From: Ktedonobacterales bacterium
GTDB taxonomy: Bacteria; Chloroflexota; Ktedonobacteria; Ktedonobacterales; DATBGS01
Reading direction: 5' to 3'
DNA: 64,000 bases
Assembly (NCBI GenBank): GCA_036557285.1
Contig: DATBHW010000003.1
Span: 124,001-188,000, forward strand
Part shown: positions 1-64,000 of the stretch, piece by piece
How positions within the stretch are numbered: the first letter of the stretch is position 1
Layout: every line of letters starts with the position of its first letter
Translations under genes and position numbers: made by a program
The notes under the pieces: generated by a model
Databases searched by the model: none
What the model was told of the DNA's origin: nothing
The model's input: the letters and a program-made list of their open reading frames with translations, nothing else

Positions 1-542
1 TGGCAGATGGGGAAACGACGCCCCTCGTCTAGCTCCAGGGCTGACGGGTCCAGCATCGCGGCTGCATCCCAGAAATGGCGCATCAACTGCATCTGTCCGG
101 CGTAATCCCAGACATAGGCCGCCACCATGCCGCCTGGGCGCGTCACGCGCACCATCTCTGCCAGAGCCTGGTCTGGCTGTGGCACAAAATTAAGGACCAG
201 CCCCGAAATCACGACATCATAGCGGCCAGCCTCGGCTGGCAAGGAGCGGGCATCACCCACCTCGAAGCTGATCCGCCCATCCAGCGCCTGCTGGCGGGCA
301 AACGCAATATAGCCCTCTGAAGGATCGATCCCCATGACCGCGCTGGGGGCAGCGTAGTCGAGAATAGTCTTGCTGAGCGCGCCGGTACCGCAGCCAACAT
401 CCAGCCAGCGTTTCCCTGGAGGGACGGCCAACCAGCTTAAGAACTCACGGGCTACCAGGCGGCTCCAGCGGCCCACATAGGGTTCGTAGGCCGCGCCGCT
501 GGCCCACACATCCTTCCGGCCAGCAGATGATTGGTCTTCCAT
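1..542 (-). CDS. class I SAM-dependent methyltransferase (3' end cut by window edge)
   Basis: The reading frame runs leftward from an ATG at 542 and is still open at base 1, so about 180 residues are visible and the C-terminus is missing. Residues 47-54 (LDVGCGTG) form the SAM-binding motif I, followed by an acidic loop (GIDPS) and a later VISGLVLNFVP segment, typical of the UbiE/COQ5-like Methyltransf_11 fold. A GAGGAG ribosome-binding site lies just upstream of the ATG. The substrate cannot be told from sequence. It is divergent from the downstream GTPase gene. Confidence 0.85.
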   Translation of the reverse strand, partial: MEDQSSAGRKDVWASGAAYEPYVGRWSRLVAREFLSWLAVPPGKRWLDVGCGTGALSKTILDYAAPSAVMGIDPSEGYIAFARQQALDGRISFEVGDARSLPAEAGRYDVVISGLVLNFVPQPDQALAEMVRVTRPGGMVAAYVWDYAGQMQLMRHFWDAAAMLDPSALELDEGRRFPIC

Positions 543-734
543 CGGTTTATCTCCTCAGACAGCGCCAAACGCGATTGAGAGCGGGAGAGCAGGGTTGCGC
601 CATGTACCCCGTCTATGGTATTATTTGCCACAAGGTTACTGCTGCCTTACCCGATAGCAGGAAAGGCTTTACTCACATGAGCGATTCACGCTTCCACGCC
701 TGGCTCACCAGGCAATCAAATAAAAACGGCTAGA

Positions 735-771
735 CCGCTGCTTACGTTCACCGCGTCAGTGTAAGCAGCGG
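735..771. other. 11-bp perfect inverted repeat (hairpin)
   Basis: CCGCTGCTTAC at 735-745 is matched by its exact complement at 761-771 with a 15-nt loop. It sits in the 331-bp gap between the divergent methyltransferase and GTPase genes, about 100 nt before the GTPase start. There is no T-run on the + strand side, so it is not a classic terminator for that direction; read on the - strand it is followed at a short distance by a TTTTT tract. Nothing else recognisable was seen in this gap. Confidence 0.5.
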
Positions 772-873
772 GACAGACGCGCTCCCTTCGGCTCGGCATC
801 CTTGCCATCCCCAGCCGCGAGCCTTGCATGTCCTCCCGCATTCTTCTCAGCACATATCCCAGGGGGTCATGCT

Positions 874-1803
874 ATGCCTATGCCACATCGCACTCAGATG
901 CAGCTCATCAAACGCCGCCTCGTCGGCAAAGAGGGGTCCGAGCGGGCGCGCGAACTGCGCTCCATTCTGAACGATCTGCCCAACTATCGTAACGGTCCTT
1001 ATGCCGATATTCGCAAATGGGTTCTGGGCCAGATTGACGAGACACATATCCGCTCCCACGCGATGCAGCGCGACAGCATCGCTGTGCGTCGCGAAGGGGC
1101 TGCGCAGGTGGCCCTGGTCGGCGCGCCCAACGCCGGAAAGTCATCGCTGCTGCACACGCTCTCGCAGGTTCAGATCAAGATTGGCGATTACGCCTTTACC
1201 ACCCTGCGCCCGGTCCCGGCGCTAACGCGCATCGGCGGCGTCCTGGTCCAACTGGTCGAAATCCCCGGCTTGATCGAGGGAGCCGCCCAGGATCGCGGCG
1301 GGGGTCGCGCTCTGCTGGGGGTGCTGCGCGGGGCTGACGCCATTGTCTTTTGCCAGGACAGCGCCGCGCCGCCGGATGAACTACTGACGGTGCGCGCCGA
1401 GTTGGCGGCGGCGGGAATCGATCTGCCCGCGCTGGTGGCGGCCACCAAGACGGACGAAGCCCCGGAGGGCGCGCTTGAGGCGCTGCAAGCCGCCGTACCC
1501 GATCTGCCGATAGTGGGTGTCTCGATCATTGACGACGCCAGCCTGGAGCGTCTCAAAGAGGCGATCTGGAAGCTCACCGGCCTGATGCGCGTCTACCTGC
1601 GCCACAACGGAGCAGTGGACGAGGAGCCGCTGGCGCTGGAGCCAGGCGCGACAGTGGCCGATGTGGCCGATGAGATTCATCACGAGCTGGGCATGGCGTT
1701 TCGCTGCGCCCGCCTGTGGGGGCCATCGGCGCGCTTCGACGGCCAGCAGGTGGGGCGCGACCATCCGGTTCAGGATGGAGATATGGTTGAAATCGTCCTG
1801 TGA
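874..1803 (+). CDS. DRG-family GTPase with C-terminal TGS domain
   Basis: This 309-residue protein is a TRAFAC GTPase most like the DRG (developmentally regulated GTP-binding) branch of the Obg superfamily. G1 is GAPNAGKSS at 83-91, the switch I region is YAFTTLRPVP at 106-115, G3 is EIPGLIEGA at 129-137 (the usual Asp is Glu), and G4 is TKTD at 191-194 in place of NKxD. The last 65 residues form a TGS domain. Family members bind GTP and act with ribosomes or translation factors. The ATG at 874 is preferred because AGGGGG lies 7 nt upstream; an in-frame ATG at 802 would add 24 residues but has no ribosome-binding site. Confidence 0.85.
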   Translation: MPMPHRTQMQLIKRRLVGKEGSERARELRSILNDLPNYRNGPYADIRKWVLGQIDETHIRSHAMQRDSIAVRREGAAQVALVGAPNAGKSSLLHTLSQVQIKIGDYAFTTLRPVPALTRIGGVLVQLVEIPGLIEGAAQDRGGGRALLGVLRGADAIVFCQDSAAPPDELLTVRAELAAAGIDLPALVAATKTDEAPEGALEALQAAVPDLPIVGVSIIDDASLERLKEAIWKLTGLMRVYLRHNGAVDEEPLALEPGATVADVADEIHHELGMAFRCARLWGPSARFDGQQVGRDHPVQDGDMVEIVL

Positions 1804-1836
1804 GAAAAGGGCGTAGACACGCTCAAGGAGCAAGAG

Positions 1837-2643
1837 ATGCTGGACTATATGAACGCCAACCGCGATCTCTGGAACGAACTCACTCCCATCCACGCGCGCT
1901 CCGCGTTTTATGATGTGGAAGGCTTCAAGCGCGGCAGAATCACCCTCATGAGCATCGAGCGCGAGGAGCTAGGGGACGTGGCGGGGAAAACGCTGCTGCA
2001 CCTGCAATGCCATTTCGGCATGGATACGCTCTCCTGGGCGCGGCTGGGAGCCAGTGTCACGGGGGTTGATTTTTCGGAGGAAGCGATTGCCCTGGCGCAA
2101 TCGCTCAGCCAGGAACTGGGGATCGCGGCGCGCTTTCTTCACACGAATCTCTATGATCTGCCAGACGTGCTTGCAGAACAGTTCGATATTGTGTTTACGT
2201 CGTATGGCGCGCTCTGCTGGCTGCCGGACCTGGAAGCGTGGGGACACCTGATTGGCCGCTATCTCAAGCCAGGGGGTACGTTCTATATCGTCGAGGGCCA
2301 TCCGTTTATGATGCCTTTCGACGACGGCAAAGCATCCGACGACTATCGCGTCAGTTTGCCCTACTTCCAGGGGCCGGAGCCGCTGAAGTTCGAGGGCGAC
2401 GGCGACTACGCCGATCCCAGCGCCAGAGTGACACACCCGGCCTATGAATGGAATCACAGCCTGGGTACGATCATCAGCGCGCTGGCCGGGGCCGGGCTGC
2501 GCATCGAGTTCCTGCACGAGTTTCCCGTTTGCGCCTGGAAGGCGTTCCCATTTCTGGAGGAAAGCGCCGATGGCTGGTGGCGGGTCAGAGATGGGATGAT
2601 TCCCATTCCCATGACCTTTTCCATCAAAGCGACCAGGGCATAA
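1837..2643 (+). CDS. class I SAM-dependent methyltransferase
   Basis: A 268-residue protein starting at an ATG behind an AAGGAG site, 33 bp after the GTPase gene and probably co-transcribed with it. Residues 54-65 carry LHLQCHFGMDTL, the variant motif I of a well-populated family of uncharacterised Methyltransf_25-like enzymes, followed by GVDFS as the acidic SAM-contacting loop. The second half has a YxVEGHPF stretch typical of this subgroup. The substrate is unknown. The N-terminus looks complete. Confidence 0.8.
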   Translation: MLDYMNANRDLWNELTPIHARSAFYDVEGFKRGRITLMSIEREELGDVAGKTLLHLQCHFGMDTLSWARLGASVTGVDFSEEAIALAQSLSQELGIAARFLHTNLYDLPDVLAEQFDIVFTSYGALCWLPDLEAWGHLIGRYLKPGGTFYIVEGHPFMMPFDDGKASDDYRVSLPYFQGPEPLKFEGDGDYADPSARVTHPAYEWNHSLGTIISALAGAGLRIEFLHEFPVCAWKAFPFLEESADGWWRVRDGMIPIPMTFSIKATRA

Positions 2644-2648
2644 ACGCT

Positions 2649-2753
2649 TAGAATGCCTCACACAACCGACGGGTGGCCCCACCCCTGCCGCCTGGAAGGA
2701 CGGCGCTACACCCCCGCCCCTGCTCGTGCGGAGGTTTTGTGAGGCGCTCTTAG
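2649..2753 (+). repeat. family A small mobile element, copy 1 (105 bp)
   Basis: This 105-bp unit begins TAGAATGCCTCACACAACC and ends TTTTGTGAGGCGCTCTTAG. It differs by one base from the copy at 29336-29440 and by about five from the inverted copy at 50191-50295. The ends are imperfect inverted repeats around GCCTCACACAACC, and a TTAG tetranucleotide stands at both borders, possibly a target duplication. The centre holds the GCCGCC-type hairpin seen throughout the window. The right border supplies the TAA stop (2750-2752) of the FemAB gene. Confidence 0.85.
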
Positions 2754-3970
2754 CTGCCGCGCCTCCTGAGCAGATAGGCGCGAAAGGCGGTGAGGGACGC
2801 CAGCAGACGCGCGCCGCCCAGAAAGATGCGGTAGGCCAGGGGCGCGTAGACGTAATCAAACGCGCCAATATATTGGATTACCTTGCCACCCCAGCCACGC
2901 TTGAACTGCGTGACGCCTGCCAGGGGGTCGCCGGGATCATCGCTGTTGGCGATCCCCCACAGGTCGTAGAGCGTGGCCCCCTGCGCTTTGGCCCAGCGCA
3001 TGGCCTCCCACTGGAGCAGGTGATTGGGCATCAATTGGCGGTTCTGGTCGCTGGACGCCCCATAGAGGTAGATGCCCTGCCTGCCGACCCGCGAGACAAA
3101 GATACCAGCCAGTAACGTTCCCGCATGCTCTGCCAGGAACAACTCTGCCTGATTGCCTGCTTTGAGTGACTTCCAGGCACGCTGATAGTATGAGAGGGTC
3201 CGACTGGCAAAGCGATCACGCGCGCGCGTGATTTCCACGAGGTCGTACCAGTGTTGCAGATCATCCAGGCTCTGAGCCTGGCGCACCGTGATGCCCTTGC
3301 GCGCGGCCAGGTTGGTGTTATAGCGCCATTTCGCCTTCTGCCGCGAGGCAATGGTCTGTTCATCAGCCGCCAGGTCAACGGCAATGGTGCGAAGCTGCTG
3401 AATGTGGTCGGGCGTGCGGCGAAAGCCCAGGTTGTTGAGCCGCCGGGCAACCTCCTGGCCCTGAGCCGCGCTGTAGAGGCCGCCAAAGCGGGCCGCCGGA
3501 TCAGCAGGCGTCTGGGAGGGGGAAGCAGGGTCGGCTTCCCCGTTTTCACCGATCTTTTCTGGCAGATCAGGCTCCACGCGCAGCACAGCGACGCGGCGGG
3601 TGCGCAGATAGGCATGGAGGCCGGCCAGGAAGAGTTCGCAGCAGGCGGCGTCGGACCAATCGAGGGCAGGCCCTTTGGGGATATAGGCAAACAGCGAGCC
3701 GGTCAGGGGAATAGGGCGCAGCAGCGCCTGCGCCCCGGCCAGCAGGCGGCCAGAATCAGCATCCCAGAGGGCGATGCGCAGCGGCTCCCAGCCAAGCGTG
3801 CGCTTGAGTTCTCCCCAGGCCCAACACTGGAGCAGGTGGCCGTTGGGAGTATCGGCCACAAAAGCGTCCCACATCTCCTGATCGTTCTGGCCCAGGACCG
3901 TCATCTGGGAGCCATCAAGAAAGCGATGAACGATGCTCCCTGGCGCAACGCGGGCGATTGGTTGAACCAT
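2750..3970 (-). CDS. FemAB-family peptidoglycan bridge aminoacyltransferase
   Basis: The 406-residue product matches the FemA/FemB/FmhB family, which adds amino acids from aminoacyl-tRNA to the lipid II stem peptide in the cytoplasm. The N-terminal GNAT-like half contains HLLQCWAWGELK near residue 45, and the C-terminal half contains YDLWGI followed by KRGWGG, the usual FemAB/Acetyltransf_6 signature. Length is typical. The start ATG has AGGGGG upstream, and a consensus promoter lies about 90 nt further back. The stop codon lies inside a 105-bp mobile element, so the last residues may have been altered by its insertion. Confidence 0.85.
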   Translation of the reverse strand: MVQPIARVAPGSIVHRFLDGSQMTVLGQNDQEMWDAFVADTPNGHLLQCWAWGELKRTLGWEPLRIALWDADSGRLLAGAQALLRPIPLTGSLFAYIPKGPALDWSDAACCELFLAGLHAYLRTRRVAVLRVEPDLPEKIGENGEADPASPSQTPADPAARFGGLYSAAQGQEVARRLNNLGFRRTPDHIQQLRTIAVDLAADEQTIASRQKAKWRYNTNLAARKGITVRQAQSLDDLQHWYDLVEITRARDRFASRTLSYYQRAWKSLKAGNQAELFLAEHAGTLLAGIFVSRVGRQGIYLYGASSDQNRQLMPNHLLQWEAMRWAKAQGATLYDLWGIANSDDPGDPLAGVTQFKRGWGGKVIQYIGAFDYVYAPLAYRIFLGGARLLASLTAFRAYLLRRRGS

Positions 3971-4021
3971 AGGATTCCCCCTGGCGAGGTGGTGCTATAA
4001 TGGGCAAAGCGCCCGGCACAT

Positions 4022-4038
4022 GCAGCGGAAAACGCTGC
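4022..4038. other. small hairpin in FemAB/phosphofructokinase intergenic region
   Basis: GCAGCG and CGCTGC pair around a GAAAA loop. It sits in the 212-bp gap between the divergent FemAB and phosphofructokinase genes, just downstream of the - strand promoter, so it would lie in the 5' leader of the FemAB mRNA. Confidence 0.4.
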
Positions 4039-4062
4039 GCATATGGGCAAAACTCCGCCAGT

Positions 4063-4091
4063 ATTATATCGCTTGAGGCTGAGATTTGTAA
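4063..4091 (-). promoter_or_regulatory. sigma-70-type promoter for FemAB gene
   Basis: Read on the - strand, TTACAA (4091-4086) is followed after 17 nt by a perfect TATAAT (4068-4063). Transcription would start near 4056, giving a leader of about 85 nt before the FemAB ATG at 3970. Confidence 0.6.
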
Positions 4092-4182
4092 CGATTGGGC
4101 GATTTTTTGGCGCCGCTGGTACTGATGGGGCAGTAGCTCATCCATAAGACCAGAACCGTCCTGTCTAGAGGACAGAGAAAGC

Positions 4183-5409
4183 ATGAGTAGTAGAGAGCGT
4201 GGGCAGCGCAAGGGCGCGCTGTTGATCGGGCAATCCGGCGGGGCTACCGCCGTTATTAACGCCAGCCTGGCGGGCGCGGTACAGGAAGCCACGCGCTCCG
4301 AGCAGGTGGGGGGCATGTATGGCGCGCTGCATGGCATCGAGGGCGTTCTGAAGCGCCAGATCATCGATCTGCGCCAGGAAAGCGACGAGACCTGGAGCCG
4401 CGCGCTGGCAACGCCATCCGCCGCGCTCGGCTCCTGCCGCTATAAGCTGAAGCCGGAAGACCCGGCCCGCGCGCTGGAGACGCTGCGCGCGCTGAACGTG
4501 CGCTACTTTCTCTACATCGGCGGCAATGACTCGGCGGATACCGCTCATCGCCTGGCACTGGCGGCCCGCGACGCGGAGTATGACCTGCGCGTGATCGGCA
4601 TCCCCAAGACGATTGACAACGATCTGCCGATCACCGATCACTGCCCCGGCTACGGCAGCGCGGCGCGCTTTATCGCGCTGGCAACAATGGACTCGGCGCT
4701 GTGTACCGAGGCTATCCCGCATCACTATCCGGTCAAGGTGATCGAAGTCATGGGCCGCGACGCGGGCTGGCTGGCCGCCGCTTCGGCGCTGGGGAAGGAG
4801 CGGCCAGAAGACGCGCCGCACCTGATCTACACGCCCGAACGGCCCTTCAGCCGCGAACGCTTTCTGGCGGCGGTGCGCGAAGTGCATCAGGCTGTGGGCT
4901 ACGTCGTTGTCGTTGTCGCGGAAACGATCCGCGACGAGCAGGGGCAGCCGCTGGGGGCCGCTGGCGCGCAGGGCGCGGATGCCTTCGCGCATCCGCTGCT
5001 CAGCGGCACAGCCCAGCATCTGGTGGAACTGGTCAGGCGCGAGCTGGGGCTGCGGGCGCGCTTCGAGAAGCCCGGCGACCTTCAGCGTATGTCCTCGGTG
5101 GCCGTCTCCGCTGTGGACCGCGAGGAAGCCTATCTGGTGGGGCAGATGGCGGTTCGCCGCGCGCTGGACGGCGCAAGCGATCAGATGGTTACGCTGGTGC
5201 GCCAGCCGGGACCACGCTACGCCTGCGAAACGGGCCTGGCCGATCTGGAGGCCATTGCCAACGCGCAGCGCCTCCTGCCCGATGACTTCCTCGACACCGC
5301 TGGCGCCAGCGTCACCCAGGCGTTCTACGACTACGCGCTGCCGCTCATCGGCGATCCGCTGCCGCGCCATGTGCGGCTGAAGAAGGCGCTGATAGGGGGT
5401 ATAATCTAA
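4183..5409 (+). CDS. 6-phosphofructokinase, probably pyrophosphate-dependent
   Basis: This 408-residue protein belongs to the PfkA superfamily and phosphorylates fructose 6-phosphate in glycolysis. GGNDS at 113-117 and PKTIDND at 141-147 carry the Asp and Lys that mark the pyrophosphate-using branch; ATP-dependent enzymes have GGDGS and PGTIDND. MGRDAGW at 190-196 is the substrate loop. Length is near the short PPi-PFK type. The ATG follows a GAGGACAGAG stretch. The assignment to the PPi branch follows from these motif rules and was not tested by alignment. Confidence 0.85.
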   Translation: MSSRERGQRKGALLIGQSGGATAVINASLAGAVQEATRSEQVGGMYGALHGIEGVLKRQIIDLRQESDETWSRALATPSAALGSCRYKLKPEDPARALETLRALNVRYFLYIGGNDSADTAHRLALAARDAEYDLRVIGIPKTIDNDLPITDHCPGYGSAARFIALATMDSALCTEAIPHHYPVKVIEVMGRDAGWLAAASALGKERPEDAPHLIYTPERPFSRERFLAAVREVHQAVGYVVVVVAETIRDEQGQPLGAAGAQGADAFAHPLLSGTAQHLVELVRRELGLRARFEKPGDLQRMSSVAVSAVDREEAYLVGQMAVRRALDGASDQMVTLVRQPGPRYACETGLADLEAIANAQRLLPDDFLDTAGASVTQAFYDYALPLIGDPLPRHVRLKKALIGGII

Positions 5410-5449
5410 GCGTCATTACGACGCCCGGCATTTCGTAGGAGTTGCCCCC

Positions 5450-6256
5450 ATGCGTTCCCCTGAAACGGCAGCGGTATCCACACTCGCGCCCCCCTTGAAA
5501 TGGGCTGGCGGCAAGCGATGGCTCGTGCCACACCTCAAGCCCATCTGGCGGCTGCACTCGCATCGGCGTTTGCTGGAGCCGATGTGCGGCGGCCTGGCGG
5601 TGACGCTTGGGCTGGCGCCAGCGCGCGCGCTGCTCAATGACATCAACCCGCATCCCATCAATTTTTACCGCTGGCTCAAAGAAGGGCTAAGTATTGACAT
5701 CGAGATGCGCAACGATGAGCGACTCTATTACGCTTCCAGGGAACGATTCAACCAGTTGATCCGCGAAAATCAAGGAAGCTGCAAAGAAGCGGCGGCGCTC
5801 TTCTATTACCTGAACCGGACAGGATATAACGGCTTGTGCCGCTTTAACAGCCGGGGCGAGTTCAACGTGCCTTTTGGCAAATACCAGCATATCAACTACA
5901 CCACGCAGTTTACCGCGTATTCCTGCGCGCTCGCTCCCTGGGAGTTTATGAGCGGTCCCTTCGAGGAGATTCCGCGCGAGCCGGAAGACTTCATTTACGC
6001 TGATCCGCCCTACGATGTTGAGTTCACGCAGTACAGCAAAGAAGGGTTTGGGTGGGACGATCAGGTACGGCTGGCAGAATGGCTGGCAAGGCATCCAGGG
6101 CCAGTGGTGCTCTCGAATCAGGCGACGGAGCGGATAGTGCGCTTATATGAATCGCTCGGCTTCACCCTGCGATTCTACCAGGCTCCGCGCATGATTAGCT
6201 GCACAGGAGACAGGACGCCAGCAAAAGAAGTGCTGGCTTTGAAGAACATCTGGTAG
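5450..6256 (+). CDS. D12-class adenine-N6 DNA methyltransferase (Dam-like)
   Basis: The 268-residue enzyme methylates adenine in duplex DNA. WAGGK at 18-22 is SAM motif I, LLEPMCGG at 41-48 and NDINPH at 63-68 extend the binding site, NRTGYNGL at 122-129 is the Dam family segment, and DPPY at 185-188 is the catalytic motif IV. It begins 40 bp after the phosphofructokinase gene behind GTAGGAG. No restriction enzyme is adjacent, so it looks like an orphan methylase. A GGGGGTATAAT sequence at 5395-5405, overlapping the end of the upstream gene, may be its -10 element. Confidence 0.9.
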   Translation: MRSPETAAVSTLAPPLKWAGGKRWLVPHLKPIWRLHSHRRLLEPMCGGLAVTLGLAPARALLNDINPHPINFYRWLKEGLSIDIEMRNDERLYYASRERFNQLIRENQGSCKEAAALFYYLNRTGYNGLCRFNSRGEFNVPFGKYQHINYTTQFTAYSCALAPWEFMSGPFEEIPREPEDFIYADPPYDVEFTQYSKEGFGWDDQVRLAEWLARHPGPVVLSNQATERIVRLYESLGFTLRFYQAPRMISCTGDRTPAKEVLALKNIW

Positions 6257-6258
6257 GC

Positions 6259-6765
6259 ATGAGCAAAGAGAGCAAGACCAAAACCAACGCCATGCGCCTG
6301 CTGGACAGGCGGCGTATCCCCTACGAGGCGTTTTTCTATCCAGAGGGCATCCATTCGGCTGAGGAGGTCGCGCCGCTGCTGGGTGTTCCGGCCAGCCAGG
6401 TCTTCAAGACGCTGGTGGTGTTTGCTGATGGCGCGCGGCATTTGCTCGTCATCACGCCAGGGGACCGCGCGCTCGATATGCGTCTGGTGGCGCGGGCTGT
6501 CAACGCCAAATCGGCGCAGATGGCCCCACAGCGCGAGGCCGAGCGCCTGACGGGCCTGAAAGTGGGGGGCATCTCGCCGCTGGCGCTGACCGATAAGCCT
6601 TTTGAGGTCTATCTCGATGCCAGCGGCGCGGCCCTGGAGGAACTGTTTATCAACGGCGGCCAGCGCGGCGTCAATCTGCGGCTGCGCGTGGCCGATCTGC
6701 TCGCCATCACGGGCGCAAAGGTCATCGAGGCCACAGAAGCGCCCATCAAACGAGAGGGAGTATGA
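6259..6765 (+). CDS. ybaK: YbaK/EbsC-type Cys-tRNA(Pro) deacylase
   Basis: The 168-residue protein has the YbaK/aminoacyl-tRNA editing fold, which hydrolyses Cys mischarged on tRNA-Pro. Typical segments are YEAFFYPEGIHSAEEVAPLLG near residues 22-42, the conserved Lys in VFKTLV, and the GGISPLAL loop near 114-121. It begins 2 bp after the methylase stop codon, implying translational coupling. Confidence 0.9.
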   Translation: MSKESKTKTNAMRLLDRRRIPYEAFFYPEGIHSAEEVAPLLGVPASQVFKTLVVFADGARHLLVITPGDRALDMRLVARAVNAKSAQMAPQREAERLTGLKVGGISPLALTDKPFEVYLDASGAALEELFINGGQRGVNLRLRVADLLAITGAKVIEATEAPIKREGV

Positions 6766-6802
6766 GGGGGTATAATGGGAATATGGGAAAGCGAGGTGAC
6801 GT

Positions 6803-7207
6803 ATGGCGCAGGTGAATATCCCTGATGACCTCTATCAGCGACTGAAAGAGCGGGCAGAAGAGCATCATCGGTCTGTGGAAGCCCAACTTCTGAAAACATT
6901 GTCAGCAGGGTTGGTCGTGGAAGAAGAGGAGCTTCCGGCTGATATTACCGACGCGCTCACCGCGTTGGAGACAGCCGATGATGAAGCGCTCTGGCGGGTC
7001 GCGCGAAGCCGTGTTCCGCTGGAGATGGCGGAAGCGGTCCAAAAGTTGCGGACGAAACAGAAGCGCGCCAGCCTCACCTCCGCCGAGCAGTTCAAGCTGG
7101 ATGAACTGCTTCACCAGTACGATCTGATCATGCTGCTGCGCGCCAAAGCCGCTGTCCTGCTCAAACAGCATGGCTATGATGTTAATGTATTGCTCACAGA
7201 AGCATGA
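6803..7207 (+). CDS. ribbon-helix-helix protein paired with HNH nuclease
   Basis: This 134-residue protein opens with MAQVNIPDDLYQRLKERA followed by HHRSVEAQLLKTL, the sheet-helix-helix pattern of FitA/Arc-type ribbon-helix-helix DNA-binding antitoxins. The rest is acidic and helical, with no domain I recognise. Its stop codon overlaps the ATG of the HNH gene by 4 bp. GGGGGTATAAT at 6766-6776 is a likely -10 region 27 nt before the start. The size and layout suggest a nuclease-partner or antitoxin role, which is inferred. Confidence 0.75.
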   Translation: MAQVNIPDDLYQRLKERAEEHHRSVEAQLLKTLSAGLVVEEEELPADITDALTALETADDEALWRVARSRVPLEMAEAVQKLRTKQKRASLTSAEQFKLDELLHQYDLIMLLRAKAAVLLKQHGYDVNVLLTEA

Positions 7208-7632
7208 GCAAAGCCTACATCCCCAAAGCGCTCCGGCAGCGTGTGACAGAGCAAGCGCGCCGCCGCTGCGGTTATTGTCTCTCTCAGGAGCGGATTACCG
7301 GCCAGCCATTGGATGTCGATCACATCATCCCAGAAGCAGGCGGTGGCCCAACAGAAGAGGGAAATCTTTGGCTAATGTGTGGAAAATGCAACCAATACAA
7401 AGGTGATGCGACCATTGCAGCAGACCCACTGACAGGTGAGCGTATACCACTCTTCAATCCCCGTACCCAGGTCTGGAGCGATCACTTTGCCTGGTCGCCT
7501 GAAGGAGACCGCATTGTTGGGCTGACTGCCACAGGCAGAGCAACTGTTGCCCTGGTCAAGCTCAATCGGGTGGAGTTGGTGAATGCGCGCCAACTCTGGG
7601 CTTCGGTTGGCTGGCATCCCCCAAAAGATTGA
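7204..7632 (+). CDS. HNH endonuclease
   Basis: The 142-residue product has a complete HNH nuclease core: zinc-binding CGYC at 22-25, DVDHIIPEAGGG at 37-48, the catalytic Asn at 54, and CGKCNQYKGD at 59-68. The remaining 70 residues are a short tail that may recognise the target. It overlaps the upstream ribbon-helix-helix gene by ATGA. Such stand-alone HNH proteins with a small partner are common in Chloroflexota and Cyanobacteria, but their function is largely untested. Confidence 0.85.
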   Translation: MSKAYIPKALRQRVTEQARRRCGYCLSQERITGQPLDVDHIIPEAGGGPTEEGNLWLMCGKCNQYKGDATIAADPLTGERIPLFNPRTQVWSDHFAWSPEGDRIVGLTATGRATVALVKLNRVELVNARQLWASVGWHPPKD

Positions 7633-7655
7633 AAGATCAGGCAGGAGTATACACT

Positions 7656-8852
7656 ATGCCAGCAACTATCCTGAAACGGGCTATGATCGTTGTGCTGGAC
7701 GGCGTGGGGGCGGGCGATGCGCCCGACGCCGCCGCCTATGGTGACGCCGGAACCAACTCGCTCGGCCACTGCGCCAGCGCCGTTGGCGGGCTGGAACTGC
7801 CCAACCTGGGCCGGATGGGCCTGGGAAATATTACGCCGATGGAGGGGACGCCGCCGCGCGCCGATGCCACGGGCGCGTGGGGCAGGATGGCCGAACGGTC
7901 TGCCGGAAAAGACAGCACCACCGGCCATTGGGAGATCAGCGGCGTCATTCTCAATCGCCCGCTGCCAACCTATCCCGATGGCTTCCCCCTCGATCTGGTG
8001 AGGCGTTTCGAGCAGGCGATTGGCCGCGAAGTGCTGGGCAACAAAGCCGCTTCCGGCACCGAAATCATCAAAGAACTGGGTGAGGAACACCTGCGCACCG
8101 GGCGACCCATCCTGTATACCTCCGCCGACAGCGTGTTCCAGGTGGCCGCGCATCAAGAGGTTATCCCCCTGGAAGAACTCTATGCCATTTGCGCCACGGC
8201 GCGCCGCATGCTGACCGGAGAACACGCCGTCGGGCGGGTGATCGCCCGGCCTTTCGAGGGGACGCCCGGCCATTTTGTACGCACCGCGCATCGCCGCGAT
8301 TTCTCGTTGGAGCCGCTGGGTACGACGCTGCTCGATCTGCTGGCGGCGCGCGGCGATACCGTGATTGGCATCGGCAAAATCGAAGACCTGTTCGCCGGGC
8401 GCGGCCTCACCGAGCGCAATCACACAGAGACGAACAAAGACGGCATGGCCGCGTCACTGCGCTGTCTGGAGCGTGACTTCACCGGCCTGCTGTTCGTCAA
8501 TCTGGTGGAATGCGATATGCTCTGGGGCCACCGACGCGATGCTCACGGTTACGCCCAGGCGCTGCGCGAGGTGGATGCCTGGATTCCCGACGCGCAGGCG
8601 CGCCTGCGCCCAGGCGACGCGCTCTTTATTACTGGCGATCATGGGGTGGACCCTACCGCGCATGGGACCGACCATACCCGCGAATGCGTGCCTCTGCTGG
8701 CCTGGGGGCCGACGCTGCGCGGCGGAGTGGACCTGGGGACGAGAGCCAGCTTCGCCGACCTGGGCCAGACCGTCGCCGCCGCTTTTGGCGTTGGCCCACT
8801 GGTTGCAGGAACCAGTTTTGCGAGAGAGCTTGGATTATCGAGCGCATTGTAA
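7656..8852 (+). CDS. deoB: phosphopentomutase
   Basis: The 398-residue enzyme interconverts ribose 1- and 5-phosphate (and the deoxy forms) in nucleoside salvage. It has the alkaline-phosphatase-like metal site: VVLDGVGAGDAPDA at the N-terminus, GKDSTTGHWE with the catalytic Thr, and GDHGVDPTAHGTDHT near the C-terminus. The ATG at 7656 is chosen because GGAG lies 8 nt upstream; the frame is open further up to 7629 inside the HNH gene end. Confidence 0.93.
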   Translation: MPATILKRAMIVVLDGVGAGDAPDAAAYGDAGTNSLGHCASAVGGLELPNLGRMGLGNITPMEGTPPRADATGAWGRMAERSAGKDSTTGHWEISGVILNRPLPTYPDGFPLDLVRRFEQAIGREVLGNKAASGTEIIKELGEEHLRTGRPILYTSADSVFQVAAHQEVIPLEELYAICATARRMLTGEHAVGRVIARPFEGTPGHFVRTAHRRDFSLEPLGTTLLDLLAARGDTVIGIGKIEDLFAGRGLTERNHTETNKDGMAASLRCLERDFTGLLFVNLVECDMLWGHRRDAHGYAQALREVDAWIPDAQARLRPGDALFITGDHGVDPTAHGTDHTRECVPLLAWGPTLRGGVDLGTRASFADLGQTVAAAFGVGPLVAGTSFARELGLSSAL

Positions 8853-8889
8853 CCGGTACTGCGCTAGCATAGAGAAGAAGGAGCCTGAT

Positions 8890-10248
8890 ATGGCGACGCC
8901 AACATCTATCAATGCTCACATCTTTGGAGCGTATGATGTTCGGGGCATTTATCCTGCTGAAATCAACGAGGAAGCGGCCTATTCTTTTGGCCGCGCGCTG
9001 GTCCTCTATCTGAAGCCCGCTCAGGTGGCTGTCGGGCGCGACATGCGCCTCTCTTCGCCCGCACTGGCCGAGGCGTTGATGCGCGGCATCACCGATCAGG
9101 GCGCTGACGCTATTGACCTGGGACTGACGACTACCGACGAGTTGTATTTCGCTGTCGGCAAGTTCAACTACCCGGCGGGTGTGATGATTACTGCCTCGCA
9201 TAATCCCAAGCAATACAATGGCTTCAAAGTCTGCCGCGAGCAGGCTATCGCGCTCAGTTCGGCCAGCGGCCTGAACGACATCCGCGATCTGACCCTCAAG
9301 GGCAATTTTCCCAAACCCGAAGCGCCGGGGCGTGTCATCCGCCGCGAAGTCACCGAGGATTACATCGATCACGCGCTGAGCTTCATTGATGTCAATAAGA
9401 TCAAACCGCTGACCATTGCCGCCGACGCGGGCAATGGCATGGCGGGGATGATCCTGCCGCGCGTCTTTAAGCGCCTGCCCTGTCGGCTCATTCCGCTCTA
9501 TTTCGCGCTCGATGGCAATTTCCCCAACCATCCGGCCAGCCCGATTGAGCCGCAGAACATGGTCGATCTGCAAAAAGCGGTGCGCGATAACCACGCCGAT
9601 CTTGGTGTGGCTTTCGATGGCGACGCTGACCGTATGTTCATCGTGGATGAGCATGGCGGGCTGATCGGCGGCGATATGGTCACGGCGCTGGTTTCCAAGA
9701 ACCTGCTCAAGAAGCAGCGCGGCGCGACCATCCTCTATAACCTGATCTGCTCGCGCAGCACGCCCGAAACTATCGAGCGCGCGGGCGGCAAAGCTATTCG
9801 CACGCGCGTGGGCCATTCGTTTATTAAAGCGCAGATGCGCGATGAAAACGCGATCTTTGGCGGCGAACATTCCGGCCACTTCTACTTCCGCGACAACTGG
9901 TACGCCGATTCTGGCCTGATCGCCTTCCTGATCGTGTTGGAACTGATCTGCGAAGAAGGGCAGGCGGTTTCCGCGCTGCTCAAGCCGATTGACACGCGCT
10001 TCCGCAGCGGCGAGATCAACAGCGAGGTCAAAGACATCCCCGGCAAGCTGAAGCAGCTTGAGGCGCAGTATCAGGCGCAGGGCGCGCAGATCGATCATCT
10101 CGACGGTATCACTGTCCAATTCAAGGATTGGTGGTATAACGTGCGCCCCTCCAACACCGAGCCGCTGCTCCGCCTGAACCTGGAGGGCGATACCAGGGCG
10201 CTGATGGAAGCGAAGCGCGACGAGGTGTTGAAGCTGATACGCAGCTAG
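8890..10248 (+). CDS. phosphomannomutase/phosphoglucomutase
   Basis: This 452-residue alpha-D-phosphohexomutase moves phosphate between C1 and C6 of mannose or glucose. The phosphoserine loop TASHNP is at 101-106, metal-binding DGDADR at 243-248, sugar-binding GGEHSGH at 324-330, and the phosphate-binding RPSNTEPLLR loop near residue 425. AAGGAG precedes the ATG at 8890. The same frame is open upstream through deoB, but only the part from 8890 matches the family. It follows deoB by 37 bp, probably one operon. The dual-specificity call rests on the GEHSGH type loop. Confidence 0.92.
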   Translation: MATPTSINAHIFGAYDVRGIYPAEINEEAAYSFGRALVLYLKPAQVAVGRDMRLSSPALAEALMRGITDQGADAIDLGLTTTDELYFAVGKFNYPAGVMITASHNPKQYNGFKVCREQAIALSSASGLNDIRDLTLKGNFPKPEAPGRVIRREVTEDYIDHALSFIDVNKIKPLTIAADAGNGMAGMILPRVFKRLPCRLIPLYFALDGNFPNHPASPIEPQNMVDLQKAVRDNHADLGVAFDGDADRMFIVDEHGGLIGGDMVTALVSKNLLKKQRGATILYNLICSRSTPETIERAGGKAIRTRVGHSFIKAQMRDENAIFGGEHSGHFYFRDNWYADSGLIAFLIVLELICEEGQAVSALLKPIDTRFRSGEINSEVKDIPGKLKQLEAQYQAQGAQIDHLDGITVQFKDWWYNVRPSNTEPLLRLNLEGDTRALMEAKRDEVLKLIRS

Positions 10249-10270
10249 CCGCCACCAACCCCCACCCCGC

Positions 10271-10366
10271 GCCGCCAGGGACGGCGGCGGTACAGGCAAG
10301 AGGCCGCCCTACCGCCGCCCCTCAGCCCCCTTGCCGCCGAGACGGCGGCGGTACGCGCGGGCGCTA
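10271..10366. repeat. GCCGCC hairpin cluster
   Basis: Two hairpin units, GCCGCC-AGGGA-CGGCGGC and GCCGCC-GAGA-CGGCGGC, each followed by GGTAC, sit between the mutase and the SnoaL-like gene. The trailing GCGCTAC supplies the TAG stop (10364-10366) of the SnoaL-like gene on the - strand. Confidence 0.75.
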
Positions 10367-10810
10367 CGATTTCTCCCCGGCAGGCTGGGGAAGCAGACCG
10401 AGCTGCGCCATCACGGCGAAGCGATCAGGAACGCCCCAGTGTTCTACAATCTTCCCGTTTGCAAAGCGGCAGACATCCATGACCGTAATGGTCATGGGTT
10501 TGCCGGTAGGCGGTCCCACGAAAGGGCCGCGATTGGTACCGCGCGCCGTCATGCGTATCCAGACTGTATCGGCGTCGGCGATGCTGTCTTCAATCGTCAG
10601 ATGCAAATCGGGGAAAGCGGTTCGCAGGTACTGAATATCTTCTTTGAAGCCTGCCAATGTCGTCTTCAGCCCGAACTGGTGTTCCCGGTAATCGCTGGCG
10701 AAAAGCGAGTCCAGGGCCGCGTAATTGCCCTTGTTGAACCCCTCTTCAATGACGCGACGCAGCACGTCCTGGTTCTGTTCAGGCGCCCCGTTGTTTTCTG
10801 CTGGAGGCAT
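10364..10810 (-). CDS. SnoaL-like ester cyclase/NTF2-fold protein
   Basis: A 148-residue protein of the SnoaL polyketide-cyclase-like family (NTF2 fold). RRVIEEGFNKGNYAALDSLF near residue 20, FPDLHLTIEDSIADADTVW in the middle and VEHWGVPD towards the end are the family landmarks. The substrate is unknown; most such stand-alone proteins are not true cyclases. It is a paralogue of the gene 24 bp upstream, and the pair is probably one operon from a tandem duplication. The stop codon lies in a repeat. Confidence 0.8.
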   Translation of the reverse strand: MPPAENNGAPEQNQDVLRRVIEEGFNKGNYAALDSLFASDYREHQFGLKTTLAGFKEDIQYLRTAFPDLHLTIEDSIADADTVWIRMTARGTNRGPFVGPPTGKPMTITVMDVCRFANGKIVEHWGVPDRFAVMAQLGLLPQPAGEKS

Positions 10811-10834
10811 GGGTGTGGTTCCTTTCTTGACGAG

Positions 10835-11263
10835 TTAGTGACCAGGCGCAGGGATTACCCCAAGCTGCTGCATCATGCCCACGTCATCGCGCACCTCCCG
10901 ATGCTCCACAGCCTTGCCATCGGCCAGGCGCACGATATGGATTTGCTGCTGCGTGAAGCGCCTGCCAGTGGGCGGCATACCCATAAATGCGCCTTGATGC
11001 GTGCCGCTGAACGTGGTATGCGCCACCACCTTATCGCCTTCGGCGATCATTTCCTCAATCGTCATGTGGAGATCGGGGAAAGCCAGGGTGAGCATCTGAA
11101 CGGCCTGCTTCAGGCCATCCGGGCCATCAGGAGTAATCCCCGGAGGGGCTTCATAGTTGATGCCATCCTGGGCCACTAACTCATCGGCGACTGTCAGGTT
11201 GCCCTTGTTGAACACTTCCTCGAAGAGACGGCGAACGATAGCCTTGTTCACTTCAGTGGACAT
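10835..11263 (-). CDS. SnoaL-like ester cyclase/NTF2-fold protein (paralogue)
   Basis: A 142-residue protein similar in layout to its neighbour: RRLFEEVFNKGN at the N-terminus, FPDLHMTIEEMIAEGDKV in the core and ADGKAVEHREVRDD near the end. An AGGAGC site precedes the ATG. It probably forms an NTF2-like dimeric pocket; the ligand is unknown. Confidence 0.8.
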   Translation of the reverse strand: MSTEVNKAIVRRLFEEVFNKGNLTVADELVAQDGINYEAPPGITPDGPDGLKQAVQMLTLAFPDLHMTIEEMIAEGDKVVAHTTFSGTHQGAFMGMPPTGRRFTQQQIHIVRLADGKAVEHREVRDDVGMMQQLGVIPAPGH

Positions 11264-11289
11264 GTTTTGCTCCTTTTGTCTGGCGCGGC

Positions 11290-11784
11290 TTACAACCAGC
11301 GCCGAACTGTTGCTTTATAGCTCAGATACTCCTCGCCAAACTTCCGCTCCAGATAACGCTCCTCGCGCTGAATCACCGTAAAGTGGACGACAACCAGGGC
11401 CAGCGGCAGCAAGACGATGGCCCAGAGGGAATCGAACAACAGCGCCAGCCCCACATACTGGATTGCCATTGCCAGATACATCGGGTTGCGGCTCAGGCGG
11501 TACGGCCCTCCGGTGAGCAGCGCCGTCGTTGGCCGGTACGGGTTCACGCTGGTTCTGGCGCGGCGCATGAACCCCAGGGCGGCAAATCCAAGCGCGAATG
11601 GTATCAGGAAGCAGGCAGCGCCAACAAGCAGCGTTACGATGCGCGGGAGGAAGCTGACCGGAAAGGCCAGGCTCAGCAGCACGCCCACCAGCAGCACTGC
11701 GACAAAAATGACCGGCGCTGGCGCTGCCCGTGAAGTCTCCTGCGCCTTCGCCGCTCCTGACATGCTTTGCGTTTCATTCATCAT
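11290..11784 (-). CDS. isoprenylcysteine/phospholipid methyltransferase-like membrane protein
   Basis: The 164-residue product has about four membrane segments and the ICMT/PEMT hallmark TGGPYRLSRNPMYLA at 91-105, then an EERYLERKFGEEYLSY tail that completes the SAM pocket in this family. It is an integral membrane methyltransferase of unknown substrate. The start at 11784 is preferred since GGGGAG lies 6 nt upstream; the frame is open to 11853 without a good site. It precedes the two SnoaL-like genes on the same strand. Confidence 0.8.
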   Translation of the reverse strand: MMNETQSMSGAAKAQETSRAAPAPVIFVAVLLVGVLLSLAFPVSFLPRIVTLLVGAACFLIPFALGFAALGFMRRARTSVNPYRPTTALLTGGPYRLSRNPMYLAMAIQYVGLALLFDSLWAIVLLPLALVVVHFTVIQREERYLERKFGEEYLSYKATVRRWL

Positions 11785-11975
11785 AGTTTTCTCCCCTGAT
11801 TCTCCCCGGTAGTGGGAGCTGCCAGCCTGAAGCCGCGCCTTGCAGACGACCACCAGTGAAGCCTTCGAGACGGCGGCGCGCCAGGCAGCATTCGTATCAC
11901 CGCCAACAGCGTAACCTGCTCAAGCCCAAAAGCCCAGGAAGAATACCCACAGCATCACTCACATTTTCGGACACA

Positions 11976-12102
11976 GTTCCATCACGCATGAGGTGTTAGC
12001 AGGCGAGGCGTGTTACTTGTAGCGCCGCCATCTTGGCGGCCAGTCGCTCGCCGCCTGGAAGGCGGCGCTACAAGTGGCTCCCTCCCGCTAGTTGGTGGAA
12101 CT
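11976..12102. repeat. family B small mobile element, 127-bp copy
   Basis: The left end starts GTTCCATCA and the right end reads TTGGTGGAACT, matching the GGTTCCACCA inverted ends of the other family B copies. Two GCCGCC hairpins lie inside (12017-12040 and 12049-12074). The flanks are TCGGACACA (11967-11975) and TGGGACACA (12103-12111), an 8/9 direct repeat read as an aged 9-bp target duplication. It fills much of the 429-bp gap before the regulator gene; nothing else was recognised there. Confidence 0.7.
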
Positions 12103-12213
12103 TGGGACACATCCGATCTATGCCAGGTTGATGAAACGTGTGCTATGATGGTCTTTGGCGGGCATCATGGGGGAGCAGCAGACGAGAAAGCGCCGCGCCA
12201 GGAGAACAACGCC

Positions 12214-14529
12214 GTGAATGCAGATGAGCCGTCTTTTGGAGCATCACTCAAGCAGTACCGCCTGGCGGCTGGACTGACCCAGGAAGCCCTGGCGGAACGC
12301 GCCGGGCTGAGTGCGCGGGCCATCAGTGACCTGGAGCGCGGCGTGAATCGCATCCCTCGCCAGGATACGCTGGACCTGCTGGCCCAGGCGCTGCGGCTGC
12401 CTCCACGCAAGCGCGCCCTGCTCGTTGCAGCAGCCCGCCCGATAGTTGATCCTGCTGCCGCGCTGGAGCCTCAGATTCATCCGCCGCATAATTTGCCGCT
12501 TCCGCTCACTCCGCTGATTGGGCGCGAATCAGATGCGCTGCGAGCGGCGATGCTTTTGGGGCGCAAAGAAGTGCGCCTGCTCACGCTTGTCGGACCCAGC
12601 GGAGTCGGCAAGACTCGGCTGGGGCTGCAAGTCGCTGAAGATCTGCTTGACCGCTTCGACGATGGCGTCTGGTTCGTGGGGCTGGCTGTCATTCGTGACC
12701 CGGCGCTGGTTGCGGCGGCCATCGCCCAGGCGTTGGGGCTGCGCGAAGCCGCCGGGCAAGCGCCGCGCGATCTGCTGAAAACCGCGCTGCGCGAACGGCA
12801 GAGCCTGCTCTTGCTGGATAACTTTGAGCAGGTTGCGGATGCCGCGCCGCTGGTCGCCGAACTGCTCAGCGCCTGCCCCCGGCTCACGATCCTTGTTACC
12901 AGTCGGGCTGCGCTGCACATCCGGGGAGAATACGAACTGCCCGTCGCGCCGCTGGAGCAGGAAGCAGCGATCACCCTCTTTCTGCAACGGGCGCAGGCGG
13001 TGCAGCCGGACCTGGACGTGACGTTGGAGACGATTCAGGCAGCAGGAGCCATCTGCCAGCGCCTGGACCGGCTGCCGCTGGCGCTTGAACTGGCGGCGGC
13101 CCGTGTGAAGGCGCTGCCGCCGCAGACGCTGCTGGAGCGGCTGAACAGCCGCCTTCCGCTCCTGACCGGCGGGGCATTCGACCTGCCGGAGCGCCAGCGC
13201 ACGATGCGCGACGCCGTTGCCTGGAGCTATGAACTGCTCAGCCCCGGCGAACAGCGCCTGTTCAGGCGGCTGGCTGCCTTTGCCGGGGGTTGTGCGCTGG
13301 AAGCAGCGGAAGCCATCTGCGGCGAGGCAGATGAGGCTTCCACCGCTGTGTTGGAAGCCTTGACAGCCCTGGTGGATAAAAGCCTGCTGCGCGCCGAGAA
13401 CGCCGAAGCAAAAGCGCCGCGCTTCAGCATGCTGGAGATCATTCGGGAATATGCCCTGGAGCGCCTGCGCGAGAGCGGCGAGGCCGAGACCCTGGGCAGG
13501 CGGCACGCTGAATATTATGCCCGTCTGGCAGAAGAGCTAGGGCACGTAGGGCCAGACCAGGACAGGCGGGACGCGCAGCTTATGCGGGAGTACACGAATG
13601 TGCGCGCCGCGCTGGAGTGGACACGCGAACAACGCGAAACCGGCCTGGGCCTGCGCCTGGCAAACGCCTGTGGACGCACATGGTACAGTCGCGGGATGCT
13701 CAGTGAAGTGCTTGGCTGGCACGAAGCACTGCTGGCGCTGGATGATGCTGCTGGCGCCCGCGCAGCTACCCCGCCGGTACGCATTGGCGCGCTCTTCGGG
13801 CTGGCGCAAGACCTGTTGGACCTGGGCCAGTATGATCGCGTTGAAATGCTTGCTAAAGAAGGGCTGGCGCTGGCTGAAAGCATCGGCGACGAGAGCGGCA
13901 TGGGTAACGCGCTGAACCAGCTTGGGGTTGTGGCCGAGACGCGCGGCGATCTGCCCCTGGCAGCCAGGCTCCTTGAGCAAGGGCTGGAACGCTGCCGACA
14001 GGCAGGCGATCTCGGCGGCGAGGGGCGCATCCTGATTACGCTGGGGCATGTCTTCCGCGCCCGGGGCAATTATCCTCGCGCCACGCAGGTCTTCGAGGAG
14101 GCACTGGCGCAGACCCGCCGGATCGGCCTGACCTGGGGTACTGCCAACATCCTCACCAGTCTGGCGCTGCTGGCCCGCGATCAAAGCGACTACCCGCGCG
14201 CGCTGGCGTTGTATCGGGAAAGCCTCAGCCTGCATCGGACCTTTGGCAACAAGACCTACATTGCCTGGATATTCGAGGGCATGGCAGCGGCGGCCAGCGC
14301 GCTGGGCGAGCCTGAGCGCGCCGCGCGGCTTTGTGCGGCAGCCGCCCGATTACGCGAGGAGATGCGCTCGCCCAGGCCACCCGCCGAACAGCTACCCTAT
14401 GACCAGACGGTCGCAGCCGCTCAGCAGACGTTGGGAAGTGAACGCTTCGAGCAGGTGTGGACAGCAGGTCAGGCGCTCTCGCTGGAGGAGGCGCTGTCTT
14501 ACGCGCTGGCAGATGACGCCGGGCGGTGA
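12214..14529 (+). CDS. XRE-NB-ARC-TPR transcriptional regulator
   Basis: The 771-residue protein is a multidomain STAND-type regulator. An XRE helix-turn-helix occupies about 10-63 (LTQEALAERAGLSARAISDLE). An NB-ARC-like ATPase follows, with Walker A GPSGVGKT at 127-134, Walker B LLLLDNFE at 198-205 and the LPLALELAAARV sensor helix. TPR-like helices fill about 470-720. Such proteins use nucleotide-gated oligomerisation to control DNA binding. The GTG at 12214 is chosen because AGGAG lies 9 nt upstream; the frame is open back to 12010, but its first residues would be encoded by a mobile element. Confidence 0.82.
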   Translation: MNADEPSFGASLKQYRLAAGLTQEALAERAGLSARAISDLERGVNRIPRQDTLDLLAQALRLPPRKRALLVAAARPIVDPAAALEPQIHPPHNLPLPLTPLIGRESDALRAAMLLGRKEVRLLTLVGPSGVGKTRLGLQVAEDLLDRFDDGVWFVGLAVIRDPALVAAAIAQALGLREAAGQAPRDLLKTALRERQSLLLLDNFEQVADAAPLVAELLSACPRLTILVTSRAALHIRGEYELPVAPLEQEAAITLFLQRAQAVQPDLDVTLETIQAAGAICQRLDRLPLALELAAARVKALPPQTLLERLNSRLPLLTGGAFDLPERQRTMRDAVAWSYELLSPGEQRLFRRLAAFAGGCALEAAEAICGEADEASTAVLEALTALVDKSLLRAENAEAKAPRFSMLEIIREYALERLRESGEAETLGRRHAEYYARLAEELGHVGPDQDRRDAQLMREYTNVRAALEWTREQRETGLGLRLANACGRTWYSRGMLSEVLGWHEALLALDDAAGARAATPPVRIGALFGLAQDLLDLGQYDRVEMLAKEGLALAESIGDESGMGNALNQLGVVAETRGDLPLAARLLEQGLERCRQAGDLGGEGRILITLGHVFRARGNYPRATQVFEEALAQTRRIGLTWGTANILTSLALLARDQSDYPRALALYRESLSLHRTFGNKTYIAWIFEGMAAAASALGEPERAARLCAAAARLREEMRSPRPPAEQLPYDQTVAAAQQTLGSERFEQVWTAGQALSLEEALSYALADDAGR

Positions 14530-14682
14530 AAGCAAGGGCTAACAAAACGCGATACGTTGACTTCAGCGCCTCTGGTGCTGTATCATGCTGATAGTGGCCC
14601 GTCAGAGCGCGGGCCGTTTGTGGGCGCTTTTCCTGCGGGCAGGCCGATTCAGCAGCATCCGCAGAAGCAGGAGGACGAACCG

Positions 14683-15441
14683 ATGGGGCTGATCTCCCGA
14701 TTCACAACGTATATTAAAACGGTCTTCAGTTCGGCGCTGGACAAGGCTGAAGACCCCGGCATGACCCTGGATTACTCCTACCAGAAGCAGTTAGAGCAAC
14801 TCCAGAACCTGCGCCGCGCTATTGCGGATGTCGTCACCAACGAGAAGCGGTTGGAACTGCAACAGGCCCAGGTGACAACGCAGATGGCAAAATACGAGGA
14901 CCAGGCGCGGCAGGCGCTGGGCGCTAACCGCGAAGACCTGGCGCGCATGGCCCTGGAGCGCCGCCAGAACCTTCAGACGCAGTTGACCGGCTTCCAGCAG
15001 CAGATCGAGCAGTTGAAGGCGCAGCAGGAGAAGTTTGTCCAGATCGAACAGCGTCTTTCCGCGCGCGTGGAATCGTTCCGCACGCAGAAGGAGATGGTCA
15101 AGGCGCAGTATGGCGCAGCCCAGGCGCAGGTCAAGATCAGCGAGGCAGCTACGGGCCTTTCGGAAGAGATGGCCGATGTCAACATGGCTGTCCAACGCGC
15201 CCAGGATAAGGTGCTGACGATGCAGGCGCGCGCCCAGGCGATGGACCAGTTGATCGAGCAAGGCACCCTTCAGGACACCGCGATGATTGGCCCTGGCGGC
15301 GGTGATTACATTGATCGTCAGTTGAACCAGATCAGCAGCCAGTCTCAGGTGGACGCTCAACTGGAGGCTATGAAACAGCAGGTACAGCTTGGCCCTGGCA
15401 ACCAGGCACAGGGGCCAAAGCAGCTTCCCAGTGGGCAATAA
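14683..15441 (+). CDS. pspA: PspA/IM30 phage-shock (ESCRT-III-like) membrane protein
   Basis: The 252-residue protein starts MGLISRFTTYIKTVFSSALDKAEDP, the amphipathic helix and first segment of PspA/Vipp1, and continues as a long coiled coil rich in Gln and Glu (about 25-190). It binds stressed inner membranes as ESCRT-III-like polymers. AGGAGG lies 8 nt before the ATG at 14683; the frame is open upstream to 14557 without support. The adjacent pspAA gene and the nearby pspAB-htpX genes make up the wider Psp set. Confidence 0.92.
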   Translation: MGLISRFTTYIKTVFSSALDKAEDPGMTLDYSYQKQLEQLQNLRRAIADVVTNEKRLELQQAQVTTQMAKYEDQARQALGANREDLARMALERRQNLQTQLTGFQQQIEQLKAQQEKFVQIEQRLSARVESFRTQKEMVKAQYGAAQAQVKISEAATGLSEEMADVNMAVQRAQDKVLTMQARAQAMDQLIEQGTLQDTAMIGPGGGDYIDRQLNQISSQSQVDAQLEAMKQQVQLGPGNQAQGPKQLPSGQ

Positions 15442-15461
15442 GCGGCCAGGGAGAACACAGC

Positions 15462-15731
15462 ATGATTGTACGGATTCTCGGTGAAGATCAATATCGGTTG
15501 GATGACGCTCACCTGTCGGCTATTACCAAACTGGATAACGATCTGGAGAAAGCCGCCGCTCAAGCAGATGAAGGCCAGTTTAGCGCATTACTGGATCAGT
15601 TGGTGAGCTTCATTCGAGAGCAAGGCAAAGTCGTCCCCTACGATGAATTGGCGCCATCGCAACTCCTCATCCCCCCGCCAGATATGAGCATGGCAGAAGC
15701 CAGAAAGTACTTTGAGGAGAACGAACTCTAA
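15462..15731 (+). CDS. pspAA: PspA-associated protein PspAA
   Basis: The 89-residue product (MIVRILGEDQYRLDD at the N-terminus and ELAPSQLLIPPPDMS near the C-terminus) has the typical length and pattern of the PspAA domain, known as the partner encoded directly after PspA in Actinobacteria and Chloroflexota. It is cytosolic with no membrane segment, and is likely an adaptor for PspA. It is 20 bp after pspA. Confidence 0.88.
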   Translation: MIVRILGEDQYRLDDAHLSAITKLDNDLEKAAAQADEGQFSALLDQLVSFIREQGKVVPYDELAPSQLLIPPPDMSMAEARKYFEENEL

Positions 15732-16938
15732 GCCGCTGCCCCGGCCAACAGGATCATGGCGCCAGTGGTTCGCACGCCCCGATGTGCGCGCGGCCCTGTT
15801 GACGACGCTGGGGCTGCGCGCCTCCTGTTCGCTCATCGCAGCCCTGGCCTGGATAGGCGGCCCGGAAGCGGGCCACCCATCGGGCGACGTATTCCGGTAC
15901 CTCACCGCGCCCTGGCTGCATTGGGATACCTCCTGGTATCTTGGAATCGCCCAATACGGCTACACGGCCTATGGCGCCACTGCTTTCATGCCCCTCTATC
16001 CCCTGCTGGTACATCTCCTGGGTGTGGCGCTGGGCGGCCAATACCTGGCCGCCGCGCTGCTGATCTCGACAGGCGCCGCGTTTGGCGCATTGCTGTATCT
16101 CTATCGGCTGGCAGAAAAGCTCAGCCTGACACCCCACGCTGCCCCCTGGACGCTGCTGGCTGCCGCCCTCTTGCCCGTCTCGTTCTTTCTGATGGCCGGT
16201 TATACCGAGTCGCTGTTTCTGTGGGCCGCGCTGGGGGCGCTGCTGGCGTTTCTGGAAGGCCGCTGGCGGCGCATGGCGCTGTTCGCGGTGGTGGCGACTC
16301 TGACGCGCCACCAGGGACTCTTGCTCTCGCTGCTCGTTGTCCCGATGTTTGTCGGCGCTGTGCTGACCTGCGCGCGCCAGGGATGGGCCAGCGCCTGCTG
16401 GCGGGACGCGGCGGCTTCCCTCTGGAAGCCAGGGCTGGCCGCTCTTGCCGGACCCGGCGTCTATCTGGCCTGGCTGCTCGTTGTCGGCCTGGCGCTGCGC
16501 GCGCCGTTTCCCTGGGAACCGCTCGCTGCCGCGAATGGCTGGGATCTCCATTCTACCTGGCCGGGAACCGGCGTCATCGCCGATCTCGTGGCGCTGGCGC
16601 AGAATGCGATACCCATCCCGCTGGGACTCTCCGTTCCCCTGGACGCGGCGGCGGCTATCCTGGCGGGCATTACTATCGTGTTTGCGGTTCGCCGCCTGCC
16701 GCCAGGAATAGCTCTCTACATCATCGGCTGCTGGTGTCTGGCATTGGCGAAGGTGCAATCGGCGGGCCTGACCATCAGCGCGGCGCGCTATCTGCTGGCG
16801 GCGCTGCCCCTGGCTGTGCTGCCAGGAGAACTGCTTGCCAGGGGCCATCCGGCGCTGCGCATAGTCTGGCTGGCGCTGGGGAGCATGCTGGCGCTGTTTC
16901 TCACCTGGGAGTTTACTTCAGGCGGGTGGGTTAACTGA
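15712..16938 (+). CDS. PIG-V-like membrane mannosyltransferase
   Basis: This polytopic protein of about 408 residues has around nine membrane segments and the PIG-V/GT-C landmarks: HWDTSWYLGIAQYGY near residue 70 (with the catalytic Asp), AFMPLYPLL near 90 and GYTESLF near 165. Family members use polyprenyl-phosphate sugars on the outer face of the membrane. The start is uncertain: the TTG at 15712 lies within the end of pspAA, next to a GAGGAG that could instead serve a later non-ATG start. Overlap implies coupling with the Psp genes. Confidence 0.8.
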   Translation: MRRTNSKPLPRPTGSWRQWFARPDVRAALLTTLGLRASCSLIAALAWIGGPEAGHPSGDVFRYLTAPWLHWDTSWYLGIAQYGYTAYGATAFMPLYPLLVHLLGVALGGQYLAAALLISTGAAFGALLYLYRLAEKLSLTPHAAPWTLLAAALLPVSFFLMAGYTESLFLWAALGALLAFLEGRWRRMALFAVVATLTRHQGLLLSLLVVPMFVGAVLTCARQGWASACWRDAAASLWKPGLAALAGPGVYLAWLLVVGLALRAPFPWEPLAAANGWDLHSTWPGTGVIADLVALAQNAIPIPLGLSVPLDAAAAILAGITIVFAVRRLPPGIALYIIGCWCLALAKVQSAGLTISAARYLLAALPLAVLPGELLARGHPALRIVWLALGSMLALFLTWEFTSGGWVN

Positions 16939-16970
16939 GCGAAGAAGCTGTGCCACACCCAGCCCCTCCT

Positions 16971-17072
16971 GCCGCCTGGAAGGCGGCGCTACAGGCCACA
17001 CCAGACCCCACCCTCGCCGCCAGGGACGGCGGCGGTACACGCGGGTGGCCGCCTGGAAGGCGGCGCTACAAG
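16971..17072. repeat. GCCGCC hairpin cluster (three units)
   Basis: Three hairpin units (GCCGCCTGGAAGGCGGCGCTACA, GCCGCCAGGGACGGCGGCGGTAC and again the first type) are packed between the convergent PIG-V-like and pspAB genes. All three are in the same orientation. No terminal inverted repeats of family A or B are present. Confidence 0.75.
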
Positions 17073-17096
17073 TGGTGGGGTACGCAGCAGGCAGTG

Positions 17097-17675
17097 CTAG
17101 AACGGCAAGCCCCAGAGGGCATACCAGCGTTCCAGGTCTTTCTCGATGGGCATTTCTTTGTCCATCGCCGCGCTCAAACGCAGTTCTTCGGCATTGTCGC
17201 GGTGATGGCTGCTGCTGTCGGGGCGGGGGACAAAGGGGTAGAAGGTGCCGCGCTTATAGTTATATACCCAGTAGATGGGGCGGGCGCGCTCGTCATTAAA
17301 GCGAAAGACGGCTGCCAGCAATTGCTCGGAATAGCCCTCTTCCAGCAGACTCTGGCTGACCATATGCACCGCCGCGACCATGCCCTGGAAGTCCTGGCCT
17401 TCCATTAGAAACCACTTATAGCCCAGGTCGTCTTCCCAGGGGCGCGCCTGGACGCCGCCGCCCTGGCCTGCCACCTGCATTAACTGATTCAATTCGCCCT
17501 GCAACTGCTTGAAGGGCGAGGAGGCCAGCCCTTGAAAGCAGATGCCCGCGTGGCCCGCCGGAACCAGTTCCAAACTGGTACGCAGCGTCAATTCCGCTGT
17601 AGACATAGCAAAGAGCTTCTCTGGACTCATTTTCACCGGCTTTTGCCGCCCAAAGAGCGTCTCAAAGAACCCCAT
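17097..17675 (-). CDS. pspAB: PspA-associated protein PspAB
   Basis: The 192-residue product begins MGFFETLFGRQKPVK, has a conserved GHAGICFQG core, and near the C-terminus YKRGTFYPFVPRP and EKDLERWYALWGLP, the pattern of the PspAB family found with PspA and HtpX in Actinobacteria. The role is likely accessory to membrane-stress sensing; no enzymatic motif is seen. The ATG at 17675 has GAGGAGG 8 nt upstream. It lies 33 bp after htpX on the same strand. Confidence 0.87.
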   Translation of the reverse strand: MGFFETLFGRQKPVKMSPEKLFAMSTAELTLRTSLELVPAGHAGICFQGLASSPFKQLQGELNQLMQVAGQGGGVQARPWEDDLGYKWFLMEGQDFQGMVAAVHMVSQSLLEEGYSEQLLAAVFRFNDERARPIYWVYNYKRGTFYPFVPRPDSSSHHRDNAEELRLSAAMDKEMPIEKDLERWYALWGLPF

Positions 17676-17708
17676 GCTTGCTGCCTCCTCGTGTTCAAGA
17701 GCCAATTA

Positions 17709-18626
17709 TTAGCGGGGCGCTTCCATTTGCTTCTGGATGCGCTGCAACCGCTCGACGCGATGCTCCAGCGACGGGTGTGTCGAGAAGAGCTCCATCACGC
17801 TCTGGCCGCGCAGCGGCATGATCATCAGCGCGCTCACCCCCTGCGCCTGGCGCAGATCGCGGTCGGGGATGCGCCCGCTCTCAATCGTACCTTCGATGCG
17901 CATGAGCGCCGAGGCCAGATTCCCCGGCTCGCCGGTAATCAGCGCCGAGCCGCGATCCGCCGCGTATTCCCGATAGCGCGAGAGCGTGCGAATCAGCACG
18001 AAGCTGAGCGCGTAGACGACGATTGCCACCAGCCAGACCAGAACGAAGGCGTTGCCCCCGCCATCGCGGTCATCGCGCCGACCACCGCCATAGAACGCGC
18101 CCCACAGGAACGAGTTGACAATCAGCGAAGCGACCATCGAGAGGAACATCGCTATGGTCATCACCACCATATCGCGGTTGATGATATGGGTCAGTTCATG
18201 GGCCAGCACCGCCTCCAGTTCCTGGGTATTCAGGCGATCCAGCAGGCCCGTCGTCACAGCGATCACCGCGTGCTTCTTGCTGCGGCCCGTGGCAAAGGCA
18301 TTAGGCAGGTTGGTATTGACAATCGCTACTTTCGGCTTGGGCAGATTGGCCTGGGCCGACAGGCGATCAATCAGCGCGTGAAGCTGCGGCGCTTCCTCTG
18401 GAGTGACCTCGCGCGCGTTCATCGAAAAAAGGGCTATCTTATCAGTGAAGAAGAGTTGGACACCCAGGATCACCGCCGCAATCACCAGCAGCAAGATGAA
18501 GTTGACGCCCAGATACCACAACACCACGATAAACGCGGTATAGAGCGCGCCCAGTAGCAGCATGGTGGTGAACATGCGCAGTGAAAGTTGAACATCCGGC
18601 TTATACCAGGTCGGTCGCTTTGCCAT
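17709..18626 (-). CDS. htpX: HtpX-like M48 membrane zinc protease
   Basis: The 305-residue protease has two N-terminal membrane segments (about 18-60), the zinc site HELTH at 143-147, two further membrane segments (about 155-212) and the third ligand in YREYAADRGSA at 218-228. It degrades damaged membrane proteins, and fits the Psp context with pspAB downstream. The ATG at 18626 is preferred, with GGGAG upstream; an ATG at 18644 would add six residues. Confidence 0.92.
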   Translation of the reverse strand: MAKRPTWYKPDVQLSLRMFTTMLLLGALYTAFIVVLWYLGVNFILLLVIAAVILGVQLFFTDKIALFSMNAREVTPEEAPQLHALIDRLSAQANLPKPKVAIVNTNLPNAFATGRSKKHAVIAVTTGLLDRLNTQELEAVLAHELTHIINRDMVVMTIAMFLSMVASLIVNSFLWGAFYGGGRRDDRDGGGNAFVLVWLVAIVVYALSFVLIRTLSRYREYAADRGSALITGEPGNLASALMRIEGTIESGRIPDRDLRQAQGVSALMIMPLRGQSVMELFSTHPSLEHRVERLQRIQKQMEAPR

Positions 18627-18963
18627 CGTTTTTGTATCTCCCATCCAGGTTGGCCCGCGCTGAGGCTTATAACCGCGCAGACGCGCCGTTGACCCACCTG
18701 GGAAACCACGCGAGTAACTCGCGCTGAGACGCTCTCACGTACCCACTTAAGTATACGCGCCAGCACGCTAAAAGGTGCATCTTTGGGGCATGTTCCCCAA
18801 AAAGACGCATCGTAAAGCATTGATCAAACGCCTCATGGTAATTGTACCACAGGCATCTTCTAACGAAATTGTGTATAATACTACTATTCTTAAGGTGGGC
18901 CAGCTTTTGCAAACAAGCCTGCCAGGAATACGTCTCACTCACTCTAGGGATGGAGTCTGAGCT
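18627..18963. other. 337-bp divergent intergenic region (htpX / receiver gene)
   Basis: No gene is seen. The region has a hairpin with 7-bp arms TTTGGGG (18782-18788) and CCCCAAA (18795-18801), a CGCGAG-TAA-CTCGCG palindrome (18709-18723) and a TATAAT at 18874-18879 on the + strand that may be the -10 element for the receiver gene. No convincing -35 matches were found. Local AT content rises around 18780-18900, as expected for promoters. Confidence 0.4.
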
Positions 18964-19422
18964 ATGAACAAGTCCCAGGAGGAGCCTGCTCCTCTGGTTG
19001 TGGCTGAACACGATACGCAGCCTGCTGCCCATCGTGAGGGGACCACTGCGACCCGGACCATCCTGATTATTGATGACGATCCCGACATCCTGGAGACGCT
19101 GACATGGGTGCTGGAGGAGGCAGGCTATCCAGTTGCCGCTGTTACCAGTGGACGTGAAGCCTTGCGGTGGATTCAGGCGGCAGAGGCTGTCGGCGAAGCG
19201 CCCGCATTGATCTTGCTCGATCTCGCCCTGCCGGGCATGAGTGGCGCGCAGGTCGTAGCTGCGCTGCGCCAGAAAAAGGGCGTAAAGGTCTCGCCGATCA
19301 TTGTAATCAGCGCCGACCAATACGCGCACGTGCGCGGGAGCGAATTGGGGGCGGCGTGTACGCTCACGAAACCTTTCGAGGTCGAAAGGTTGCTGAAACT
19401 CGTCAAGCAGTTCGCAGCTTGA
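18964..19422 (+). CDS. stand-alone response-regulator receiver protein
   Basis: The 152-residue protein is one CheY-like receiver domain after a 30-residue acidic, low-complexity N-terminus. The acidic pocket is DDD at 37-39, the phospho-acceptor Asp is at 86 in LLDLALP, Ser 116 takes the Thr/Ser switch position and Lys 136 is in LTKPFE. No output domain or neighbouring histidine kinase is seen, so it must act through protein contacts with a kinase encoded elsewhere. A GGAG site lies upstream. Confidence 0.88.
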   Translation: MNKSQEEPAPLVVAEHDTQPAAHREGTTATRTILIIDDDPDILETLTWVLEEAGYPVAAVTSGREALRWIQAAEAVGEAPALILLDLALPGMSGAQVVAALRQKKGVKVSPIIVISADQYAHVRGSELGAACTLTKPFEVERLLKLVKQFAA

Positions 19423-19570
19423 ACCCGATACCTGTCATGCCTGCCTGCTGCATCCGACGAGTCGGTCTTGCCGGGCAGAGTCAGCGTTACGCGCAGTAGG
19501 GCAGATTGCTCACACGACGCAGCCGGTCTGGTATCCCTACGCGCCTGGAAAGTGCGAGGTTTGCGACTGC

Positions 19571-20473
19571 ATGACTGTACGTACCACACCGCTGGAGCAG
19601 GAGGCTGTTCCAACCCGCTCGCTGCCCTTGTGGAGACGTTATCCGCTCTATGGGTATCTGGCAATCGCCCTGAATCTGACGGTCTGGTTCCTGGCCTGGA
19701 CTCGCATTGACCCCTTTTACCGCTATAGCTTCTTTCCGCTCTGGTTCAGCTTCATCATCGTGCTCGACGCGCTGAACAAAGCGCGCACCGGCAGTTCGTT
19801 GATGACGCGCGCCCCGGCGAAGTTCGCGCAGATGTTTGCGCTTTCCGCGCTGTTCTGGTGGCTCTTCGAGGCCTTCAACATTCCTGTGCAGAACTGGCAC
19901 TACATCTACGATCACACCTACAGCGCCGCCGAGCAGATTTTTGTCCAGACGCTCGATTTCACCACCGTTTTGCCGGTTGTGATGGAGATGGCCGAACTCT
20001 GGACCAGCTTCAAGGGGCTGCGCCCACGCCTGCCCGCCTATGCAACTGGCCCGCGCGCCTCCGCGCCCACCGCCGCGCGGCTGATGCTGCTGGGTGGCGC
20101 CTGCGTCATCCTGCCCTTTCTCTTCCCGCAGCAGGCGTTCATGCTCATCTGGCTTTCCGTTGTCCTGCTGCTGGACCCACTGAATAACTTGATGGGGCGC
20201 AAATCGGCTCTGGCGCACCTCAAAGTGCGCGACTGGCGCTTTTTTGTGGCGCTGCCGCTGGCCGCGCTGACCTGCGGCTTTTTTTGGGAGATGTGGAACT
20301 TCTTTTCGCTGCCCAAATGGTACTATACCGTTCCCTATGTCGGCTTTGCCAGGGTCTTCGAGATGCCCATCCTGGGCTATACCGGCTATCTGCCGTTTGC
20401 CCTGGAACTCTTTGCCCTCTATCAGTTCTTGCTGGCATTCCTGAACCAGAAGGACGACGCTCTGGCGTTCTAG
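19571..20473 (+). CDS. conserved polytopic membrane protein of unknown function
   Basis: This 300-residue protein has about eight predicted membrane segments. Notable segments are LFEAFNIPVQNWHYIY near 98-113, a GFFWEMWNF motif near 236-244 and a YTVPYVGFARVFEMPILGY block near 253-271, all rich in conserved-looking Trp, Glu and Pro within membranes. I recognise this as a recurrent uncharacterised bacterial family but cannot name a function. It lies between the receiver gene and an AI-2E-family transporter on the same strand. Confidence 0.7.
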   Translation: MTVRTTPLEQEAVPTRSLPLWRRYPLYGYLAIALNLTVWFLAWTRIDPFYRYSFFPLWFSFIIVLDALNKARTGSSLMTRAPAKFAQMFALSALFWWLFEAFNIPVQNWHYIYDHTYSAAEQIFVQTLDFTTVLPVVMEMAELWTSFKGLRPRLPAYATGPRASAPTAARLMLLGGACVILPFLFPQQAFMLIWLSVVLLLDPLNNLMGRKSALAHLKVRDWRFFVALPLAALTCGFFWEMWNFFSLPKWYYTVPYVGFARVFEMPILGYTGYLPFALELFALYQFLLAFLNQKDDALAF

Positions 20474-20625
20474 AGCCTGCGCATGGCGTTTGCGCTTGAG
20501 GCCAAAGTAGTTGTATCCTGTAGAATACAGAACCCTGGTTCTGATACTGGCCCCTGGCTAAGAGCATTGCAGTGGGTCTGAGGGATGAGTTGGCAGAGAG
20601 ATTGAGCCGCTAGAAAGTACGCGTT

Positions 20626-21861
20626 ATGTCCGGCACAGAGCCGCAAAACCCGCAGCAGCAGGACCAGCCTGAGACAACAGGGCGTCTCTTCCCGGCGCAC
20701 GTCAAAATCTCCATAGCCCCCAGGACGATCTGGCTGACGATTGGGGCAACTGTCGGCGTTATCCTCTTGCTGCTCTTTCTCAAGAGCATCATTTCGGTTC
20801 TCTTGCTCCTCTTTGCCGCCATCACCATTGCCGAGGCCATGCGTCCCGCAGTGCGCTGGATGAATCGCTACCATATCCCGCGCTGGATAGGGGTACTGAT
20901 CATCTATCTGATCGGTCTGGGCATCCTGGCCGGACTGGGCTATCTGATTAGCCAGCCGTTGGTAGAGGAGATCAACCTCTTCTTGAAGAATCTGCCGCAG
21001 TACACGACGGATGTGGAAAACTTCGCCGAGCAGGCGCAGGGCGCGCTCAAAGACCTGCCCGGAGGCGACGCTATCCCCAACCAGATCGCTAATGTGCTCG
21101 GCAATATCACGCCCATCATCGTCAGCATCCCAACAACGATCATCGGCATCCTTTCCGATATTGTGATCACCCTCTTCATGGCCCTGTTCTGGACCGCGTA
21201 CAGCGATGGCCTGCGCGAGTTCTTCCTCAGCCTCTTCCCTCCGCGTCTGCGCCGCGCGGGCGCGGAGGCGCTGGATGACATGAGCCTGCGCCTGGGGGGC
21301 TATGTACACGGTGTCCTGATCAATATGTTTGTGATCGGCATCCTGTGCGGTGTGGCCTGCTGGCTGCTTGGCTTGCGGTTTGCGCTGCTGCTGGGCGTCT
21401 TTGCCGGACTGACCGAGTTAATTCCGCTGGTCGGGCCATTCATCGGCGCGGCGCCCGCTATCATCCTGGGCTTCACCATCTCGCCCACCAGAGGCATCAT
21501 CGTGGCGCTGGTCTATCTGCTCATTCAGCAGTTTGAGGGACATACGCTGGTCCCCCTGGTGATGAACCGCGTCGTGCAACTGCGCCCGCTGACCGTCGTG
21601 GTCGCCCTGGCGATTGGCACGCTCTTATTTGGCCTGGAAGGGACGCTGCTGGCGGTGCCATTCGCCGCCGTCGCCCAGGTCTTCATCGTGCGGGTGCTGG
21701 CCCCCTGGATTCGCAGCGCGACAGGCGGCGATCACCACGACACCACACTGGAGGAGGCCAGGGCCATTCCGCCCGGCCCGCCGGAGGACGAGGGGCAGCC
21801 GCAGGAAGCGCCGGAACCCGCCGAAAGCCGCAACGATACGGAAGTGGGTACTCGGCGGTGA
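20626..21861 (+). CDS. AI-2E family transporter (PerM/YdiK-like)
   Basis: The 411-residue protein has the AI-2E/UPF0118 architecture: two N-terminal membrane segments, a soluble region after LISQPLVEEINLFLKNLP, then four or more segments with GLTELIPLVGPFIGAAPAII and QFEGHTLVPLVMNRVV, the family signature. Members include sodium/proton antiporters and signal exporters; the substrate here is unknown. The C-terminal 40 residues are acidic and disordered. Confidence 0.87.
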   Translation: MSGTEPQNPQQQDQPETTGRLFPAHVKISIAPRTIWLTIGATVGVILLLLFLKSIISVLLLLFAAITIAEAMRPAVRWMNRYHIPRWIGVLIIYLIGLGILAGLGYLISQPLVEEINLFLKNLPQYTTDVENFAEQAQGALKDLPGGDAIPNQIANVLGNITPIIVSIPTTIIGILSDIVITLFMALFWTAYSDGLREFFLSLFPPRLRRAGAEALDDMSLRLGGYVHGVLINMFVIGILCGVACWLLGLRFALLLGVFAGLTELIPLVGPFIGAAPAIILGFTISPTRGIIVALVYLLIQQFEGHTLVPLVMNRVVQLRPLTVVVALAIGTLLFGLEGTLLAVPFAAVAQVFIVRVLAPWIRSATGGDHHDTTLEEARAIPPGPPEDEGQPQEAPEPAESRNDTEVGTRR

Positions 21862-21941
21862 GAGCAGAGTTATTATTGCCCATTGCCCTTCGCCTTTCCT
21901 CCTTAATCCAACTCGGCAATCTATCCCTGAATGAATAAGGA

Positions 21942-22166
21942 TCAAGGTTGGGCCAGCAGAACGAAACCAACGCCAAGTACCCATAAAGTTAGAGAAACCC
22001 CCAATACGACAGCGCCAGCTATTACGGCGTCGAAGGCGTTTATCAATATAAGGCTTCCTACGAAAAGGACTGCGGAGAGTGTGAAGGTTGCTATCGCAGC
22101 TCTCTTCGCCCATTTTTTCTGCGCTGCTTCTTCTGGTTTCTTTGCTGGTGACGCCTTCTCTGTCAT
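21942..22166 (-). CDS. small two-helix membrane protein
   Basis: A 74-residue product with a charged, Lys-rich N-terminus (about 1-25) and two hydrophobic segments (about 25-45 and 48-72). The start codon directly follows the stop codon of the macrodomain gene on the same strand, so the two are probably co-translated. No family is recognised. Confidence 0.6.
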   Translation of the reverse strand: MTEKASPAKKPEEAAQKKWAKRAAIATFTLSAVLFVGSLILINAFDAVIAGAVVLGVSLTLWVLGVGFVLLAQP

Positions 22167-22167
22167 T

Positions 22168-22692
22168 TTACTCGCCGCTCAGGTGCTGCATGGCATTGAG
22201 ATAGACCTGATAGGCGCGCTCGCTGAAGCACATGAAGATCACCTGCTCCGGCAAAGCGTGTCCGTCAAGGAAGCGTCTGGTTTCGGAGACGGCAATAGCG
22301 GTGGCGCGCTCCAGAGGAAAGCCGAAGATACCCGTACTGATCGCTGGAAACGCAAGTGTGTGGATGTCGTGCTGCTCAGCCAGCGCCAGGCTCTTTTGAT
22401 AGCAGCTTGCCAGCAGCGCGTCTTCCTGATGCTCGCCGTCTTGCCAGATAGGGCCGACGGTGTGAATCACCCAGCGCGCCGGAAGCCGGAAACCAGGCGT
22501 GATCTTCGCGTCGCCCGTTGGGCAGCCACTCAACGCCAGGCATGTCTGCTCCAGTTCTGGCCCCGCAGCGTCATGAATCGCCCCACAGACGCCTCCACCG
22601 GCCCGCAAAGCACTATTGGCCGCGTTGACGATGGCATCCACCTGCTGTCGGGTAATGTCGCCCTGCGCAGCGATCATTCTTGCTTCCATCAC
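22168..22692 (-). CDS. macrodomain ADP-ribose-processing protein
   Basis: The 174-residue protein is a MacroD-type macrodomain, which removes ADP-ribose from proteins or hydrolyses O-acetyl-ADP-ribose. Landmarks are GDITRQQVDAIVNAAN near 11-26 with the catalytic-region Asn, GGGVCGAIH at 33-41 and the ligand loop PAISTGIFGFP near 116-126. Length is standard for the single-domain family. It is followed by the small membrane protein gene. Confidence 0.92.
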   Translation of the reverse strand: MMEARMIAAQGDITRQQVDAIVNAANSALRAGGGVCGAIHDAAGPELEQTCLALSGCPTGDAKITPGFRLPARWVIHTVGPIWQDGEHQEDALLASCYQKSLALAEQHDIHTLAFPAISTGIFGFPLERATAIAVSETRRFLDGHALPEQVIFMCFSERAYQVYLNAMQHLSGE

Positions 22693-22737
22693 GCGCCTCT
22701 CTTCAGGGCCTCATCCCTCCTGTGCGCCTGACGCCAG

Positions 22738-25284
22738 CTAGGGCGTCGGGGTATCCGTTGGTGTCGGGCTAGGCGTCGGGCTAGGTGTTGGGCTGGGCGT
22801 CGGGCTGGGCGTTGGACTTGGCGTTGGACTTGGCGTTGGACTCGGCGCCGACGGATTCGCTGGCCTTGGCGTGGGTGTCTTGGTTGGCGTTGGCGTCGGC
22901 GTCGGTGACTTTGTTGGCGTTGGCGTCGGAGTAACCCAGGGGACTGTGGTCTGCGTGAACGTCGGCTTGCCGCCATGCAATCCGTTATCAAAGGTAAAGA
23001 AGATCAGCCGCGCATCGCCTTTCGCCTCGTCCACCAGCAAAACGCTGTCGGCGCAGAATTGATTGACCGTCACCGTCGTACCCGATGTTGGCGAAGTGGG
23101 CGCGCCGTCGTTATGGGGGTCTGGCGTCGGTGTGGCGGTAGGTGTGGCAGTAGGCGTGGACGTTGCGGTATGAGTAGGTGTCGCGGTATCCTGGGCGCCT
23201 GGCTGGTTGTCGCAGGGCGCGCCAAACTGGCCGACAAAGACCGTCCAGGTCGAGCGGAAGCCAGTATAGCGCGCCTGGTGTCCGACCTCTAGATTGGCGT
23301 CAAAGCCCACAAAGGAAAGCATCCCCGCGCCGCGACTATACATCAGCAACTCAACCGAGGCGCTGCTGGGGCCGCCAAAATGGCCGGTATAAAACTCCCA
23401 TCCTTTGCCCCAGTTGGAATAGCTCACCTGGCGGCGCAGCGTGAGATCGGGATTAAAGGCCATCACCTGCGCCTTGCCAGCCTTGCGGTCAAAGAGGAAG
23501 AGGCTGTTGCGCAGCGTGCCATCGTAATCGCCCGGATACACCTCCCAGGCGCCAGAAACCTTGTCCTGCTGAGAGGTTGCGCTGATGTTGAGGTGGTTAT
23601 CGAACGCTACCATGAGCATCACACCCACCTTGCGATCATAGAAGAGCAGGTCATCGCGCCCGGCGTGACTAAACTGGCCGACATGTACCTCAAAGGTATT
23701 ATGCCAGCGATCAAAAGTCACCTGATGGTTCACCGTGAAATCATCGTTATAATTCACCAGCGCCAGGGTGGCGGTGCGATGGTGGTGCTGCCAATCAGTG
23801 GAATTGGGGTCATAGGGCGGGTTGGTATTGGACCCGCCGGAGCCAGGCGGCGGGTTCGTGTTGGTGTCGCCGCCCTGGCTGCCATTCGCGCCGGTATCCA
23901 CTCCAGCCGGAACCGCAGGCTCGCCGGGTGCGGGGGTCCACTGGCCGTGATCTTTCGCTAAATCACGATCATAGAACAGCAGTTGGTCCGCATGACCATC
24001 GAACGAGCCAACATAAATCTCCCAGGTTGACTTCCAGCCTGTTTGCCAGACATCACTGGCAACGCTCAGATCGCTGAAGAGCGTGATGAAGCGGGCGATA
24101 CCATGCTTGCGATCATAGAGCAGCAGATCGGCAGTTCCACTGGAATCGGCGTCAAAGTTGCCGACATACACTTCCCAGGAACTGCCCCAGTGTCCGTTGC
24201 GGGTGGTTGTGTCTTCCAGCGGAACGTCAGTCACCGTCGAGAAATCATCGCTCAGTTGCAGGAAATCGAAAGCGCCCTGGCTGCGGTTATAGCGCAGCAC
24301 TTCGCTGCGCCCGTCGCCCGCAAAATCGGCGACATAATTGCTGATTACATCTGCGCCAGCAGCAGCAGGCGTGCCGGAGCCAGAGCCACCAGGAGCGCCA
24401 CCTGTGCCGGGGAAATAAATGAAGCGCATCTCCCCATTCTGAAAGCGGGGCTGCTGGATGATGGAGACGCGATAATTCTTGCCATAATGAACCAGCGTTG
24501 GGTCGCCGTAATTCTCATAGGTCACATTGAAGGTATCGAGATCGCTGAATACCTGCGTCACAAACGCGACGTGACCAGCATTATCCCAGGCCCAGACGCC
24601 ATCGCCGCGCGGGAAGACGACCAACGCGTTGACACGCGGAACGGTACCCATCTGCAAACCATACTCTTCAGCGCGATCCGCCCAATAGATAGCGTCACCC
24701 CAGGCCGGCAGATTAAAGCCCAGGTTATGCCACTGCTCCCACGCCCACCAGGTACAGTTGCCGCCGCGCAAAGGCTGTGGGCCAGGGCAGACCGGATAGG
24801 GGTTGCCATCCGGGCTATGGTAGACCTTCGCGCAGCCAGCGGCAGCCGGATTCTTCGGCGCGGTCATTGGCGCTTGATTGGCCTGGAGGGCATCGAAAGC
24901 GGAGACGGTTTGCGGAACCGTCGTCCCGCTGGGGGGGAGCGCGTGGCCGCTGGCGTCAGTCGGCGGCGCAGGCAACCCGCCATCCTGGGCCGCCAGGGGG
25001 GCGAACTCCCTGGCATACACTGTTGAGATGCTGCCCGACGCGCTGAGCAGATTCATCAACAGCACAGCAGCCGCGCCGACGACCACCAGCGTCGCGCGCC
25101 GTCGGCGCTGTTCCCGCAGCAAAAGCTGCTGGCGCAGCGTCCGGCGAACACGCATGCGGGCCAGAACGTCATCGAGGGGGGCGTCGTCAACAGCGTCACC
25201 CGCCAGCGTGACGTTCGCTGGCGTCTTCAGAACACTATACCAGGAGAGCAGCCATACACGAAAAGCAGGACGCGGAAAGCGCAT
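22738..25284 (-). CDS. CHAP-domain surface protein with seven-bladed propeller and Pro-Thr tail
   Basis: The 848-residue protein has a cytoplasmic N-terminus, one membrane anchor (about 66-86), a CHAP amidase domain with Cys in GGNCTWWAWEQ and His in NAGHVAFVTQ, then seven repeats of about 55 residues built on WEVYVGxFD...DLLLYDRK, consistent with a seven-bladed FG-GAP/VCBS-like propeller. Linkers in blades 3 and 7 are long and Thr/Pro-rich, and the last 60 residues are PTPSP-type repeats. It is likely a cell-wall-spanning hydrolase or adhesin. The ATG at 25284 has AGGGG 7 nt upstream; an ATG at 25302 is also possible. Confidence 0.83.
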   Translation of the reverse strand: MRFPRPAFRVWLLSWYSVLKTPANVTLAGDAVDDAPLDDVLARMRVRRTLRQQLLLREQRRRRATLVVVGAAAVLLMNLLSASGSISTVYAREFAPLAAQDGGLPAPPTDASGHALPPSGTTVPQTVSAFDALQANQAPMTAPKNPAAAGCAKVYHSPDGNPYPVCPGPQPLRGGNCTWWAWEQWHNLGFNLPAWGDAIYWADRAEEYGLQMGTVPRVNALVVFPRGDGVWAWDNAGHVAFVTQVFSDLDTFNVTYENYGDPTLVHYGKNYRVSIIQQPRFQNGEMRFIYFPGTGGAPGGSGSGTPAAAGADVISNYVADFAGDGRSEVLRYNRSQGAFDFLQLSDDFSTVTDVPLEDTTTRNGHWGSSWEVYVGNFDADSSGTADLLLYDRKHGIARFITLFSDLSVASDVWQTGWKSTWEIYVGSFDGHADQLLFYDRDLAKDHGQWTPAPGEPAVPAGVDTGANGSQGGDTNTNPPPGSGGSNTNPPYDPNSTDWQHHHRTATLALVNYNDDFTVNHQVTFDRWHNTFEVHVGQFSHAGRDDLLFYDRKVGVMLMVAFDNHLNISATSQQDKVSGAWEVYPGDYDGTLRNSLFLFDRKAGKAQVMAFNPDLTLRRQVSYSNWGKGWEFYTGHFGGPSSASVELLMYSRGAGMLSFVGFDANLEVGHQARYTGFRSTWTVFVGQFGAPCDNQPGAQDTATPTHTATSTPTATPTATPTPDPHNDGAPTSPTSGTTVTVNQFCADSVLLVDEAKGDARLIFFTFDNGLHGGKPTFTQTTVPWVTPTPTPTKSPTPTPTPTKTPTPRPANPSAPSPTPSPTPSPTPSPTPSPTPSPTPSPTPTDTPTP
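22741..22930. repeat. GC-rich minisatellite encoding Pro-Ser/Thr tail
   Basis: Short degenerate tandem units of 6 to 12 bp, based on GGCGTCGGGCTA and GGCGTTGGACTT, encode the PTPSP tail of the CHAP protein on the - strand. The purine/pyrimidine-biased tandem structure should be prone to length change by slippage, so the wall-spanning tail may differ between strains. Confidence 0.85.
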
Positions 25285-25666
25285 ATCATTTCCCCTGCTC
25301 ACTACACCCCGGAGCTTCTTACCCCGGATTGCTTCAACGAGCTAATAACCTTTTATCGTCTGAATTATACATGGAGCAGCGTCTGTTACAGCATACACCA
25401 GAAACCGGCTGTAGGATTACGAAATCGGGACTATTGTACCTGATTGGCGCCAACCAGACAACCGCGTTTGGTATCAATCAGGTTACAAACTCGTTATGAA
25501 TGGCCCTATCCGGGGAAGGTTTGCGCGCATTCGGGCAGGCTGTTCAGCCAGAGAAACAAAGGGTATAATCTTTCTCACCTACCGAGGTTTTGTCACTACG
25601 TTCAGTCAAGAAAGGAGCCGCGCGCTCGCCTGCCGCCTTTAGCCAGCAGCGCGCCCGGAAACACCG
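25285..25666. other. 382-bp divergent intergenic region (CHAP gene / DUF1003 gene)
   Basis: No gene is seen. TATAAT occurs on the + strand at 25564-25569, about 100 nt before the DUF1003 start, and on the - strand at 25369-25364, about 80 nt before the CHAP-protein start. The -35 matches are weak on both strands. Local AT content is raised. No repeats of the GCCGCC type are present. Confidence 0.4.
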
Positions 25667-26323
25667 ATGGATACACCAGGTAATACGCAGATGGTTTCAA
25701 CGCCAGCCGCTCCTCATCACCAGGGACTTCACTGGACCGGGGGACTTCACCTGCCTGAGAGCCTGCATCACCTGCGCTTCCCCAGCTTCAAGCACGAACA
25801 CCAACCGATCAGGAACGTCAACGAACTGGCTGCTGAGCAGTTGACCGTTGGGCAGAAGGTGGCCGATGCTGTCGCTGCGAACATGGGGAGCTGGCGTTTT
25901 ATCATTACCCAGAGCTGCATCCTGATAGCCTGGATCGTGTTGAACACTATTGCCTGGAAATTTCGCTGGGATTATTACCCTTTTGTGCTCCTGAACCTGA
26001 TGCTCTCCTTTGAGGCCGCCTTCGCTGCCCCTTTCATTATGATCTCTCAGAACCGCCAGGCCGAAAAAGACCGGCTGACGGCGCAAAACGACTATCTCAC
26101 CGATGTCAAAGGTGAGCAGGAAATCACCCACATCCTGGAGCACCTGGACCATCAGGACAGCCTGATTATCAAAATCATCGAGCGGCTTGAAGCCCAGCAC
26201 GAAGAGATGCTGCGCCGCCTCAACACGCTCGACCCTGCGGTGGCACGCCAGGTGATGAACGAAGCGCAGGGGGTGAGCAAAAAGCATGCCAGCAGACCGA
26301 AGGAAGAAGAAGCCGGGCAATAG
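25667..26323 (+). CDS. DUF1003 family membrane protein
   Basis: The 218-residue protein has the DUF1003 core: NMGSWRFIITQSCILIAWIVLN (first membrane segment, about 72-93), the second segment ending in FAAPFIMISQNRQAEKDRLTAQNDY (about 117-141), and a C-terminal coiled-coil region. A 50-residue His-rich N-terminus precedes it. The function of the family is unknown. It overlaps the following transporter gene by 38 bp. Confidence 0.88.
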   Translation: MDTPGNTQMVSTPAAPHHQGLHWTGGLHLPESLHHLRFPSFKHEHQPIRNVNELAAEQLTVGQKVADAVAANMGSWRFIITQSCILIAWIVLNTIAWKFRWDYYPFVLLNLMLSFEAAFAAPFIMISQNRQAEKDRLTAQNDYLTDVKGEQEITHILEHLDHQDSLIIKIIERLEAQHEEMLRRLNTLDPAVARQVMNEAQGVSKKHASRPKEEEAGQ

Positions 26324-27576
26324 CCGCCTGAGCGACGCCTGGCGCATCACCGCTGCGCGCGGGCTGCGCTCCTTCGCCTATGGGCTGCTTTCGGTTCTGC
26401 TGGGCATCGCCCTCAGCGCAGCGGGCCTCTCACCTGCCGCCATTGGCGCGATTATCACCGTCTCGCTGATCGGCGATTTCCTGGGGACGTATCTGATCGG
26501 TATCGTCGCTGATCGCTGGGGGCGGCGACGCACGCTCGTTGGACTGGCGCTGCTCATGGCGGCAACGGGAGTAACCTTCGGGCTGACGGACTTCTATCCC
26601 TTGCTGCTGCTGGCGGCGCTCTTTGGCACACTGGGAACCACCGCCTCCGAGACCGCGCCATTTTTACCCATCGAGCAGGCGATGCTCGCACAGATTGGCT
26701 CACCAGAGCGGCGCACCAGCCTCTTTGCGCGCTACAACCTGGCCGCCTCGTTTGCCGGGGCGCTGGGCGCATTGGCAGCGGGCCTGCCAGACCTGCTGGC
26801 GCGGGCAGGGCTGCCCGCCAGCATGGGCATCCGGCTGATGTTTGGTGTGTACGCGGCGCTGGCGCTGCTGGTTGGGGTGCTGGCGCTGGGCCTCTCATCT
26901 GCTGTAGAAGCGCCCTCTGACAGCGCGAGAGAGACAGCCAGGCGCTGGCGGCTGGTCCCGGCGCTAGGACGGCTCGCGGGGCATCGTCCTCAAGCTCTCG
27001 GCGCTCTTCAGCCTGGATGCGCTGGCGGGCGGCCTGATCGTGCAGAGCCTGATGGCGCTCTTTTTCCACCTGCGTTTTGGCGTGCCGCTTGCCCCGCTGG
27101 CCGCGCTCTTCTTCGGAGCCAATACGTTCAGCGCGCTTTCGTTTCTGGCCGTTCCGGCGATTGCCCGACGCATCGGGCTGCTCAACACGATGGTCTTCAC
27201 CCATCTGCCTTCCAACGTCTTACTGGCGCTGGTCCCCTTCATGCCCACCTTCCCACTGGCCGCCGGGGTCTTGCTGCTGCGTCAGTTGCTTTCGCAGATG
27301 GATGTACCCACCCGTCAAGCCTACACAATGGCCCTCGTCGCGCCAGAAGAGCGTACCGCCTCGGCCAGCGTCACTTCGCTGGCGCGCAGCGCGGGCGCAA
27401 GCGCCAGCCCGGTCTTCTCCGGCCTGCTCTTGCAAGGGCCAGCCCTCGTGCTTGGCCTGCCCTTTATCATCGCGGGCGGCCTCAAGGCTATGCAAGACCT
27501 GGCCCTCTGGGGCGTCTTCCACCGCGTTCGCATCGAAGAGAAGCCCATCGCAAACCAGACGCAGGGTTCACGCTGA
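26286..27576 (+). pseudogene. MFS transporter with a single-base frameshift
   Basis: The first frame (from 26286) encodes six membrane segments of a major facilitator, with the loop-2 signature GIVADRWGRRRT near residues 71-82. At 26973 one extra C breaks the frame; skipping it restores LGRSRGIVLKLSALFSLDAL and joins the second frame, which carries the rest of the protein to 27576. Total length would be about 430 residues. Either the gene is recently inactivated or the base is an assembly or sequencing error. Substrate unknown; related exporters handle drugs or sugars. Confidence 0.82.
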
Positions 27577-27695
27577 AGCTAAGCCACCAGCGACGCCAGC
27601 AGCTTCGGGAACTTTTTGGGAACAAGCAGCGTCAAGGTGGGTAATCGCTAGCGAATCTGAGACGAAAGAAGTAAAACGAAACAGGAGAACCCACC

Positions 27696-28820
27696 ATGCT
27701 GACACTCTTGAAGAAAGTAGCCGCAGGCGCCCTGGTCGCGCTGGGCCTCCTTGCAGCCCAGACCTTGCCAGCCCTGGCCTGTGGCGGGCTGATCGCGCCC
27801 GATGGTGACGTGCGGCTGGCCCGCGCTGCTACCCTCATTGCCTGGCACGATGGCATCGAACACTACATGACCAGCTTTGCCTACGAAGGCGATACCTCCA
27901 GCCTGGGCTGGATTGTCCCCCTGCCCGCTGAGCCAATAAGTCCTATTGTGGCGGGCGGCGCCTGGACCTTACAGCGGCTGGCGCGCGAGGTGAATCCCCC
28001 GCCAGAGACTTTTGGCGCGGTCACTGCTTCAGCAGCGCCCGATAAAGCCGATGTGCTGCAACAGGTGCAGATCGAGGCGCTGAACGTGACCGTGATTCGC
28101 GGCAGCGGCCAGGCCGTGCTGGAATGGGCCAAACAGAATGGTTTCTTTATCAATGACGAAACGCGCGCCCATCTGCTCGATTACGCCCTGGGCAGCCCCA
28201 TCTTTATGGCGGCAAAATACGATACATCCATTGCCCAGGCTCGCCATCAGATTTCTGGCGACGGCGTACCCATTCTGATTACGATGAAGACCGCGCATCC
28301 CTGGGTGCCGCTGGAAGTGCTGGCCCTGGGCAACTCCGATGTGCATGCCGATCTCTATTTCCTGACCGATCAGCCGCTCAGCACCACTGATATGAACGCT
28401 GTGGTCGGGCAATCCTCTGTGGGCAGCCAGGTTCCTGGCGCGCCCGGCATGAAGGTGGTCTTTCAGGAACAGTTGAACCCCTCGCTCTACCGCGATCTTT
28501 CTACGGACCGCAATATGAGTTGGGTCCGGCCCGATAGCTGGCTGACCTATCTCAGCCTGGACGCTTCCAACAATACCGTCACCTATGATATGGGCGTCAG
28601 CCCCAGGGGCGTGATCCGGCTGGCCCCCTATGGCACAGCGCCAATGGCCGTCGTTGACAACGCCGAAAAGAACGCGCCGCCGTCCTGGCTGCCCAGCCTG
28701 CCGCTGGGGACGCCCGAAGCGGTGCTGATGGTGCTGATCGCGCTGGCGATGATCGCCGGACTTGTCTGGCTCTTCAGGGGTAAGAAACCGGCGAAACCTG
28801 TTGCGCGGGTCGGCGAGTAA
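27696..28820 (+). CDS. DUF2330 family secreted/membrane-anchored protein
   Basis: The 374-residue protein has a signal peptide ending near ALA-CGG at residue 29, the DUF2330 core (CGGLIAPDGDVRLARAATL, then HYMTSFAYEGD), and a C-terminal membrane anchor (about 338-358) followed by a basic tail. The Cys right after the cleavage region is conserved in the family. It would sit outside the membrane; the function is unknown. An AGGAGA site precedes the ATG. Confidence 0.85.
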   Translation: MLTLLKKVAAGALVALGLLAAQTLPALACGGLIAPDGDVRLARAATLIAWHDGIEHYMTSFAYEGDTSSLGWIVPLPAEPISPIVAGGAWTLQRLAREVNPPPETFGAVTASAAPDKADVLQQVQIEALNVTVIRGSGQAVLEWAKQNGFFINDETRAHLLDYALGSPIFMAAKYDTSIAQARHQISGDGVPILITMKTAHPWVPLEVLALGNSDVHADLYFLTDQPLSTTDMNAVVGQSSVGSQVPGAPGMKVVFQEQLNPSLYRDLSTDRNMSWVRPDSWLTYLSLDASNNTVTYDMGVSPRGVIRLAPYGTAPMAVVDNAEKNAPPSWLPSLPLGTPEAVLMVLIALAMIAGLVWLFRGKKPAKPVARVGE

Positions 28821-28892
28821 GGCCGCCCCCTCTCTCCCCGACAGTTTTTTTGCAGGGCAACGTTTACGGGGCGCGCCACACCCCCCGCCGTT

Positions 28893-29045
28893 CGCCGCCA
28901 GGGACGGCGGCGCTACAGGCGGAGGCCACCTGCCTGTACCGCCAGCCTCCGTGCTAGCGCAACGCTGGCCTGCCGGTACGTTGACCTGGGGGCGAGCGCC
29001 CGTGCTTTCGAGCGTCTCGCCGCCTGGAAGGCAGCGTTACAGGGA
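28893..29045. repeat. degenerate GCCGCC hairpin cluster
   Basis: Two clear units (28893-28915 GCCGCCAGGGACGGCGGCGCTACAGG type and 29022-29042 GCCGCCTGGAAGGCAGCGTTACAGG type) flank a GC-rich spacer that includes GGTAC and GCTAGCGC pieces. The second unit has two changes in the stem. It lies downstream of the DUF2330 gene, between it and a hydrolase remnant. Confidence 0.7.
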
Positions 29046-29075
29046 GCAGCCTCAAGTATTCAAGAAGATGAGATA

Positions 29076-29285
29076 TTAGCCGCTCAGATGCGTTTTCAGA
29101 AATGTCAGCGTTTGCTGAATGATCTGCCGGGTCCGGTCCGTCGCGTCCAGTCCATCAAAGCCATGACGGCCCTCTGGATAATTGATGACTTCGATGGGCG
29201 CGTTCTGCTTGAGCGCCTCAACTACAAAAGCGTCAATAGCCTGATTCATGCGCGGATGATCGCGCCCGGCGCGCACCACCAGCAT
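29076..29285 (-). pseudogene. C-terminal remnant of an alpha/beta hydrolase
   Basis: Only about 69 codons remain. MLVVRAGRDHPRMNQ holds the strand and the acidic-residue loop, and YPEGRHGFD holds the catalytic His of a dienelactone-hydrolase-like alpha/beta hydrolase, ending in FLKTHLSG. A stop codon occurs three codons before the ATG, and the nucleophile half of the gene is absent. Fifty bases upstream lies a family A element, so loss of the 5' part may be tied to that insertion or to a deletion between repeats. Confidence 0.75.
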
Positions 29286-29335
29286 GGGCGCCTATCGCTC
29301 TCATCGGCCATCGTTGCTTTCCTTTCCTGCGGCTT

Positions 29336-29440
29336 TAGAATGCCTCACACAACCGACGGGTGGCCCCACCCCTGCCGCCTGGAAGGACGGCGCTACACCC
29401 CCGCCCCTGCTCGTGCGGAGGTTGTGTGAGGCGCTCTTAG
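29336..29440 (+). repeat. family A small mobile element, copy 2 (105 bp)
   Basis: This copy differs from that at 2649-2753 by a single base. Its inverted ends are the most complete: GCCTCACACAACC on the left and GGTTGTGTGAGGC on the right, with TTAG at both borders. It lies between the hydrolase remnant and an unknown gene, and supplies the TAA stop (29437-29439) of the latter. Confidence 0.87.
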
Positions 29441-29979
29441 CTCCAATCCTCCAAAATGCCGACGCGAGATAAGCCAGCCACCATCTGGCTCACCCATTCC
29501 AGCGCCAGCCGCGCGTCACCCAACTGGCGCTCCAGTTCTCGATAGACCTGGCCGACGCGCTGGCCCTGATGCAGCAGACAGACCCGGCGCACAATCCGAT
29601 TGAGCAGCCAGAGCGGGGTGGCCGCGCTGCGTAAGCCGCTCTCGATTTCGGTCTGAAGGACCAGCAGCAAGCCGCGCGGAGTCTGCTGGCTCAGGCGATC
29701 ATCGGCAAAGGGACGCCAGCGGCAGCACTGTTCGGCAGGGACAGCGCCGACATCTTCTTCGTTCCAGGCCGGACGTTTTTCGACCAGCGGCAGCAAGCGA
29801 CGGATGCACTCTATTTGCCCCGCAGCGGGCAGCCCGGCCACCAGCAGCGCCAGTTCATACCTGCGCCCCTCCGGCGAGACGGCAGCAGACGCGGCGTGCC
29901 TCTGAGAACGCCGGGACAAGGGCGTATCCCCGGGGCGCTTCGAGCCAGCATCGGGACGTTTCGGGCCAAAGAGAAACAT
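29437..29979 (-). CDS. hypothetical protein behind a long leader
   Basis: A 180-residue protein starting MFLFGPKRPDAGSKRP, with a helical body (YELALLVAGLPAAGQIECIRR, and LVLQTEIESGLR further on) and no recognised domain. It has no signal peptide or membrane segment. AAGGAG lies 7 nt before the ATG at 29979, so the frame open to 30153 upstream is not needed. A consensus promoter lies over 300 nt upstream. The stop codon falls inside a family A element. Confidence 0.6.
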   Translation of the reverse strand: MFLFGPKRPDAGSKRPGDTPLSRRSQRHAASAAVSPEGRRYELALLVAGLPAAGQIECIRRLLPLVEKRPAWNEEDVGAVPAEQCCRWRPFADDRLSQQTPRGLLLVLQTEIESGLRSAATPLWLLNRIVRRVCLLHQGQRVGQVYRELERQLGDARLALEWVSQMVAGLSRVGILEDWS

Positions 29980-30182
29980 AGACCTGCTCCTTTCGCGCAC
30001 AAGACGCGCGGCGTTGGACGCGAAACGGCTCTCGCCTGGTGACGCCACGAGGGCGACGATGCGCACTGCTCGACATACTGTCGGGCAACCACACCAGGAG
30101 AGAGCCGCTGAGCGGTCTTGGGGACAGTGAGATACAATACCACTCAGTCCCACTCCTGGCTATGTCAGGGTTCGGGGCGAGT

Positions 30183-30253
30183 GGCGTGTCGGTGGCTTTA
30201 CACCGACGCGCCATGCCATCCGCGTTATTCAGTTGTCTGTTCTGCGAGACAAC
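30183..30253 (-). other. two hairpins in the long leader of the 29437-29979 gene
   Basis: On the - strand, the first hairpin after the promoter has 7-bp arms (30247-30253 with 30232-30238) and an 8-nt loop. The second has 12-nt arms GGCGCGTCGGTG and CACCGACACGCC (30212-30201 with 30194-30183) with one mismatch and a TAAAGC loop. Both lie inside the roughly 306-nt untranslated leader. Confidence 0.55.
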
Positions 30254-30291
30254 ACCTCAAAAAGACATGAGAACAGGGAAGCGATGGGAGT

Positions 30292-30320
30292 AGTATACCG
30301 TTTCTGGTTCAACCTGTCAA
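30292..30320 (-). promoter_or_regulatory. strong consensus promoter for the 29437-29979 gene
   Basis: Read on the - strand, a perfect TTGACA (30320-30315) is separated by 17 nt from TATACT (30297-30292). The predicted start of transcription is near 30285, which leaves a leader of about 306 nt before the ATG at 29979. This is the best vegetative promoter match in this part of the window. Confidence 0.75.
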
Positions 30321-30337
30321 GGGCTGTAGCCGGAAAC

Positions 30338-30600
30338 GGTTCCACCACCTATCGGGGAGCCACTTGTAGCGCCGCCTTCCAGGCGGCTCGCCCGTAGCGC
30401 CGCCGTCTCGGCGGCTCAACGCTGGCCCTGGCGAACGCTCGCCCTGGCATGAGACGCCCGCCCTGGCGAAGTGCTGGCCGCCGGGACGGCGGCGGTACAG
30501 GCGGAGGCCGCGCTGTTCGCCCTCTAGCGCGACGGTCCGGCAGGCCAGCGTTGAGCCGCCGAGACGGCGGCGCTACAAGTCTTGCCGCATGGGCTGAACT
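30338..30600. repeat. family B element, degenerate copy (about 263 bp)
   Basis: The left end GGTTCCACCACCTATCGGGG is intact and followed by ACTTGTAGCGCCGCC. Four hairpin units lie inside (30364, 30393, 30478 and 30557 onward). The right end reads ATGGGCTGAACT, about 8 of 12 matches to the expected ATTGGTGGAACC, and no target duplication is seen. It is probably an old or internally rearranged copy. Confidence 0.6.
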
Positions 30601-30646
30601 TTTCATCTGAATGTGAGTAGAGGCGCGGGTTCAACCGCCAGCAGGC

Positions 30647-32143
30647 TCACGCGATGGTCACGGCAGTGATACCCGTCATGGTGCCGATAAACAACGTCCT
30701 GTGGTAGATCGTCGGCGTCGCAAAGCGCGAGGTTGTGCCAACGGAGATCGTTGTGCGCACCTTCCCCGTTGCGATGTCCAGCGCGTAGAGCGTCCCACCA
30801 AAGGGATCGAGGCTGTAGACCGTCTGCCCGCCGATCACTGGTGAGCCGCTAACCTGCTGGGGAGCACTCCAGCCGACGACCACTCGTGGCCCGTCGGTGA
30901 TAGTAAGCTGGCGTAGTCCACCAGGACACGGAATGAAGAAGGATGCGCCGCTCACCGCCGCGCCGCCGTAGGCCGGACAGACCGAGAGCGCCTGAATCTG
31001 GCCGCCGACACCGCCCAGGTGGTCAGCCCGCAGCAGATAGCCCTGGCCCAACTTCCCATCGGCATAGATCAACCCACCTGGCAGCAGCACAGGCGACATC
31101 GAACCGAGATCGGCGTCTGAGGCATTATCGCTGGGCCAGCTTGTGGGCGCAAAGGCATCGAGCAGCTTGAGCGTGGGGGAGAGCTTCAAGACCGAATCGC
31201 TGTGGTCCCAGTTTCCTCTCGTGACTTCGCCGTTGCCCACAGAGACATAGAGATTGCCCTGGTCGTCTATGACGGGTCCGGGTGGCGCCCAGATGCCCGC
31301 CTCACGCGGGGTGGGCACCTGATAGACAAGCAAATTCCCCGTCCCATCGGTGCGCGAGGCGACCACTTTGCCGTGATAGGGGCCACAGTCGCCAAACAGC
31401 CCGCCGTAGGCTACATAGACTCTTCCCCCGGCGAGCGCCAGGGCCGCGCGCTCCTGGTGCGGCCTTGGGTCTTCTCCGGCAGGGTCCATAGAGCGGCGCA
31501 CTTTCACCTGGCCGGTTTTGACATCCAGGCCAACCAGTATATGGGCCGGGCCTGTTATCTCAGCCACCGCAAAGACCAATCCCGTCTGCGGATCATAGAC
31601 CGGCGTTCCCGTAATGCCCAGCGGGTCAATATTGCCACACGGCAGATCGGAGAGCGGCACCGGCGTTCCCACATGGGTCTGCCATTGGATTTTCCCGCTC
31701 TGCGCGTCAAGCGCGTAGAGGGTATCGTTTTCAGTCGCCACAATCACCAGACCAGCGACCACCAGCGGCTCGGCATAAACCGCCCCGTCGAGGGGTTGCT
31801 TCCAGAGATTGCTCAGGCGCTGCGGATCAGGCGTATCAGGCACATAGCCGGTACGAGCAGGGTTCGCGTGGTACATCGTCCAATCGACAGCAGCCACCGG
31901 GGTAGGAGTCACCGTCCCTGGAGTGAGGGTGATCGGCGTGATATGCGCTGACTGCTCCGGCGGAAGGCTCTTATCGCAACCTGCCAGCAGGAGCAGCGAC
32001 GCCAACACGCAGAACCAGGCCAGCGTTGCCCTGCCTGCGGGGCTGCCTCGCGGACGCGAAACCTTGCCGCCGCCTCTTTGCAAAGAGCGGCACACCTTCG
32101 TGAAGAGCCGAAAATCCGAATTGGATGCGCTGGCACTAAGCAT
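30647..32143 (-). CDS. PQQ-type beta-propeller lipoprotein
   Basis: The 498-residue protein has a basic N-terminus, a hydrophobic segment and a lipobox LLLLAGC near residue 55, so it is probably lipid-anchored outside the membrane. After a Thr/Pro linker, repeats such as ENDTLYALDAQSGKIQWQTHVG and GGTLYALDIATGKVRTTI are PQQ/Pyrrolo-quinoline-type blades, about eight in all. There is no obvious catalytic motif, so a binding or scaffolding role is likely. An AAGGAG site precedes the ATG. Confidence 0.82.
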   Translation of the reverse strand: MLSASASNSDFRLFTKVCRSLQRGGGKVSRPRGSPAGRATLAWFCVLASLLLLAGCDKSLPPEQSAHITPITLTPGTVTPTPVAAVDWTMYHANPARTGYVPDTPDPQRLSNLWKQPLDGAVYAEPLVVAGLVIVATENDTLYALDAQSGKIQWQTHVGTPVPLSDLPCGNIDPLGITGTPVYDPQTGLVFAVAEITGPAHILVGLDVKTGQVKVRRSMDPAGEDPRPHQERAALALAGGRVYVAYGGLFGDCGPYHGKVVASRTDGTGNLLVYQVPTPREAGIWAPPGPVIDDQGNLYVSVGNGEVTRGNWDHSDSVLKLSPTLKLLDAFAPTSWPSDNASDADLGSMSPVLLPGGLIYADGKLGQGYLLRADHLGGVGGQIQALSVCPAYGGAAVSGASFFIPCPGGLRQLTITDGPRVVVGWSAPQQVSGSPVIGGQTVYSLDPFGGTLYALDIATGKVRTTISVGTTSRFATPTIYHRTLFIGTMTGITAVTIA

Positions 32144-32295
32144 GGGGTTATTCTCCTTCTGACAGCATGCCTATCACACGATGCATATTACCAGAGGGGA
32201 TAAGCAAGCGCAGGCCGCAGCAATAGTGAACCCGACTATTGTTTCTGACGCTTGCGTGGGGGCAAATGTCTCTCAAGTACCCCTTCTAGCATCTA

Positions 32296-32724
32296 TCATC
32301 CATCTATGGCGCGTATACGCCGCCAGGCAGCGATGTAGCGATTCAGGCGCTCCCGGTCTTGTTCGTCAATTGCCGGAAGGCGGCGAATATCCATGTTATC
32401 CTCCAGATCGGCCAGCTTGACCCGCCGCGCCAGGGGATTGACACTGGCCCGCTCGATGAATTGCTCGTAGCTCTCGGTTGAGCGCCGCGTCAAACAGTCC
32501 AACGCCTGCAAAAACTCCTCACCGTAGCCCATCGCCCGCAGGTCATCGAAGGTATACGGGGTATCCTCTACCAGATCGTGCAGCACCGCCAGCATCTGTT
32601 CCTGCTCGCTTTGCAGGCGAAACATCACCCGCAGCACATGCAGAATATAGGGCTGCCCCACTCTATCCACCTGCCCGCGATGCGCCTGCGCCGCCAGCAA
32701 AAGAGCGTCTTCTAAAGTTGGCAT
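32296..32724 (-). CDS. stand-alone RelA/SpoT-type HD hydrolase
   Basis: The 142-residue protein matches the HD half of RelA/SpoT enzymes, as in the small alarmone hydrolases (MESH1-like). Metal and substrate residues visible are His 15 in AAQAHRGQ, His 29 in YILHVLRV, and His-Asp 49-50 in VLHDLVEDT with the following Glu-Asp pair; NPLARRVKLADLEDNMD supplies the last Asp. It may hydrolyse (p)ppGpp or a related nucleotide; this is inferred from the family. Confidence 0.8.
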   Translation of the reverse strand: MPTLEDALLLAAQAHRGQVDRVGQPYILHVLRVMFRLQSEQEQMLAVLHDLVEDTPYTFDDLRAMGYGEEFLQALDCLTRRSTESYEQFIERASVNPLARRVKLADLEDNMDIRRLPAIDEQDRERLNRYIAAWRRIRAIDG

Positions 32725-32742
32725 ATTGTTCTGGCCTCCCGT

Positions 32743-33678
32743 TTAGATCGGCGTATACTCGACAATAACATTCGTCGCATCGTCGGCCACAAAGATATGC
32801 CCGCGCGCATCCACGACCAGCCCCTGCGGTTCGGCGTATTGATCGCGCCCCAGCGTGTCCCGGTGTCCGGTTGCCAGGTTCAGACGAATCAGCGCGTGAA
32901 TCCGGGGAGCCAGATCAATGACCAGCAGATTGCCTTGCGGGTCCAGAGCAGCGTCATCCGGCATGCCAAAGCCACCGATGCGCGTCTTTTCGCCTGTCGG
33001 CGTGATGCGCCAGACCGCGCCGCCGCACTCATCGCTCACATAGATGATCCCCTGCCCATCAATAAACGCGCCCACAGGCCGGGCAATGCCGGAAGCCAGC
33101 AGCGTGAGCGACGTTCCATCCAGACTCATGCGATAGACCTCGCCCGTCGGGCTATCAGGTATGATCAGCGTGTTCGTCGTCGGGTCAAGCGCGATCTGAT
33201 CGACGCCATCCTTGCAGCGGGCGCTGCTGGGCCTGCCCGGCAGTTTGCGCAGCAGCCTGGGCCTGGCTGCCCCTGGCGCTAACGAAACGATCTGATGGGT
33301 CGTCTGCTCGGCGATAATGAGCGTCCCGTCAGGCAAAGCGACTACCCCCTCCGGGCCAGGCAGGCCGCGCGCCAGCACCATGACCGAGCCATCGGCATTT
33401 AAGCGGCTGACGGTCCCGTTATGTTCGTCACTGAAGAGCAGGCGTCCCTGTGGATCGAAGGCCAGATCATCGGGGCGTCCGACGCTGCGCAAAATGACCC
33501 GCGAGGTGTAGCGCATCGGCGTGGGAATGGGCGTTGGCGACGGCAGCGCGCTGGCCGTCGCTGTAGGGCCAGCGGTGCGCGTCGGGCTGACCCCCTGTGG
33601 AGCAGAGGCTTCGCCGCACGAAGTCAGCAGCGCCAGACAGAGCAGCGCGCAGGCTGAGTAGAGGCGGCGGATGAGCAT
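32743..33678 (-). CDS. NHL-repeat beta-propeller lipoprotein
   Basis: The 311-residue protein starts with a lipoprotein signal, MLIRRLYSACALLCLALL then TSCGEA with the lipidated Cys near residue 21. After a Pro/Thr linker, repeats such as PDDLAFDPQGRLLFSDEHNGTVSRL are six-bladed NHL/SMP-30-like units. No enzymatic site is evident. The ATG at 33678 has AAAGGA 6 nt upstream. The HD gene follows 18 bp later on the same strand. Confidence 0.8.
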   Translation of the reverse strand: MLIRRLYSACALLCLALLTSCGEASAPQGVSPTRTAGPTATASALPSPTPIPTPMRYTSRVILRSVGRPDDLAFDPQGRLLFSDEHNGTVSRLNADGSVMVLARGLPGPEGVVALPDGTLIIAEQTTHQIVSLAPGAARPRLLRKLPGRPSSARCKDGVDQIALDPTTNTLIIPDSPTGEVYRMSLDGTSLTLLASGIARPVGAFIDGQGIIYVSDECGGAVWRITPTGEKTRIGGFGMPDDAALDPQGNLLVIDLAPRIHALIRLNLATGHRDTLGRDQYAEPQGLVVDARGHIFVADDATNVIVEYTPI

Positions 33679-33829
33679 GCAGGTTCCTTTCTTAGCGCGA
33701 CAAGCTAGCTGGTTAGCGCAAAGAAAGCATATACTGTCCAGGAGCATGTTGCAAACGGAAAATGACAGGCGTCGCACATAATAGGACGTGTACAACGCGG
33801 TATTATAGAAACAACAGCGAGCAACCCTT

Positions 33830-34510
33830 ATGGCTACCAAAAAGACCCCCAACGCTCAGAAGCCCCCGTCGGCGCGCCGTCCTCGGCGGCGTCGGCAGAA
33901 CCTCGGCCAGCGGATCGCGCATCTCCCCGGCGCAAGCTGGCTAGGCATCCTGACCGGCCTGCTGGTCATCGGGATTATCGTCTTCGCTATCATCGCCAGC
34001 CGGGGCAGCGCGACCACCGGAACATCCAGCACGCAAGGGCTGCTGGCAACCGGCACGCCCGCCCCCGCCATCGCATCGCTTCCGGCAGCCGATGGCGGCA
34101 GCTACAGCCTGGCGCAGTATAAAGGGCAGAAGGTCGTGGTGCTGGAGTTCTTCGCCCCCTGGTGTCCGCACTGCCAGAACGAGACGACAACGCTCAAGCA
34201 GCTTCAGCAGGAGTATGGCGCGAAAGGCGTGCAGGTCTTGAGCGTCAGCGCCTCACCCTATGGGCGCAACTATGAGCAGGGGGACCAGACGCCTATCTCG
34301 ATGAGCGACATTCAATGGTTCTCCAACACCTATGGCCTGAACTATCCGGCGCTCTTCGATCCCAGCCTCAAGGCGGGCGATGCTTATGGCGTCCAGGGAT
34401 TTCCAACGCTCTACATCATCAACAAACAAGGCGTCATCACCTATGCGGGAAGCGGTGAAACCAGTTATGCGACCCTCCAACAACAGGTCAATCAGGCGCT
34501 CAGCCAGTGA
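33830..34510 (+). CDS. TlpA/ResA-like membrane-anchored thioredoxin
   Basis: The 226-residue protein has a basic N-terminus, one membrane anchor (about 36-57) and an outward-facing thioredoxin domain with the active site WCPHC at 111-115 and the cis-Pro in GFPTLYI near 195. This is the TlpA/AhpC-TSA type that reduces or oxidises disulphides outside the membrane. The following MauE-like gene probably supplies electrons or redox partners. Confidence 0.88.
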   Translation: MATKKTPNAQKPPSARRPRRRRQNLGQRIAHLPGASWLGILTGLLVIGIIVFAIIASRGSATTGTSSTQGLLATGTPAPAIASLPAADGGSYSLAQYKGQKVVVLEFFAPWCPHCQNETTTLKQLQQEYGAKGVQVLSVSASPYGRNYEQGDQTPISMSDIQWFSNTYGLNYPALFDPSLKAGDAYGVQGFPTLYIINKQGVITYAGSGETSYATLQQQVNQALSQ

Positions 34511-34544
34511 GCAGCCCGACAGTATCAAGGAATTGGCCCTCCCG

Positions 34545-35078
34545 ATGACAGCGCCCTCTTCCGTTCGCATGTCTCGATTACGCTGGGGAGCGATCTGGAG
34601 CTTCCTGCGTGGTCCTTACCCCACGCTCGTCTCGCGGGCAGTAGTAGGCGGCGTCTTCCTGCTGGCAGGCGTCAGCAAAGCACTGGACATAAACGCCTTT
34701 GCCGGGGAGATCAGCGCCTATCAGATCGTACCGACGGCGCTGGTCCAGCCAATGGCGATTGCGCTGCCGCTGTTGGAAATCCTGATCGGTGGGTATCTGC
34801 TGCTGGGGCTGATGCAGCGGTGGGCGGCTGCCGCTGCGGGCGCGCTGCTGCTGGTCTTCATCGCCGCGATGGCCTGGGCGCTGGCGCGGGGGCTGGCGCT
34901 CGATTGTGGCTGCTTTGGCAGCACGTTGGGGCTGAGCGCCTTCCGCGAAACCGTGAGCATCGGGAGCGTTGCCCGCGATGTGCTCTGGCTGCTGTTTGCC
35001 ATCCATCTCATCATCGTCCCAGGCGTCTGGTCACTGGATGCCTTCCGCCGCAAGCGCGCCCATGCTATATCTCCCTGA
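34545..35078 (+). CDS. MauE/DoxX-like membrane redox partner
   Basis: The 177-residue protein has four membrane segments, starting at VVGGVFLLAGVSKALD, and a CGCFG motif between segments 3 and 4, as in the MauE family. MauE-type proteins partner MauD/TlpA thioredoxins in disulphide chemistry outside the membrane. It begins 34 bp after the TlpA-like gene. The ATG at 34545 has an AAGGA at a rather long distance; an ATG at 34569 is also possible. Confidence 0.8.
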   Translation: MTAPSSVRMSRLRWGAIWSFLRGPYPTLVSRAVVGGVFLLAGVSKALDINAFAGEISAYQIVPTALVQPMAIALPLLEILIGGYLLLGLMQRWAAAAAGALLLVFIAAMAWALARGLALDCGCFGSTLGLSAFRETVSIGSVARDVLWLLFAIHLIIVPGVWSLDAFRRKRAHAISP

Positions 35079-35082
35079 ATAC

Positions 35083-35166
35083 CACTTGTAGCGCCGCCTT
35101 CCAGGCGGCCAGCGATGAGCCGCCTTCCAGGCGGCGCTACAGGCGCTGCCGTCTCGGCGGCTCATC
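35083..35166. repeat. GCCGCC hairpin cluster (three units)
   Basis: Units at 35087-35110 and 35120-35142 and a partial unit near 35148-35161 lie between the convergent MauE-like and zinc-ribbon genes. The cluster opens with CCACTTGTAGCGCC, which resembles the inner part of a family B end, but no GGTTCCACCA terminus is present. The final GGCGGCTCATCGC supplies the TGA stop (35162-35164) of the zinc-ribbon gene. Confidence 0.75.
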
Positions 35167-35428
35167 GCTCGGTTGGCTGCTGTGGCACACCTGCTGGCGC
35201 TTTAGGAAACCAGGCATCGGCCTGCGCGTTATCAATCTTCACCTCATTGCCGCAAGCGTTGCAGCGCATGCTCGTTTTCTTCGAGATGGGGAAGACCTTG
35301 ATCCAGAACAGCGTGGCCCAGGTGCGTTTGCGCACCACTGTTTGCGCCGCCATCTGCTGACACTTGGGACAGGGCTGCTGGATGCGCCCCATCACCGCGC
35401 TCGCCGTTTTGTAGCCATAAACGATCAT
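35162..35428 (-). CDS. zinc-ribbon protein
   Basis: The 88-residue protein starts MIVYGYKTASAVMG, has CPKC then CNAC zinc-binding pairs separated by about 33 residues, and a hydrophobic LFWIKVFPI segment between, as in small bacterial zinc-ribbon families of unknown function. AAGGAG lies 8 nt before the ATG at 35428. Its stop codon is in a repeat, so the last few residues may be repeat-derived. Confidence 0.7.
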   Translation of the reverse strand: MIVYGYKTASAVMGRIQQPCPKCQQMAAQTVVRKRTWATLFWIKVFPISKKTSMRCNACGNEVKIDNAQADAWFPKAPAGVPQQPTER

Positions 35429-35569
35429 GAATCCGTCTCCTTCATGAATGACGAGGTAGCTCTCTCGCCCTGGCCTGCCGCCAGGGACCGTCACAGAAGA
35501 GCTTCTATGGTGTCAAACGTATAGGGAGACGGGCGGTAACAATCAGGCGGGGAGAAGATTCTGCCTGCT

Positions 35570-36946
35570 TCAGTGCTTCCGCTTCTTCTGATCCCTCTGC
35601 CTGGGCTGGTTCGTCGAGTTCCGGCGAGGCTGCGGACGCGCCCCGTTGCCGCTCTGTTCAATGTCATTCTGGTTTTCAATTTCATCGAGCGCCTGCGCGG
35701 CCAAGAGCTGGCGTTCGTATTCCTCGTCTTCCAGCGCGTGCAGTTCGCGGATACGTCGCTCTTGCTTGCGCATCCACCAGACCAGCCAGGCAACGCCGCC
35801 GACCAGCAGGATACCCCCCACGACATAGATGACGATCAGGATCACCTGCGCGCTCTGGCGATTGACCAGCGGCGGAAAGGGACCGGCCAGCACAAACTGC
35901 GGCGCGCCACCCACATGCACCGTACCCAGTGTCTTTTGTGTCGTCACTTCCAGAAACGTTACATCGCCGCTGTCCTGCTGGCCCACCAGCCCCAGCGAGC
36001 CATCGCTGGTAATCGCCACGTAGGCTGGCCCGCCGCTCACCGAAAGCGTCTGGGCTGGCTTATTCGACCAATGCGTGGGAACATCCTGGCCGCTGCCTAC
36101 CGGGTGCAGCACGTCAATCACGTTGGCCTGGCTATCAGGCACATATATCTCGCCGGTGATGGCGTCATAATCCATCCCATGCAGCGCCTGGCCGGTGAAA
36201 ATCGGGCCGAAGAATTGATGGCTTGCCAGGGTGAAGCCGAAGACATGGCCTTGTTTCGTCGCCACATAGGCTGTGCCACCAACGGCGGGAACCGTCACCC
36301 AGATCGGGTTTTCGCCGCCGGGCAGCGGCGTTGTCGCCAGCGTCTTGAAGCTCTCCGAACCAATCACCGTGAGGCTGGCCGCCTCCTGGTTCGCCACCAA
36401 TACCTCGCTGCTGGCGTCCGTTTCGGTGATGCCGCTGGTTGGGCCGGCAATCGTGATACTTGCAGGCTGCTGCCCCACCGGAATTGTTGCCAGACGCTTC
36501 CCGCTGTCGGGATTCAGCACCGTCACCGTATCGCCGCCGCTGTTGGCAACCCATAGATGGCTGGGGTCTACCAGATCGAGCGCCAAAGACGACGGGCCGG
36601 GTCCGGTGGGATAAGTGTTGACCACCTGTTTGGAGCGCGCATCAATGACCGCCACGTCGTTCTTCCCGGCCAGCGCCACATAGAGAAAGCGGCTATCGGT
36701 GCTTAGCACCATGCCGCGCGGGTCGCCGTCCAGATGCACTGTGCCAGTGATCTGCTGGCTGGCAATGTCAATTATCGTCACGCCATCCTTCGTCCCCGAA
36801 ACATAGGCCAGATTTGGCGCGCCGCCATCGGCGCGCGCCTCCGGCGCTCCCCCTGCCGCCAGGATCGTCAGCGCCAGCAGCGGCGCCAGCACAAGCCCCA
36901 GGAGAAATGGGGTCAACCGCCAGCTTTTCTTCATCATACCCATCAC
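35570..36946 (-). CDS. YVTN (YncE-like) beta-propeller membrane protein
   Basis: The 458-residue protein has a signal peptide (about 8-41), then seven YVTN-type repeats, for example LAYVSGTKDGVTIIDIASQQ and FLYVALAGKNDVAVIDARSK, forming a surface propeller. A C-terminal membrane segment (about 361-386) and an 70-residue charged cytoplasmic tail follow. The first codon may be GTG at 36946 or the next ATG. It lies 22 bp after the Ycf48-like gene, in the operon led by the sigma factor. Confidence 0.82.
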   Translation of the reverse strand: MMGMMKKSWRLTPFLLGLVLAPLLALTILAAGGAPEARADGGAPNLAYVSGTKDGVTIIDIASQQITGTVHLDGDPRGMVLSTDSRFLYVALAGKNDVAVIDARSKQVVNTYPTGPGPSSLALDLVDPSHLWVANSGGDTVTVLNPDSGKRLATIPVGQQPASITIAGPTSGITETDASSEVLVANQEAASLTVIGSESFKTLATTPLPGGENPIWVTVPAVGGTAYVATKQGHVFGFTLASHQFFGPIFTGQALHGMDYDAITGEIYVPDSQANVIDVLHPVGSGQDVPTHWSNKPAQTLSVSGGPAYVAITSDGSLGLVGQQDSGDVTFLEVTTQKTLGTVHVGGAPQFVLAGPFPPLVNRQSAQVILIVIYVVGGILLVGGVAWLVWWMRKQERRIRELHALEDEEYERQLLAAQALDEIENQNDIEQSGNGARPQPRRNSTNQPRQRDQKKRKH

Positions 36947-36968
36947 TTTTTCATGACTTTCCAGGCGC

Positions 36969-38057
36969 TCAGGGCGCGACCTGTGACCACTGCTGGCCGC
37001 CGTTGGAGCTTGCGTAGACCGTCACCGGATACGAATTGCCCAGATAGACCTGCTGGCTGTTGCTCGGTTCTACAGACAGGCTCGCAAAAAAGAGGCGGCT
37101 GGCCGGAATCTTGAGGTTCTGCCAGTGCTGCCCACCATCCGTCGTCTGGTAGAACGACGAGCCGCTCACCCCATAGGCAGTTGTGGGAGTGGTCGGGCTG
37201 CTCGAAAGGAATTGGAAGGCCAGATTCTGCGCCGTCAGTGTAAAATGCGCGCCGCCGTCCTGCGAAACAAACGTGCCATCATCGCCGCTGGCATAGATCA
37301 GCGATCCATTGAGCAATGCCTTGAAGATGCCATCCTTGATGCCAGGCGCGGCCTTCCAGTGCGCGCCATTGTCTTCGCTGGCAAACAGGCCCTCCTCGCT
37401 GTAAACGAAGAGATGCCCTGCCTTCGTCGGATCAACCAGCAGCCCCAACGACTGCGTATCAGGCAGCGCGCCCAGCGGCTGCCAACGCACACCGGCATCT
37501 AGCGTTTCATAGAGGCCCTGCTTCTGGAGTCCTTGCATATAGATATAAAGCTGCTGCGGGTTTTCAATGCCCGCCGCCATATAATAGACCGCAGGCGAAG
37601 GCAGGTTGGAGAGCGCCGTCATCAGGCTCCAGGTTGCGCCGCCATCCGCTGAGGTATAGATGCCCGGCACGCCCGAACTTTTGGGCAGATCGGAGAAAGT
37701 GATCGCCTCGACGTAGACGCGCTGCGGATCGAGTGGGCTGACCGTCAGATACTGCGTCATCAATCCCTCGGCAAGCTGGCCGGGACCGCCCATCACCTTC
37801 TGCCAGGTCTTGCCGCCATCTGTCGTGCGGAACAGCCCGTAATGGGTCGCCAGCAGCACCAGCCCGGGCTTCCCTGGCAGGGCCAGCATGGCGTGAATAT
37901 GATTTTTTTGATCGCCAAAACCAGGATTGGGCTGGGAATTGCTGCACGCCCCCAACAACAGCGTCGGCGTCAGCGCCACCAACACCCACCACACGCCCAG
38001 CCGCGCAAACCATCCCCGCCGACGCTCGGTCCTGGCGCTGTGGGAGAAATTACCCAT
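36969..38057 (-). CDS. Ycf48/BNR-repeat propeller lipoprotein
   Basis: The 362-residue protein has a twin-Arg-like basic N-terminus, a hydrophobic signal and a lipobox LLLGAC near residue 38. Repeats such as GLFRTTDGGKTWQKVM and GIYTSADGGATWSLM are the sialidase/BNR Asp-box pattern found in Ycf48-like photosystem assembly factors and related propellers. No photosynthesis genes are nearby, so that specific role is not implied. The ATG at 38057 has GGAGGAGG upstream. Confidence 0.82.
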   Translation of the reverse strand: MGNFSHSARTERRRGWFARLGVWWVLVALTPTLLLGACSNSQPNPGFGDQKNHIHAMLALPGKPGLVLLATHYGLFRTTDGGKTWQKVMGGPGQLAEGLMTQYLTVSPLDPQRVYVEAITFSDLPKSSGVPGIYTSADGGATWSLMTALSNLPSPAVYYMAAGIENPQQLYIYMQGLQKQGLYETLDAGVRWQPLGALPDTQSLGLLVDPTKAGHLFVYSEEGLFASEDNGAHWKAAPGIKDGIFKALLNGSLIYASGDDGTFVSQDGGAHFTLTAQNLAFQFLSSSPTTPTTAYGVSGSSFYQTTDGGQHWQNLKIPASRLFFASLSVEPSNSQQVYLGNSYPVTVYASSNGGQQWSQVAP

Positions 38058-38224
38058 AAGCAAGCTACCTCCTCCCGCCTCATGTATCAGCTTGCGCCCT
38101 GCCCCCAACTATGAGACGCCTCAGCGCGCCATTTGTTCCCCCAACAACACATCCATCCGTCTCTCAGTATAGCGCAGTCTTGGAACAGAGAAAAGGGTTA
38201 TCGGCAATTTTCTCAAGGGGGTGT

Positions 38225-39811
38225 CTATTGCTGCCAGATGACGCTGCCGTCGCTGGTCCACAGCGCCAGAACACTGGCGTCGGTCTGGACAAAGATCGCC
38301 TGATCGGTCAACGCCAGGATCGGGGTCAACCCTGGGTTGTCGAGACGCTGATGCCAGAGCAGCTTTTGATCGCTGGCGCGCAGGGCGTTCAGGAGGCCAT
38401 CGCCGCTGACGAAATAGAGGACGCCATTGGCAAGCAGCGGCCCGGCCAGGGACCAGGGGGCAATAATGGGCGTGAATGAGGGCGTCTCGTAGCGCCAGAG
38501 CTGCTTGCCATCTTTGGCGCGCAGCGCGTAGAGAACGTCTATGCAGGTTAATCCCGATGAGTCGCAGTAGCCGCCCGTTCCCAAGTAGACCACGCCACCG
38601 GCAACCACTGGCGCTGAGACCGCATCCTGCGTCGGATCGAACCGCCAGAGCGGCCCGCCATCGCTGGCCCGCAGCGCGAAGAGATGCGGAATAATGTCAT
38701 CCCTCGAAGGGGCCAGTATCCGCTCATCCACGAAGGCATAGACGCCGCTGCCATCTACGCCAAGCCCCTCCAGGTACGGCAAACCCTCCAGGCCCAGCGG
38801 CGCGCGCCAGCGTTGCGTGCCATCGCTGACGCGCAAGGCGACCACCCCCGCGCCTACACCGACATACATACTGCTGCCGAAGACGGCTGGCGGCGACATC
38901 ATCTGGTCGGGGGCGGCATAGCGCCAGAGCGTATGCCCATCGCTGCCACGAAACGCGGTAATGGCTGGCGCAACTGTGATTACCGGATCGCCCTGATCGC
39001 CCTTGTGATAGACGCTATTCTCAAAATAGACCACCCCATTCGCAGCGGTGAGCGTCGGCTCAAACTCGACCTTCTGCGGCTGCGACTGCCAGAGGACGCT
39101 GCCATCGCTGGCGCTCAGAGCCAGGACAGACACGCTCTCACTGTCGCCCAGAAGAACGTACACTCGGCCCTGATCGCTCACCAGATTGGAGAACGCTCCA
39201 CTCTGTTTGGAGCGCCAGAGTACCTTCCCATCGCCCCGGCGCAACGCCAGAACTCTTGAGACATCGCCGGATTCATTGGTAATCGCGTAGAGAACGCCGG
39301 GTATGCGCCCGACAGGTGAGGGCGTGCCGCTGGGAGAGGGTATACCGCTGGGAAGGGCGCTGGGCGTGCCAGGAGACACAATGTTGGGGGGCGCGCTGCT
39401 GGAGGGTGAGCCACGCGATACGAAGATGGCGACGGTCAGGAGAATGACGACCAGTACAGCAGCCGACGGAGCCATCCAGCTAACAAAACGGCGCGCCGGA
39501 CGCCGGGGAGCTTCGGCGCGCGGCGCTGGCGGGGCAGCCATCGTCTCTTGCCGTTCAACGCTATCAATCACTCCTTCCGGGGAGACAGCGGGAAACCCAG
39601 CCGAAAGTGAAGCGATATGCCGTCGCAAGGCCGCTTCCAGAGCGGTATATTCCTTTAGCTGCTGCCGACACCAGCGACAGAGAGCTACATGCGCGCGCGC
39701 CTCGGCGCCGCGCGCCTCTGCAAGCTCAGCGGTATTCAGCAGCGGCAGCAGATCGGCAAACTGGTTGCAATCCGGTCCAGGGGCAAGCGGCCCCAGAGAT
39801 GGTGTTTTCAT
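38225..39811 (-). CDS. anti-sigma factor with extracellular PQQ propeller
   Basis: The 528-residue protein has an N-terminal zinc anti-sigma domain with HVALCRWC at 41-48 (H-x3-C-x2-C), one membrane segment (about 113-133), a Pro/Ser linker, and about seven PQQ-type blades, for example RVLALRRGDGKVLWRSKQ and SVLALSASDGSVLWQSQ. It probably holds the upstream-encoded ECF sigma factor at the membrane and releases it on a signal sensed by the propeller. Its ATG overlaps the sigma stop codon by 4 bp (ATGA). Confidence 0.87.
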   Translation of the reverse strand: MKTPSLGPLAPGPDCNQFADLLPLLNTAELAEARGAEARAHVALCRWCRQQLKEYTALEAALRRHIASLSAGFPAVSPEGVIDSVERQETMAAPPAPRAEAPRRPARRFVSWMAPSAAVLVVILLTVAIFVSRGSPSSSAPPNIVSPGTPSALPSGIPSPSGTPSPVGRIPGVLYAITNESGDVSRVLALRRGDGKVLWRSKQSGAFSNLVSDQGRVYVLLGDSESVSVLALSASDGSVLWQSQPQKVEFEPTLTAANGVVYFENSVYHKGDQGDPVITVAPAITAFRGSDGHTLWRYAAPDQMMSPPAVFGSSMYVGVGAGVVALRVSDGTQRWRAPLGLEGLPYLEGLGVDGSGVYAFVDERILAPSRDDIIPHLFALRASDGGPLWRFDPTQDAVSAPVVAGGVVYLGTGGYCDSSGLTCIDVLYALRAKDGKQLWRYETPSFTPIIAPWSLAGPLLANGVLYFVSGDGLLNALRASDQKLLWHQRLDNPGLTPILALTDQAIFVQTDASVLALWTSDGSVIWQQ

Positions 39812-40389
39812 GAGGACGACGCCTCCTCAAGCCCGTCGGCAGCGCGCGCCAGATAGGCAGCCCGCAGCCGCTGCCTGGCGCGCGAGAGACGCTTTTTACA
39901 CGCTTCAGGGCTGATATGAACAATCTGCGCAATCTCTGCCGAGGGAAAGCCCTGGACAACGTTCAAGAGCAGACATGATGCCTCTTCCAGCGTCAGGCTG
40001 GCGAGCGCGGCTTGCAACACGGCCCCTTCCACAATCTGCTCCTCAAATGGCGCTGATTCCTGAAGAAAGCGATCTTCCCCATCCTTCGGCTCCTCCAATG
40101 GCTCCCAGCGGATCAGGCTGCGATGCCTCAGCGCCGAAACCGCCTTGTGATGCGCCACGTGAAAGAGCCAGCGTTGTCTGCCTCGCTCGTCGCTCTCCAG
40201 ATCAAAGGGCGCGATGCCCTGCTTTGCCGCGCGCCAGGCATCGCAGAAGACATCCTGCATCAGATCGCGCGCCTGCTCTTCATCGGCCATCAATCCACGC
40301 AGATAGCCATAGAGCGCCCGCTGCGTCTGGTTCACCAGAGCAGCGAAGGTGGACGTTTCCACCGGAACGCGCGCACGCGACGTATTCAC
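39808..40389 (-). CDS. ECF RNA polymerase sigma factor
   Basis: The 193-residue protein has sigma region 2 (LYGYLRGLMADEEQARDLMQDVFCDAWRA, about 27-55) and region 4 with the helix-turn-helix near 148-172 (GFPSAEIAQIVHISPEACKKRL). It directs transcription of its regulon and is coupled to the anti-sigma factor by a 4-bp overlap. The -35/-10 sequence recognised is not known; the 169-bp gap upstream is the place to look for autoregulation. Confidence 0.9.
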   Translation of the reverse strand: MNTSRARVPVETSTFAALVNQTQRALYGYLRGLMADEEQARDLMQDVFCDAWRAAKQGIAPFDLESDERGRQRWLFHVAHHKAVSALRHRSLIRWEPLEEPKDGEDRFLQESAPFEEQIVEGAVLQAALASLTLEEASCLLLNVVQGFPSAEIAQIVHISPEACKKRLSRARQRLRAAYLARAADGLEEASSS

Positions 40390-40558
40390 GTTCTTTCCTT
40401 CTCCGTCACGCGCCAGAGACGGCCAATCATCATTCCCCGCCAGGTGAGGTCATACGATGAGTCAGTATCCCTCTATAGAGCTATCGCATGAGCCGCCTGC
40501 AAGGGGACACAGAACTTCCAGTTTTTCGCCTGACCAACAGCACGCGAAGGCCGCTGCT

Positions 40559-41029
40559 CTACGAACGCTTCGCTTCTCGCTCCTGCCAGCTCAGGCGAAA
40601 TCCATAAAATGAGCGAAAGCCGACGCGCGCGTAGAAGGATCGGCTTGTCTCCAGCGCAAGCAGTTCAAGCCGCGAGCCGGGACACAACCGTTGGCTCGCC
40701 TCCAGGAGCGCGGAGCCGATCCCCTGGCGCTGCCAGCCAGGGGCCACCAGCAGGTCCACGATATAGGTCGTGATCGATCCATCGCTCAAAGCGCGACAGA
40801 ACCCGATCACCTCATCATTCGCCACTGCTGCCAGCGCGGGCCAGGACCGCCGCCAGGCGTCAAGCGCCTCAGCGGCTCGCTCAAGCGTGGTGGGCCAGCC
40901 TTCCGCCGCCGAAAGGCGCTGCACCGTCGGAAAATCCGCTTCCTCCCAGCGGCGAATGGTGACGCCTGGCGGCAGCGTAAGCGTCTTCACGACAGCTTGC
41001 AGGCCGCGTTGCCTATACTTTGGATGCAA
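40559..41029 (-). CDS. GNAT-family acetyltransferase
   Basis: The 156-residue protein has the GNAT core: ITTYIVDLLVAPGWQRQGIGSALLEAS holds the acetyl-CoA loop (QRQGIGSA, about 97-104), and FYARVGFRSFYGF is motif B. Substrate unknown. The start is a TTG with GAAGGAGC about 7 nt upstream. It has a leader of nearly 300 nt with its own promoter, a small upstream ORF and a hairpin. Confidence 0.82.
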   Translation of the reverse strand: MHPKYRQRGLQAVVKTLTLPPGVTIRRWEEADFPTVQRLSAAEGWPTTLERAAEALDAWRRSWPALAAVANDEVIGFCRALSDGSITTYIVDLLVAPGWQRQGIGSALLEASQRLCPGSRLELLALETSRSFYARVGFRSFYGFRLSWQEREAKRS

Positions 41030-41226
41030 TGTTTTGCTCCTTCGTCAACTCTTTCGATCCACTATGAACAAGACGACATAAAGCCAGATGAGCGAAACCC
41101 GGCGAAGGACGCAGCGGGCAGAGCAACTGAGGCGAAGGGAGAAAGCGGCTAACCGACCCCAGCAGGAAGCGCCTGCTCACTCAGGCAAAGCCGCGAGCAG
41201 GGGCAGGAAGTCTGGCGCCACGTTCT

Positions 41227-41260
41227 GCCGCATAAGCGAACGCGCCGGTGCTTATGCGGC
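41227..41260 (-). other. 11-bp leader hairpin
   Basis: On the - strand, GCCGCATAAGC (41260-41250) pairs perfectly with GCTTATGCGGC (41237-41227) around a 12-nt loop. The 5' arm contains the TAA stop of the upstream 23-codon ORF. It lies about 200 nt before the acetyltransferase start codon, and is not followed by a T-run. Confidence 0.65.
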
Positions 41261-41323
41261 CAGGAGGCTTGTGAGAAGGAGCGCCTTCCATATGAAGGAG
41301 GGCAGCAAAGAGTGCTTGTTCAT
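41252..41323 (-). CDS. leaderless 23-residue leader peptide (candidate)
   Basis: The ORF starts at the ATG at 41323, within about one or two bases of the predicted transcription start, and encodes 23 residues, starting MNKHSLLPSFIWKALLLT and ending SLLAA. It is basic at the start then hydrophobic, like a signal peptide or an arrest peptide. Its stop codon is in the 5' arm of an 11-bp hairpin, so ribosomes finishing this ORF would hold the hairpin open. The coding status is inferred from layout only. Confidence 0.45.
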   Translation of the reverse strand: MNKHSLLPSFIWKALLLTSLLAA

Positions 41324-41330
41324 GGAAATG

Positions 41331-41360
41331 ACTATAGCGCGCGCAGGCTGGCTTTGTCAA
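41331..41360 (-). promoter_or_regulatory. consensus promoter for leader ORF and acetyltransferase
   Basis: Read on the - strand, a perfect TTGACA (41360-41355) is followed after 18 nt by TATAGT (41336-41331). Transcription would begin near 41324, about 295 nt before the acetyltransferase TTG. Confidence 0.7.
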
Positions 41361-41373
41361 GCGCGCTCAATCC

Positions 41374-41482
41374 GTAGCGCCGCCGTCTCGGCGGCCAAAC
41401 GCTGCACCAGCGCGGGCTGCTGCTCCTCCGAGCGCACCGCCTCGGCAAGCCATCGGTGGGCCGCCGAGACGGCGGCGCTACG
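41374..41482. repeat. GCCGCC hairpin pair
   Basis: GTAGCGCCGCCGTCTCGGCGGC at 41374-41395 and its inverted counterpart GCCGCCGAGACGGCGGCGCTAC near 41461-41482 flank a 65-bp spacer rich in GC. The whole can fold as one long hairpin with smaller hairpins at its ends. It lies between recF and the acetyltransferase leader, just upstream of the leader promoter. Confidence 0.8.
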
Positions 41483-41511
41483 CAGGCAGCCATCGCTCTG
41501 CTTGCCAGGGC

Positions 41512-42717
41512 TTATCCGCCCGCGCTCATCTCCTGTATCGCGCCAGCGACCACCGTATAGCACGCCGCATCCGAGAGCAGGTCGGCGGGGAGCGCGGCGC
41601 GCTCGGTGGTCGTGAGCAGCACTTGCTCCAGACCGCGCACCATGCCCAGCAGATAGCTGCGGCGCTCCTCATCCAGTTCGCTGAGGACATCATCCAGCAA
41701 GAGGATAGGCTGCTCGCCCGTCTCTTCTTGCAGGAAATGCAGTTCGGCCAGCTTGGTTGCCAGAGCGGCGCTGCGCTGCTGGCCCCGCGAGCCGTAGACC
41801 GCCAGGTCCATCTGCTGGCTCAGAAAAGCCACATCGTCTCGATGCGGCCCCAGCAGATTGACACCCGCGTGAATCTCGCGTCGGCGCAGCGTGGACAGTT
41901 CGGCGCGAAAGGCGCTGGTCAGGCTCTCAACCGTCCTGTCCGTCGGCGCGCCCGCGCCTGCAAAAGATGGGCGATAGATCACCTGTATCTCTTCTGCGCC
42001 GCCGCTCAGTTGCTCATAGAAGCCGCGCGCCCCGGTATTCACCCGCTCGATCAACCGGGCGCGCTCCAGCATCAGCGTGCCGCCCAGCGTGACAAACTGC
42101 TCGTCCCAGAAGGCGAGCGAGCGCGGGTCTTCCTGGTTCTCGCGGATGCGTCGCAAGAGCGCGGCCCGCTGCGCCTGCACCTTCTGGAACTGGCTGAGCG
42201 CGTGGCAATAGCGATGGCTCACCTGGCAGAGCGTCACATCCAGATAATGCCGCCGATACTGCGGCGTGCCGATCACCAGATCAAGATCGGGCGGCGCGAA
42301 CAGCACAACGTTCACCTGGCCCAGCAGGTCCATCGCCCGGCGCGGCGACCCATTGATCTTGATGCGCTTGCGCAGCGCGGGCGGCGCTTGAAACGCCCCA
42401 ACACCTTCTGGTCGCCGCGTTTCGCCCTGAGCGGGCGGCTTCGGATCGGCGATCACAATCTCCACACTCAGCGGCCCGGCGCGGCGGGCAAGCCGGGCAT
42501 CCACCCGCGCAAAATGCCCCGGCGCGCCCCAGCGCACCGTCTCGCGCTCGCCGCCCGCCCGAAACGAGCGGCTGGTGGCGAGCAGCGCGATGCTTTCCAG
42601 CAGATTCGACTTGCCCTGCGCGTTGCGCCCCTGGAAGATCGACAGGCCAGGACGCAGCGTCAGGTCCAGTGTTTCATAATTGCGAAAGTTGGTTAAACGC
42701 AAGCGTTGCAGATACAT
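41512..42717 (-). CDS. recF: DNA replication and repair protein RecF
   Basis: The 401-residue SMC-like ATPase loads RecA at single-strand gaps with RecO and RecR. Walker A GRNAQGKS is at 30-37, the ABC signature YGSRGQQRS is in the C-terminal third, and Walker B LLLDDVLSELD follows it. The NFRNYE start is typical. It is separated from dnaA, dnaN and gyrB, which are not in the window, so it is not in the classical origin cluster here. Confidence 0.95.
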   Translation of the reverse strand: MYLQRLRLTNFRNYETLDLTLRPGLSIFQGRNAQGKSNLLESIALLATSRSFRAGGERETVRWGAPGHFARVDARLARRAGPLSVEIVIADPKPPAQGETRRPEGVGAFQAPPALRKRIKINGSPRRAMDLLGQVNVVLFAPPDLDLVIGTPQYRRHYLDVTLCQVSHRYCHALSQFQKVQAQRAALLRRIRENQEDPRSLAFWDEQFVTLGGTLMLERARLIERVNTGARGFYEQLSGGAEEIQVIYRPSFAGAGAPTDRTVESLTSAFRAELSTLRRREIHAGVNLLGPHRDDVAFLSQQMDLAVYGSRGQQRSAALATKLAELHFLQEETGEQPILLLDDVLSELDEERRSYLLGMVRGLEQVLLTTTERAALPADLLSDAACYTVVAGAIQEMSAGG

Positions 42718-42771
42718 GCCACCCTATTTGATGCCTTTTTATGCCCGATGTCCAACGTAGCCAGGAGAAGT

Positions 42772-44346
42772 CTACGAAACAACCTGGAAAGTAATGCTGG
42801 CCTCAGCATTCCCCTGATCATCATCCACCTCCCATTTGTAGATGCCAGTCTGAGTGACTGTTGCGGTGTCTGTCACCTGGACACCTGATACTGGTCCCTT
42901 CGGTGTGTTAAAAATCCCGATAGAAAAATGGTCTAAGCTTTCTCCAGTTGGTACTGTATCAGCCTGTTTGAGCGTGGCCCCAAAGAAAAGCTTTACGGGG
43001 ACGCTAGACAGGCTGGTATTACTGAGAACGAACGTCACATAGACCGTATCGCCAACATGGAACGTATCCCTCTCTGGACTGTCTGGGGAAAAGTCGGGGC
43101 TGGTATCTACCTGAATATATGGAACTTCCTGGCTGGTCACAACAGCCTGGTGAAAAGTAAGTGACCAGGCGATCACTGCTGCCACCACGCTCAATACGAT
43201 AACTCCTCCTACGCTTGCCAGCCCAATCTTCTGTTTTACTGATAAGCCCCGTTCGAATAAAGGATCTACAACTGTCCTCCTACTTGGCGATGATGTCCAT
43301 GAGTGGGCTGCTGCTCCCTTCGATGGCATCATTGAGGTTCCAGGAGCGTTCGCCATTTGGGGCAAGGATGAACCAGTTGAAGCGCGTGGGTACTCCTGCC
43401 TGATAACAAGAGTATCACTGATGCGTTGAAGCTCTTGGCCTATGGTATGGACATCACGAGGCCGCTTTGCCTGGTCTGCCTCCAGCATCCGCATAATCAG
43501 CGCCTCCAGCCCCTCCGGTTCGGCCAGATGCAGCGGCGCAAAGAGAAACGGGCTATTTGACGGGTCACTGCCGCTGAGCAACTGATGCAGCGTCGCGCCC
43601 AGGCTGTAGATGTCGGATTGTGTGGTCGTCTGCGCCTTGCCATACTGCTCCGGCGCGGCAAAGCCTGCCGAGCCAAACGCGACGGTATCTCTCGTCTGGC
43701 CGGGCTTGAAGTGGCGCGCGATGCCAAAGTCAATGAGAGCAATGTCTCCGCCGGGCGTAATCATGATGTTGGCGGGCTTGAGGTCACGGAAGATGATCGG
43801 CGGCTGGCGCGTGTGCAGATAGCCCAGCACCGTACAGAGTTGCAGGCCGATCTTCAGCGTCTCCTGCACCAGCAAACGTCCCCCAGGCATGCGGCTCAAG
43901 CGCGCCTCCAGCGTTTCGCCCTCGATAAAGTCCATCACCAGATACCAGCGCCCGTCCTCGCTGAACTGCTCGTAGATGCGCGGCAGATTCGGATGCGTCA
44001 GCCCGGCCAGCAGCAGCGCCTCGTTGCGAAACGCCTGCGTGGCTTCTTGCAACTCTTCCGGCGTCAGCCCGCGCTGGCTCATCTCCTTGACCGCCACCTT
44101 GCGGGCGCCCAGTTCCGTATCCTCCGCCTGATAGACCGCGCCAAAGCCGCCCTTGCCAATCTGAGCCAGCAGGCGATAGCGCCGCCTGAGCAGCGATTGC
44201 GGGGCAAGCAGGCCGGTAAAAGAACTACTGCCAGACGACGCTGGCGGGGCAGCCCGCAACGGCGGATTTCCACAGGCAAAACACGCTTCCGCTTCCGGCG
44301 GATTGGCGGCCCCACAGGTAGCACAGTACACCAAAGAAGTACTCAT
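42772..44346 (-). CDS. zinc-ribbon Ser/Thr protein kinase with extracellular domain
   Basis: The 524-residue protein has an N-terminal zinc ribbon (Cys 8, 11, 22 and 25), a kinase domain with G-loop GKGGFGAVY at 64-72, Lys 87, catalytic FRDLKPANI at 186-194 (Phe replaces His) and DFG at 206-208, a membrane segment (about 400-420) and an outward-facing C-terminal domain with a beta-sandwich look. It probably senses an external cue. The ATG at 44346 is preferred; the frame opens upstream to 44562 through a repeat. Confidence 0.87.
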   Translation of the reverse strand: MSTSLVYCATCGAANPPEAEACFACGNPPLRAAPPASSGSSSFTGLLAPQSLLRRRYRLLAQIGKGGFGAVYQAEDTELGARKVAVKEMSQRGLTPEELQEATQAFRNEALLLAGLTHPNLPRIYEQFSEDGRWYLVMDFIEGETLEARLSRMPGGRLLVQETLKIGLQLCTVLGYLHTRQPPIIFRDLKPANIMITPGGDIALIDFGIARHFKPGQTRDTVAFGSAGFAAPEQYGKAQTTTQSDIYSLGATLHQLLSGSDPSNSPFLFAPLHLAEPEGLEALIMRMLEADQAKRPRDVHTIGQELQRISDTLVIRQEYPRASTGSSLPQMANAPGTSMMPSKGAAAHSWTSSPSRRTVVDPLFERGLSVKQKIGLASVGGVIVLSVVAAVIAWSLTFHQAVVTSQEVPYIQVDTSPDFSPDSPERDTFHVGDTVYVTFVLSNTSLSSVPVKLFFGATLKQADTVPTGESLDHFSIGIFNTPKGPVSGVQVTDTATVTQTGIYKWEVDDDQGNAEASITFQVVS

Positions 44347-44714
44347 CTCTTCCTTGATTACCTCCTCAAGCCAAAATGCCCTTGTATCTGTTCTTTCCGG
44401 GGTAGAGGTTCCAGGTAGCGGGCTGACATGAACCATCCCTAATGATATGGTCGTTGGACAAGCCCGGACGCGGGCAAGTGGCGCAGCGTCTGCCAACGTA
44501 CCGCCGCCGTCTCGGCGGCTCAACGCTGGGCCAGGACGGACGTTGCACCACAGGGCAAACATTCCCTTATGCGTTCAGTTGGCCGCCGGGATGGCGACGC
44601 TACGCAAGCAACGCTCGCTGTGGAGGCTAGCAAATCGGCTGGTCAACGTTCACAGAATCTGAGATGGTTCATGGCCCGCTTTATGACCACACGATAAATT
44701 ATATCAACCAGCTG
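44347..44714. other. 368-bp gap between kinase and methyltransferase genes
   Basis: It contains the hairpin pair at 44498-44603 and otherwise no recognised gene. GGTTCCAGGTAG near 44407 recurs in similar form near 46068, upstream of the methyltransferase gene, but this may be coincidence. Confidence 0.35.
44498..44603. repeat. GCCGCC hairpin pair (one diverged)
   Basis: GTACCGCCGCCGTCTCGGCGGC at the left is intact, while the right unit GCCGCCGGGATGGCGACGCTAC has mismatches in the stem. The spacer is about 60 bp. It resembles the pair at 41374-41482. Confidence 0.7.
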
Positions 44715-46064
44715 CTATCCCTGCGCCCGGCGGCGCGCCGTGACACAGAGCATAGGCACGATCAAGTCCAGACGCCCCCAGGCAGCGGCGCGCGCGTTCA
44801 GGCGGCGTTCGACCTCATTGAAAACCACCCGACGCAGCGACAGATCGCCGATCACGTTCCGCCATCTGTGCAAGAAACGCATGCCCACCAGGGGCGAGCG
44901 CAGGAAAGCGCCGCCATCGGGAAACTCCAGCGCGAAATGATCGCTCAGCGTTTGATCGACAGTGAAGCCCGCCATATCCAGCAGCGCCTCCACTCGTTCC
45001 AGCGTTGGTTGCAGGTATATCAGCCGCTCGACATCCCAACCGAGGTCGAGCAAGCCCAGATCGTTCAAGACCGCGCGATATGTCTCGAAAAACTCTTGCA
45101 TCGTCCCTCGCAGGCTCGTCGTCAGGATCAGCGTGCCATTCGGCTGAAGAAGCCGCGCAATCCCCTTCAGGGCAGCATCGGGCTGGGCAAAGCTGGTCAG
45201 GCCCAGATTGCAGATCGCGGTATCGAAGGAGCATTCCGGCAGGTCACAGGAGGCCACATCGGCTACCAGAAAGGCGACATTGTTGAGGCGCAGTTCTCTG
45301 GCTCTGGCCTGGGCGTGTTCAATGCCCGCGCCCCACACATCCACCCCGGCCACATCGCCGTCCGGCTCCAGCAGCTTCGCCACCTCCAGCGTCGGGTAGC
45401 CCGTCCCACAGCCAACATCCACCACCTGCCAGCCAGGCTGGCGCGGACACCCCTGAAAGGCGCTCAGCAGCATACGCCCAAAAGGAGCCGACCAGAGCGG
45501 CACAATGGCTCGCTCATACAGTTCTGCTGTCGCCAGGCGAGTCAGATCATAGGACCGTGCCAGATACGTATCGTCGGGCGGTTCCTGGGGGGATAGCTCC
45601 TCTGGCAGCGCCAGCGGCCCCGCAGCAGAGACACGAACGCGATAGATCTGATCGAAGTTCGCTCGGCCAGCGGGCGGCTCAGGTGGCCCTGGCAGCGGCT
45701 CCGCAGCGGGCGGCGGCGTATTCGGCTCGGACGTGATCGGCGGCGCGGGCGTCTGCATCGCGGCCAGAGCTTCCGCCAGGGAAAGAGGGCGCGTCGCCGT
45801 AGATTTGGGGGCCAGGGCCGCCAGGCTTTCTACCAGATCGAGGTCCAGCGGCATCGTGGGCAGCGCCGCCAGATCACCGATGCGCCGCGAGATTGACGGC
45901 GCGGCGCGCACATCACGCCGGTCCTGGCTGGCGGGGCTGGCTGCTGGAGGCGGCCAGAGATGGCTGGCGCTGCCCTGTTGGGCGGCGGGCATGCCAGACA
46001 GCCGGGGATGTCCGTTCTCCGGCTCACGATCAATATCTATAAAGAGTTCTCGCTCCGCTGGCAT
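44715..46064 (-). CDS. class I methyltransferase with long disordered N-terminus
   Basis: The 449-residue protein has about 135 residues of Pro/Ala-rich sequence with no fold I recognise, then a methyltransferase domain with motif I VVDVGCGTG at 214-222, GVDVWG as the acidic loop and ICNLGLTSF as motif II/III region. The domain is complete to its C-terminus. The substrate is unknown. The ribosome-binding site at 46064 is weak, so the true start may be downstream. Confidence 0.75.
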   Translation of the reverse strand: MPAERELFIDIDREPENGHPRLSGMPAAQQGSASHLWPPPAASPASQDRRDVRAAPSISRRIGDLAALPTMPLDLDLVESLAALAPKSTATRPLSLAEALAAMQTPAPPITSEPNTPPPAAEPLPGPPEPPAGRANFDQIYRVRVSAAGPLALPEELSPQEPPDDTYLARSYDLTRLATAELYERAIVPLWSAPFGRMLLSAFQGCPRQPGWQVVDVGCGTGYPTLEVAKLLEPDGDVAGVDVWGAGIEHAQARARELRLNNVAFLVADVASCDLPECSFDTAICNLGLTSFAQPDAALKGIARLLQPNGTLILTTSLRGTMQEFFETYRAVLNDLGLLDLGWDVERLIYLQPTLERVEALLDMAGFTVDQTLSDHFALEFPDGGAFLRSPLVGMRFLHRWRNVIGDLSLRRVVFNEVERRLNARAAAWGRLDLIVPMLCVTARRRAQG

Positions 46065-46292
46065 ACAGGTTCCAGGTCATGGGGCTAGCAGCTCTGCTGG
46101 AGATCGCCCTTAGTGCAAAATCACTTGACCCTTTCGGCATGCTCCGATAGAATACCCCAAGGGTGGCGTGACAAGCTATGCGTTTGATGACGATCCGCTT
46201 TGAGGATATTGAAATTAGCATAGCGCAAAACCAGGCAAAACACAATCACCTGAGTTGCTCATTTCCCCCAGCCTGGGGCTGGGGCGCGCCAC

Positions 46293-46553
46293 TCACGCTT
46301 CTCCCTCGTTCCACTCGCTCAGCAGCCCCTCGCGCACAAGCCAGCGCAGGAAGAGCAGACGGTTCACTTCCTTGGAGCGCACATCATCCTCATACCAGCC
46401 CGCCCGAACGCGCCGACGCAGCAGTGAGAGGCTCATGCGCTCCCCTTCGGCGGGCTGAATAACCAAAGACTCAGCAGTGTTTTCTTCAGGTACATAGATG
46501 CTGTTAGTATTCATTTCCTGGTTTTCATTCCACTCTTTGTTTTGCAGAGTCAT
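46293..46553 (-). CDS. small hypothetical protein
   Basis: An 86-residue product. The first 35 residues are polar and probably disordered (NENQEMNTNS, EENTAESLVI), and the rest, LSLLRRRVRAGWYEDDVRSKEVN then RLLFLRWLVREGLLSEWN, is helical with regularly spaced Arg and Trp. It has no signal peptide. AGAAAGAGAT lies upstream. No family is recognised. Confidence 0.55.
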   Translation of the reverse strand: MTLQNKEWNENQEMNTNSIYVPEENTAESLVIQPAEGERMSLSLLRRRVRAGWYEDDVRSKEVNRLLFLRWLVREGLLSEWNEGEA

Positions 46554-46808
46554 TCCAATCTCTTTCTAGTAAGAGCCGAACCGGGCAACCTCAATGATGC
46601 CTGGCTATTATGCATATCTCATACATAGATTACCCAAGAAGGGGTAAAAACACATGCGCAGGATGCTGTATTTCCGCTGATCGCGGAGAGCGAGCAAAAG
46701 AGACAGGGAGCAAGCCAACCGGTTGCACCAACATGGGTAATACTGCGCAGGTTTCCTGGCTGGTGGCATCGCAGCCAGACGCTTGAGCAGGTGATACAAT
46801 AAAGTGCC

Positions 46809-47897
<1,089 letters not shown>

Positions 47898-47923
47898 TCA
47901 CACGATGGAGGTTTAAGGGAACG

Positions 47924-48493
47924 ATGTTTGTTCTGCCGCTGGGGAACGATGCCGAACTGCGCCTGCTGGAGATGCGCCACGCGGAGGAACTGTTTACCCT
48001 GGTCGATCAGAACCGTTTCTATCTGCGCCAGTGGCTCGGCTGGGTGGACAGCAACCAATCCATCCTCGACAGCCGCAGCTTCATACGCGGCGCGTTGCAG
48101 CAGTTCGCCAATAATAATGGCTTCCAGGCAGGCGTCTGGTTCGGGGGCGCGCTGGCCGGAGTCATCGGCTACAACTACATTGACTGGCAGAACAGCAGAA
48201 CAGAGTTTGGCTACTGGCTGGGCGCGCCCTTTCAAGGGCATGGTCTCATCACCCGCGCCTGCCAGGCGCTCATTGATTATACCTATGATGACCTGCGCCT
48301 GAACCGCATCGAGATTCTCTGCGCGGCAGAGAACACCCGCAGCCGCGCCATCCCCGAACGCCTGGGCTTCACTCAGGAAGGCATCTTCCGCCAGGCCGAA
48401 TGGCTCTATGACCACTTCGTTGATCTGGTCGTCTATGCCATGCTGGCCGATGAATGGCGCGGCGTGCCCACTGAAGCCCAGCATAGTCACTGA
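47924..48493 (+). CDS. RimJ/RimL-type GNAT acetyltransferase
   Basis: The 189-residue protein is an N-terminal protein acetyltransferase relative (RimJ/RimL family). It has the GNAT acetyl-CoA region FGYWLGAPFQGHGLITRACQALIDY (about 101-125), NRIEILCAAENTRSRAIPERLGF and EWLYDHFVDLVVYAML. AAGGGAACG precedes the ATG. It is 26 bp after queA and converges with the winged-helix gene with a 7-bp overlap. Confidence 0.9.
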   Translation: MFVLPLGNDAELRLLEMRHAEELFTLVDQNRFYLRQWLGWVDSNQSILDSRSFIRGALQQFANNNGFQAGVWFGGALAGVIGYNYIDWQNSRTEFGYWLGAPFQGHGLITRACQALIDYTYDDLRLNRIEILCAAENTRSRAIPERLGFTQEGIFRQAEWLYDHFVDLVVYAMLADEWRGVPTEAQHSH

Positions 48494-49614
48494 GCGAGGG
48501 GAGGCAGCGCCCGCAGTGCAGCCACCGTCCCCAGAAAGCGCGCGAGATCGCTGATCTCCGCCTCCAGCCCTGGCATCACCTCTGGCGCAAGCGGGTGAAA
48601 CGGCTCGATGACGACCTCCAGACCGTTTCTCTGGCGCTTGCTCCTCCACGTCCCCACCACGCGGCCATCAACCAGCAGCGTCGGCTGGATCATCCCGCCC
48701 CCAGCGTTAATGCGCTTTGCATACTGGGGCGGCGCCGCCAGGTCTCGGCTTCGGTAGCCCAGGAGATACGTGTCAAAGGCTGGCAGCAAGCGTACCACCC
48801 GCGAAGAGGCTGCAAGCTCATCCAGCCAGGCGGCGCGTGTCTTGAGCATCCAGGCCGGACGCCCGGCAAGCGGCGCCTCAAGCAGATCATCGGCTATAAC
48901 ACGCCAGGCAGCCCGTATCTCGCTGATCGAAAGGCCCGACCAGGCCGCCATATCTTCCGGCCCCGCCGGACCATACGCCGCGAGATAGCGGCGCGCCAGT
49001 TCCGCGCCCGCTTCCTCCCGCGACAGCGACACAGCGCGCCCGCGCGGTATCCAATCGTCCAGCAGCACATAGGTTGGCTTTGCGCCGCGATCTGGCCCCA
49101 GGCAGAGGACGCCTTCGAGCGCGGCGCGATAGACCAGATACGCTTTCGCCTGGCCCTCAGTGCGGATGCCGCGACTATCCAGATACTCCACAAGTTCAGG
49201 GCGCGTCAGCGGCCCCCGGCTGGCAAGCGCATCGCGGATCGCGCGCACGCCTCTCGCGTAGGTATCTTCGTCCAGTCCGAGCGCGACTGATCGCCGCCGG
49301 CTGGCGGCAATACATACCGGACCCAGCAGCGCCAGCAGCCAGCTCAGGTCTTCGGTTGCCAGCAGGTGCAGCGTCCCGCGCATCCCCCAGGTGCGCACCA
49401 CCGAGCGATCCTCAACCCGCGCCCGCTCGACATCGGCGGGCGCCAGCCCGGCGCTGCGCACGCGCACCCCAAGGCTCGCGGCGGGCGCATCCTGCGCCTG
49501 GAAGCCACAGAGCGCCTGCACGACACCGACAACCGTACCCGGCTGCTGCGCAGCGAGCCGCTGCGCGCGCAGGCGCAGGAAACGCGCCTGATCGTCGGAT
49601 AAAGCCATCTTCAT
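48487..49614 (-). CDS. winged-helix DNA-binding domain protein (AlkX/YcaQ-like family)
   Basis: The 375-residue protein matches the HTH_42 winged-helix family (PF06224). Landmarks are LRLRAQRL at the N-terminus, QDAPAASLGVRVR near 42-54, RTWGMRGTLHLL near 74-85 and DTYLLGYRSRD in the C-terminal half. Some relatives are DNA glycosylases that act on interstrand crosslinks; others are untested. The call here is by family only. Confidence 0.8.
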   Translation of the reverse strand: MKMALSDDQARFLRLRAQRLAAQQPGTVVGVVQALCGFQAQDAPAASLGVRVRSAGLAPADVERARVEDRSVVRTWGMRGTLHLLATEDLSWLLALLGPVCIAASRRRSVALGLDEDTYARGVRAIRDALASRGPLTRPELVEYLDSRGIRTEGQAKAYLVYRAALEGVLCLGPDRGAKPTYVLLDDWIPRGRAVSLSREEAGAELARRYLAAYGPAGPEDMAAWSGLSISEIRAAWRVIADDLLEAPLAGRPAWMLKTRAAWLDELAASSRVVRLLPAFDTYLLGYRSRDLAAPPQYAKRINAGGGMIQPTLLVDGRVVGTWRSKRQRNGLEVVIEPFHPLAPEVMPGLEAEISDLARFLGTVAALRALPPLAQ

Positions 49615-49630
49615 CTGCCGCCATCTGCTC

Positions 49631-50128
49631 CTAAAGATCGGGCGCGGTCAGGTCGTGCATCCCCAGTGTCAGCGAAATCTCGCCGCCGTGATGCAGATCG
49701 TGTTCGATCAGATGCCAGATCACCCACTGGCGCGTGAACACCTCCGGCTCGCCCGGCTCACGGTCCGTGTTTGGAATGGTATAGGCCAGGTCTGCGGGAG
49801 ACCAGCTTGCCAGGGCAGCGCGCAGCACCTCCCAAGACTGGCGCAGGCCGTTGACCAGTTCGGCGGCGCTCCGTTCGGGCGCGTCGCGGCGGTCCCAGCG
49901 CCCAAGAGCAGCGAACGCCTCGTCACCAAGCCCCAACGCCAGATGACACCAGCGGCCACGGGCGCCGATCATATGCCGACAATTCATCTCAATGCTGCGC
50001 AGATGTGGCGCAGCCCTCAGCGCCAGTTGCTCCGACGTTAAGGGGGCGATAGCTTTGATGAGCAGTTCCTGATAGTTCTCCCATCCCTGGTAGAAAGCCG
50101 CCAGGGTTCTCGTTGCATCATCTGTCAT
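49631..50128 (-). CDS. DinB/YfiT-like metal-binding four-helix protein
   Basis: The 165-residue protein has the DinB fold pattern: WENYQELLIKAIAPLTSEQL, then SIEMNCRHMIGARGRWCH, and near the C-terminus WHLIEHDLHHGGE with the three metal-ligand His candidates. Such proteins are thiol-dependent transferases or unknown-function homologues. AGGAGG lies just before the ATG at 50128; the open frame further upstream runs through a repeat and is not needed. Confidence 0.82.
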   Translation of the reverse strand: MTDDATRTLAAFYQGWENYQELLIKAIAPLTSEQLALRAAPHLRSIEMNCRHMIGARGRWCHLALGLGDEAFAALGRWDRRDAPERSAAELVNGLRQSWEVLRAALASWSPADLAYTIPNTDREPGEPEVFTRQWVIWHLIEHDLHHGGEISLTLGMHDLTAPDL

Positions 50129-50190
50129 AAAATCCTCCTGATCCGCTAAAACACCTTGCGCTACATCGCTGGCAAGGCTGGCCTCACCGG

Positions 50191-50295
50191 CTAAGAGCGC
50201 CTCACACACCCTCCGCACGAGCAGGGGCGGGGTTGTAGCGCCGTCCTTCCAGGCGGCAGGGGTGGGACCAACCGTCGGTTGTGTGAGGCATTCTA
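50191..50295 (-). repeat. family A small mobile element, copy 3 (105 bp, inverted)
   Basis: On the - strand this copy starts TAGAATGCC and ends TCTTAG, differing from copy 2 by about four bases. It lies between the isochorismatase and DinB-like genes and supplies the TAG stop (50293-50295) of the isochorismatase gene from its left border. Both border orientations carry in-frame stops, so the element terminates genes either way round. Confidence 0.87.
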
Positions 50296-50829
50296 AAAGG
50301 CGATTTCCGCCGCTGGCTGCACTTTGATCGGCTTGCCAGGCGTCACCAACTGGGGCAGGATCGTATTGTGATAGGCGACGATCTGGTCCCACGTAAAGGG
50401 CGCTCTGTCGCCAGTCAGATGCCCATCCGCAGCCAGCGTCACAGCATAGCCCAGGCTGGCGGCGCGACGGCAGGTCGTATCCACGCAAAACTCGGTCTGC
50501 GCGCCCACAATCACCAGATGGCTGACGCCGCGCGCCTCCAGTTCGCGCTGAAGCGTCGTATCGTGGAACGAATCCGACGCGCGCTTCTGTACGATCAGAT
50601 CACCCTCCGCAGGCGCAATCGCCGGATGAATCGGAAAGCCCGGCGCGCCCGGCTCCAGCGGATGCCCGGACCAGCCGTTATGCTGCACATAGACCACCGG
50701 GCTGCCCGCCGCGTGGGCGCGAGCGATGAGCTCCGTGATGTGTTCCAATACCTCGCGGTCCTCTTCATAGGCTTCATCAAAGAGGCCCATCTGCACATCA
50801 ATAATCACCAGCGCCGTCTTGTTGTTCAT
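50293..50829 (-). CDS. isochorismatase-family cysteine hydrolase
   Basis: The 178-residue protein has the catalytic triad of the family: Asp 11 in IIDVQ, Lys 82 in VQKRASDSF and Cys 115 in QTEFCVDTTCR. Family members are amidases or nicotinamidase-like enzymes; the substrate here is unclear. It lies downstream of the dienelactone hydrolase gene on the same strand. Confidence 0.9.
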   Translation of the reverse strand: MNNKTALVIIDVQMGLFDEAYEEDREVLEHITELIARAHAAGSPVVYVQHNGWSGHPLEPGAPGFPIHPAIAPAEGDLIVQKRASDSFHDTTLQRELEARGVSHLVIVGAQTEFCVDTTCRRAASLGYAVTLAADGHLTGDRAPFTWDQIVAYHNTILPQLVTPGKPIKVQPAAEIAF

Positions 50830-50864
50830 CAGATTTTCCTCCTCGATATGGCAGATAGGTCCGG

Positions 50865-51539
50865 CTATGCCTGGACAAGATGAAGGCGCAAAAAATCAAC
50901 CGTGCGCTGCCACGCCAGCGCGGCAGCCTCGGCGTTGTAGGCGTCGGGGCGATCCTCCTCAAAGAACCAGTGCCGGGTTCCTGGGTAACGATAGAATGTC
51001 ACATCCTTCCCTGCCGCGCGCAGCGTCGTCTCCGTTTTAGTGACAAATTCGTCCGGCTCCCACTCGTCCTGCTCAGCGTAGTGTCCAAGAAACGCGGCCC
51101 TGGCGGCGGAATAATCCGCTTCGGGTCCGGCGCCGTAGAAAGCCACAACCGCCGCAACATCGGCGGGCCGGGCGCAGGATGTCGAGAAGGCATACATCGC
51201 CCCCAGCGAAAAGCCCACGCAGCCGATCCCCTGGCCCTTCACCGCAGGGTGCTGGCGCAGATACGCCACTGCCCCGGCGATGTCAGCTTCCGCTTGTGTG
51301 CCGCTGAACAGCGATCCGCTGAGGCGCTCAGCCTCCTCAATAGTCGTGGCGACCTCCCCATGATACAGGTCAGAAGCCAGAACCACAAAACCCTCCTGGG
51401 CCAGCCGCTCGCAGACCGCCTTAAAGAAGTCGTTCAAGCCCCACCACGCGTGCAGCACCAGGATGCCTGGACCTTCGCCGCGCCTGGGCAGCGCGAGATA
51501 GCCGGGCGCAGCGCCTTCGCCTACTGGAAATGCAATCAT
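50865..51539 (-). CDS. dienelactone hydrolase family protein
   Basis: The 224-residue alpha/beta hydrolase has WWGLNDFFK near 33-41, the nucleophile motif GFSLGA near 110-115 with Ser where many relatives have Cys, an acidic-residue loop (HYAEQDEWEP) and the catalytic His in PGTRHWFFEE near 190. Substrate unknown. The ATG at 51539 has AAGGAGGG upstream. It is divergent from a WYL regulator that may control it. Confidence 0.88.
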   Translation of the reverse strand: MIAFPVGEGAAPGYLALPRRGEGPGILVLHAWWGLNDFFKAVCERLAQEGFVVLASDLYHGEVATTIEEAERLSGSLFSGTQAEADIAGAVAYLRQHPAVKGQGIGCVGFSLGAMYAFSTSCARPADVAAVVAFYGAGPEADYSAARAAFLGHYAEQDEWEPDEFVTKTETTLRAAGKDVTFYRYPGTRHWFFEEDRPDAYNAEAAALAWQRTVDFLRLHLVQA

Positions 51540-51573
51540 ATTCCCTCCTTTTGTGTTCAACTCCATTTTGCTA

Positions 51574-51813
51574 GGTTCCACCAATTATCGGGGGTCACTT
51601 GTAGCGCCGCCTTCCAGGCGGCCACCGCTGCGCCCTGGCAAGCGTGCGCCCTCCAGGCCAGCGGACCAGCAGGCCACCGCTGGCCGCCAAGAAGGGACGC
51701 GCGAGCGACCACCGGGAGCGAGAGGACGGGGCAACAGCAGCGGCCCTTCCCGAAGGGAGGCGGCGCTCCCAGTAACACGCCTCGCTTGCCAACACCTCAG
51801 ATTTGGGAGAACC
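51574..51813. repeat. family B small mobile element, 240-bp copy
   Basis: The left end is GGTTCCACCAATTATCGGGG followed by ACTTGTAGCGCCGCC; the right end is TTTGGGAGAACC, a diverged form of TTGGTGGAACC. The flanks are ATTTTGCTA (51565-51573) and ATTTTGGTA (51814-51822), an 8/9 direct repeat. It fills most of the 361-bp gap between the divergent hydrolase and WYL genes, so it must affect their promoters. Confidence 0.75.
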
Positions 51814-51900
51814 ATTTTGGTATTCCTTCTTGATTTTCGCATCAAAACAGGAGATAATCCGTCCTGATTAGAACGATTTTTCGAGAAAGGGGAACTGGCC

Positions 51901-52857
51901 GTGTATCATCCGACGACGCGCCTGCTGACGGCGCTGGAACTCTTGCAATCGCGGCGGCAGCTCAGCGGGCCAGAACTGGCAGATCGGCTGGAAGTGAACG
52001 TGCGCAGCGTGCGCCGCTATATTACCATGTTGCAAGACCTGGGCATCCCGGTAGAGGGAGAGCGCGGGCGCTATGGCGCGTACCGGCTGCGACCCGGCTT
52101 TAAGCTGCCGCCGCTGATGTTCAGCGAAGAAGAGGCGCTGGCGCTCGTGCTGGGCCTCGCCACCGCGCGACGGCTGGGCCTGGCGGAACCCGCCCTGGCC
52201 GCAGAGGGCGCGCTGGCGAAGATCGAGCGCGTCTTGCCCGTCGCGCTGCGCGAGCGCGTGCAGGCGGTGCAGGAAAGCCTGGTGCTGGCGCTGAGCGCGC
52301 CTGCCCCCATGCCCAACAGCGAACTGGTCGTCACGTTGGGCGTAGCAGTGCGCCAGAAGCGTCAGGTCTGGCTGCGCTATCGCTCGTGGGCCGGTGAGGA
52401 AACCGAGCGTACCTTCAACCCGTACAGCCTGGTCTATCGAGAAGGGCGCTGGTACACCGTCGGCTATTGCCAACTGCGCGAAGACATCCGGGTCTTTCGC
52501 CTGGATCGCGTCATCGAAGCCAGCCTGCGCGACGAGACCTTTACCAGCCCGGCAGCGTTCGACGCGCTGGGACACGTGGAGCGCGCCATCGCCAGAACAC
52601 CGGGCATATGGCACGTCGTCGTGCTGCTCAAGACGACGCTGGCAGAGGCGCGTGGTCAGATACCACCCGCGCTTGCCACACTGGAAGAGACCGAGAACGG
52701 CGTCATCATGCGCTGCTACGTAAACCAGCTTGAATGGATCGCCCATGTGCTGGCCGGATTGGGCTGCCCGCTGGTCATCCAGCAGCCGGACGAACTGCGC
52801 CTGGCGCTGGCCGAGCATGCCAGACACCTCGCCCAATGGGCCGAGGCGGGCGCATGA
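51901..52857 (+). CDS. WYL-domain transcriptional regulator
   Basis: The 318-residue protein has an N-terminal winged helix-turn-helix (LLQSRRQLSGPELADRLEVNVRSVRRYI, about 14-41) and a WYL domain near 150-200 with YREGRWYTVGYCQLREDIRVFRLDRV, which binds ligands or nucleic acids. The start is GTG behind AAAGGGG. It probably regulates the divergent hydrolase gene cluster (dienelactone hydrolase, isochorismatase, DinB-like). Confidence 0.88.
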   Translation: MYHPTTRLLTALELLQSRRQLSGPELADRLEVNVRSVRRYITMLQDLGIPVEGERGRYGAYRLRPGFKLPPLMFSEEEALALVLGLATARRLGLAEPALAAEGALAKIERVLPVALRERVQAVQESLVLALSAPAPMPNSELVVTLGVAVRQKRQVWLRYRSWAGEETERTFNPYSLVYREGRWYTVGYCQLREDIRVFRLDRVIEASLRDETFTSPAAFDALGHVERAIARTPGIWHVVVLLKTTLAEARGQIPPALATLEETENGVIMRCYVNQLEWIAHVLAGLGCPLVIQQPDELRLALAEHARHLAQWAEAGA

Positions 52858-52914
52858 ACTCGCCAGCCTGGCGAATCGAGCAGCAATGTAATATATTCGG
52901 CACAAGCAGGAGAA

Positions 52915-53787
52915 CTACTCTATACTTTCCTCACCACCATGTGCAATAGGTGGAGGAGGCTGAATCTGCCGGGCGCCCACCATCTTTGCCTTGATACGAT
53001 CAAGGATCTCTTGAGGCGCTATTTCTGACTCACGCCCTAAAACAAGTATTTTTGCAATGCCTTCAGCGCTTGTGCTTTTTCGCTGTTTCAGGGCGAGATG
53101 CAGTTCTGAGTTCAGCAATACGCTGTCATAAATGTGGAAATGGACTGTATCCTCACTGTTTGCTGGACGCAGATGATCTGTTCTAAACTCGCGTGCAAGA
53201 TAGTTGAAGAAGGGGGTTTGCACTACCAAAACAAGCTTTTTACCAAGTCCTTGAAATGAATCGGCCTTATGGAGCATCTGCATAAGAATCGTCTTGGCCG
53301 ACATGCGCCAGTTAATCCCATAAGGATAAGCTGGCGCGAGCAATCCCTGACGCACATCCTCTCGTGCTGTCCAAATGCCGCCAGAGCCAGTGGTATCAAG
53401 TGATTGTATTTCTATACCGACATAATCTAATGTAAAGAAGCCATTGGTAGCTACAAGAAAATAATCAATATTGCCACCAGGCATTGAAATCTCTGGAACA
53501 GCAAAATATTCCAGGCCCGGCTCTGTCTGTGTAAGCAGATAAAAGCAATCCAGAAAGATCTGATTGCGGGCAATGAAACGATGGGGGCAAATGATGAGAG
53601 GATTACCCTGAAATCCAACGGCGCATGCTCCAATGGTCTGGTTAGAGTCGCTTTTGCGCTGCTTCACACAACGCCTGCCAAGAAAAGGGCATTGCTGCAT
53701 CGCCATCACTGAAGCAAAGTCTCCTATTGTTTCCTGAGCGACTCGTTTTCCATAAAACTCTAGAGGATGATTACCGAAGCCGCTCAT
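52915..53787 (-). CDS. NotI-family type II restriction endonuclease
   Basis: The 290-residue protein resembles NotI-family endonucleases. It opens with GNHPLEFYGKRV, has a Cys cluster QCPFLGRRCVKQRKSD, IGACAVGF and IICPHRF (about 33-68) that would bind the structural metal, and GGNIDYFL...VGIEIQSLD near 110-135, which fits a PD-(D/E)xK core. It overlaps the methylase gene by 4 bp. The DNA is 45-50% GC against about 60% around it, a sign of transfer. The recognition site is unknown; NotI itself cuts GCGGCCGC. Confidence 0.75.
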   Translation of the reverse strand: MSGFGNHPLEFYGKRVAQETIGDFASVMAMQQCPFLGRRCVKQRKSDSNQTIGACAVGFQGNPLIICPHRFIARNQIFLDCFYLLTQTEPGLEYFAVPEISMPGGNIDYFLVATNGFFTLDYVGIEIQSLDTTGSGGIWTAREDVRQGLLAPAYPYGINWRMSAKTILMQMLHKADSFQGLGKKLVLVVQTPFFNYLAREFRTDHLRPANSEDTVHFHIYDSVLLNSELHLALKQRKSTSAEGIAKILVLGRESEIAPQEILDRIKAKMVGARQIQPPPPIAHGGEESIE

Positions 53788-54902
53788 GCGTCAAATAAGC
53801 TCCTTTGCTCTGGCTTTGTAGGCTTTTCGATGGTAGCCTGCTGGAGACGCCTCCGCGCCTCTAAGAGATAGCGAGCGCTTGTATCTATGCCTATACCCCT
53901 TCTCCCCATCATGACCGCCGTGACAAGGGCCGTACCCGTCCCAGCAAAGGGGTCGAGCAGCACACCACCCTGTGGACAGGTTGCCTTGATAGGTAGCTCA
54001 CAAAGCTCTTGTGGGAACACGGCATAGTGCGCATCTTTGCGCCATTCATCTTCGGGGATAATATGCCAGACATCCCCAGGCTTGCTCCCGTTCTTATGAT
54101 AAGGAAGAATGCAAAAGCCGCGTGATTGGAGCTCATTCGCGCGGCCACTGAACTCTTTTGAGTCAGAGTGCGTAGATCGTTGGGCGCCTCGAATAATCAT
54201 CCGAAAATCAGAAATAGCGCCATCCTCTACCTTGCGCAGCGTCTCGGCAAGCGCCGCCAAAGCAGCTTCCTTTTCTTCTGGCGTCAAGTCTTTGCTGCCA
54301 CGTATCTGTTGCTCATATTTGGCCCCACTCACCCCAGTCGGCGTCACAATCTTTCCATCACGGTAAGAGGGTTTTCCTGGAGGGTTGCGGATAGCATCAA
54401 CATCGTAGAAATATTTGTCTTGCTGAACAAAGTGAAACACATGCTCATAAACGTTCCGTAGCTTGTCCTTTGCATTACAGGGGTTGCCTTTCACCTTGTC
54501 CCAAACCACCGAATTGCGCAGAATCCACCCATCCTCCTGAAGCGCAAAAGCAACACGCCAGGGAATGCCACAGAGATTCTTATTGAGATAGGTGTCCCCG
54601 ATATTAAGCCACAGCGAACCTTCAGGGCGTAGCACGCGGCGCACCGCATGTAAGATGCGCACCAGCCGCGCAACGTAGTCTCCCCAATGCGCTTCTGCAC
54701 CCAGTCCACTTGTACTATCGTACTCTCGCTTTGCCCAGTAGGGAGGGCTGGTAATGCAGGTGTCAATCGCATGAGAGGGAAAGAGTTTGAGCGCTTCTTC
54801 TGCATCTCCTTGCACAAGGTAGTATCTATCTTGCAAATTACTCAGAAATTGCGCAACCGCCAATTCCCGGCTTGCATCATCTTGTCGCGCAGGGAGAGCC
54901 AT
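53784..54902 (-). CDS. type II DNA methyltransferase (N4-cytosine or N6-adenine)
   Basis: The 372-residue enzyme has the catalytic motif TSPPYW at 51-56 first and the SAM motif DPFAGTGTALV near 320, the beta order of class N4/N6 methylases; TSPPYW is most often seen in N4-cytosine enzymes. The middle carries a long insertion with the target domain (about 180-270). It overlaps the restriction gene by 4 bp and is AT-rich like it. It protects host DNA from the partner nuclease. Confidence 0.87.
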   Translation of the reverse strand: MALPARQDDASRELAVAQFLSNLQDRYYLVQGDAEEALKLFPSHAIDTCITSPPYWAKREYDSTSGLGAEAHWGDYVARLVRILHAVRRVLRPEGSLWLNIGDTYLNKNLCGIPWRVAFALQEDGWILRNSVVWDKVKGNPCNAKDKLRNVYEHVFHFVQQDKYFYDVDAIRNPPGKPSYRDGKIVTPTGVSGAKYEQQIRGSKDLTPEEKEAALAALAETLRKVEDGAISDFRMIIRGAQRSTHSDSKEFSGRANELQSRGFCILPYHKNGSKPGDVWHIIPEDEWRKDAHYAVFPQELCELPIKATCPQGGVLLDPFAGTGTALVTAVMMGRRGIGIDTSARYLLEARRRLQQATIEKPTKPEQRSLFDA

Positions 54903-55011
54903 TGTGAAAGCCTCCTACTCCTGCCCCACATCGAGGCTAAACGTCCCATGTATACTTGCTCCTTGCAGTGTATCTGCAAGCCCTCTCTCTGTCAAGGATT
55001 GCTCGTCAAAT

Positions 55012-55171
55012 GGTTCTACCAAAAAGCGGGGGCCACCTGTAGCGCCGCCTTCCAGGCGGCCAACGCTGCGCCAGGGCGAGCGTTCGCCTCCAGGCCACGG
55101 CGCCAGCAGGCCACCGTTGGCCGCCGAGACGGCGGCGCTACCAGCGGCAACCCCCGATCATTGGTGGAACC
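55012..55171. repeat. family B small mobile element, complete 160-bp copy with perfect 9-bp target duplication
   Basis: The left end is GGTTCTACCAAAAAGCGGGG and the right end is CCCCCGATCATTGGTGGAACC, near-perfect inverted repeats of about 35 bp that include GTAGCGCCGCC. The element is flanked exactly by TCGTCAAAT at 55003-55011 and 55172-55180, the mark of a transposition that duplicated nine bases. Two hairpins lie inside. It sits about 100 bp upstream of the restriction-modification genes. Confidence 0.88.
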
Positions 55172-55387
55172 TCGTCAAATGAAGGCGATCTTAAAATCCC
55201 GCTTTGCCAATTGGGCATCGCGCAAGTGGTCCGTACTTTTGGCCTATGGCAGCCAGTTTTTTCGGCCACATCTTGACACCGCGCTATAAAATAAGCGGGT
55301 AGCGTGGAAGCGAACGATATGTGCGGCGCACTCCTGCTGGAGCAGGGAACCAGGGTGGTGAGCAGGTCGAACCAGAAGGTGGCGCAT

Positions 55388-57844
55388 ATGCAGATTGGCG
55401 ATATTCTCAACGGAACCTATCAGGTTGAGCATCCGCTCGGTATGGGCGGCCAGGCGCGCGTCTGGCAGGCGCGCCACCTGCGCCTGCCGCGCCGGTTTGC
55501 CATCAAAGAATGCCCCCTGGCCGGAGCCGACCTGCGCGAGCGGGCCGAGCGCCGCTCCCTCTTCGAGCGCGAGCGCGATATTCTGGCCGCCCTCAGCCAT
55601 CCGGGGCACCCGGCCATCCCCAAAATCTCCGACTTCTGGGAAGAGCCTGACCAACTCTTTATTGTCCTCGATCTGGTCGAAGGCGAAACCCTCATCGAAC
55701 TGCTGGCGCGCCGGGGCCGTGTCACCATGCCCGAAGCCATCAACCTTGGCAGGCAAATCTGCGAGGTGCTGACCTATCTGCATAACTGGACACCGCCCAT
55801 CATTTACCGCGACCTCTCGCCCGACAACGTGATCCTGGACCGCTCAGGCCAACTGCACCTCATTGACTTTGGCATCGCCCGCACCTACAAACCTGGTCAG
55901 GCCCAAAACACCTCTTCACTCGGCAAGGTCGGCTACGCCAGCCCCGAACATCTGGAGGGCGGCAAAGCGCAGACCGACGTGCGCTCAGACATCTACACAG
56001 TCGGAGCCTTGCTCTATCATCTGCTCACCGGCCAGGAACCCATCCCCGTCGTAGATCGCCTCAAGCAGCGCGCCGGACTCCAGGGAGGCCGCGCGCTCAC
56101 TCCGCCCCGCAGCCTCAATCATCATCTTACCCTCGCCATAGAAAATTGCATCGTGCGCGCGATGGAACTGGAGCCAGCCCGCCGCTTCCAGACCGCCGAA
56201 GAACTGGAGCGCGCCCTGCAAGCCTGCGATCTCTCCGGGCGTCAGACGCCGCTTCCCCTGCCCTCTGAAAGAAGCCAGCAGCGCATCCGAACCAGGCCAG
56301 TTGATCCAGCCAGTTTCTGGGGCGGGACCAGCGCGCCAACCGCGACGCCACCCTCGCTTCCACCACACCCACCCTCGGCCAGACCCTGGCCGCCGGAACA
56401 GCCCGCGCCGCCAAATCAACCCCCTCTGCGCGGCCCAACCAGCGGGCCAAATATCAACAGAGGTCTGCCCCCAGCCATCAGCGGCAACCTGGGGCCAGCG
56501 CCCCTGCGCCGAATGGCAACCGGACCAGCAGGCTCGGCGCCCACACCAGCGCCCAGCGGCCCGCGCAGCGCAGGCGAGAGTGCGGGAACCCTGTTCCCGC
56601 AAGGGACGCGGCCCGCAGGGAGCGGCCCGCTGCCAGAACATCCCACCTCAAGCCACCAGGCATACCCCGGCAGGGCCAGTGGACCGGGCAGTATTGGCAC
56701 ACGCAGGCCAACCGGCTCACAGGGCTTGCAAGCCCCCGGCCATATCCTGCCCGACCTCCCTCTTGATCACAGCAGCCGCGCGCTGGTCCCCGCTCCCCCT
56801 GGCCGCGAACCGTTGCCCCGCGCGCCCGTCCAGCGTGGCCCGCTGCTCTCTCGCCGTCGGCTGCTCGTTGGCTTTGGCGTCGTCGGCGTCGCCGTTGTAG
56901 GTTTTGGCGGGGCAGCTTTCCTTCTCAATCGCGCGCGTTCGCCCTATACCGCCCTGTTCACGCTCAACGGCGACTCGCTGCCGGTACAGTGTGTCGCCTG
57001 GTCGCCAAACTCACGCCTGCTGGCAGGCGGCGGCAATAGCAAACTGATAAAAATCTGGGATACACGCACCGGCGCTTCCACCATGACACTGCGGGGCCAC
57101 ACCGACTTTGTGCAGGGCGTGGCCTGGTCAAACAACGGCATCAACCTCGCCTCAGCCTCCGCCGATAAAACCATTCTCATCTGGGACGCGCTGCAAGGCG
57201 GCTCGCCAGAACTCACCCTACTCGGCCATACCGATACCGTCTATGCTGTCGCCTGGTCTCCTGATCGCAGCATGCTTGCATCGGCCTCTGCCGACCAGAC
57301 TGTGCGCATCTGGGACGCTCAACACGGCGGCCAACCCAAACAGATATTGACCGGCCACAGCGATGCCGTCTACGATGTCGCCTGGTCGCCCGATGGCGAA
57401 CTGGTCGCCAGCGCCTCCAACGACGGAACCACCAAAATCTGGGACTGGCGCCAGGGTGGCGCGGCGCTGCACTCGCTCAATAGCAATACCGGCTTTGTGC
57501 GCGGCGTCTCCTGGTCGCCCGACAGCAAGCAGATCGCCAGCGCCTCGCGCGATCAGGTTGTCACCGTCTGGAACGTGGACACCAGTTTCCCACCGGCTTT
57601 CACGCTCAGTGGCCCCAAAGACGTAGTGACCTCCGTGAGTTGGTCACAGGATGGCGCGCTGCTGGCGGCTGGCTCAGCCGACCATACCGTACTCATCTGG
57701 GATGCCCACCAGGCTGGCCCGCCGCTCAACACCCTCACCGGCCACAGCGAAATGATTACTTCTGTCGCCTGGTCGCCCGATAACACCATGCTCGCTTCGG
57801 CCTCCAGCGATAACACCGTCATGGTCTGGCAGCGTCAATCATGA
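55388..57844 (+). CDS. Ser/Thr protein kinase with C-terminal WD40 propeller
   Basis: The 818-residue protein has a kinase domain with G-loop GMGGQARVW at 18-26, Lys 40, catalytic YRDLSPDN at 140-147 (Asp present; the usual Lys is Ser 144) and DFG at 160-162. A Pro-rich disordered stretch (about 300-500) and a membrane segment (about 517-540) follow, then seven WD40 repeats, for example VAWSPDRSMLASASADQTVRIWD. The propeller would lie outside the cell. The start is likely the ATG at 55388; an ATG at 55304 is also in frame. Confidence 0.87.
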   Translation: MQIGDILNGTYQVEHPLGMGGQARVWQARHLRLPRRFAIKECPLAGADLRERAERRSLFERERDILAALSHPGHPAIPKISDFWEEPDQLFIVLDLVEGETLIELLARRGRVTMPEAINLGRQICEVLTYLHNWTPPIIYRDLSPDNVILDRSGQLHLIDFGIARTYKPGQAQNTSSLGKVGYASPEHLEGGKAQTDVRSDIYTVGALLYHLLTGQEPIPVVDRLKQRAGLQGGRALTPPRSLNHHLTLAIENCIVRAMELEPARRFQTAEELERALQACDLSGRQTPLPLPSERSQQRIRTRPVDPASFWGGTSAPTATPPSLPPHPPSARPWPPEQPAPPNQPPLRGPTSGPNINRGLPPAISGNLGPAPLRRMATGPAGSAPTPAPSGPRSAGESAGTLFPQGTRPAGSGPLPEHPTSSHQAYPGRASGPGSIGTRRPTGSQGLQAPGHILPDLPLDHSSRALVPAPPGREPLPRAPVQRGPLLSRRRLLVGFGVVGVAVVGFGGAAFLLNRARSPYTALFTLNGDSLPVQCVAWSPNSRLLAGGGNSKLIKIWDTRTGASTMTLRGHTDFVQGVAWSNNGINLASASADKTILIWDALQGGSPELTLLGHTDTVYAVAWSPDRSMLASASADQTVRIWDAQHGGQPKQILTGHSDAVYDVAWSPDGELVASASNDGTTKIWDWRQGGAALHSLNSNTGFVRGVSWSPDSKQIASASRDQVVTVWNVDTSFPPAFTLSGPKDVVTSVSWSQDGALLAAGSADHTVLIWDAHQAGPPLNTLTGHSEMITSVAWSPDNTMLASASSDNTVMVWQRQS

Positions 57845-58141
57845 CCCCGGACGCTCCAACTCGACATAGTCCCGCTCGCCCGACTCCGGGTTATAGCGCA
57901 CCTCCATGAGCTTGCCAGTGGTCGGGTCAACAAAGCGTTCGCCAGTGGGCTGCCACTTCCCCTGCGCCCGATTCACCCCAGGCCGGTATCCCCGCCGCTC
58001 GAAGAGGATCGCGCCAGCGATCACCGCCCCGCTCGCGGCCAGATAGATCACCACAACGACAGGCGCCTGCGCGACAAAAAGGAGCAGACCGGCCACCACC
58101 AGATCGAGCAACCCAAAAGCGATAAGCAAACGTCGCAGCAT
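57839..58141 (-). CDS. small membrane protein of unknown function
   Basis: The 100-residue product has two hydrophobic segments (about 4-24 and 27-46) and a polar C-terminal half with VDPTTGKLMEVRYNPESGERDYV, a strand-rich tail. It overlaps the end of the WD40 kinase gene by 6 bp in a convergent layout. A purine-rich AGGGTAGGGA precedes the ATG. No family is recognised. Confidence 0.6.
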   Translation of the reverse strand: MLRRLLIAFGLLDLVVAGLLLFVAQAPVVVVIYLAASGAVIAGAILFERRGYRPGVNRAQGKWQPTGERFVDPTTGKLMEVRYNPESGERDYVELERPGS

Positions 58142-58147
58142 AAGTCC

Positions 58148-58471
58148 CTACCCTTCTGGCTGCACAACCACAGCCGTACCATAGGCCACAATTTCGCTCA
58201 TCGTGCTGCCAATCTCCGACGAATCGAACTGCATGCGAACGATGGCATTCGCGCCCATCGCGGTAGCGTTCTGCACCATCCGATCAATTGCGTGACGTCG
58301 CGCCTCCTCCAGCAGCGACGTATACTCCTTAATCTCGCCCCCCGCCAGAGAGCGCAAACCCGCCATAATATTGCCGCCCAGGCCCCGGCTGCGAACGACC
58401 AGCCCAAAGACCTCTCCCTTGGTTTCCACAATGCGATAGTGCGCAATCGCCTCAGTCGTTACGACCAGCAT
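58148..58471 (-). CDS. YbjQ-like (UPF0145) heavy-metal-binding family protein
   Basis: The 107-residue protein matches the YbjQ/UPF0145 family: VVRSRGLGGNIMAGLRSLAGGEIKEY near 26-51, then ARRHAIDRMVQNATAMGANAIVRM and VAYGTAVVV. Members form pentamers of unknown function. AAGGGGG lies upstream of the ATG. It is 16 bp after the ABC permease gene. Confidence 0.87.
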   Translation of the reverse strand: MLVVTTEAIAHYRIVETKGEVFGLVVRSRGLGGNIMAGLRSLAGGEIKEYTSLLEEARRHAIDRMVQNATAMGANAIVRMQFDSSEIGSTMSEIVAYGTAVVVQPEG

Positions 58472-58487
58472 ACAAAGCCCCCTTCTC

Positions 58488-59243
58488 TTAATACGCCTGT
58501 TTGCGGAACAGCGGAATCGCCGCGATCACCGGCAGCGCCGCCGCCACCAGGCAGATGATCAGCCCCTTGATCGGAAACTCCTGGCCCAGATAGGCCGTCT
58601 GACTGGACCAGTAGCCCGTCAGGCTCCAATCGCTCCACCCTGGAAATAAGCCAGGAATGGATGTCACGATAGTGATAATCAGCGCAAAGAGCAGCGGACG
58701 CAGAATGTCTTTGTACACGACCGAAAAGAGCAGCGCCAGACCCAGCACAAAGAGCGTACCCAGCCAGAGCAGCAAGCTGGAGATAGCCGCGCCCCCCACA
58801 GGCTGGGGATGCCCCACGATGGCCGCCGTTATCAGCAGCGCCGCGCTGCTCGCAACAATCATCGCCAGCAGCAGTGCGGCGCTGACCGCATATTTCACGA
58901 GCAGCACGCGCACACGGCCCACCGGCTTACTCAACAGAAAGAAAATCGTCCCCTTGTTGACCTCAGCGCCGATTAACCCACAGCCCAACACCGCAGCCAG
59001 AACGGCCAGCGCCTGCGAGCCGTTTTTTGCGTACCACTGCCCCCAGACATACTCATTATAGGCTCCCAGAAGCTGCTGAATCTGTCCCTGGAGCGCCTGC
59101 GGTATCTGCTGAAGAGCCGCGCTGTTCGTCAACAACTGCTTAATCAGATCATACGTCCCGGCCAGCCCCGCCGCAAAGATAACACAGGCCACCATGCCAA
59201 TGATCGCCTTCCAGCGCGCCTCGATCAGTTCTTTAACGGCCAT
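58488..59243 (-). CDS. ABC transporter permease (ABC-2 type)
   Basis: The 251-residue protein has about six membrane segments with NKGTIFFLLSKPVGRVRVLLVKY between them, the ABC-2 membrane pattern. It pairs with the ATP-binding protein, whose gene overlaps it by 11 bp. The substrate is unknown; YtrA-controlled exporters of this layout are often induced by antibiotics acting on the cell envelope. AAGGAGGG precedes the ATG. Confidence 0.88.
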   Translation of the reverse strand: MAVKELIEARWKAIIGMVACVIFAAGLAGTYDLIKQLLTNSAALQQIPQALQGQIQQLLGAYNEYVWGQWYAKNGSQALAVLAAVLGCGLIGAEVNKGTIFFLLSKPVGRVRVLLVKYAVSAALLLAMIVASSAALLITAAIVGHPQPVGGAAISSLLLWLGTLFVLGLALLFSVVYKDILRPLLFALIITIVTSIPGLFPGWSDWSLTGYWSSQTAYLGQEFPIKGLIICLVAAALPVIAAIPLFRKQAY

Positions 59244-60231
59244 CAGTGCCCTCCTTCATATACTCCAGAAACAGGTCTTCCAGGTTCAGATCAACTATAT
59301 CCACATCGCGCGGCGCGGAGGGCCGCTCCTGAATCGTCTGCGCCAGCGCCTCCACATCGCCCTGTGTCAGCAGCCGCACGCTGCGCCCCTCCTGCGCCAG
59401 ACTCATAATCGTCGGCAGGCCGCGCAGCGCCTCAAGCTCCGACGGGGGCGGCAGTTCCGCATACGTCAGCTTCAACACCTTCTGGGTCTGCTTCAGATGG
59501 TCAAGCTCGTCACAGACCACCAGCTTCCCTGCCCGGATAATACCGACCCAATCGGCCACCGCCTCCACCTCTGAAAGAATATGCGACGAAAAGAACACCG
59601 TCTTGCCCTCGGCGGCAATCTCGGCCACCAGCTTGTTCAAGAACTCGTGGCGCGCAATCGGGTCCAGTCCAGCCGTCGGCTCGTCCAGAATCAGCAGGTC
59701 CGGGCTGCTCCCCAGCGCCAGCGAAAGCGCAAGCTGCGACTTCATCCCCCTGGACAATCGCCCCACCTTCGCCTGCGCAGGCAGCCCAAAGACACGAATG
59801 TAGCGATCAACCACCCCCTGGTCCCACTCACGGCTGACCGAGCGACAGAACGCGCAGATTTGCGGAATGGTCAGGTATTCATAAAGGCTGTTCACCTCTG
59901 AAACATACCCCACGCGCGCCCGTATCTCCAGGCTCTGGCTGGCAGCGTCATAGCCCAGCACACGCGCGCTGCCCCCATCGAGCCGACGCAGCCCCAGCAG
60001 CGCCTTGATGGTCGTCGTCTTGCCCGCCCCGTTTGGCCCTAGAAAACCAAAGATCGACCCAACCGGCACGCGCATCGTCAGGCCATCCACCGCGCGATGT
60101 GTCCCATATCTGACCACCAGATCGGTGATCTCAATCGCGGCTGCCGACTCCTGATCAGCCGACACCCCCCTGCTGTTGCTATCCAAGAGTTCCACACTCC
60201 TTTCAATGTTGCCCTGGCCTAGCGTTGCCAT
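59233..60231 (-). CDS. ABC transporter ATP-binding protein
   Basis: The 332-residue ATPase has Walker A GPNGAGKTT at 65-73, the signature LSRGMKSQ near 158-165, Walker B LLILDEP near 178-184 and the switch His in FFSSHILSE. A C-terminal region of about 90 residues is typical of drug or peptide exporters. It overlaps the GntR gene (13 bp) and the permease gene (11 bp), so the three form one operon. An upstream GGAG supports the 60231 start. Confidence 0.92.
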   Translation of the reverse strand: MATLGQGNIERSVELLDSNSRGVSADQESAAAIEITDLVVRYGTHRAVDGLTMRVPVGSIFGFLGPNGAGKTTTIKALLGLRRLDGGSARVLGYDAASQSLEIRARVGYVSEVNSLYEYLTIPQICAFCRSVSREWDQGVVDRYIRVFGLPAQAKVGRLSRGMKSQLALSLALGSSPDLLILDEPTAGLDPIARHEFLNKLVAEIAAEGKTVFFSSHILSEVEAVADWVGIIRAGKLVVCDELDHLKQTQKVLKLTYAELPPPSELEALRGLPTIMSLAQEGRSVRLLTQGDVEALAQTIQERPSAPRDVDIVDLNLEDLFLEYMKEGTDGR

Positions 60232-60650
60232 CGTTCCATCGCTCCTTCCGCGTCCTGCTGCTCCTCCTGATAGTATCGGCGCAGCGCCTGCTCGAACGCA
60301 GCGCGCAACTGCCCCTCATCAATCTCCAGATGAGCGGCATCGCGCACCAGCGCCTGCAAGCGACCGAAAAAAGCATCCCGCTGCTGCTGGCGCAGCGTGG
60401 CATCCATATTCGTCGCCACGATAGTTCCTACTCCCGCTCTGCTCTCGATCAATCCGAGCCTCGCTAATTCCTCATAAGCTTTCATAATGGTATTAGGGGC
60501 AATCGTTAGCTCGCTAGCCAGTTGGCGCACGGTGGGCAACTGCTCGCCTGCCTGCAACGCGCCAATCTCCAATGCGTGCTTAATTTGTTCGATCAGTTGC
60601 ACATAGAGAGGCACACCGCTGCGTGGATTGACATCGAGCCATTTCGGCAT
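60219..60650 (-). CDS. GntR-family regulator (YtrA type)
   Basis: The 143-residue protein has the GntR winged helix near 11-75 (VPLYVQLIEQIKHALEIGALQAG, QLASELTIAPNTIMKAYEELARLGLIES) and a short helical C-terminal part of about 60 residues, as in the YtrA subfamily that controls ABC exporter operons. The ATG at 60650 has AAAGGAGG upstream; a start at 60692 is less likely. It is first in the operon and probably represses it. Confidence 0.88.
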   Translation of the reverse strand: MPKWLDVNPRSGVPLYVQLIEQIKHALEIGALQAGEQLPTVRQLASELTIAPNTIMKAYEELARLGLIESRAGVGTIVATNMDATLRQQQRDAFFGRLQALVRDAAHLEIDEGQLRAAFEQALRRYYQEEQQDAEGAMERWQR

Positions 60651-60676
60651 CCCATTCCTCCTTTGTCTCAGTGTTG

Positions 60677-60686
60677 CATAATTATG
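60677..60686. promoter_or_regulatory. palindromic operator candidate at GntR promoter
   Basis: CATAATTATG is a perfect 10-bp palindrome overlapping the -10 region and transcription start of the GntR-ABC promoter. The position suits repression by the GntR protein. Only one copy is seen, and known YtrA sites are longer, so assignment is inference. Confidence 0.45.
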
Positions 60687-60712
60687 ATACATTAAAACAC
60701 CGTGACTGTCAA
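60684..60712 (-). promoter_or_regulatory. consensus promoter of the GntR-ABC operon
   Basis: Read on the - strand, a perfect TTGACA (60712-60707) is followed after 17 nt by TATCAT (60689-60684). The gene start is 34 nt beyond the -10 element. Confidence 0.7.
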
Positions 60713-60753
60713 GAGATCAAGCGGGGCGAAGCCATAGTTGATGGTAGACTTTT

Positions 60754-60765
60754 GTTCTATAGAAC
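60754..60765. promoter_or_regulatory. 12-bp perfect palindrome GTTCTATAGAAC
   Basis: A perfect palindrome in the 387-bp divergent region between the GntR and XRE/TPR genes. Its size and symmetry suit a dimeric regulator binding site. It lies about 60 nt upstream of the XRE promoter -35 element. Confidence 0.45.
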
Positions 60766-60825
60766 GAGTTATAGGAGTCGGGGTTAAGTTATGATAGGTT
60801 TATAACATTTTTCTGCTCTATCTAC

Positions 60826-60855
60826 TTGACAACTCTTGAAGCCTGGATGTACAAT
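60826..60855 (+). promoter_or_regulatory. consensus promoter of the XRE/TPR gene
   Basis: A perfect TTGACA at 60826-60831 is followed after 18 nt by TACAAT at 60850-60855. The leader to the ATG at 61038 is about 175 nt. Confidence 0.65.
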
Positions 60856-60882
60856 CTCTTTAATCTTCTTGTGATTGTACAT
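60847..60882. promoter_or_regulatory. 10-bp inverted repeat overlapping the XRE -10 element
   Basis: ATGTACAATC at 60847-60856 is matched by GATTGTACAT at 60873-60882, with 16 nt between. The left arm covers the -10 element and the right arm lies just after the transcription start. A repressor bound here would block initiation, so it is a strong candidate for autoregulation by the downstream XRE protein. Confidence 0.6.
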
Positions 60883-61037
60883 TCTACAGGCGGTCTGTGA
60901 CGGTAAGTAAACCTTGTAGCATGTGCAAGGAGATACCCTCGCTCATGCTCTAAAAAAACCAATAGATTTCCCCTTGACAAAGGAAAGGAGAAGCCCCGAT
61001 TCAAGGACACCAGGCGAGGAAGGGCGCTAGGAAAACT

Positions 61038-62495
61038 ATGAACAATCAACCGTCTGACCACACCCCACCAGAAGACGTGGCAAACATGCCTGATGGTGGG
61101 CACAGCGACACCATGACCATTGCTGAGCGCGTGCGCTCGGCCCGCATTGCCGCCAACAAAACACAGCAGCAGCTCGCGGGCGATACCTACTCGAAGAGCT
61201 ACATCTCAGCCGTTGAACGCGGGAAAATGACCCCATCGGTCCAGGCGTTGGGTGTACTGGCGGAGCGGCTTGGGCTGCCCATGTCCTATTTCCTGGGTGA
61301 AAGCGAAGCTGATTTGAGCGCGCTGGCCGAAAGCACCGCCTCGCTGCGCTCCACCCCCGAACGCGAGCGCATGGTACGCGAAGAAACTATGAGCCTGCTG
61401 CTCAGCGAAGCGGAGGGCTTCATCCGGCAGCGCAATCCAGATGCCGCCCTGGAACGGCTCGGCGCCACCGAGACGCTGGATGAACTCAGCGTCTCGCAGC
61501 GACCCAAATGGTACTTTCTGTCCGGGTGGGCCTGGATGCTCAAACAAGCCCATCATGACGCCATCGCCCATCTAGAGAAGGGCCTCAACCTCGCCGAGAA
61601 CCTGCGTATGCAGGCGCCCCTCTCACAAAAAGGCCAGCTAGCGGAAATGGCCGAACGGCTCCGCTGCTTCCTCGGCTCAGCCTATTATGAACTGGGCCAG
61701 CCAGAGATGGCGCTCGAATATCACCGACGCGGCCTCGTCGCCATCAGCGAAGGCGTCGTCACCGACCCCGAACTCAAGCTGCGCATGTACATGGCCCTGG
61801 GCCACGATTATCTGCTGCTCAACCGCTACAGCGAAGCCATCGGCTTCTACGAACAAGCCAGCAAACAGGCAAATGACGCCGAAAGCCTCGCTTCCGAAGG
61901 GCCGATCTATTGGGGGCTGGGGCTGGCCTACAAAGACAGCGGCGACCTCGCCCGCGCCAGAACCAACTTACAGAAGGCGCTGGTCGCCTTCGAGCTGCAA
62001 GAGAATATGCGCCTGGCCGCGCAGCTACGCTCCCTCTTTGGGCAAGTCCTGGTCAACCTGGGACAGTTCGACGAAGCCGAAGCCAACCTTCGCCAAAGCC
62101 TGGGCGCGGCCCAGCGCACTGGCGATGCCTCCACTCGTGGGATCGCCTTGGGCAACTTCGCTTCCATGCACATTGCCAGAGGCGACCACAACAAAGCCAT
62201 CGAGATGGCCCGCGAGGGTCTGGAAGTCGTGAAAGAGAGCAAGGATCAGCGCACCGAGGGCCAGCTTCACCTGACGCTGGCGATTGCTCACGAGGCCAGA
62301 GAAGACTACGAGGCTTCTGAGCGCGAATTGAGCAGCGCCATCTCCATCTTCGAGCAGACGGCGGATAAAGACCTGATTGGCCGCGCACACGAAAAATATG
62401 GCAAGTTCCTGGCAGACCGGGGTCGCTTCCAGGAAGCCTACGATCACATGCGTCTAGCCAGAGCCGCCACCACGCGCAAAGCGCAAGACCTCTAG
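61038..62495 (+). CDS. XRE-TPR transcriptional regulator
   Basis: The 485-residue protein has an XRE helix-turn-helix at about 28-85 (RVRSARIAANKTQQQLAG, YISAVERGKMTPSVQALGVLAERLGL) and then about nine TPR-like repeats (for example YYELGQPEMALEYHRRGLVAI). This is the architecture of peptide-responsive RRNPP regulators, but no small peptide gene was found beside it. AGGAAAACT precedes the ATG, and an inverted repeat overlaps its promoter. A hairpin terminator follows. Confidence 0.87.
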   Translation: MNNQPSDHTPPEDVANMPDGGHSDTMTIAERVRSARIAANKTQQQLAGDTYSKSYISAVERGKMTPSVQALGVLAERLGLPMSYFLGESEADLSALAESTASLRSTPERERMVREETMSLLLSEAEGFIRQRNPDAALERLGATETLDELSVSQRPKWYFLSGWAWMLKQAHHDAIAHLEKGLNLAENLRMQAPLSQKGQLAEMAERLRCFLGSAYYELGQPEMALEYHRRGLVAISEGVVTDPELKLRMYMALGHDYLLLNRYSEAIGFYEQASKQANDAESLASEGPIYWGLGLAYKDSGDLARARTNLQKALVAFELQENMRLAAQLRSLFGQVLVNLGQFDEAEANLRQSLGAAQRTGDASTRGIALGNFASMHIARGDHNKAIEMAREGLEVVKESKDQRTEGQLHLTLAIAHEAREDYEASERELSSAISIFEQTADKDLIGRAHEKYGKFLADRGRFQEAYDHMRLARAATTRKAQDL

Positions 62496-62513
62496 CGCGC
62501 TCAGCGCGTCAAG

Positions 62514-62550
62514 TCGGGCAGCCCCATCATCTCTGGGCTGCCCGATTCCT
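62514..62550 (+). terminator. hairpin terminator after XRE/TPR gene
   Basis: TCGGGCAGCCC (62514-62524) pairs with GGGCTGCCCGA (62535-62545), an 11-bp stem with a 10-nt loop, followed by TTCCTC. It lies 19 bp after the stop codon. The T-run is short, so termination may be partly Rho-dependent. Confidence 0.6.
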
Positions 62551-62570
62551 CATGCCTGCGTCTTCGACTC

Positions 62571-62680
62571 GTAGCGCCGCCTTCCAGGCGGCTCAACGTC
62601 GAGCTACCGGAATGTTCGCGCTGGAGGGCAAACGTTCGCACCAGCGCAGCGTCCAGCCGCCTGGAAGGCGGCGCTACAGG
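62571..62680. repeat. GCCGCC hairpin pair
   Basis: GTAGCGCCGCCTTCCAGGCGGC at the left and GCCGCCTGGAAGGCGGCGCTAC at the right are perfect inverted copies separated by about 65 bp. It lies between the convergent XRE/TPR and Ig-like protein genes. No family A or B ends and no direct repeats were seen. Confidence 0.8.
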
Positions 62681-62695
62681 TAATTTGACCGCTCG

Positions 62696-64000
62696 CTAGG
62701 CGTTTCCCGTCCATGTGCCAGTCTGAGCGTTCGACGAAAGCAGATAGAACGTCACGATCCTGGGACACGTAATGCGTTCGGCATCGTTCCTAAACGTCCC
62801 GGAAATCTTCGTTGTGCTGCTGAAATTGCCTACCAGGCGGATGCTGACGCGGGGCGTTTCCCCTACGCACAAGCCCCCATCGGAAAGATCAAACGTATCC
62901 TGGGTAGTCGTCTGGGTATAGACCAGATGGCCCGCTTTATACGTGCCGCTGCACTTCAAGACATACGTCTCATTGTAGAAGGTGCCATCCGAGAATGTCT
63001 GCTTATAGTGCTGAGGCTCGCCAGTATCAGTACTGTTATCACAGACCTTCCCATTGCTCACATCGAGCGTCATGGTAAAGGTTTCTGCCTCGCCAGTGCT
63101 GGCGTTCTTGGTATGTATCGTCACATTGATGTTGAAGGTCGCGTTATCGGTGGGCGCGCCATGCGGCCCAGGCGTACCAGCCTCTCCCTGACGAACGATC
63201 TCTACCGGAGCGGCGGTCTGCGTGCTATGTCCCTGGTCATCTTGCGCCGTAATCGTATGCCTGCCCAGCGTCCAGTCGCCGGTAACGGTCAGCGTCACCT
63301 CCACCCGTCCCCTGGCGTCGGTTAGCGTCGGCTGGCTGCCCGGCAGCGTCCCCCCATCCAGCAGGAAGGTTACAGTTGAGTTGGGCGCGAAGCGCCTCCC
63401 GGTAATCGTAAAGCTGGTACTGGATGAGCCAGCCGGAGTCGTACCATCCTGATAATCGCTGTGTACATCCAGCACAGGCTGGGGAATAACCACAATGGAA
63501 GCACTGTTCTGCGCGACATAGCCTTTGGCGTCCTTAGCCGTCAAGGTATGTGTATTGAACGTCCAGTCATCCGTAATCGTCACCTCGGTCGTGAACGAAC
63601 CTTTCCCATCGCTCTGCACAAGCTGTGCGCCCGGCGCGCGCGCCCCATCCAGCAGAATAGTAATCGTCGAGTTGCCGGAAAACTTCTCTCCGCTGATATG
63701 CAAGATCGTATCCGGCGGCACGCTCAGAGCCGAACCCGTCGCATTGCTCGTGACCGTAATAAATGGGTGCGGTGTCGTCAGCACCGCGTAGGCTGTGGCG
63801 CTGCCGCCGCCAACCAGCAAGACAATCAGCGCGAGAACGATCCACAAGACCGGGCTGCGGCGCGCTTTGGGCGGCGGAGCAGTAACTACAGGCGCCGCTG
63901 GCGCAAAATAGCTGCCTGGCGAGCGCGCGCCCGGTGGCGGTGGTGGCGGCGGCGGCGGAAAGTCCACCTGGGGACCGCCTGGCAGCGCCCCATAGGGCCA
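62696..64000 (-). CDS. surface protein with Ig-like repeats (5' end cut by window edge)
   Basis: The frame is open to the right edge, so the N-terminus is missing. Visible from the N-terminal side are a Pro-rich stretch, a membrane segment (VLWIVLALIVLLVGG), two Ig-like repeats of about 90 residues with matching pieces (SFTITGRRFAPNSTVTFLLDG and ISGEKFSGNSTITILLDG) and a C-terminal Thr-rich domain with four Cys. It would be an anchored extracytoplasmic protein; the function is unknown. Confidence 0.8.
   Translation of the reverse strand, partial: WPYGALPGGPQVDFPPPPPPPPPGARSPGSYFAPAAPVVTAPPPKARRSPVLWIVLALIVLLVGGGSATAYAVLTTPHPFITVTSNATGSALSVPPDTILHISGEKFSGNSTITILLDGARAPGAQLVQSDGKGSFTTEVTITDDWTFNTHTLTAKDAKGYVAQNSASIVVIPQPVLDVHSDYQDGTTPAGSSSTSFTITGRRFAPNSTVTFLLDGGTLPGSQPTLTDARGRVEVTLTVTGDWTLGRHTITAQDDQGHSTQTAAPVEIVRQGEAGTPGPHGAPTDNATFNINVTIHTKNASTGEAETFTMTLDVSNGKVCDNSTDTGEPQHYKQTFSDGTFYNETYVLKCSGTYKAGHLVYTQTTTQDTFDLSDGGLCVGETPRVSIRLVGNFSSTTKISGTFRNDAERITCPRIVTFYLLSSNAQTGTWTGNA

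Follow-up and report, generated by a model that had tools for sequence, protein, structure and literature searches.

Three near-identical copies of a 105-bp repeat lie in the window, the whole 64,000-nt stretch of Ktedonobacterales DNA analysed here, and at each of them a gene on the minus strand ends at the border of the repeat. An earlier note on this DNA proposed that the element provides the stop codons of these genes, which raises the question of whether the repeat creates gene ends or settles at gene ends that are already present. The reading favoured here, with a probability of about 0.88, is that the repeat is a non-autonomous MITE of the IS5 family with IS427-group-type ends, that it preserves the stop codon instead of creating it, and that it accumulates at gene ends.

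Element structure and target site

The repeat unit is a 99-bp element inside 3-bp duplications (TTA/TAA; 3 + 99 + 3 = 105 bp), starting with G and ending with C when read from its AAT end (Table 1). Copies 1 and 2 are 99% identical in direct orientation and copy 3, which is inverted, is 95-96% identical; these identities bear out the three near-identical copies described earlier, although the coordinates given then were about one base off. The inverted ends are longer than first reported: terminal inverted repeats of 17 bp (GARYGCCTCACACAACC) are found in about 55 copies, and the 55 copies readable with their flanks give the end consensus GAATGCCTCACACAACC and, on the opposite side, GAGCGCCTCACACAACC.

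Table 1 Positions of the MITE copies, their target duplications and REP-like palindromes in the window
Feature	Position	Strand	Remarks
MITE copy 1	2651-2749	+	99 bp
Outer target duplication TTA of copy 1	2648-2650	.	
Target duplication TTA of copy 1	2750-2752	-	TAA stop of FemAB-like gene 2750-3970 on - strand
REP-like palindromic core of copy 1, GCCGCCTGGAAGGACGGCGCTACA	2687-2710	+	boundaries from sequence
MITE copy 2	29338-29436	+	99 bp; inner arms 13 bp, perfect
Outer target duplication TTA of copy 2	29335-29337	.	
Target duplication TTA of copy 2	29437-29439	-	TAA stop of uncharacterised gene 29437-29979 (start as called here)
MITE copy 3	50195-50293	-	99 bp, inverted
Target duplication TAA of copy 3	50192-50194	.	
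Target duplication TAA of copy 3	50294-50296	-	with base 50293 gives TAG stop 50293-50295 of isochorismatase-like gene 50293-50829
REP-like palindromes	12019-12071, 16971-17069, 30366-30576, 35088-35140, 41374-41481, 51601, 55039-55141, 62571-62677		

About 55 full copies occur on both strands of the 5.1-Mb assembly (82 contigs), and no match was obtained with reversed control patterns, so that a chance origin of the repeat can be excluded. The 48 copies with a standard 91-bp inner part diverge from the consensus by 2.3 bases on average. Inverted ends, target duplications and copy number all agree with the mobile element that had been supposed. Divergent MITE sub-families with different cores are present in the same genome (L086 8171-8298 and L070 4282-4371), and the L070 copy directly adjoins a standard copy.

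The flanking TWA duplications are identical in 44 of 55 copies, and their middle base agrees between left and right in 48 of 55. In the 11 copies without identical duplications, some differences stem from mutation and some perhaps from recombination between copies. When the 44 empty sites were restored, they read C (33), T, T or A (22 each), A, G (34), which corresponds to the motif YTWAR. The TTAG border noticed originally, equivalent to CTAA, is contained in this target, but YTWAR (C-T-T/A-A-G) describes the border better. A 5-bp duplication CTWAG was considered and rejected: the inner G and C are near-constant and the outer C and G vary, so the inner bases are the element's own and the duplicated part is TWA. 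No convincing paralogous empty site was found in an 851-kb sample of the genome.

The core palindrome resembles the many GTAGCGCCGCC...GGCGGC repeats of this genome. A 35-bp core unit that includes this palindrome is present two or three times in tandem in five further copies (L088 6784-6943 and 10158-10283, L096 8203-8363, L098 3919-4044, L101 7386-7509), indicating that the core is able to expand in the manner of a minisatellite. The BrickBuilt MITE of Porphyromonas gingivalis likewise carries tandem repeats within inverted ends, but its unit is 23 bp and, unlike the element described here, it always lies 49-591 nt from coding sequences and hence never at stops (PMC4596501).

Relationship to IS5-family insertion sequences

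Inverted ends, a target duplication, a length of 99 bp without a transposase gene and about 55 copies are the features of a MITE, and ends in common with an autonomous element were found in other genomes (L177, L184, L188). When 84,980 species genomes were scanned for the exact pattern of the end motif, 50 stretches were returned, some of which will be chance matches. The ends shared with intact IS5-family elements elsewhere read GARYGCCTSACAMAACC, and they adjoin DUF4096 transposases in Skermanella, Aureimonas and Massilia genomes. Intact elements of 845-863 bp (L188, 845 bp; L177, 863 bp) with DUF4096/DDE IS5-family transposases and TTA duplications occur in Aureimonas and Skermanella. The transposase of L188, encoded in two overlapping frames, matches DUF4096, DDE_Tnp_1 and the NCBIfam model 'IS5 family transposase', and it sits between the same ends that in the 99-bp element enclose no such gene. 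Another genome of the same phylum contains a 114-bp element (L286) with the same ends that still encodes MAKPLVSDELWAVIEPLLPG, which resembles the start of the L188 transposase; judging from its sequence, this would be a direct view of MITE formation by internal deletion. The end-motif scan also turned up short elements, alike in length but with cores unrelated to this one, in Massilia, Planctomycetota, Acidobacteriota, Verrucomicrobia, Myxococcales and Anaerolineales.

The earlier note had suggested looking for a transposase that shares these ends; one was found in other genomes but not in this assembly, where the single DUF4096 transposase (L163) has different ends. The partner transposase of this genome is presumably absent, lost or unassembled. 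Among 40 relatives of the same order, none of them from the host's own genus or family, no copy of the element was found, and the end motif occurs in 3 of 400 genomes of the phylum, this genome included. A phage or plasmid origin was rejected, as PLSDB and IMG/VR gave no match. An attC-like recombination site, which the GCCTAAC/GTTAGGC look of the ends might suggest, was dropped because the same ends bound DDE transposases. Two Massilia elements with about 770-800 bp between such ends (L127 and L158) contain no transposase frame; they were rejected as autonomous elements and are larger non-autonomous relatives. In Paracoccus lichenicola the end motif is found only near two contig ends (L117 and L150, position 37-56), which have the same sequence; a multi-copy IS that broke the assembly would give this picture.

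The IS427 group has been described in Paracoccus by its length and two-frame transposase layout (PMC3281130), and the intact elements found here share its size (~845-863 bp) and its overlapping DUF4096 and DDE frames. The MITE has in common with this group a short TA-containing target duplication, but differs in being 99 bp long without a transposase gene and in that a 3-bp TWA duplication fits best, whereas duplications of the IS427 group are mostly listed as 2 bp (PMC3281130). The putative IS427-group assignment is drawn from layout and length. The IS5 element of E. coli has a similar target preference (CTAG/CTAA/TTAG in the ISfinder table), but a 4-bp target and a full-length element, and gene-end residency is not reported in the accessible part of that source (PMC5493358). 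As far as the available sections of their descriptions go, the RUP, ERIC and Correia/NEMIS MITEs are likewise about 100 bp long, with inverted ends, a TA duplication, tens of copies and a hairpin; their cores are AT-rich, in contrast to the GC-rich core here, and a position at stop codons, seen in 42% of copies here, is not mentioned for them in those sections (PMC2229807, PMC10969869).

Stop codons at the insertion sites

A YTWAR site carries a stop codon on each strand before any insertion, either as TAA in the duplicated part or as TAR running into the next base, and taking out the element and one duplication in silico leaves the stop unchanged. At copies 1 and 2 the stop lies wholly within the duplication, the empty state being a putative one; for the FemAB C-terminus, most matches to relatives break off around residue 383 of 406 and are therefore uninformative. 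The isochorismatase-like gene at copy 3 ends ...AAEIAF-TAG, and nine homologues from the same order, in whose genomes no MITE copies were detected, end at the aligned residue. With the stop inside the duplicated target and nine homologues ending at that very residue, it is not the element that supplies the stop. What holds of the original claim is that the stops of the adjacent minus-strand genes are located in the border of each of the three copies; they belong to the target duplication. If the element itself supplied the stop and redefined gene ends, a stop at its border, as in 23 of 55 copies, would be expected, and in the TAG cases the G is indeed its first base. This is at most the third base of the codon, however, and the target had G or A there anyway; with the stop surviving removal, and with the homologues contradicting it for copy 3, this explanation is very improbable.

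The proposal that a target preference meets stop codons was borne out by a census of copies scored against control target sites. Stop statistics refer to an 851-kb sample, 17% of the genome and chosen to surround the copies, in which genes were called with a home-made codon-usage gene caller and targets were scored in the restored state. Among the 55 targets, 23 overlap the stop of a gene, 28 are intergenic and 4 lie within a gene; the 942 other YTWAR sites in these 851 kb comprise about 69 stops, 332 intergenic sites and 541 sites in genes. Stops are thus hit by 23 of 55 copies, whereas they make up 7% of YTWAR sites overall and 17% of those that are non-coding; relative to the latter the odds ratio is 3.4-5.7 (p 1e-4 to 3e-7 across four gene-calling thresholds), and matching for local GC gave 23 observed versus 9.0 expected. 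Sites 1-60 nt downstream of stops were chosen as further controls because promoter breakage is less likely there; against these the ratio was 23:7 versus 69:60 (OR 2.9, p 0.02, uncorrected), and against sites up to 150 nt downstream the OR was 2.1 (p 0.05, uncorrected). Between convergent genes, 8 of 8 copies are at stops versus 19 of 49 controls.

A similar pattern is seen in a Myxococcales MAG (G051), where 15 of 20 copies are at stops versus 12 of 51 (24%) non-coding target sites (p 1e-4) and 17 of 20 duplications are intact; relative to nearby 3' sites the ratio is 5.6 (p 0.07). In a planctomycete MAG (G050), 5 of 15 copies are at stops, an excess that is not significant. In L188 the intact IS occupies the stop position of an open frame of 444 aa. 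Together, the Myxococcales pattern and this neighbouring stop suggest that the habit may be general for the IS group.

The target motif and the loss of harmful insertions explain most of the stop bias, and what remains is a marginal 2-3-fold excess over nearby 3' sites. An IS427-type transposase, since lost from the genome or missed by the assembly, would act in trans, cutting at the element ends and joining them to TWA sites. In a genome of 61% GC an element that lands within a gene would mostly do damage, but one that lands on the gene's own stop would regenerate it through the duplication; copies would accumulate at gene ends because of these two effects. Spread with little harm, as supposed in the earlier note, is also the simplest reading of the stop coincidence. 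The element may thus be regarded as a near-harmless transposon in a dense, GC-rich genome, in which the duplicated target is a stop on both strands and insertion rebuilds the gene end.

Neither steered insertion nor retention for function is needed for the bias. Insertion could be actively steered to gene ends beyond motif and selection, for example by supercoiling or by termination of transcription or translation, and the excess over both sets of downstream sites, the GC-matched comparison, the copies between convergent genes and the same habit in the Myxococcales MAG would all fit. Yet the numbers are small, the tests uncorrected and the gene caller home-made, and survivorship among insertions can give the same pattern, which leaves steering unlikely. 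It is no more probable that IS427-type elements and MITEs are actively guided to gene ends in several phyla, with stops as a true safe-harbour target class beyond YTWAR and purifying selection. Alternatively, copies at gene ends could be kept because the hairpin serves the host, perhaps as a transcript end or mRNA stabiliser; the inverted ends are long and fold well (z -2.3 to -4.3) and copies are enriched at gene ends. Within the 13-bp stem, however, most changes lack a compensating one (46 broken, 4 one-sided and 2 compensated cells), which fits a protein-recognised end pair better than a maintained RNA structure. With, in addition, no match to Rfam families in the window and no intrinsic terminator-like site around copy 2, an intrinsic terminator or RNA family was rejected, and a host function of the hairpin is improbable. 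Least credible of all is that the repeat belongs to the REP/IS200-IS605 type, with a Y1 transposase that cleaves at TTAG and moves the element in single-stranded form. The core does resemble the GTAG palindromes of the genome, and Y1 transposases are present, but that mechanism involves no duplication and ends that are not inverted. It was rejected because the duplications are true ones, with a matching middle base, and because the two ends are inverted repeats of one another that enclose DDE transposases in other genomes.

An IS5-type MITE as such is a known kind of element, and no description of its stop-codon habit was found in the literature searched. Nothing specific on stop-codon residency of IS5-type elements appeared in that literature, which left out most subscription journals, and a 2024 review of prokaryotic MITEs gives insertion preferences with stop codons unmentioned in its accessible part (PMC10969869). 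The habit is testable across many genomes and is relevant to the annotation of gene ends.

Other repeats in the window and genome

A second and far commoner repeat consists of REP-like palindromes, GTAGCGCCGCC(N3-6)GGCGGC, often in inverted pairs, with 17 strict matches in the window and 219 in the 851 kb. REP elements that rely on Y1 transposases typically have such a GTAG head. One Y1 (IS200/IS605-type) transposase gene of this genome (L253, G000:C72:19577-19936) adjoins an inverted GTAG palindrome pair (L253 2018-2070) and is a candidate mobiliser of these palindromes. In addition, degenerate tandem repeats with aligned units of about 39-41 nt lie inside long open frames at 38349-39248 (spacing 117-165 nt) and 57248-57804 (spacing 129 nt) of the window; these frames probably encode repeat-domain proteins.
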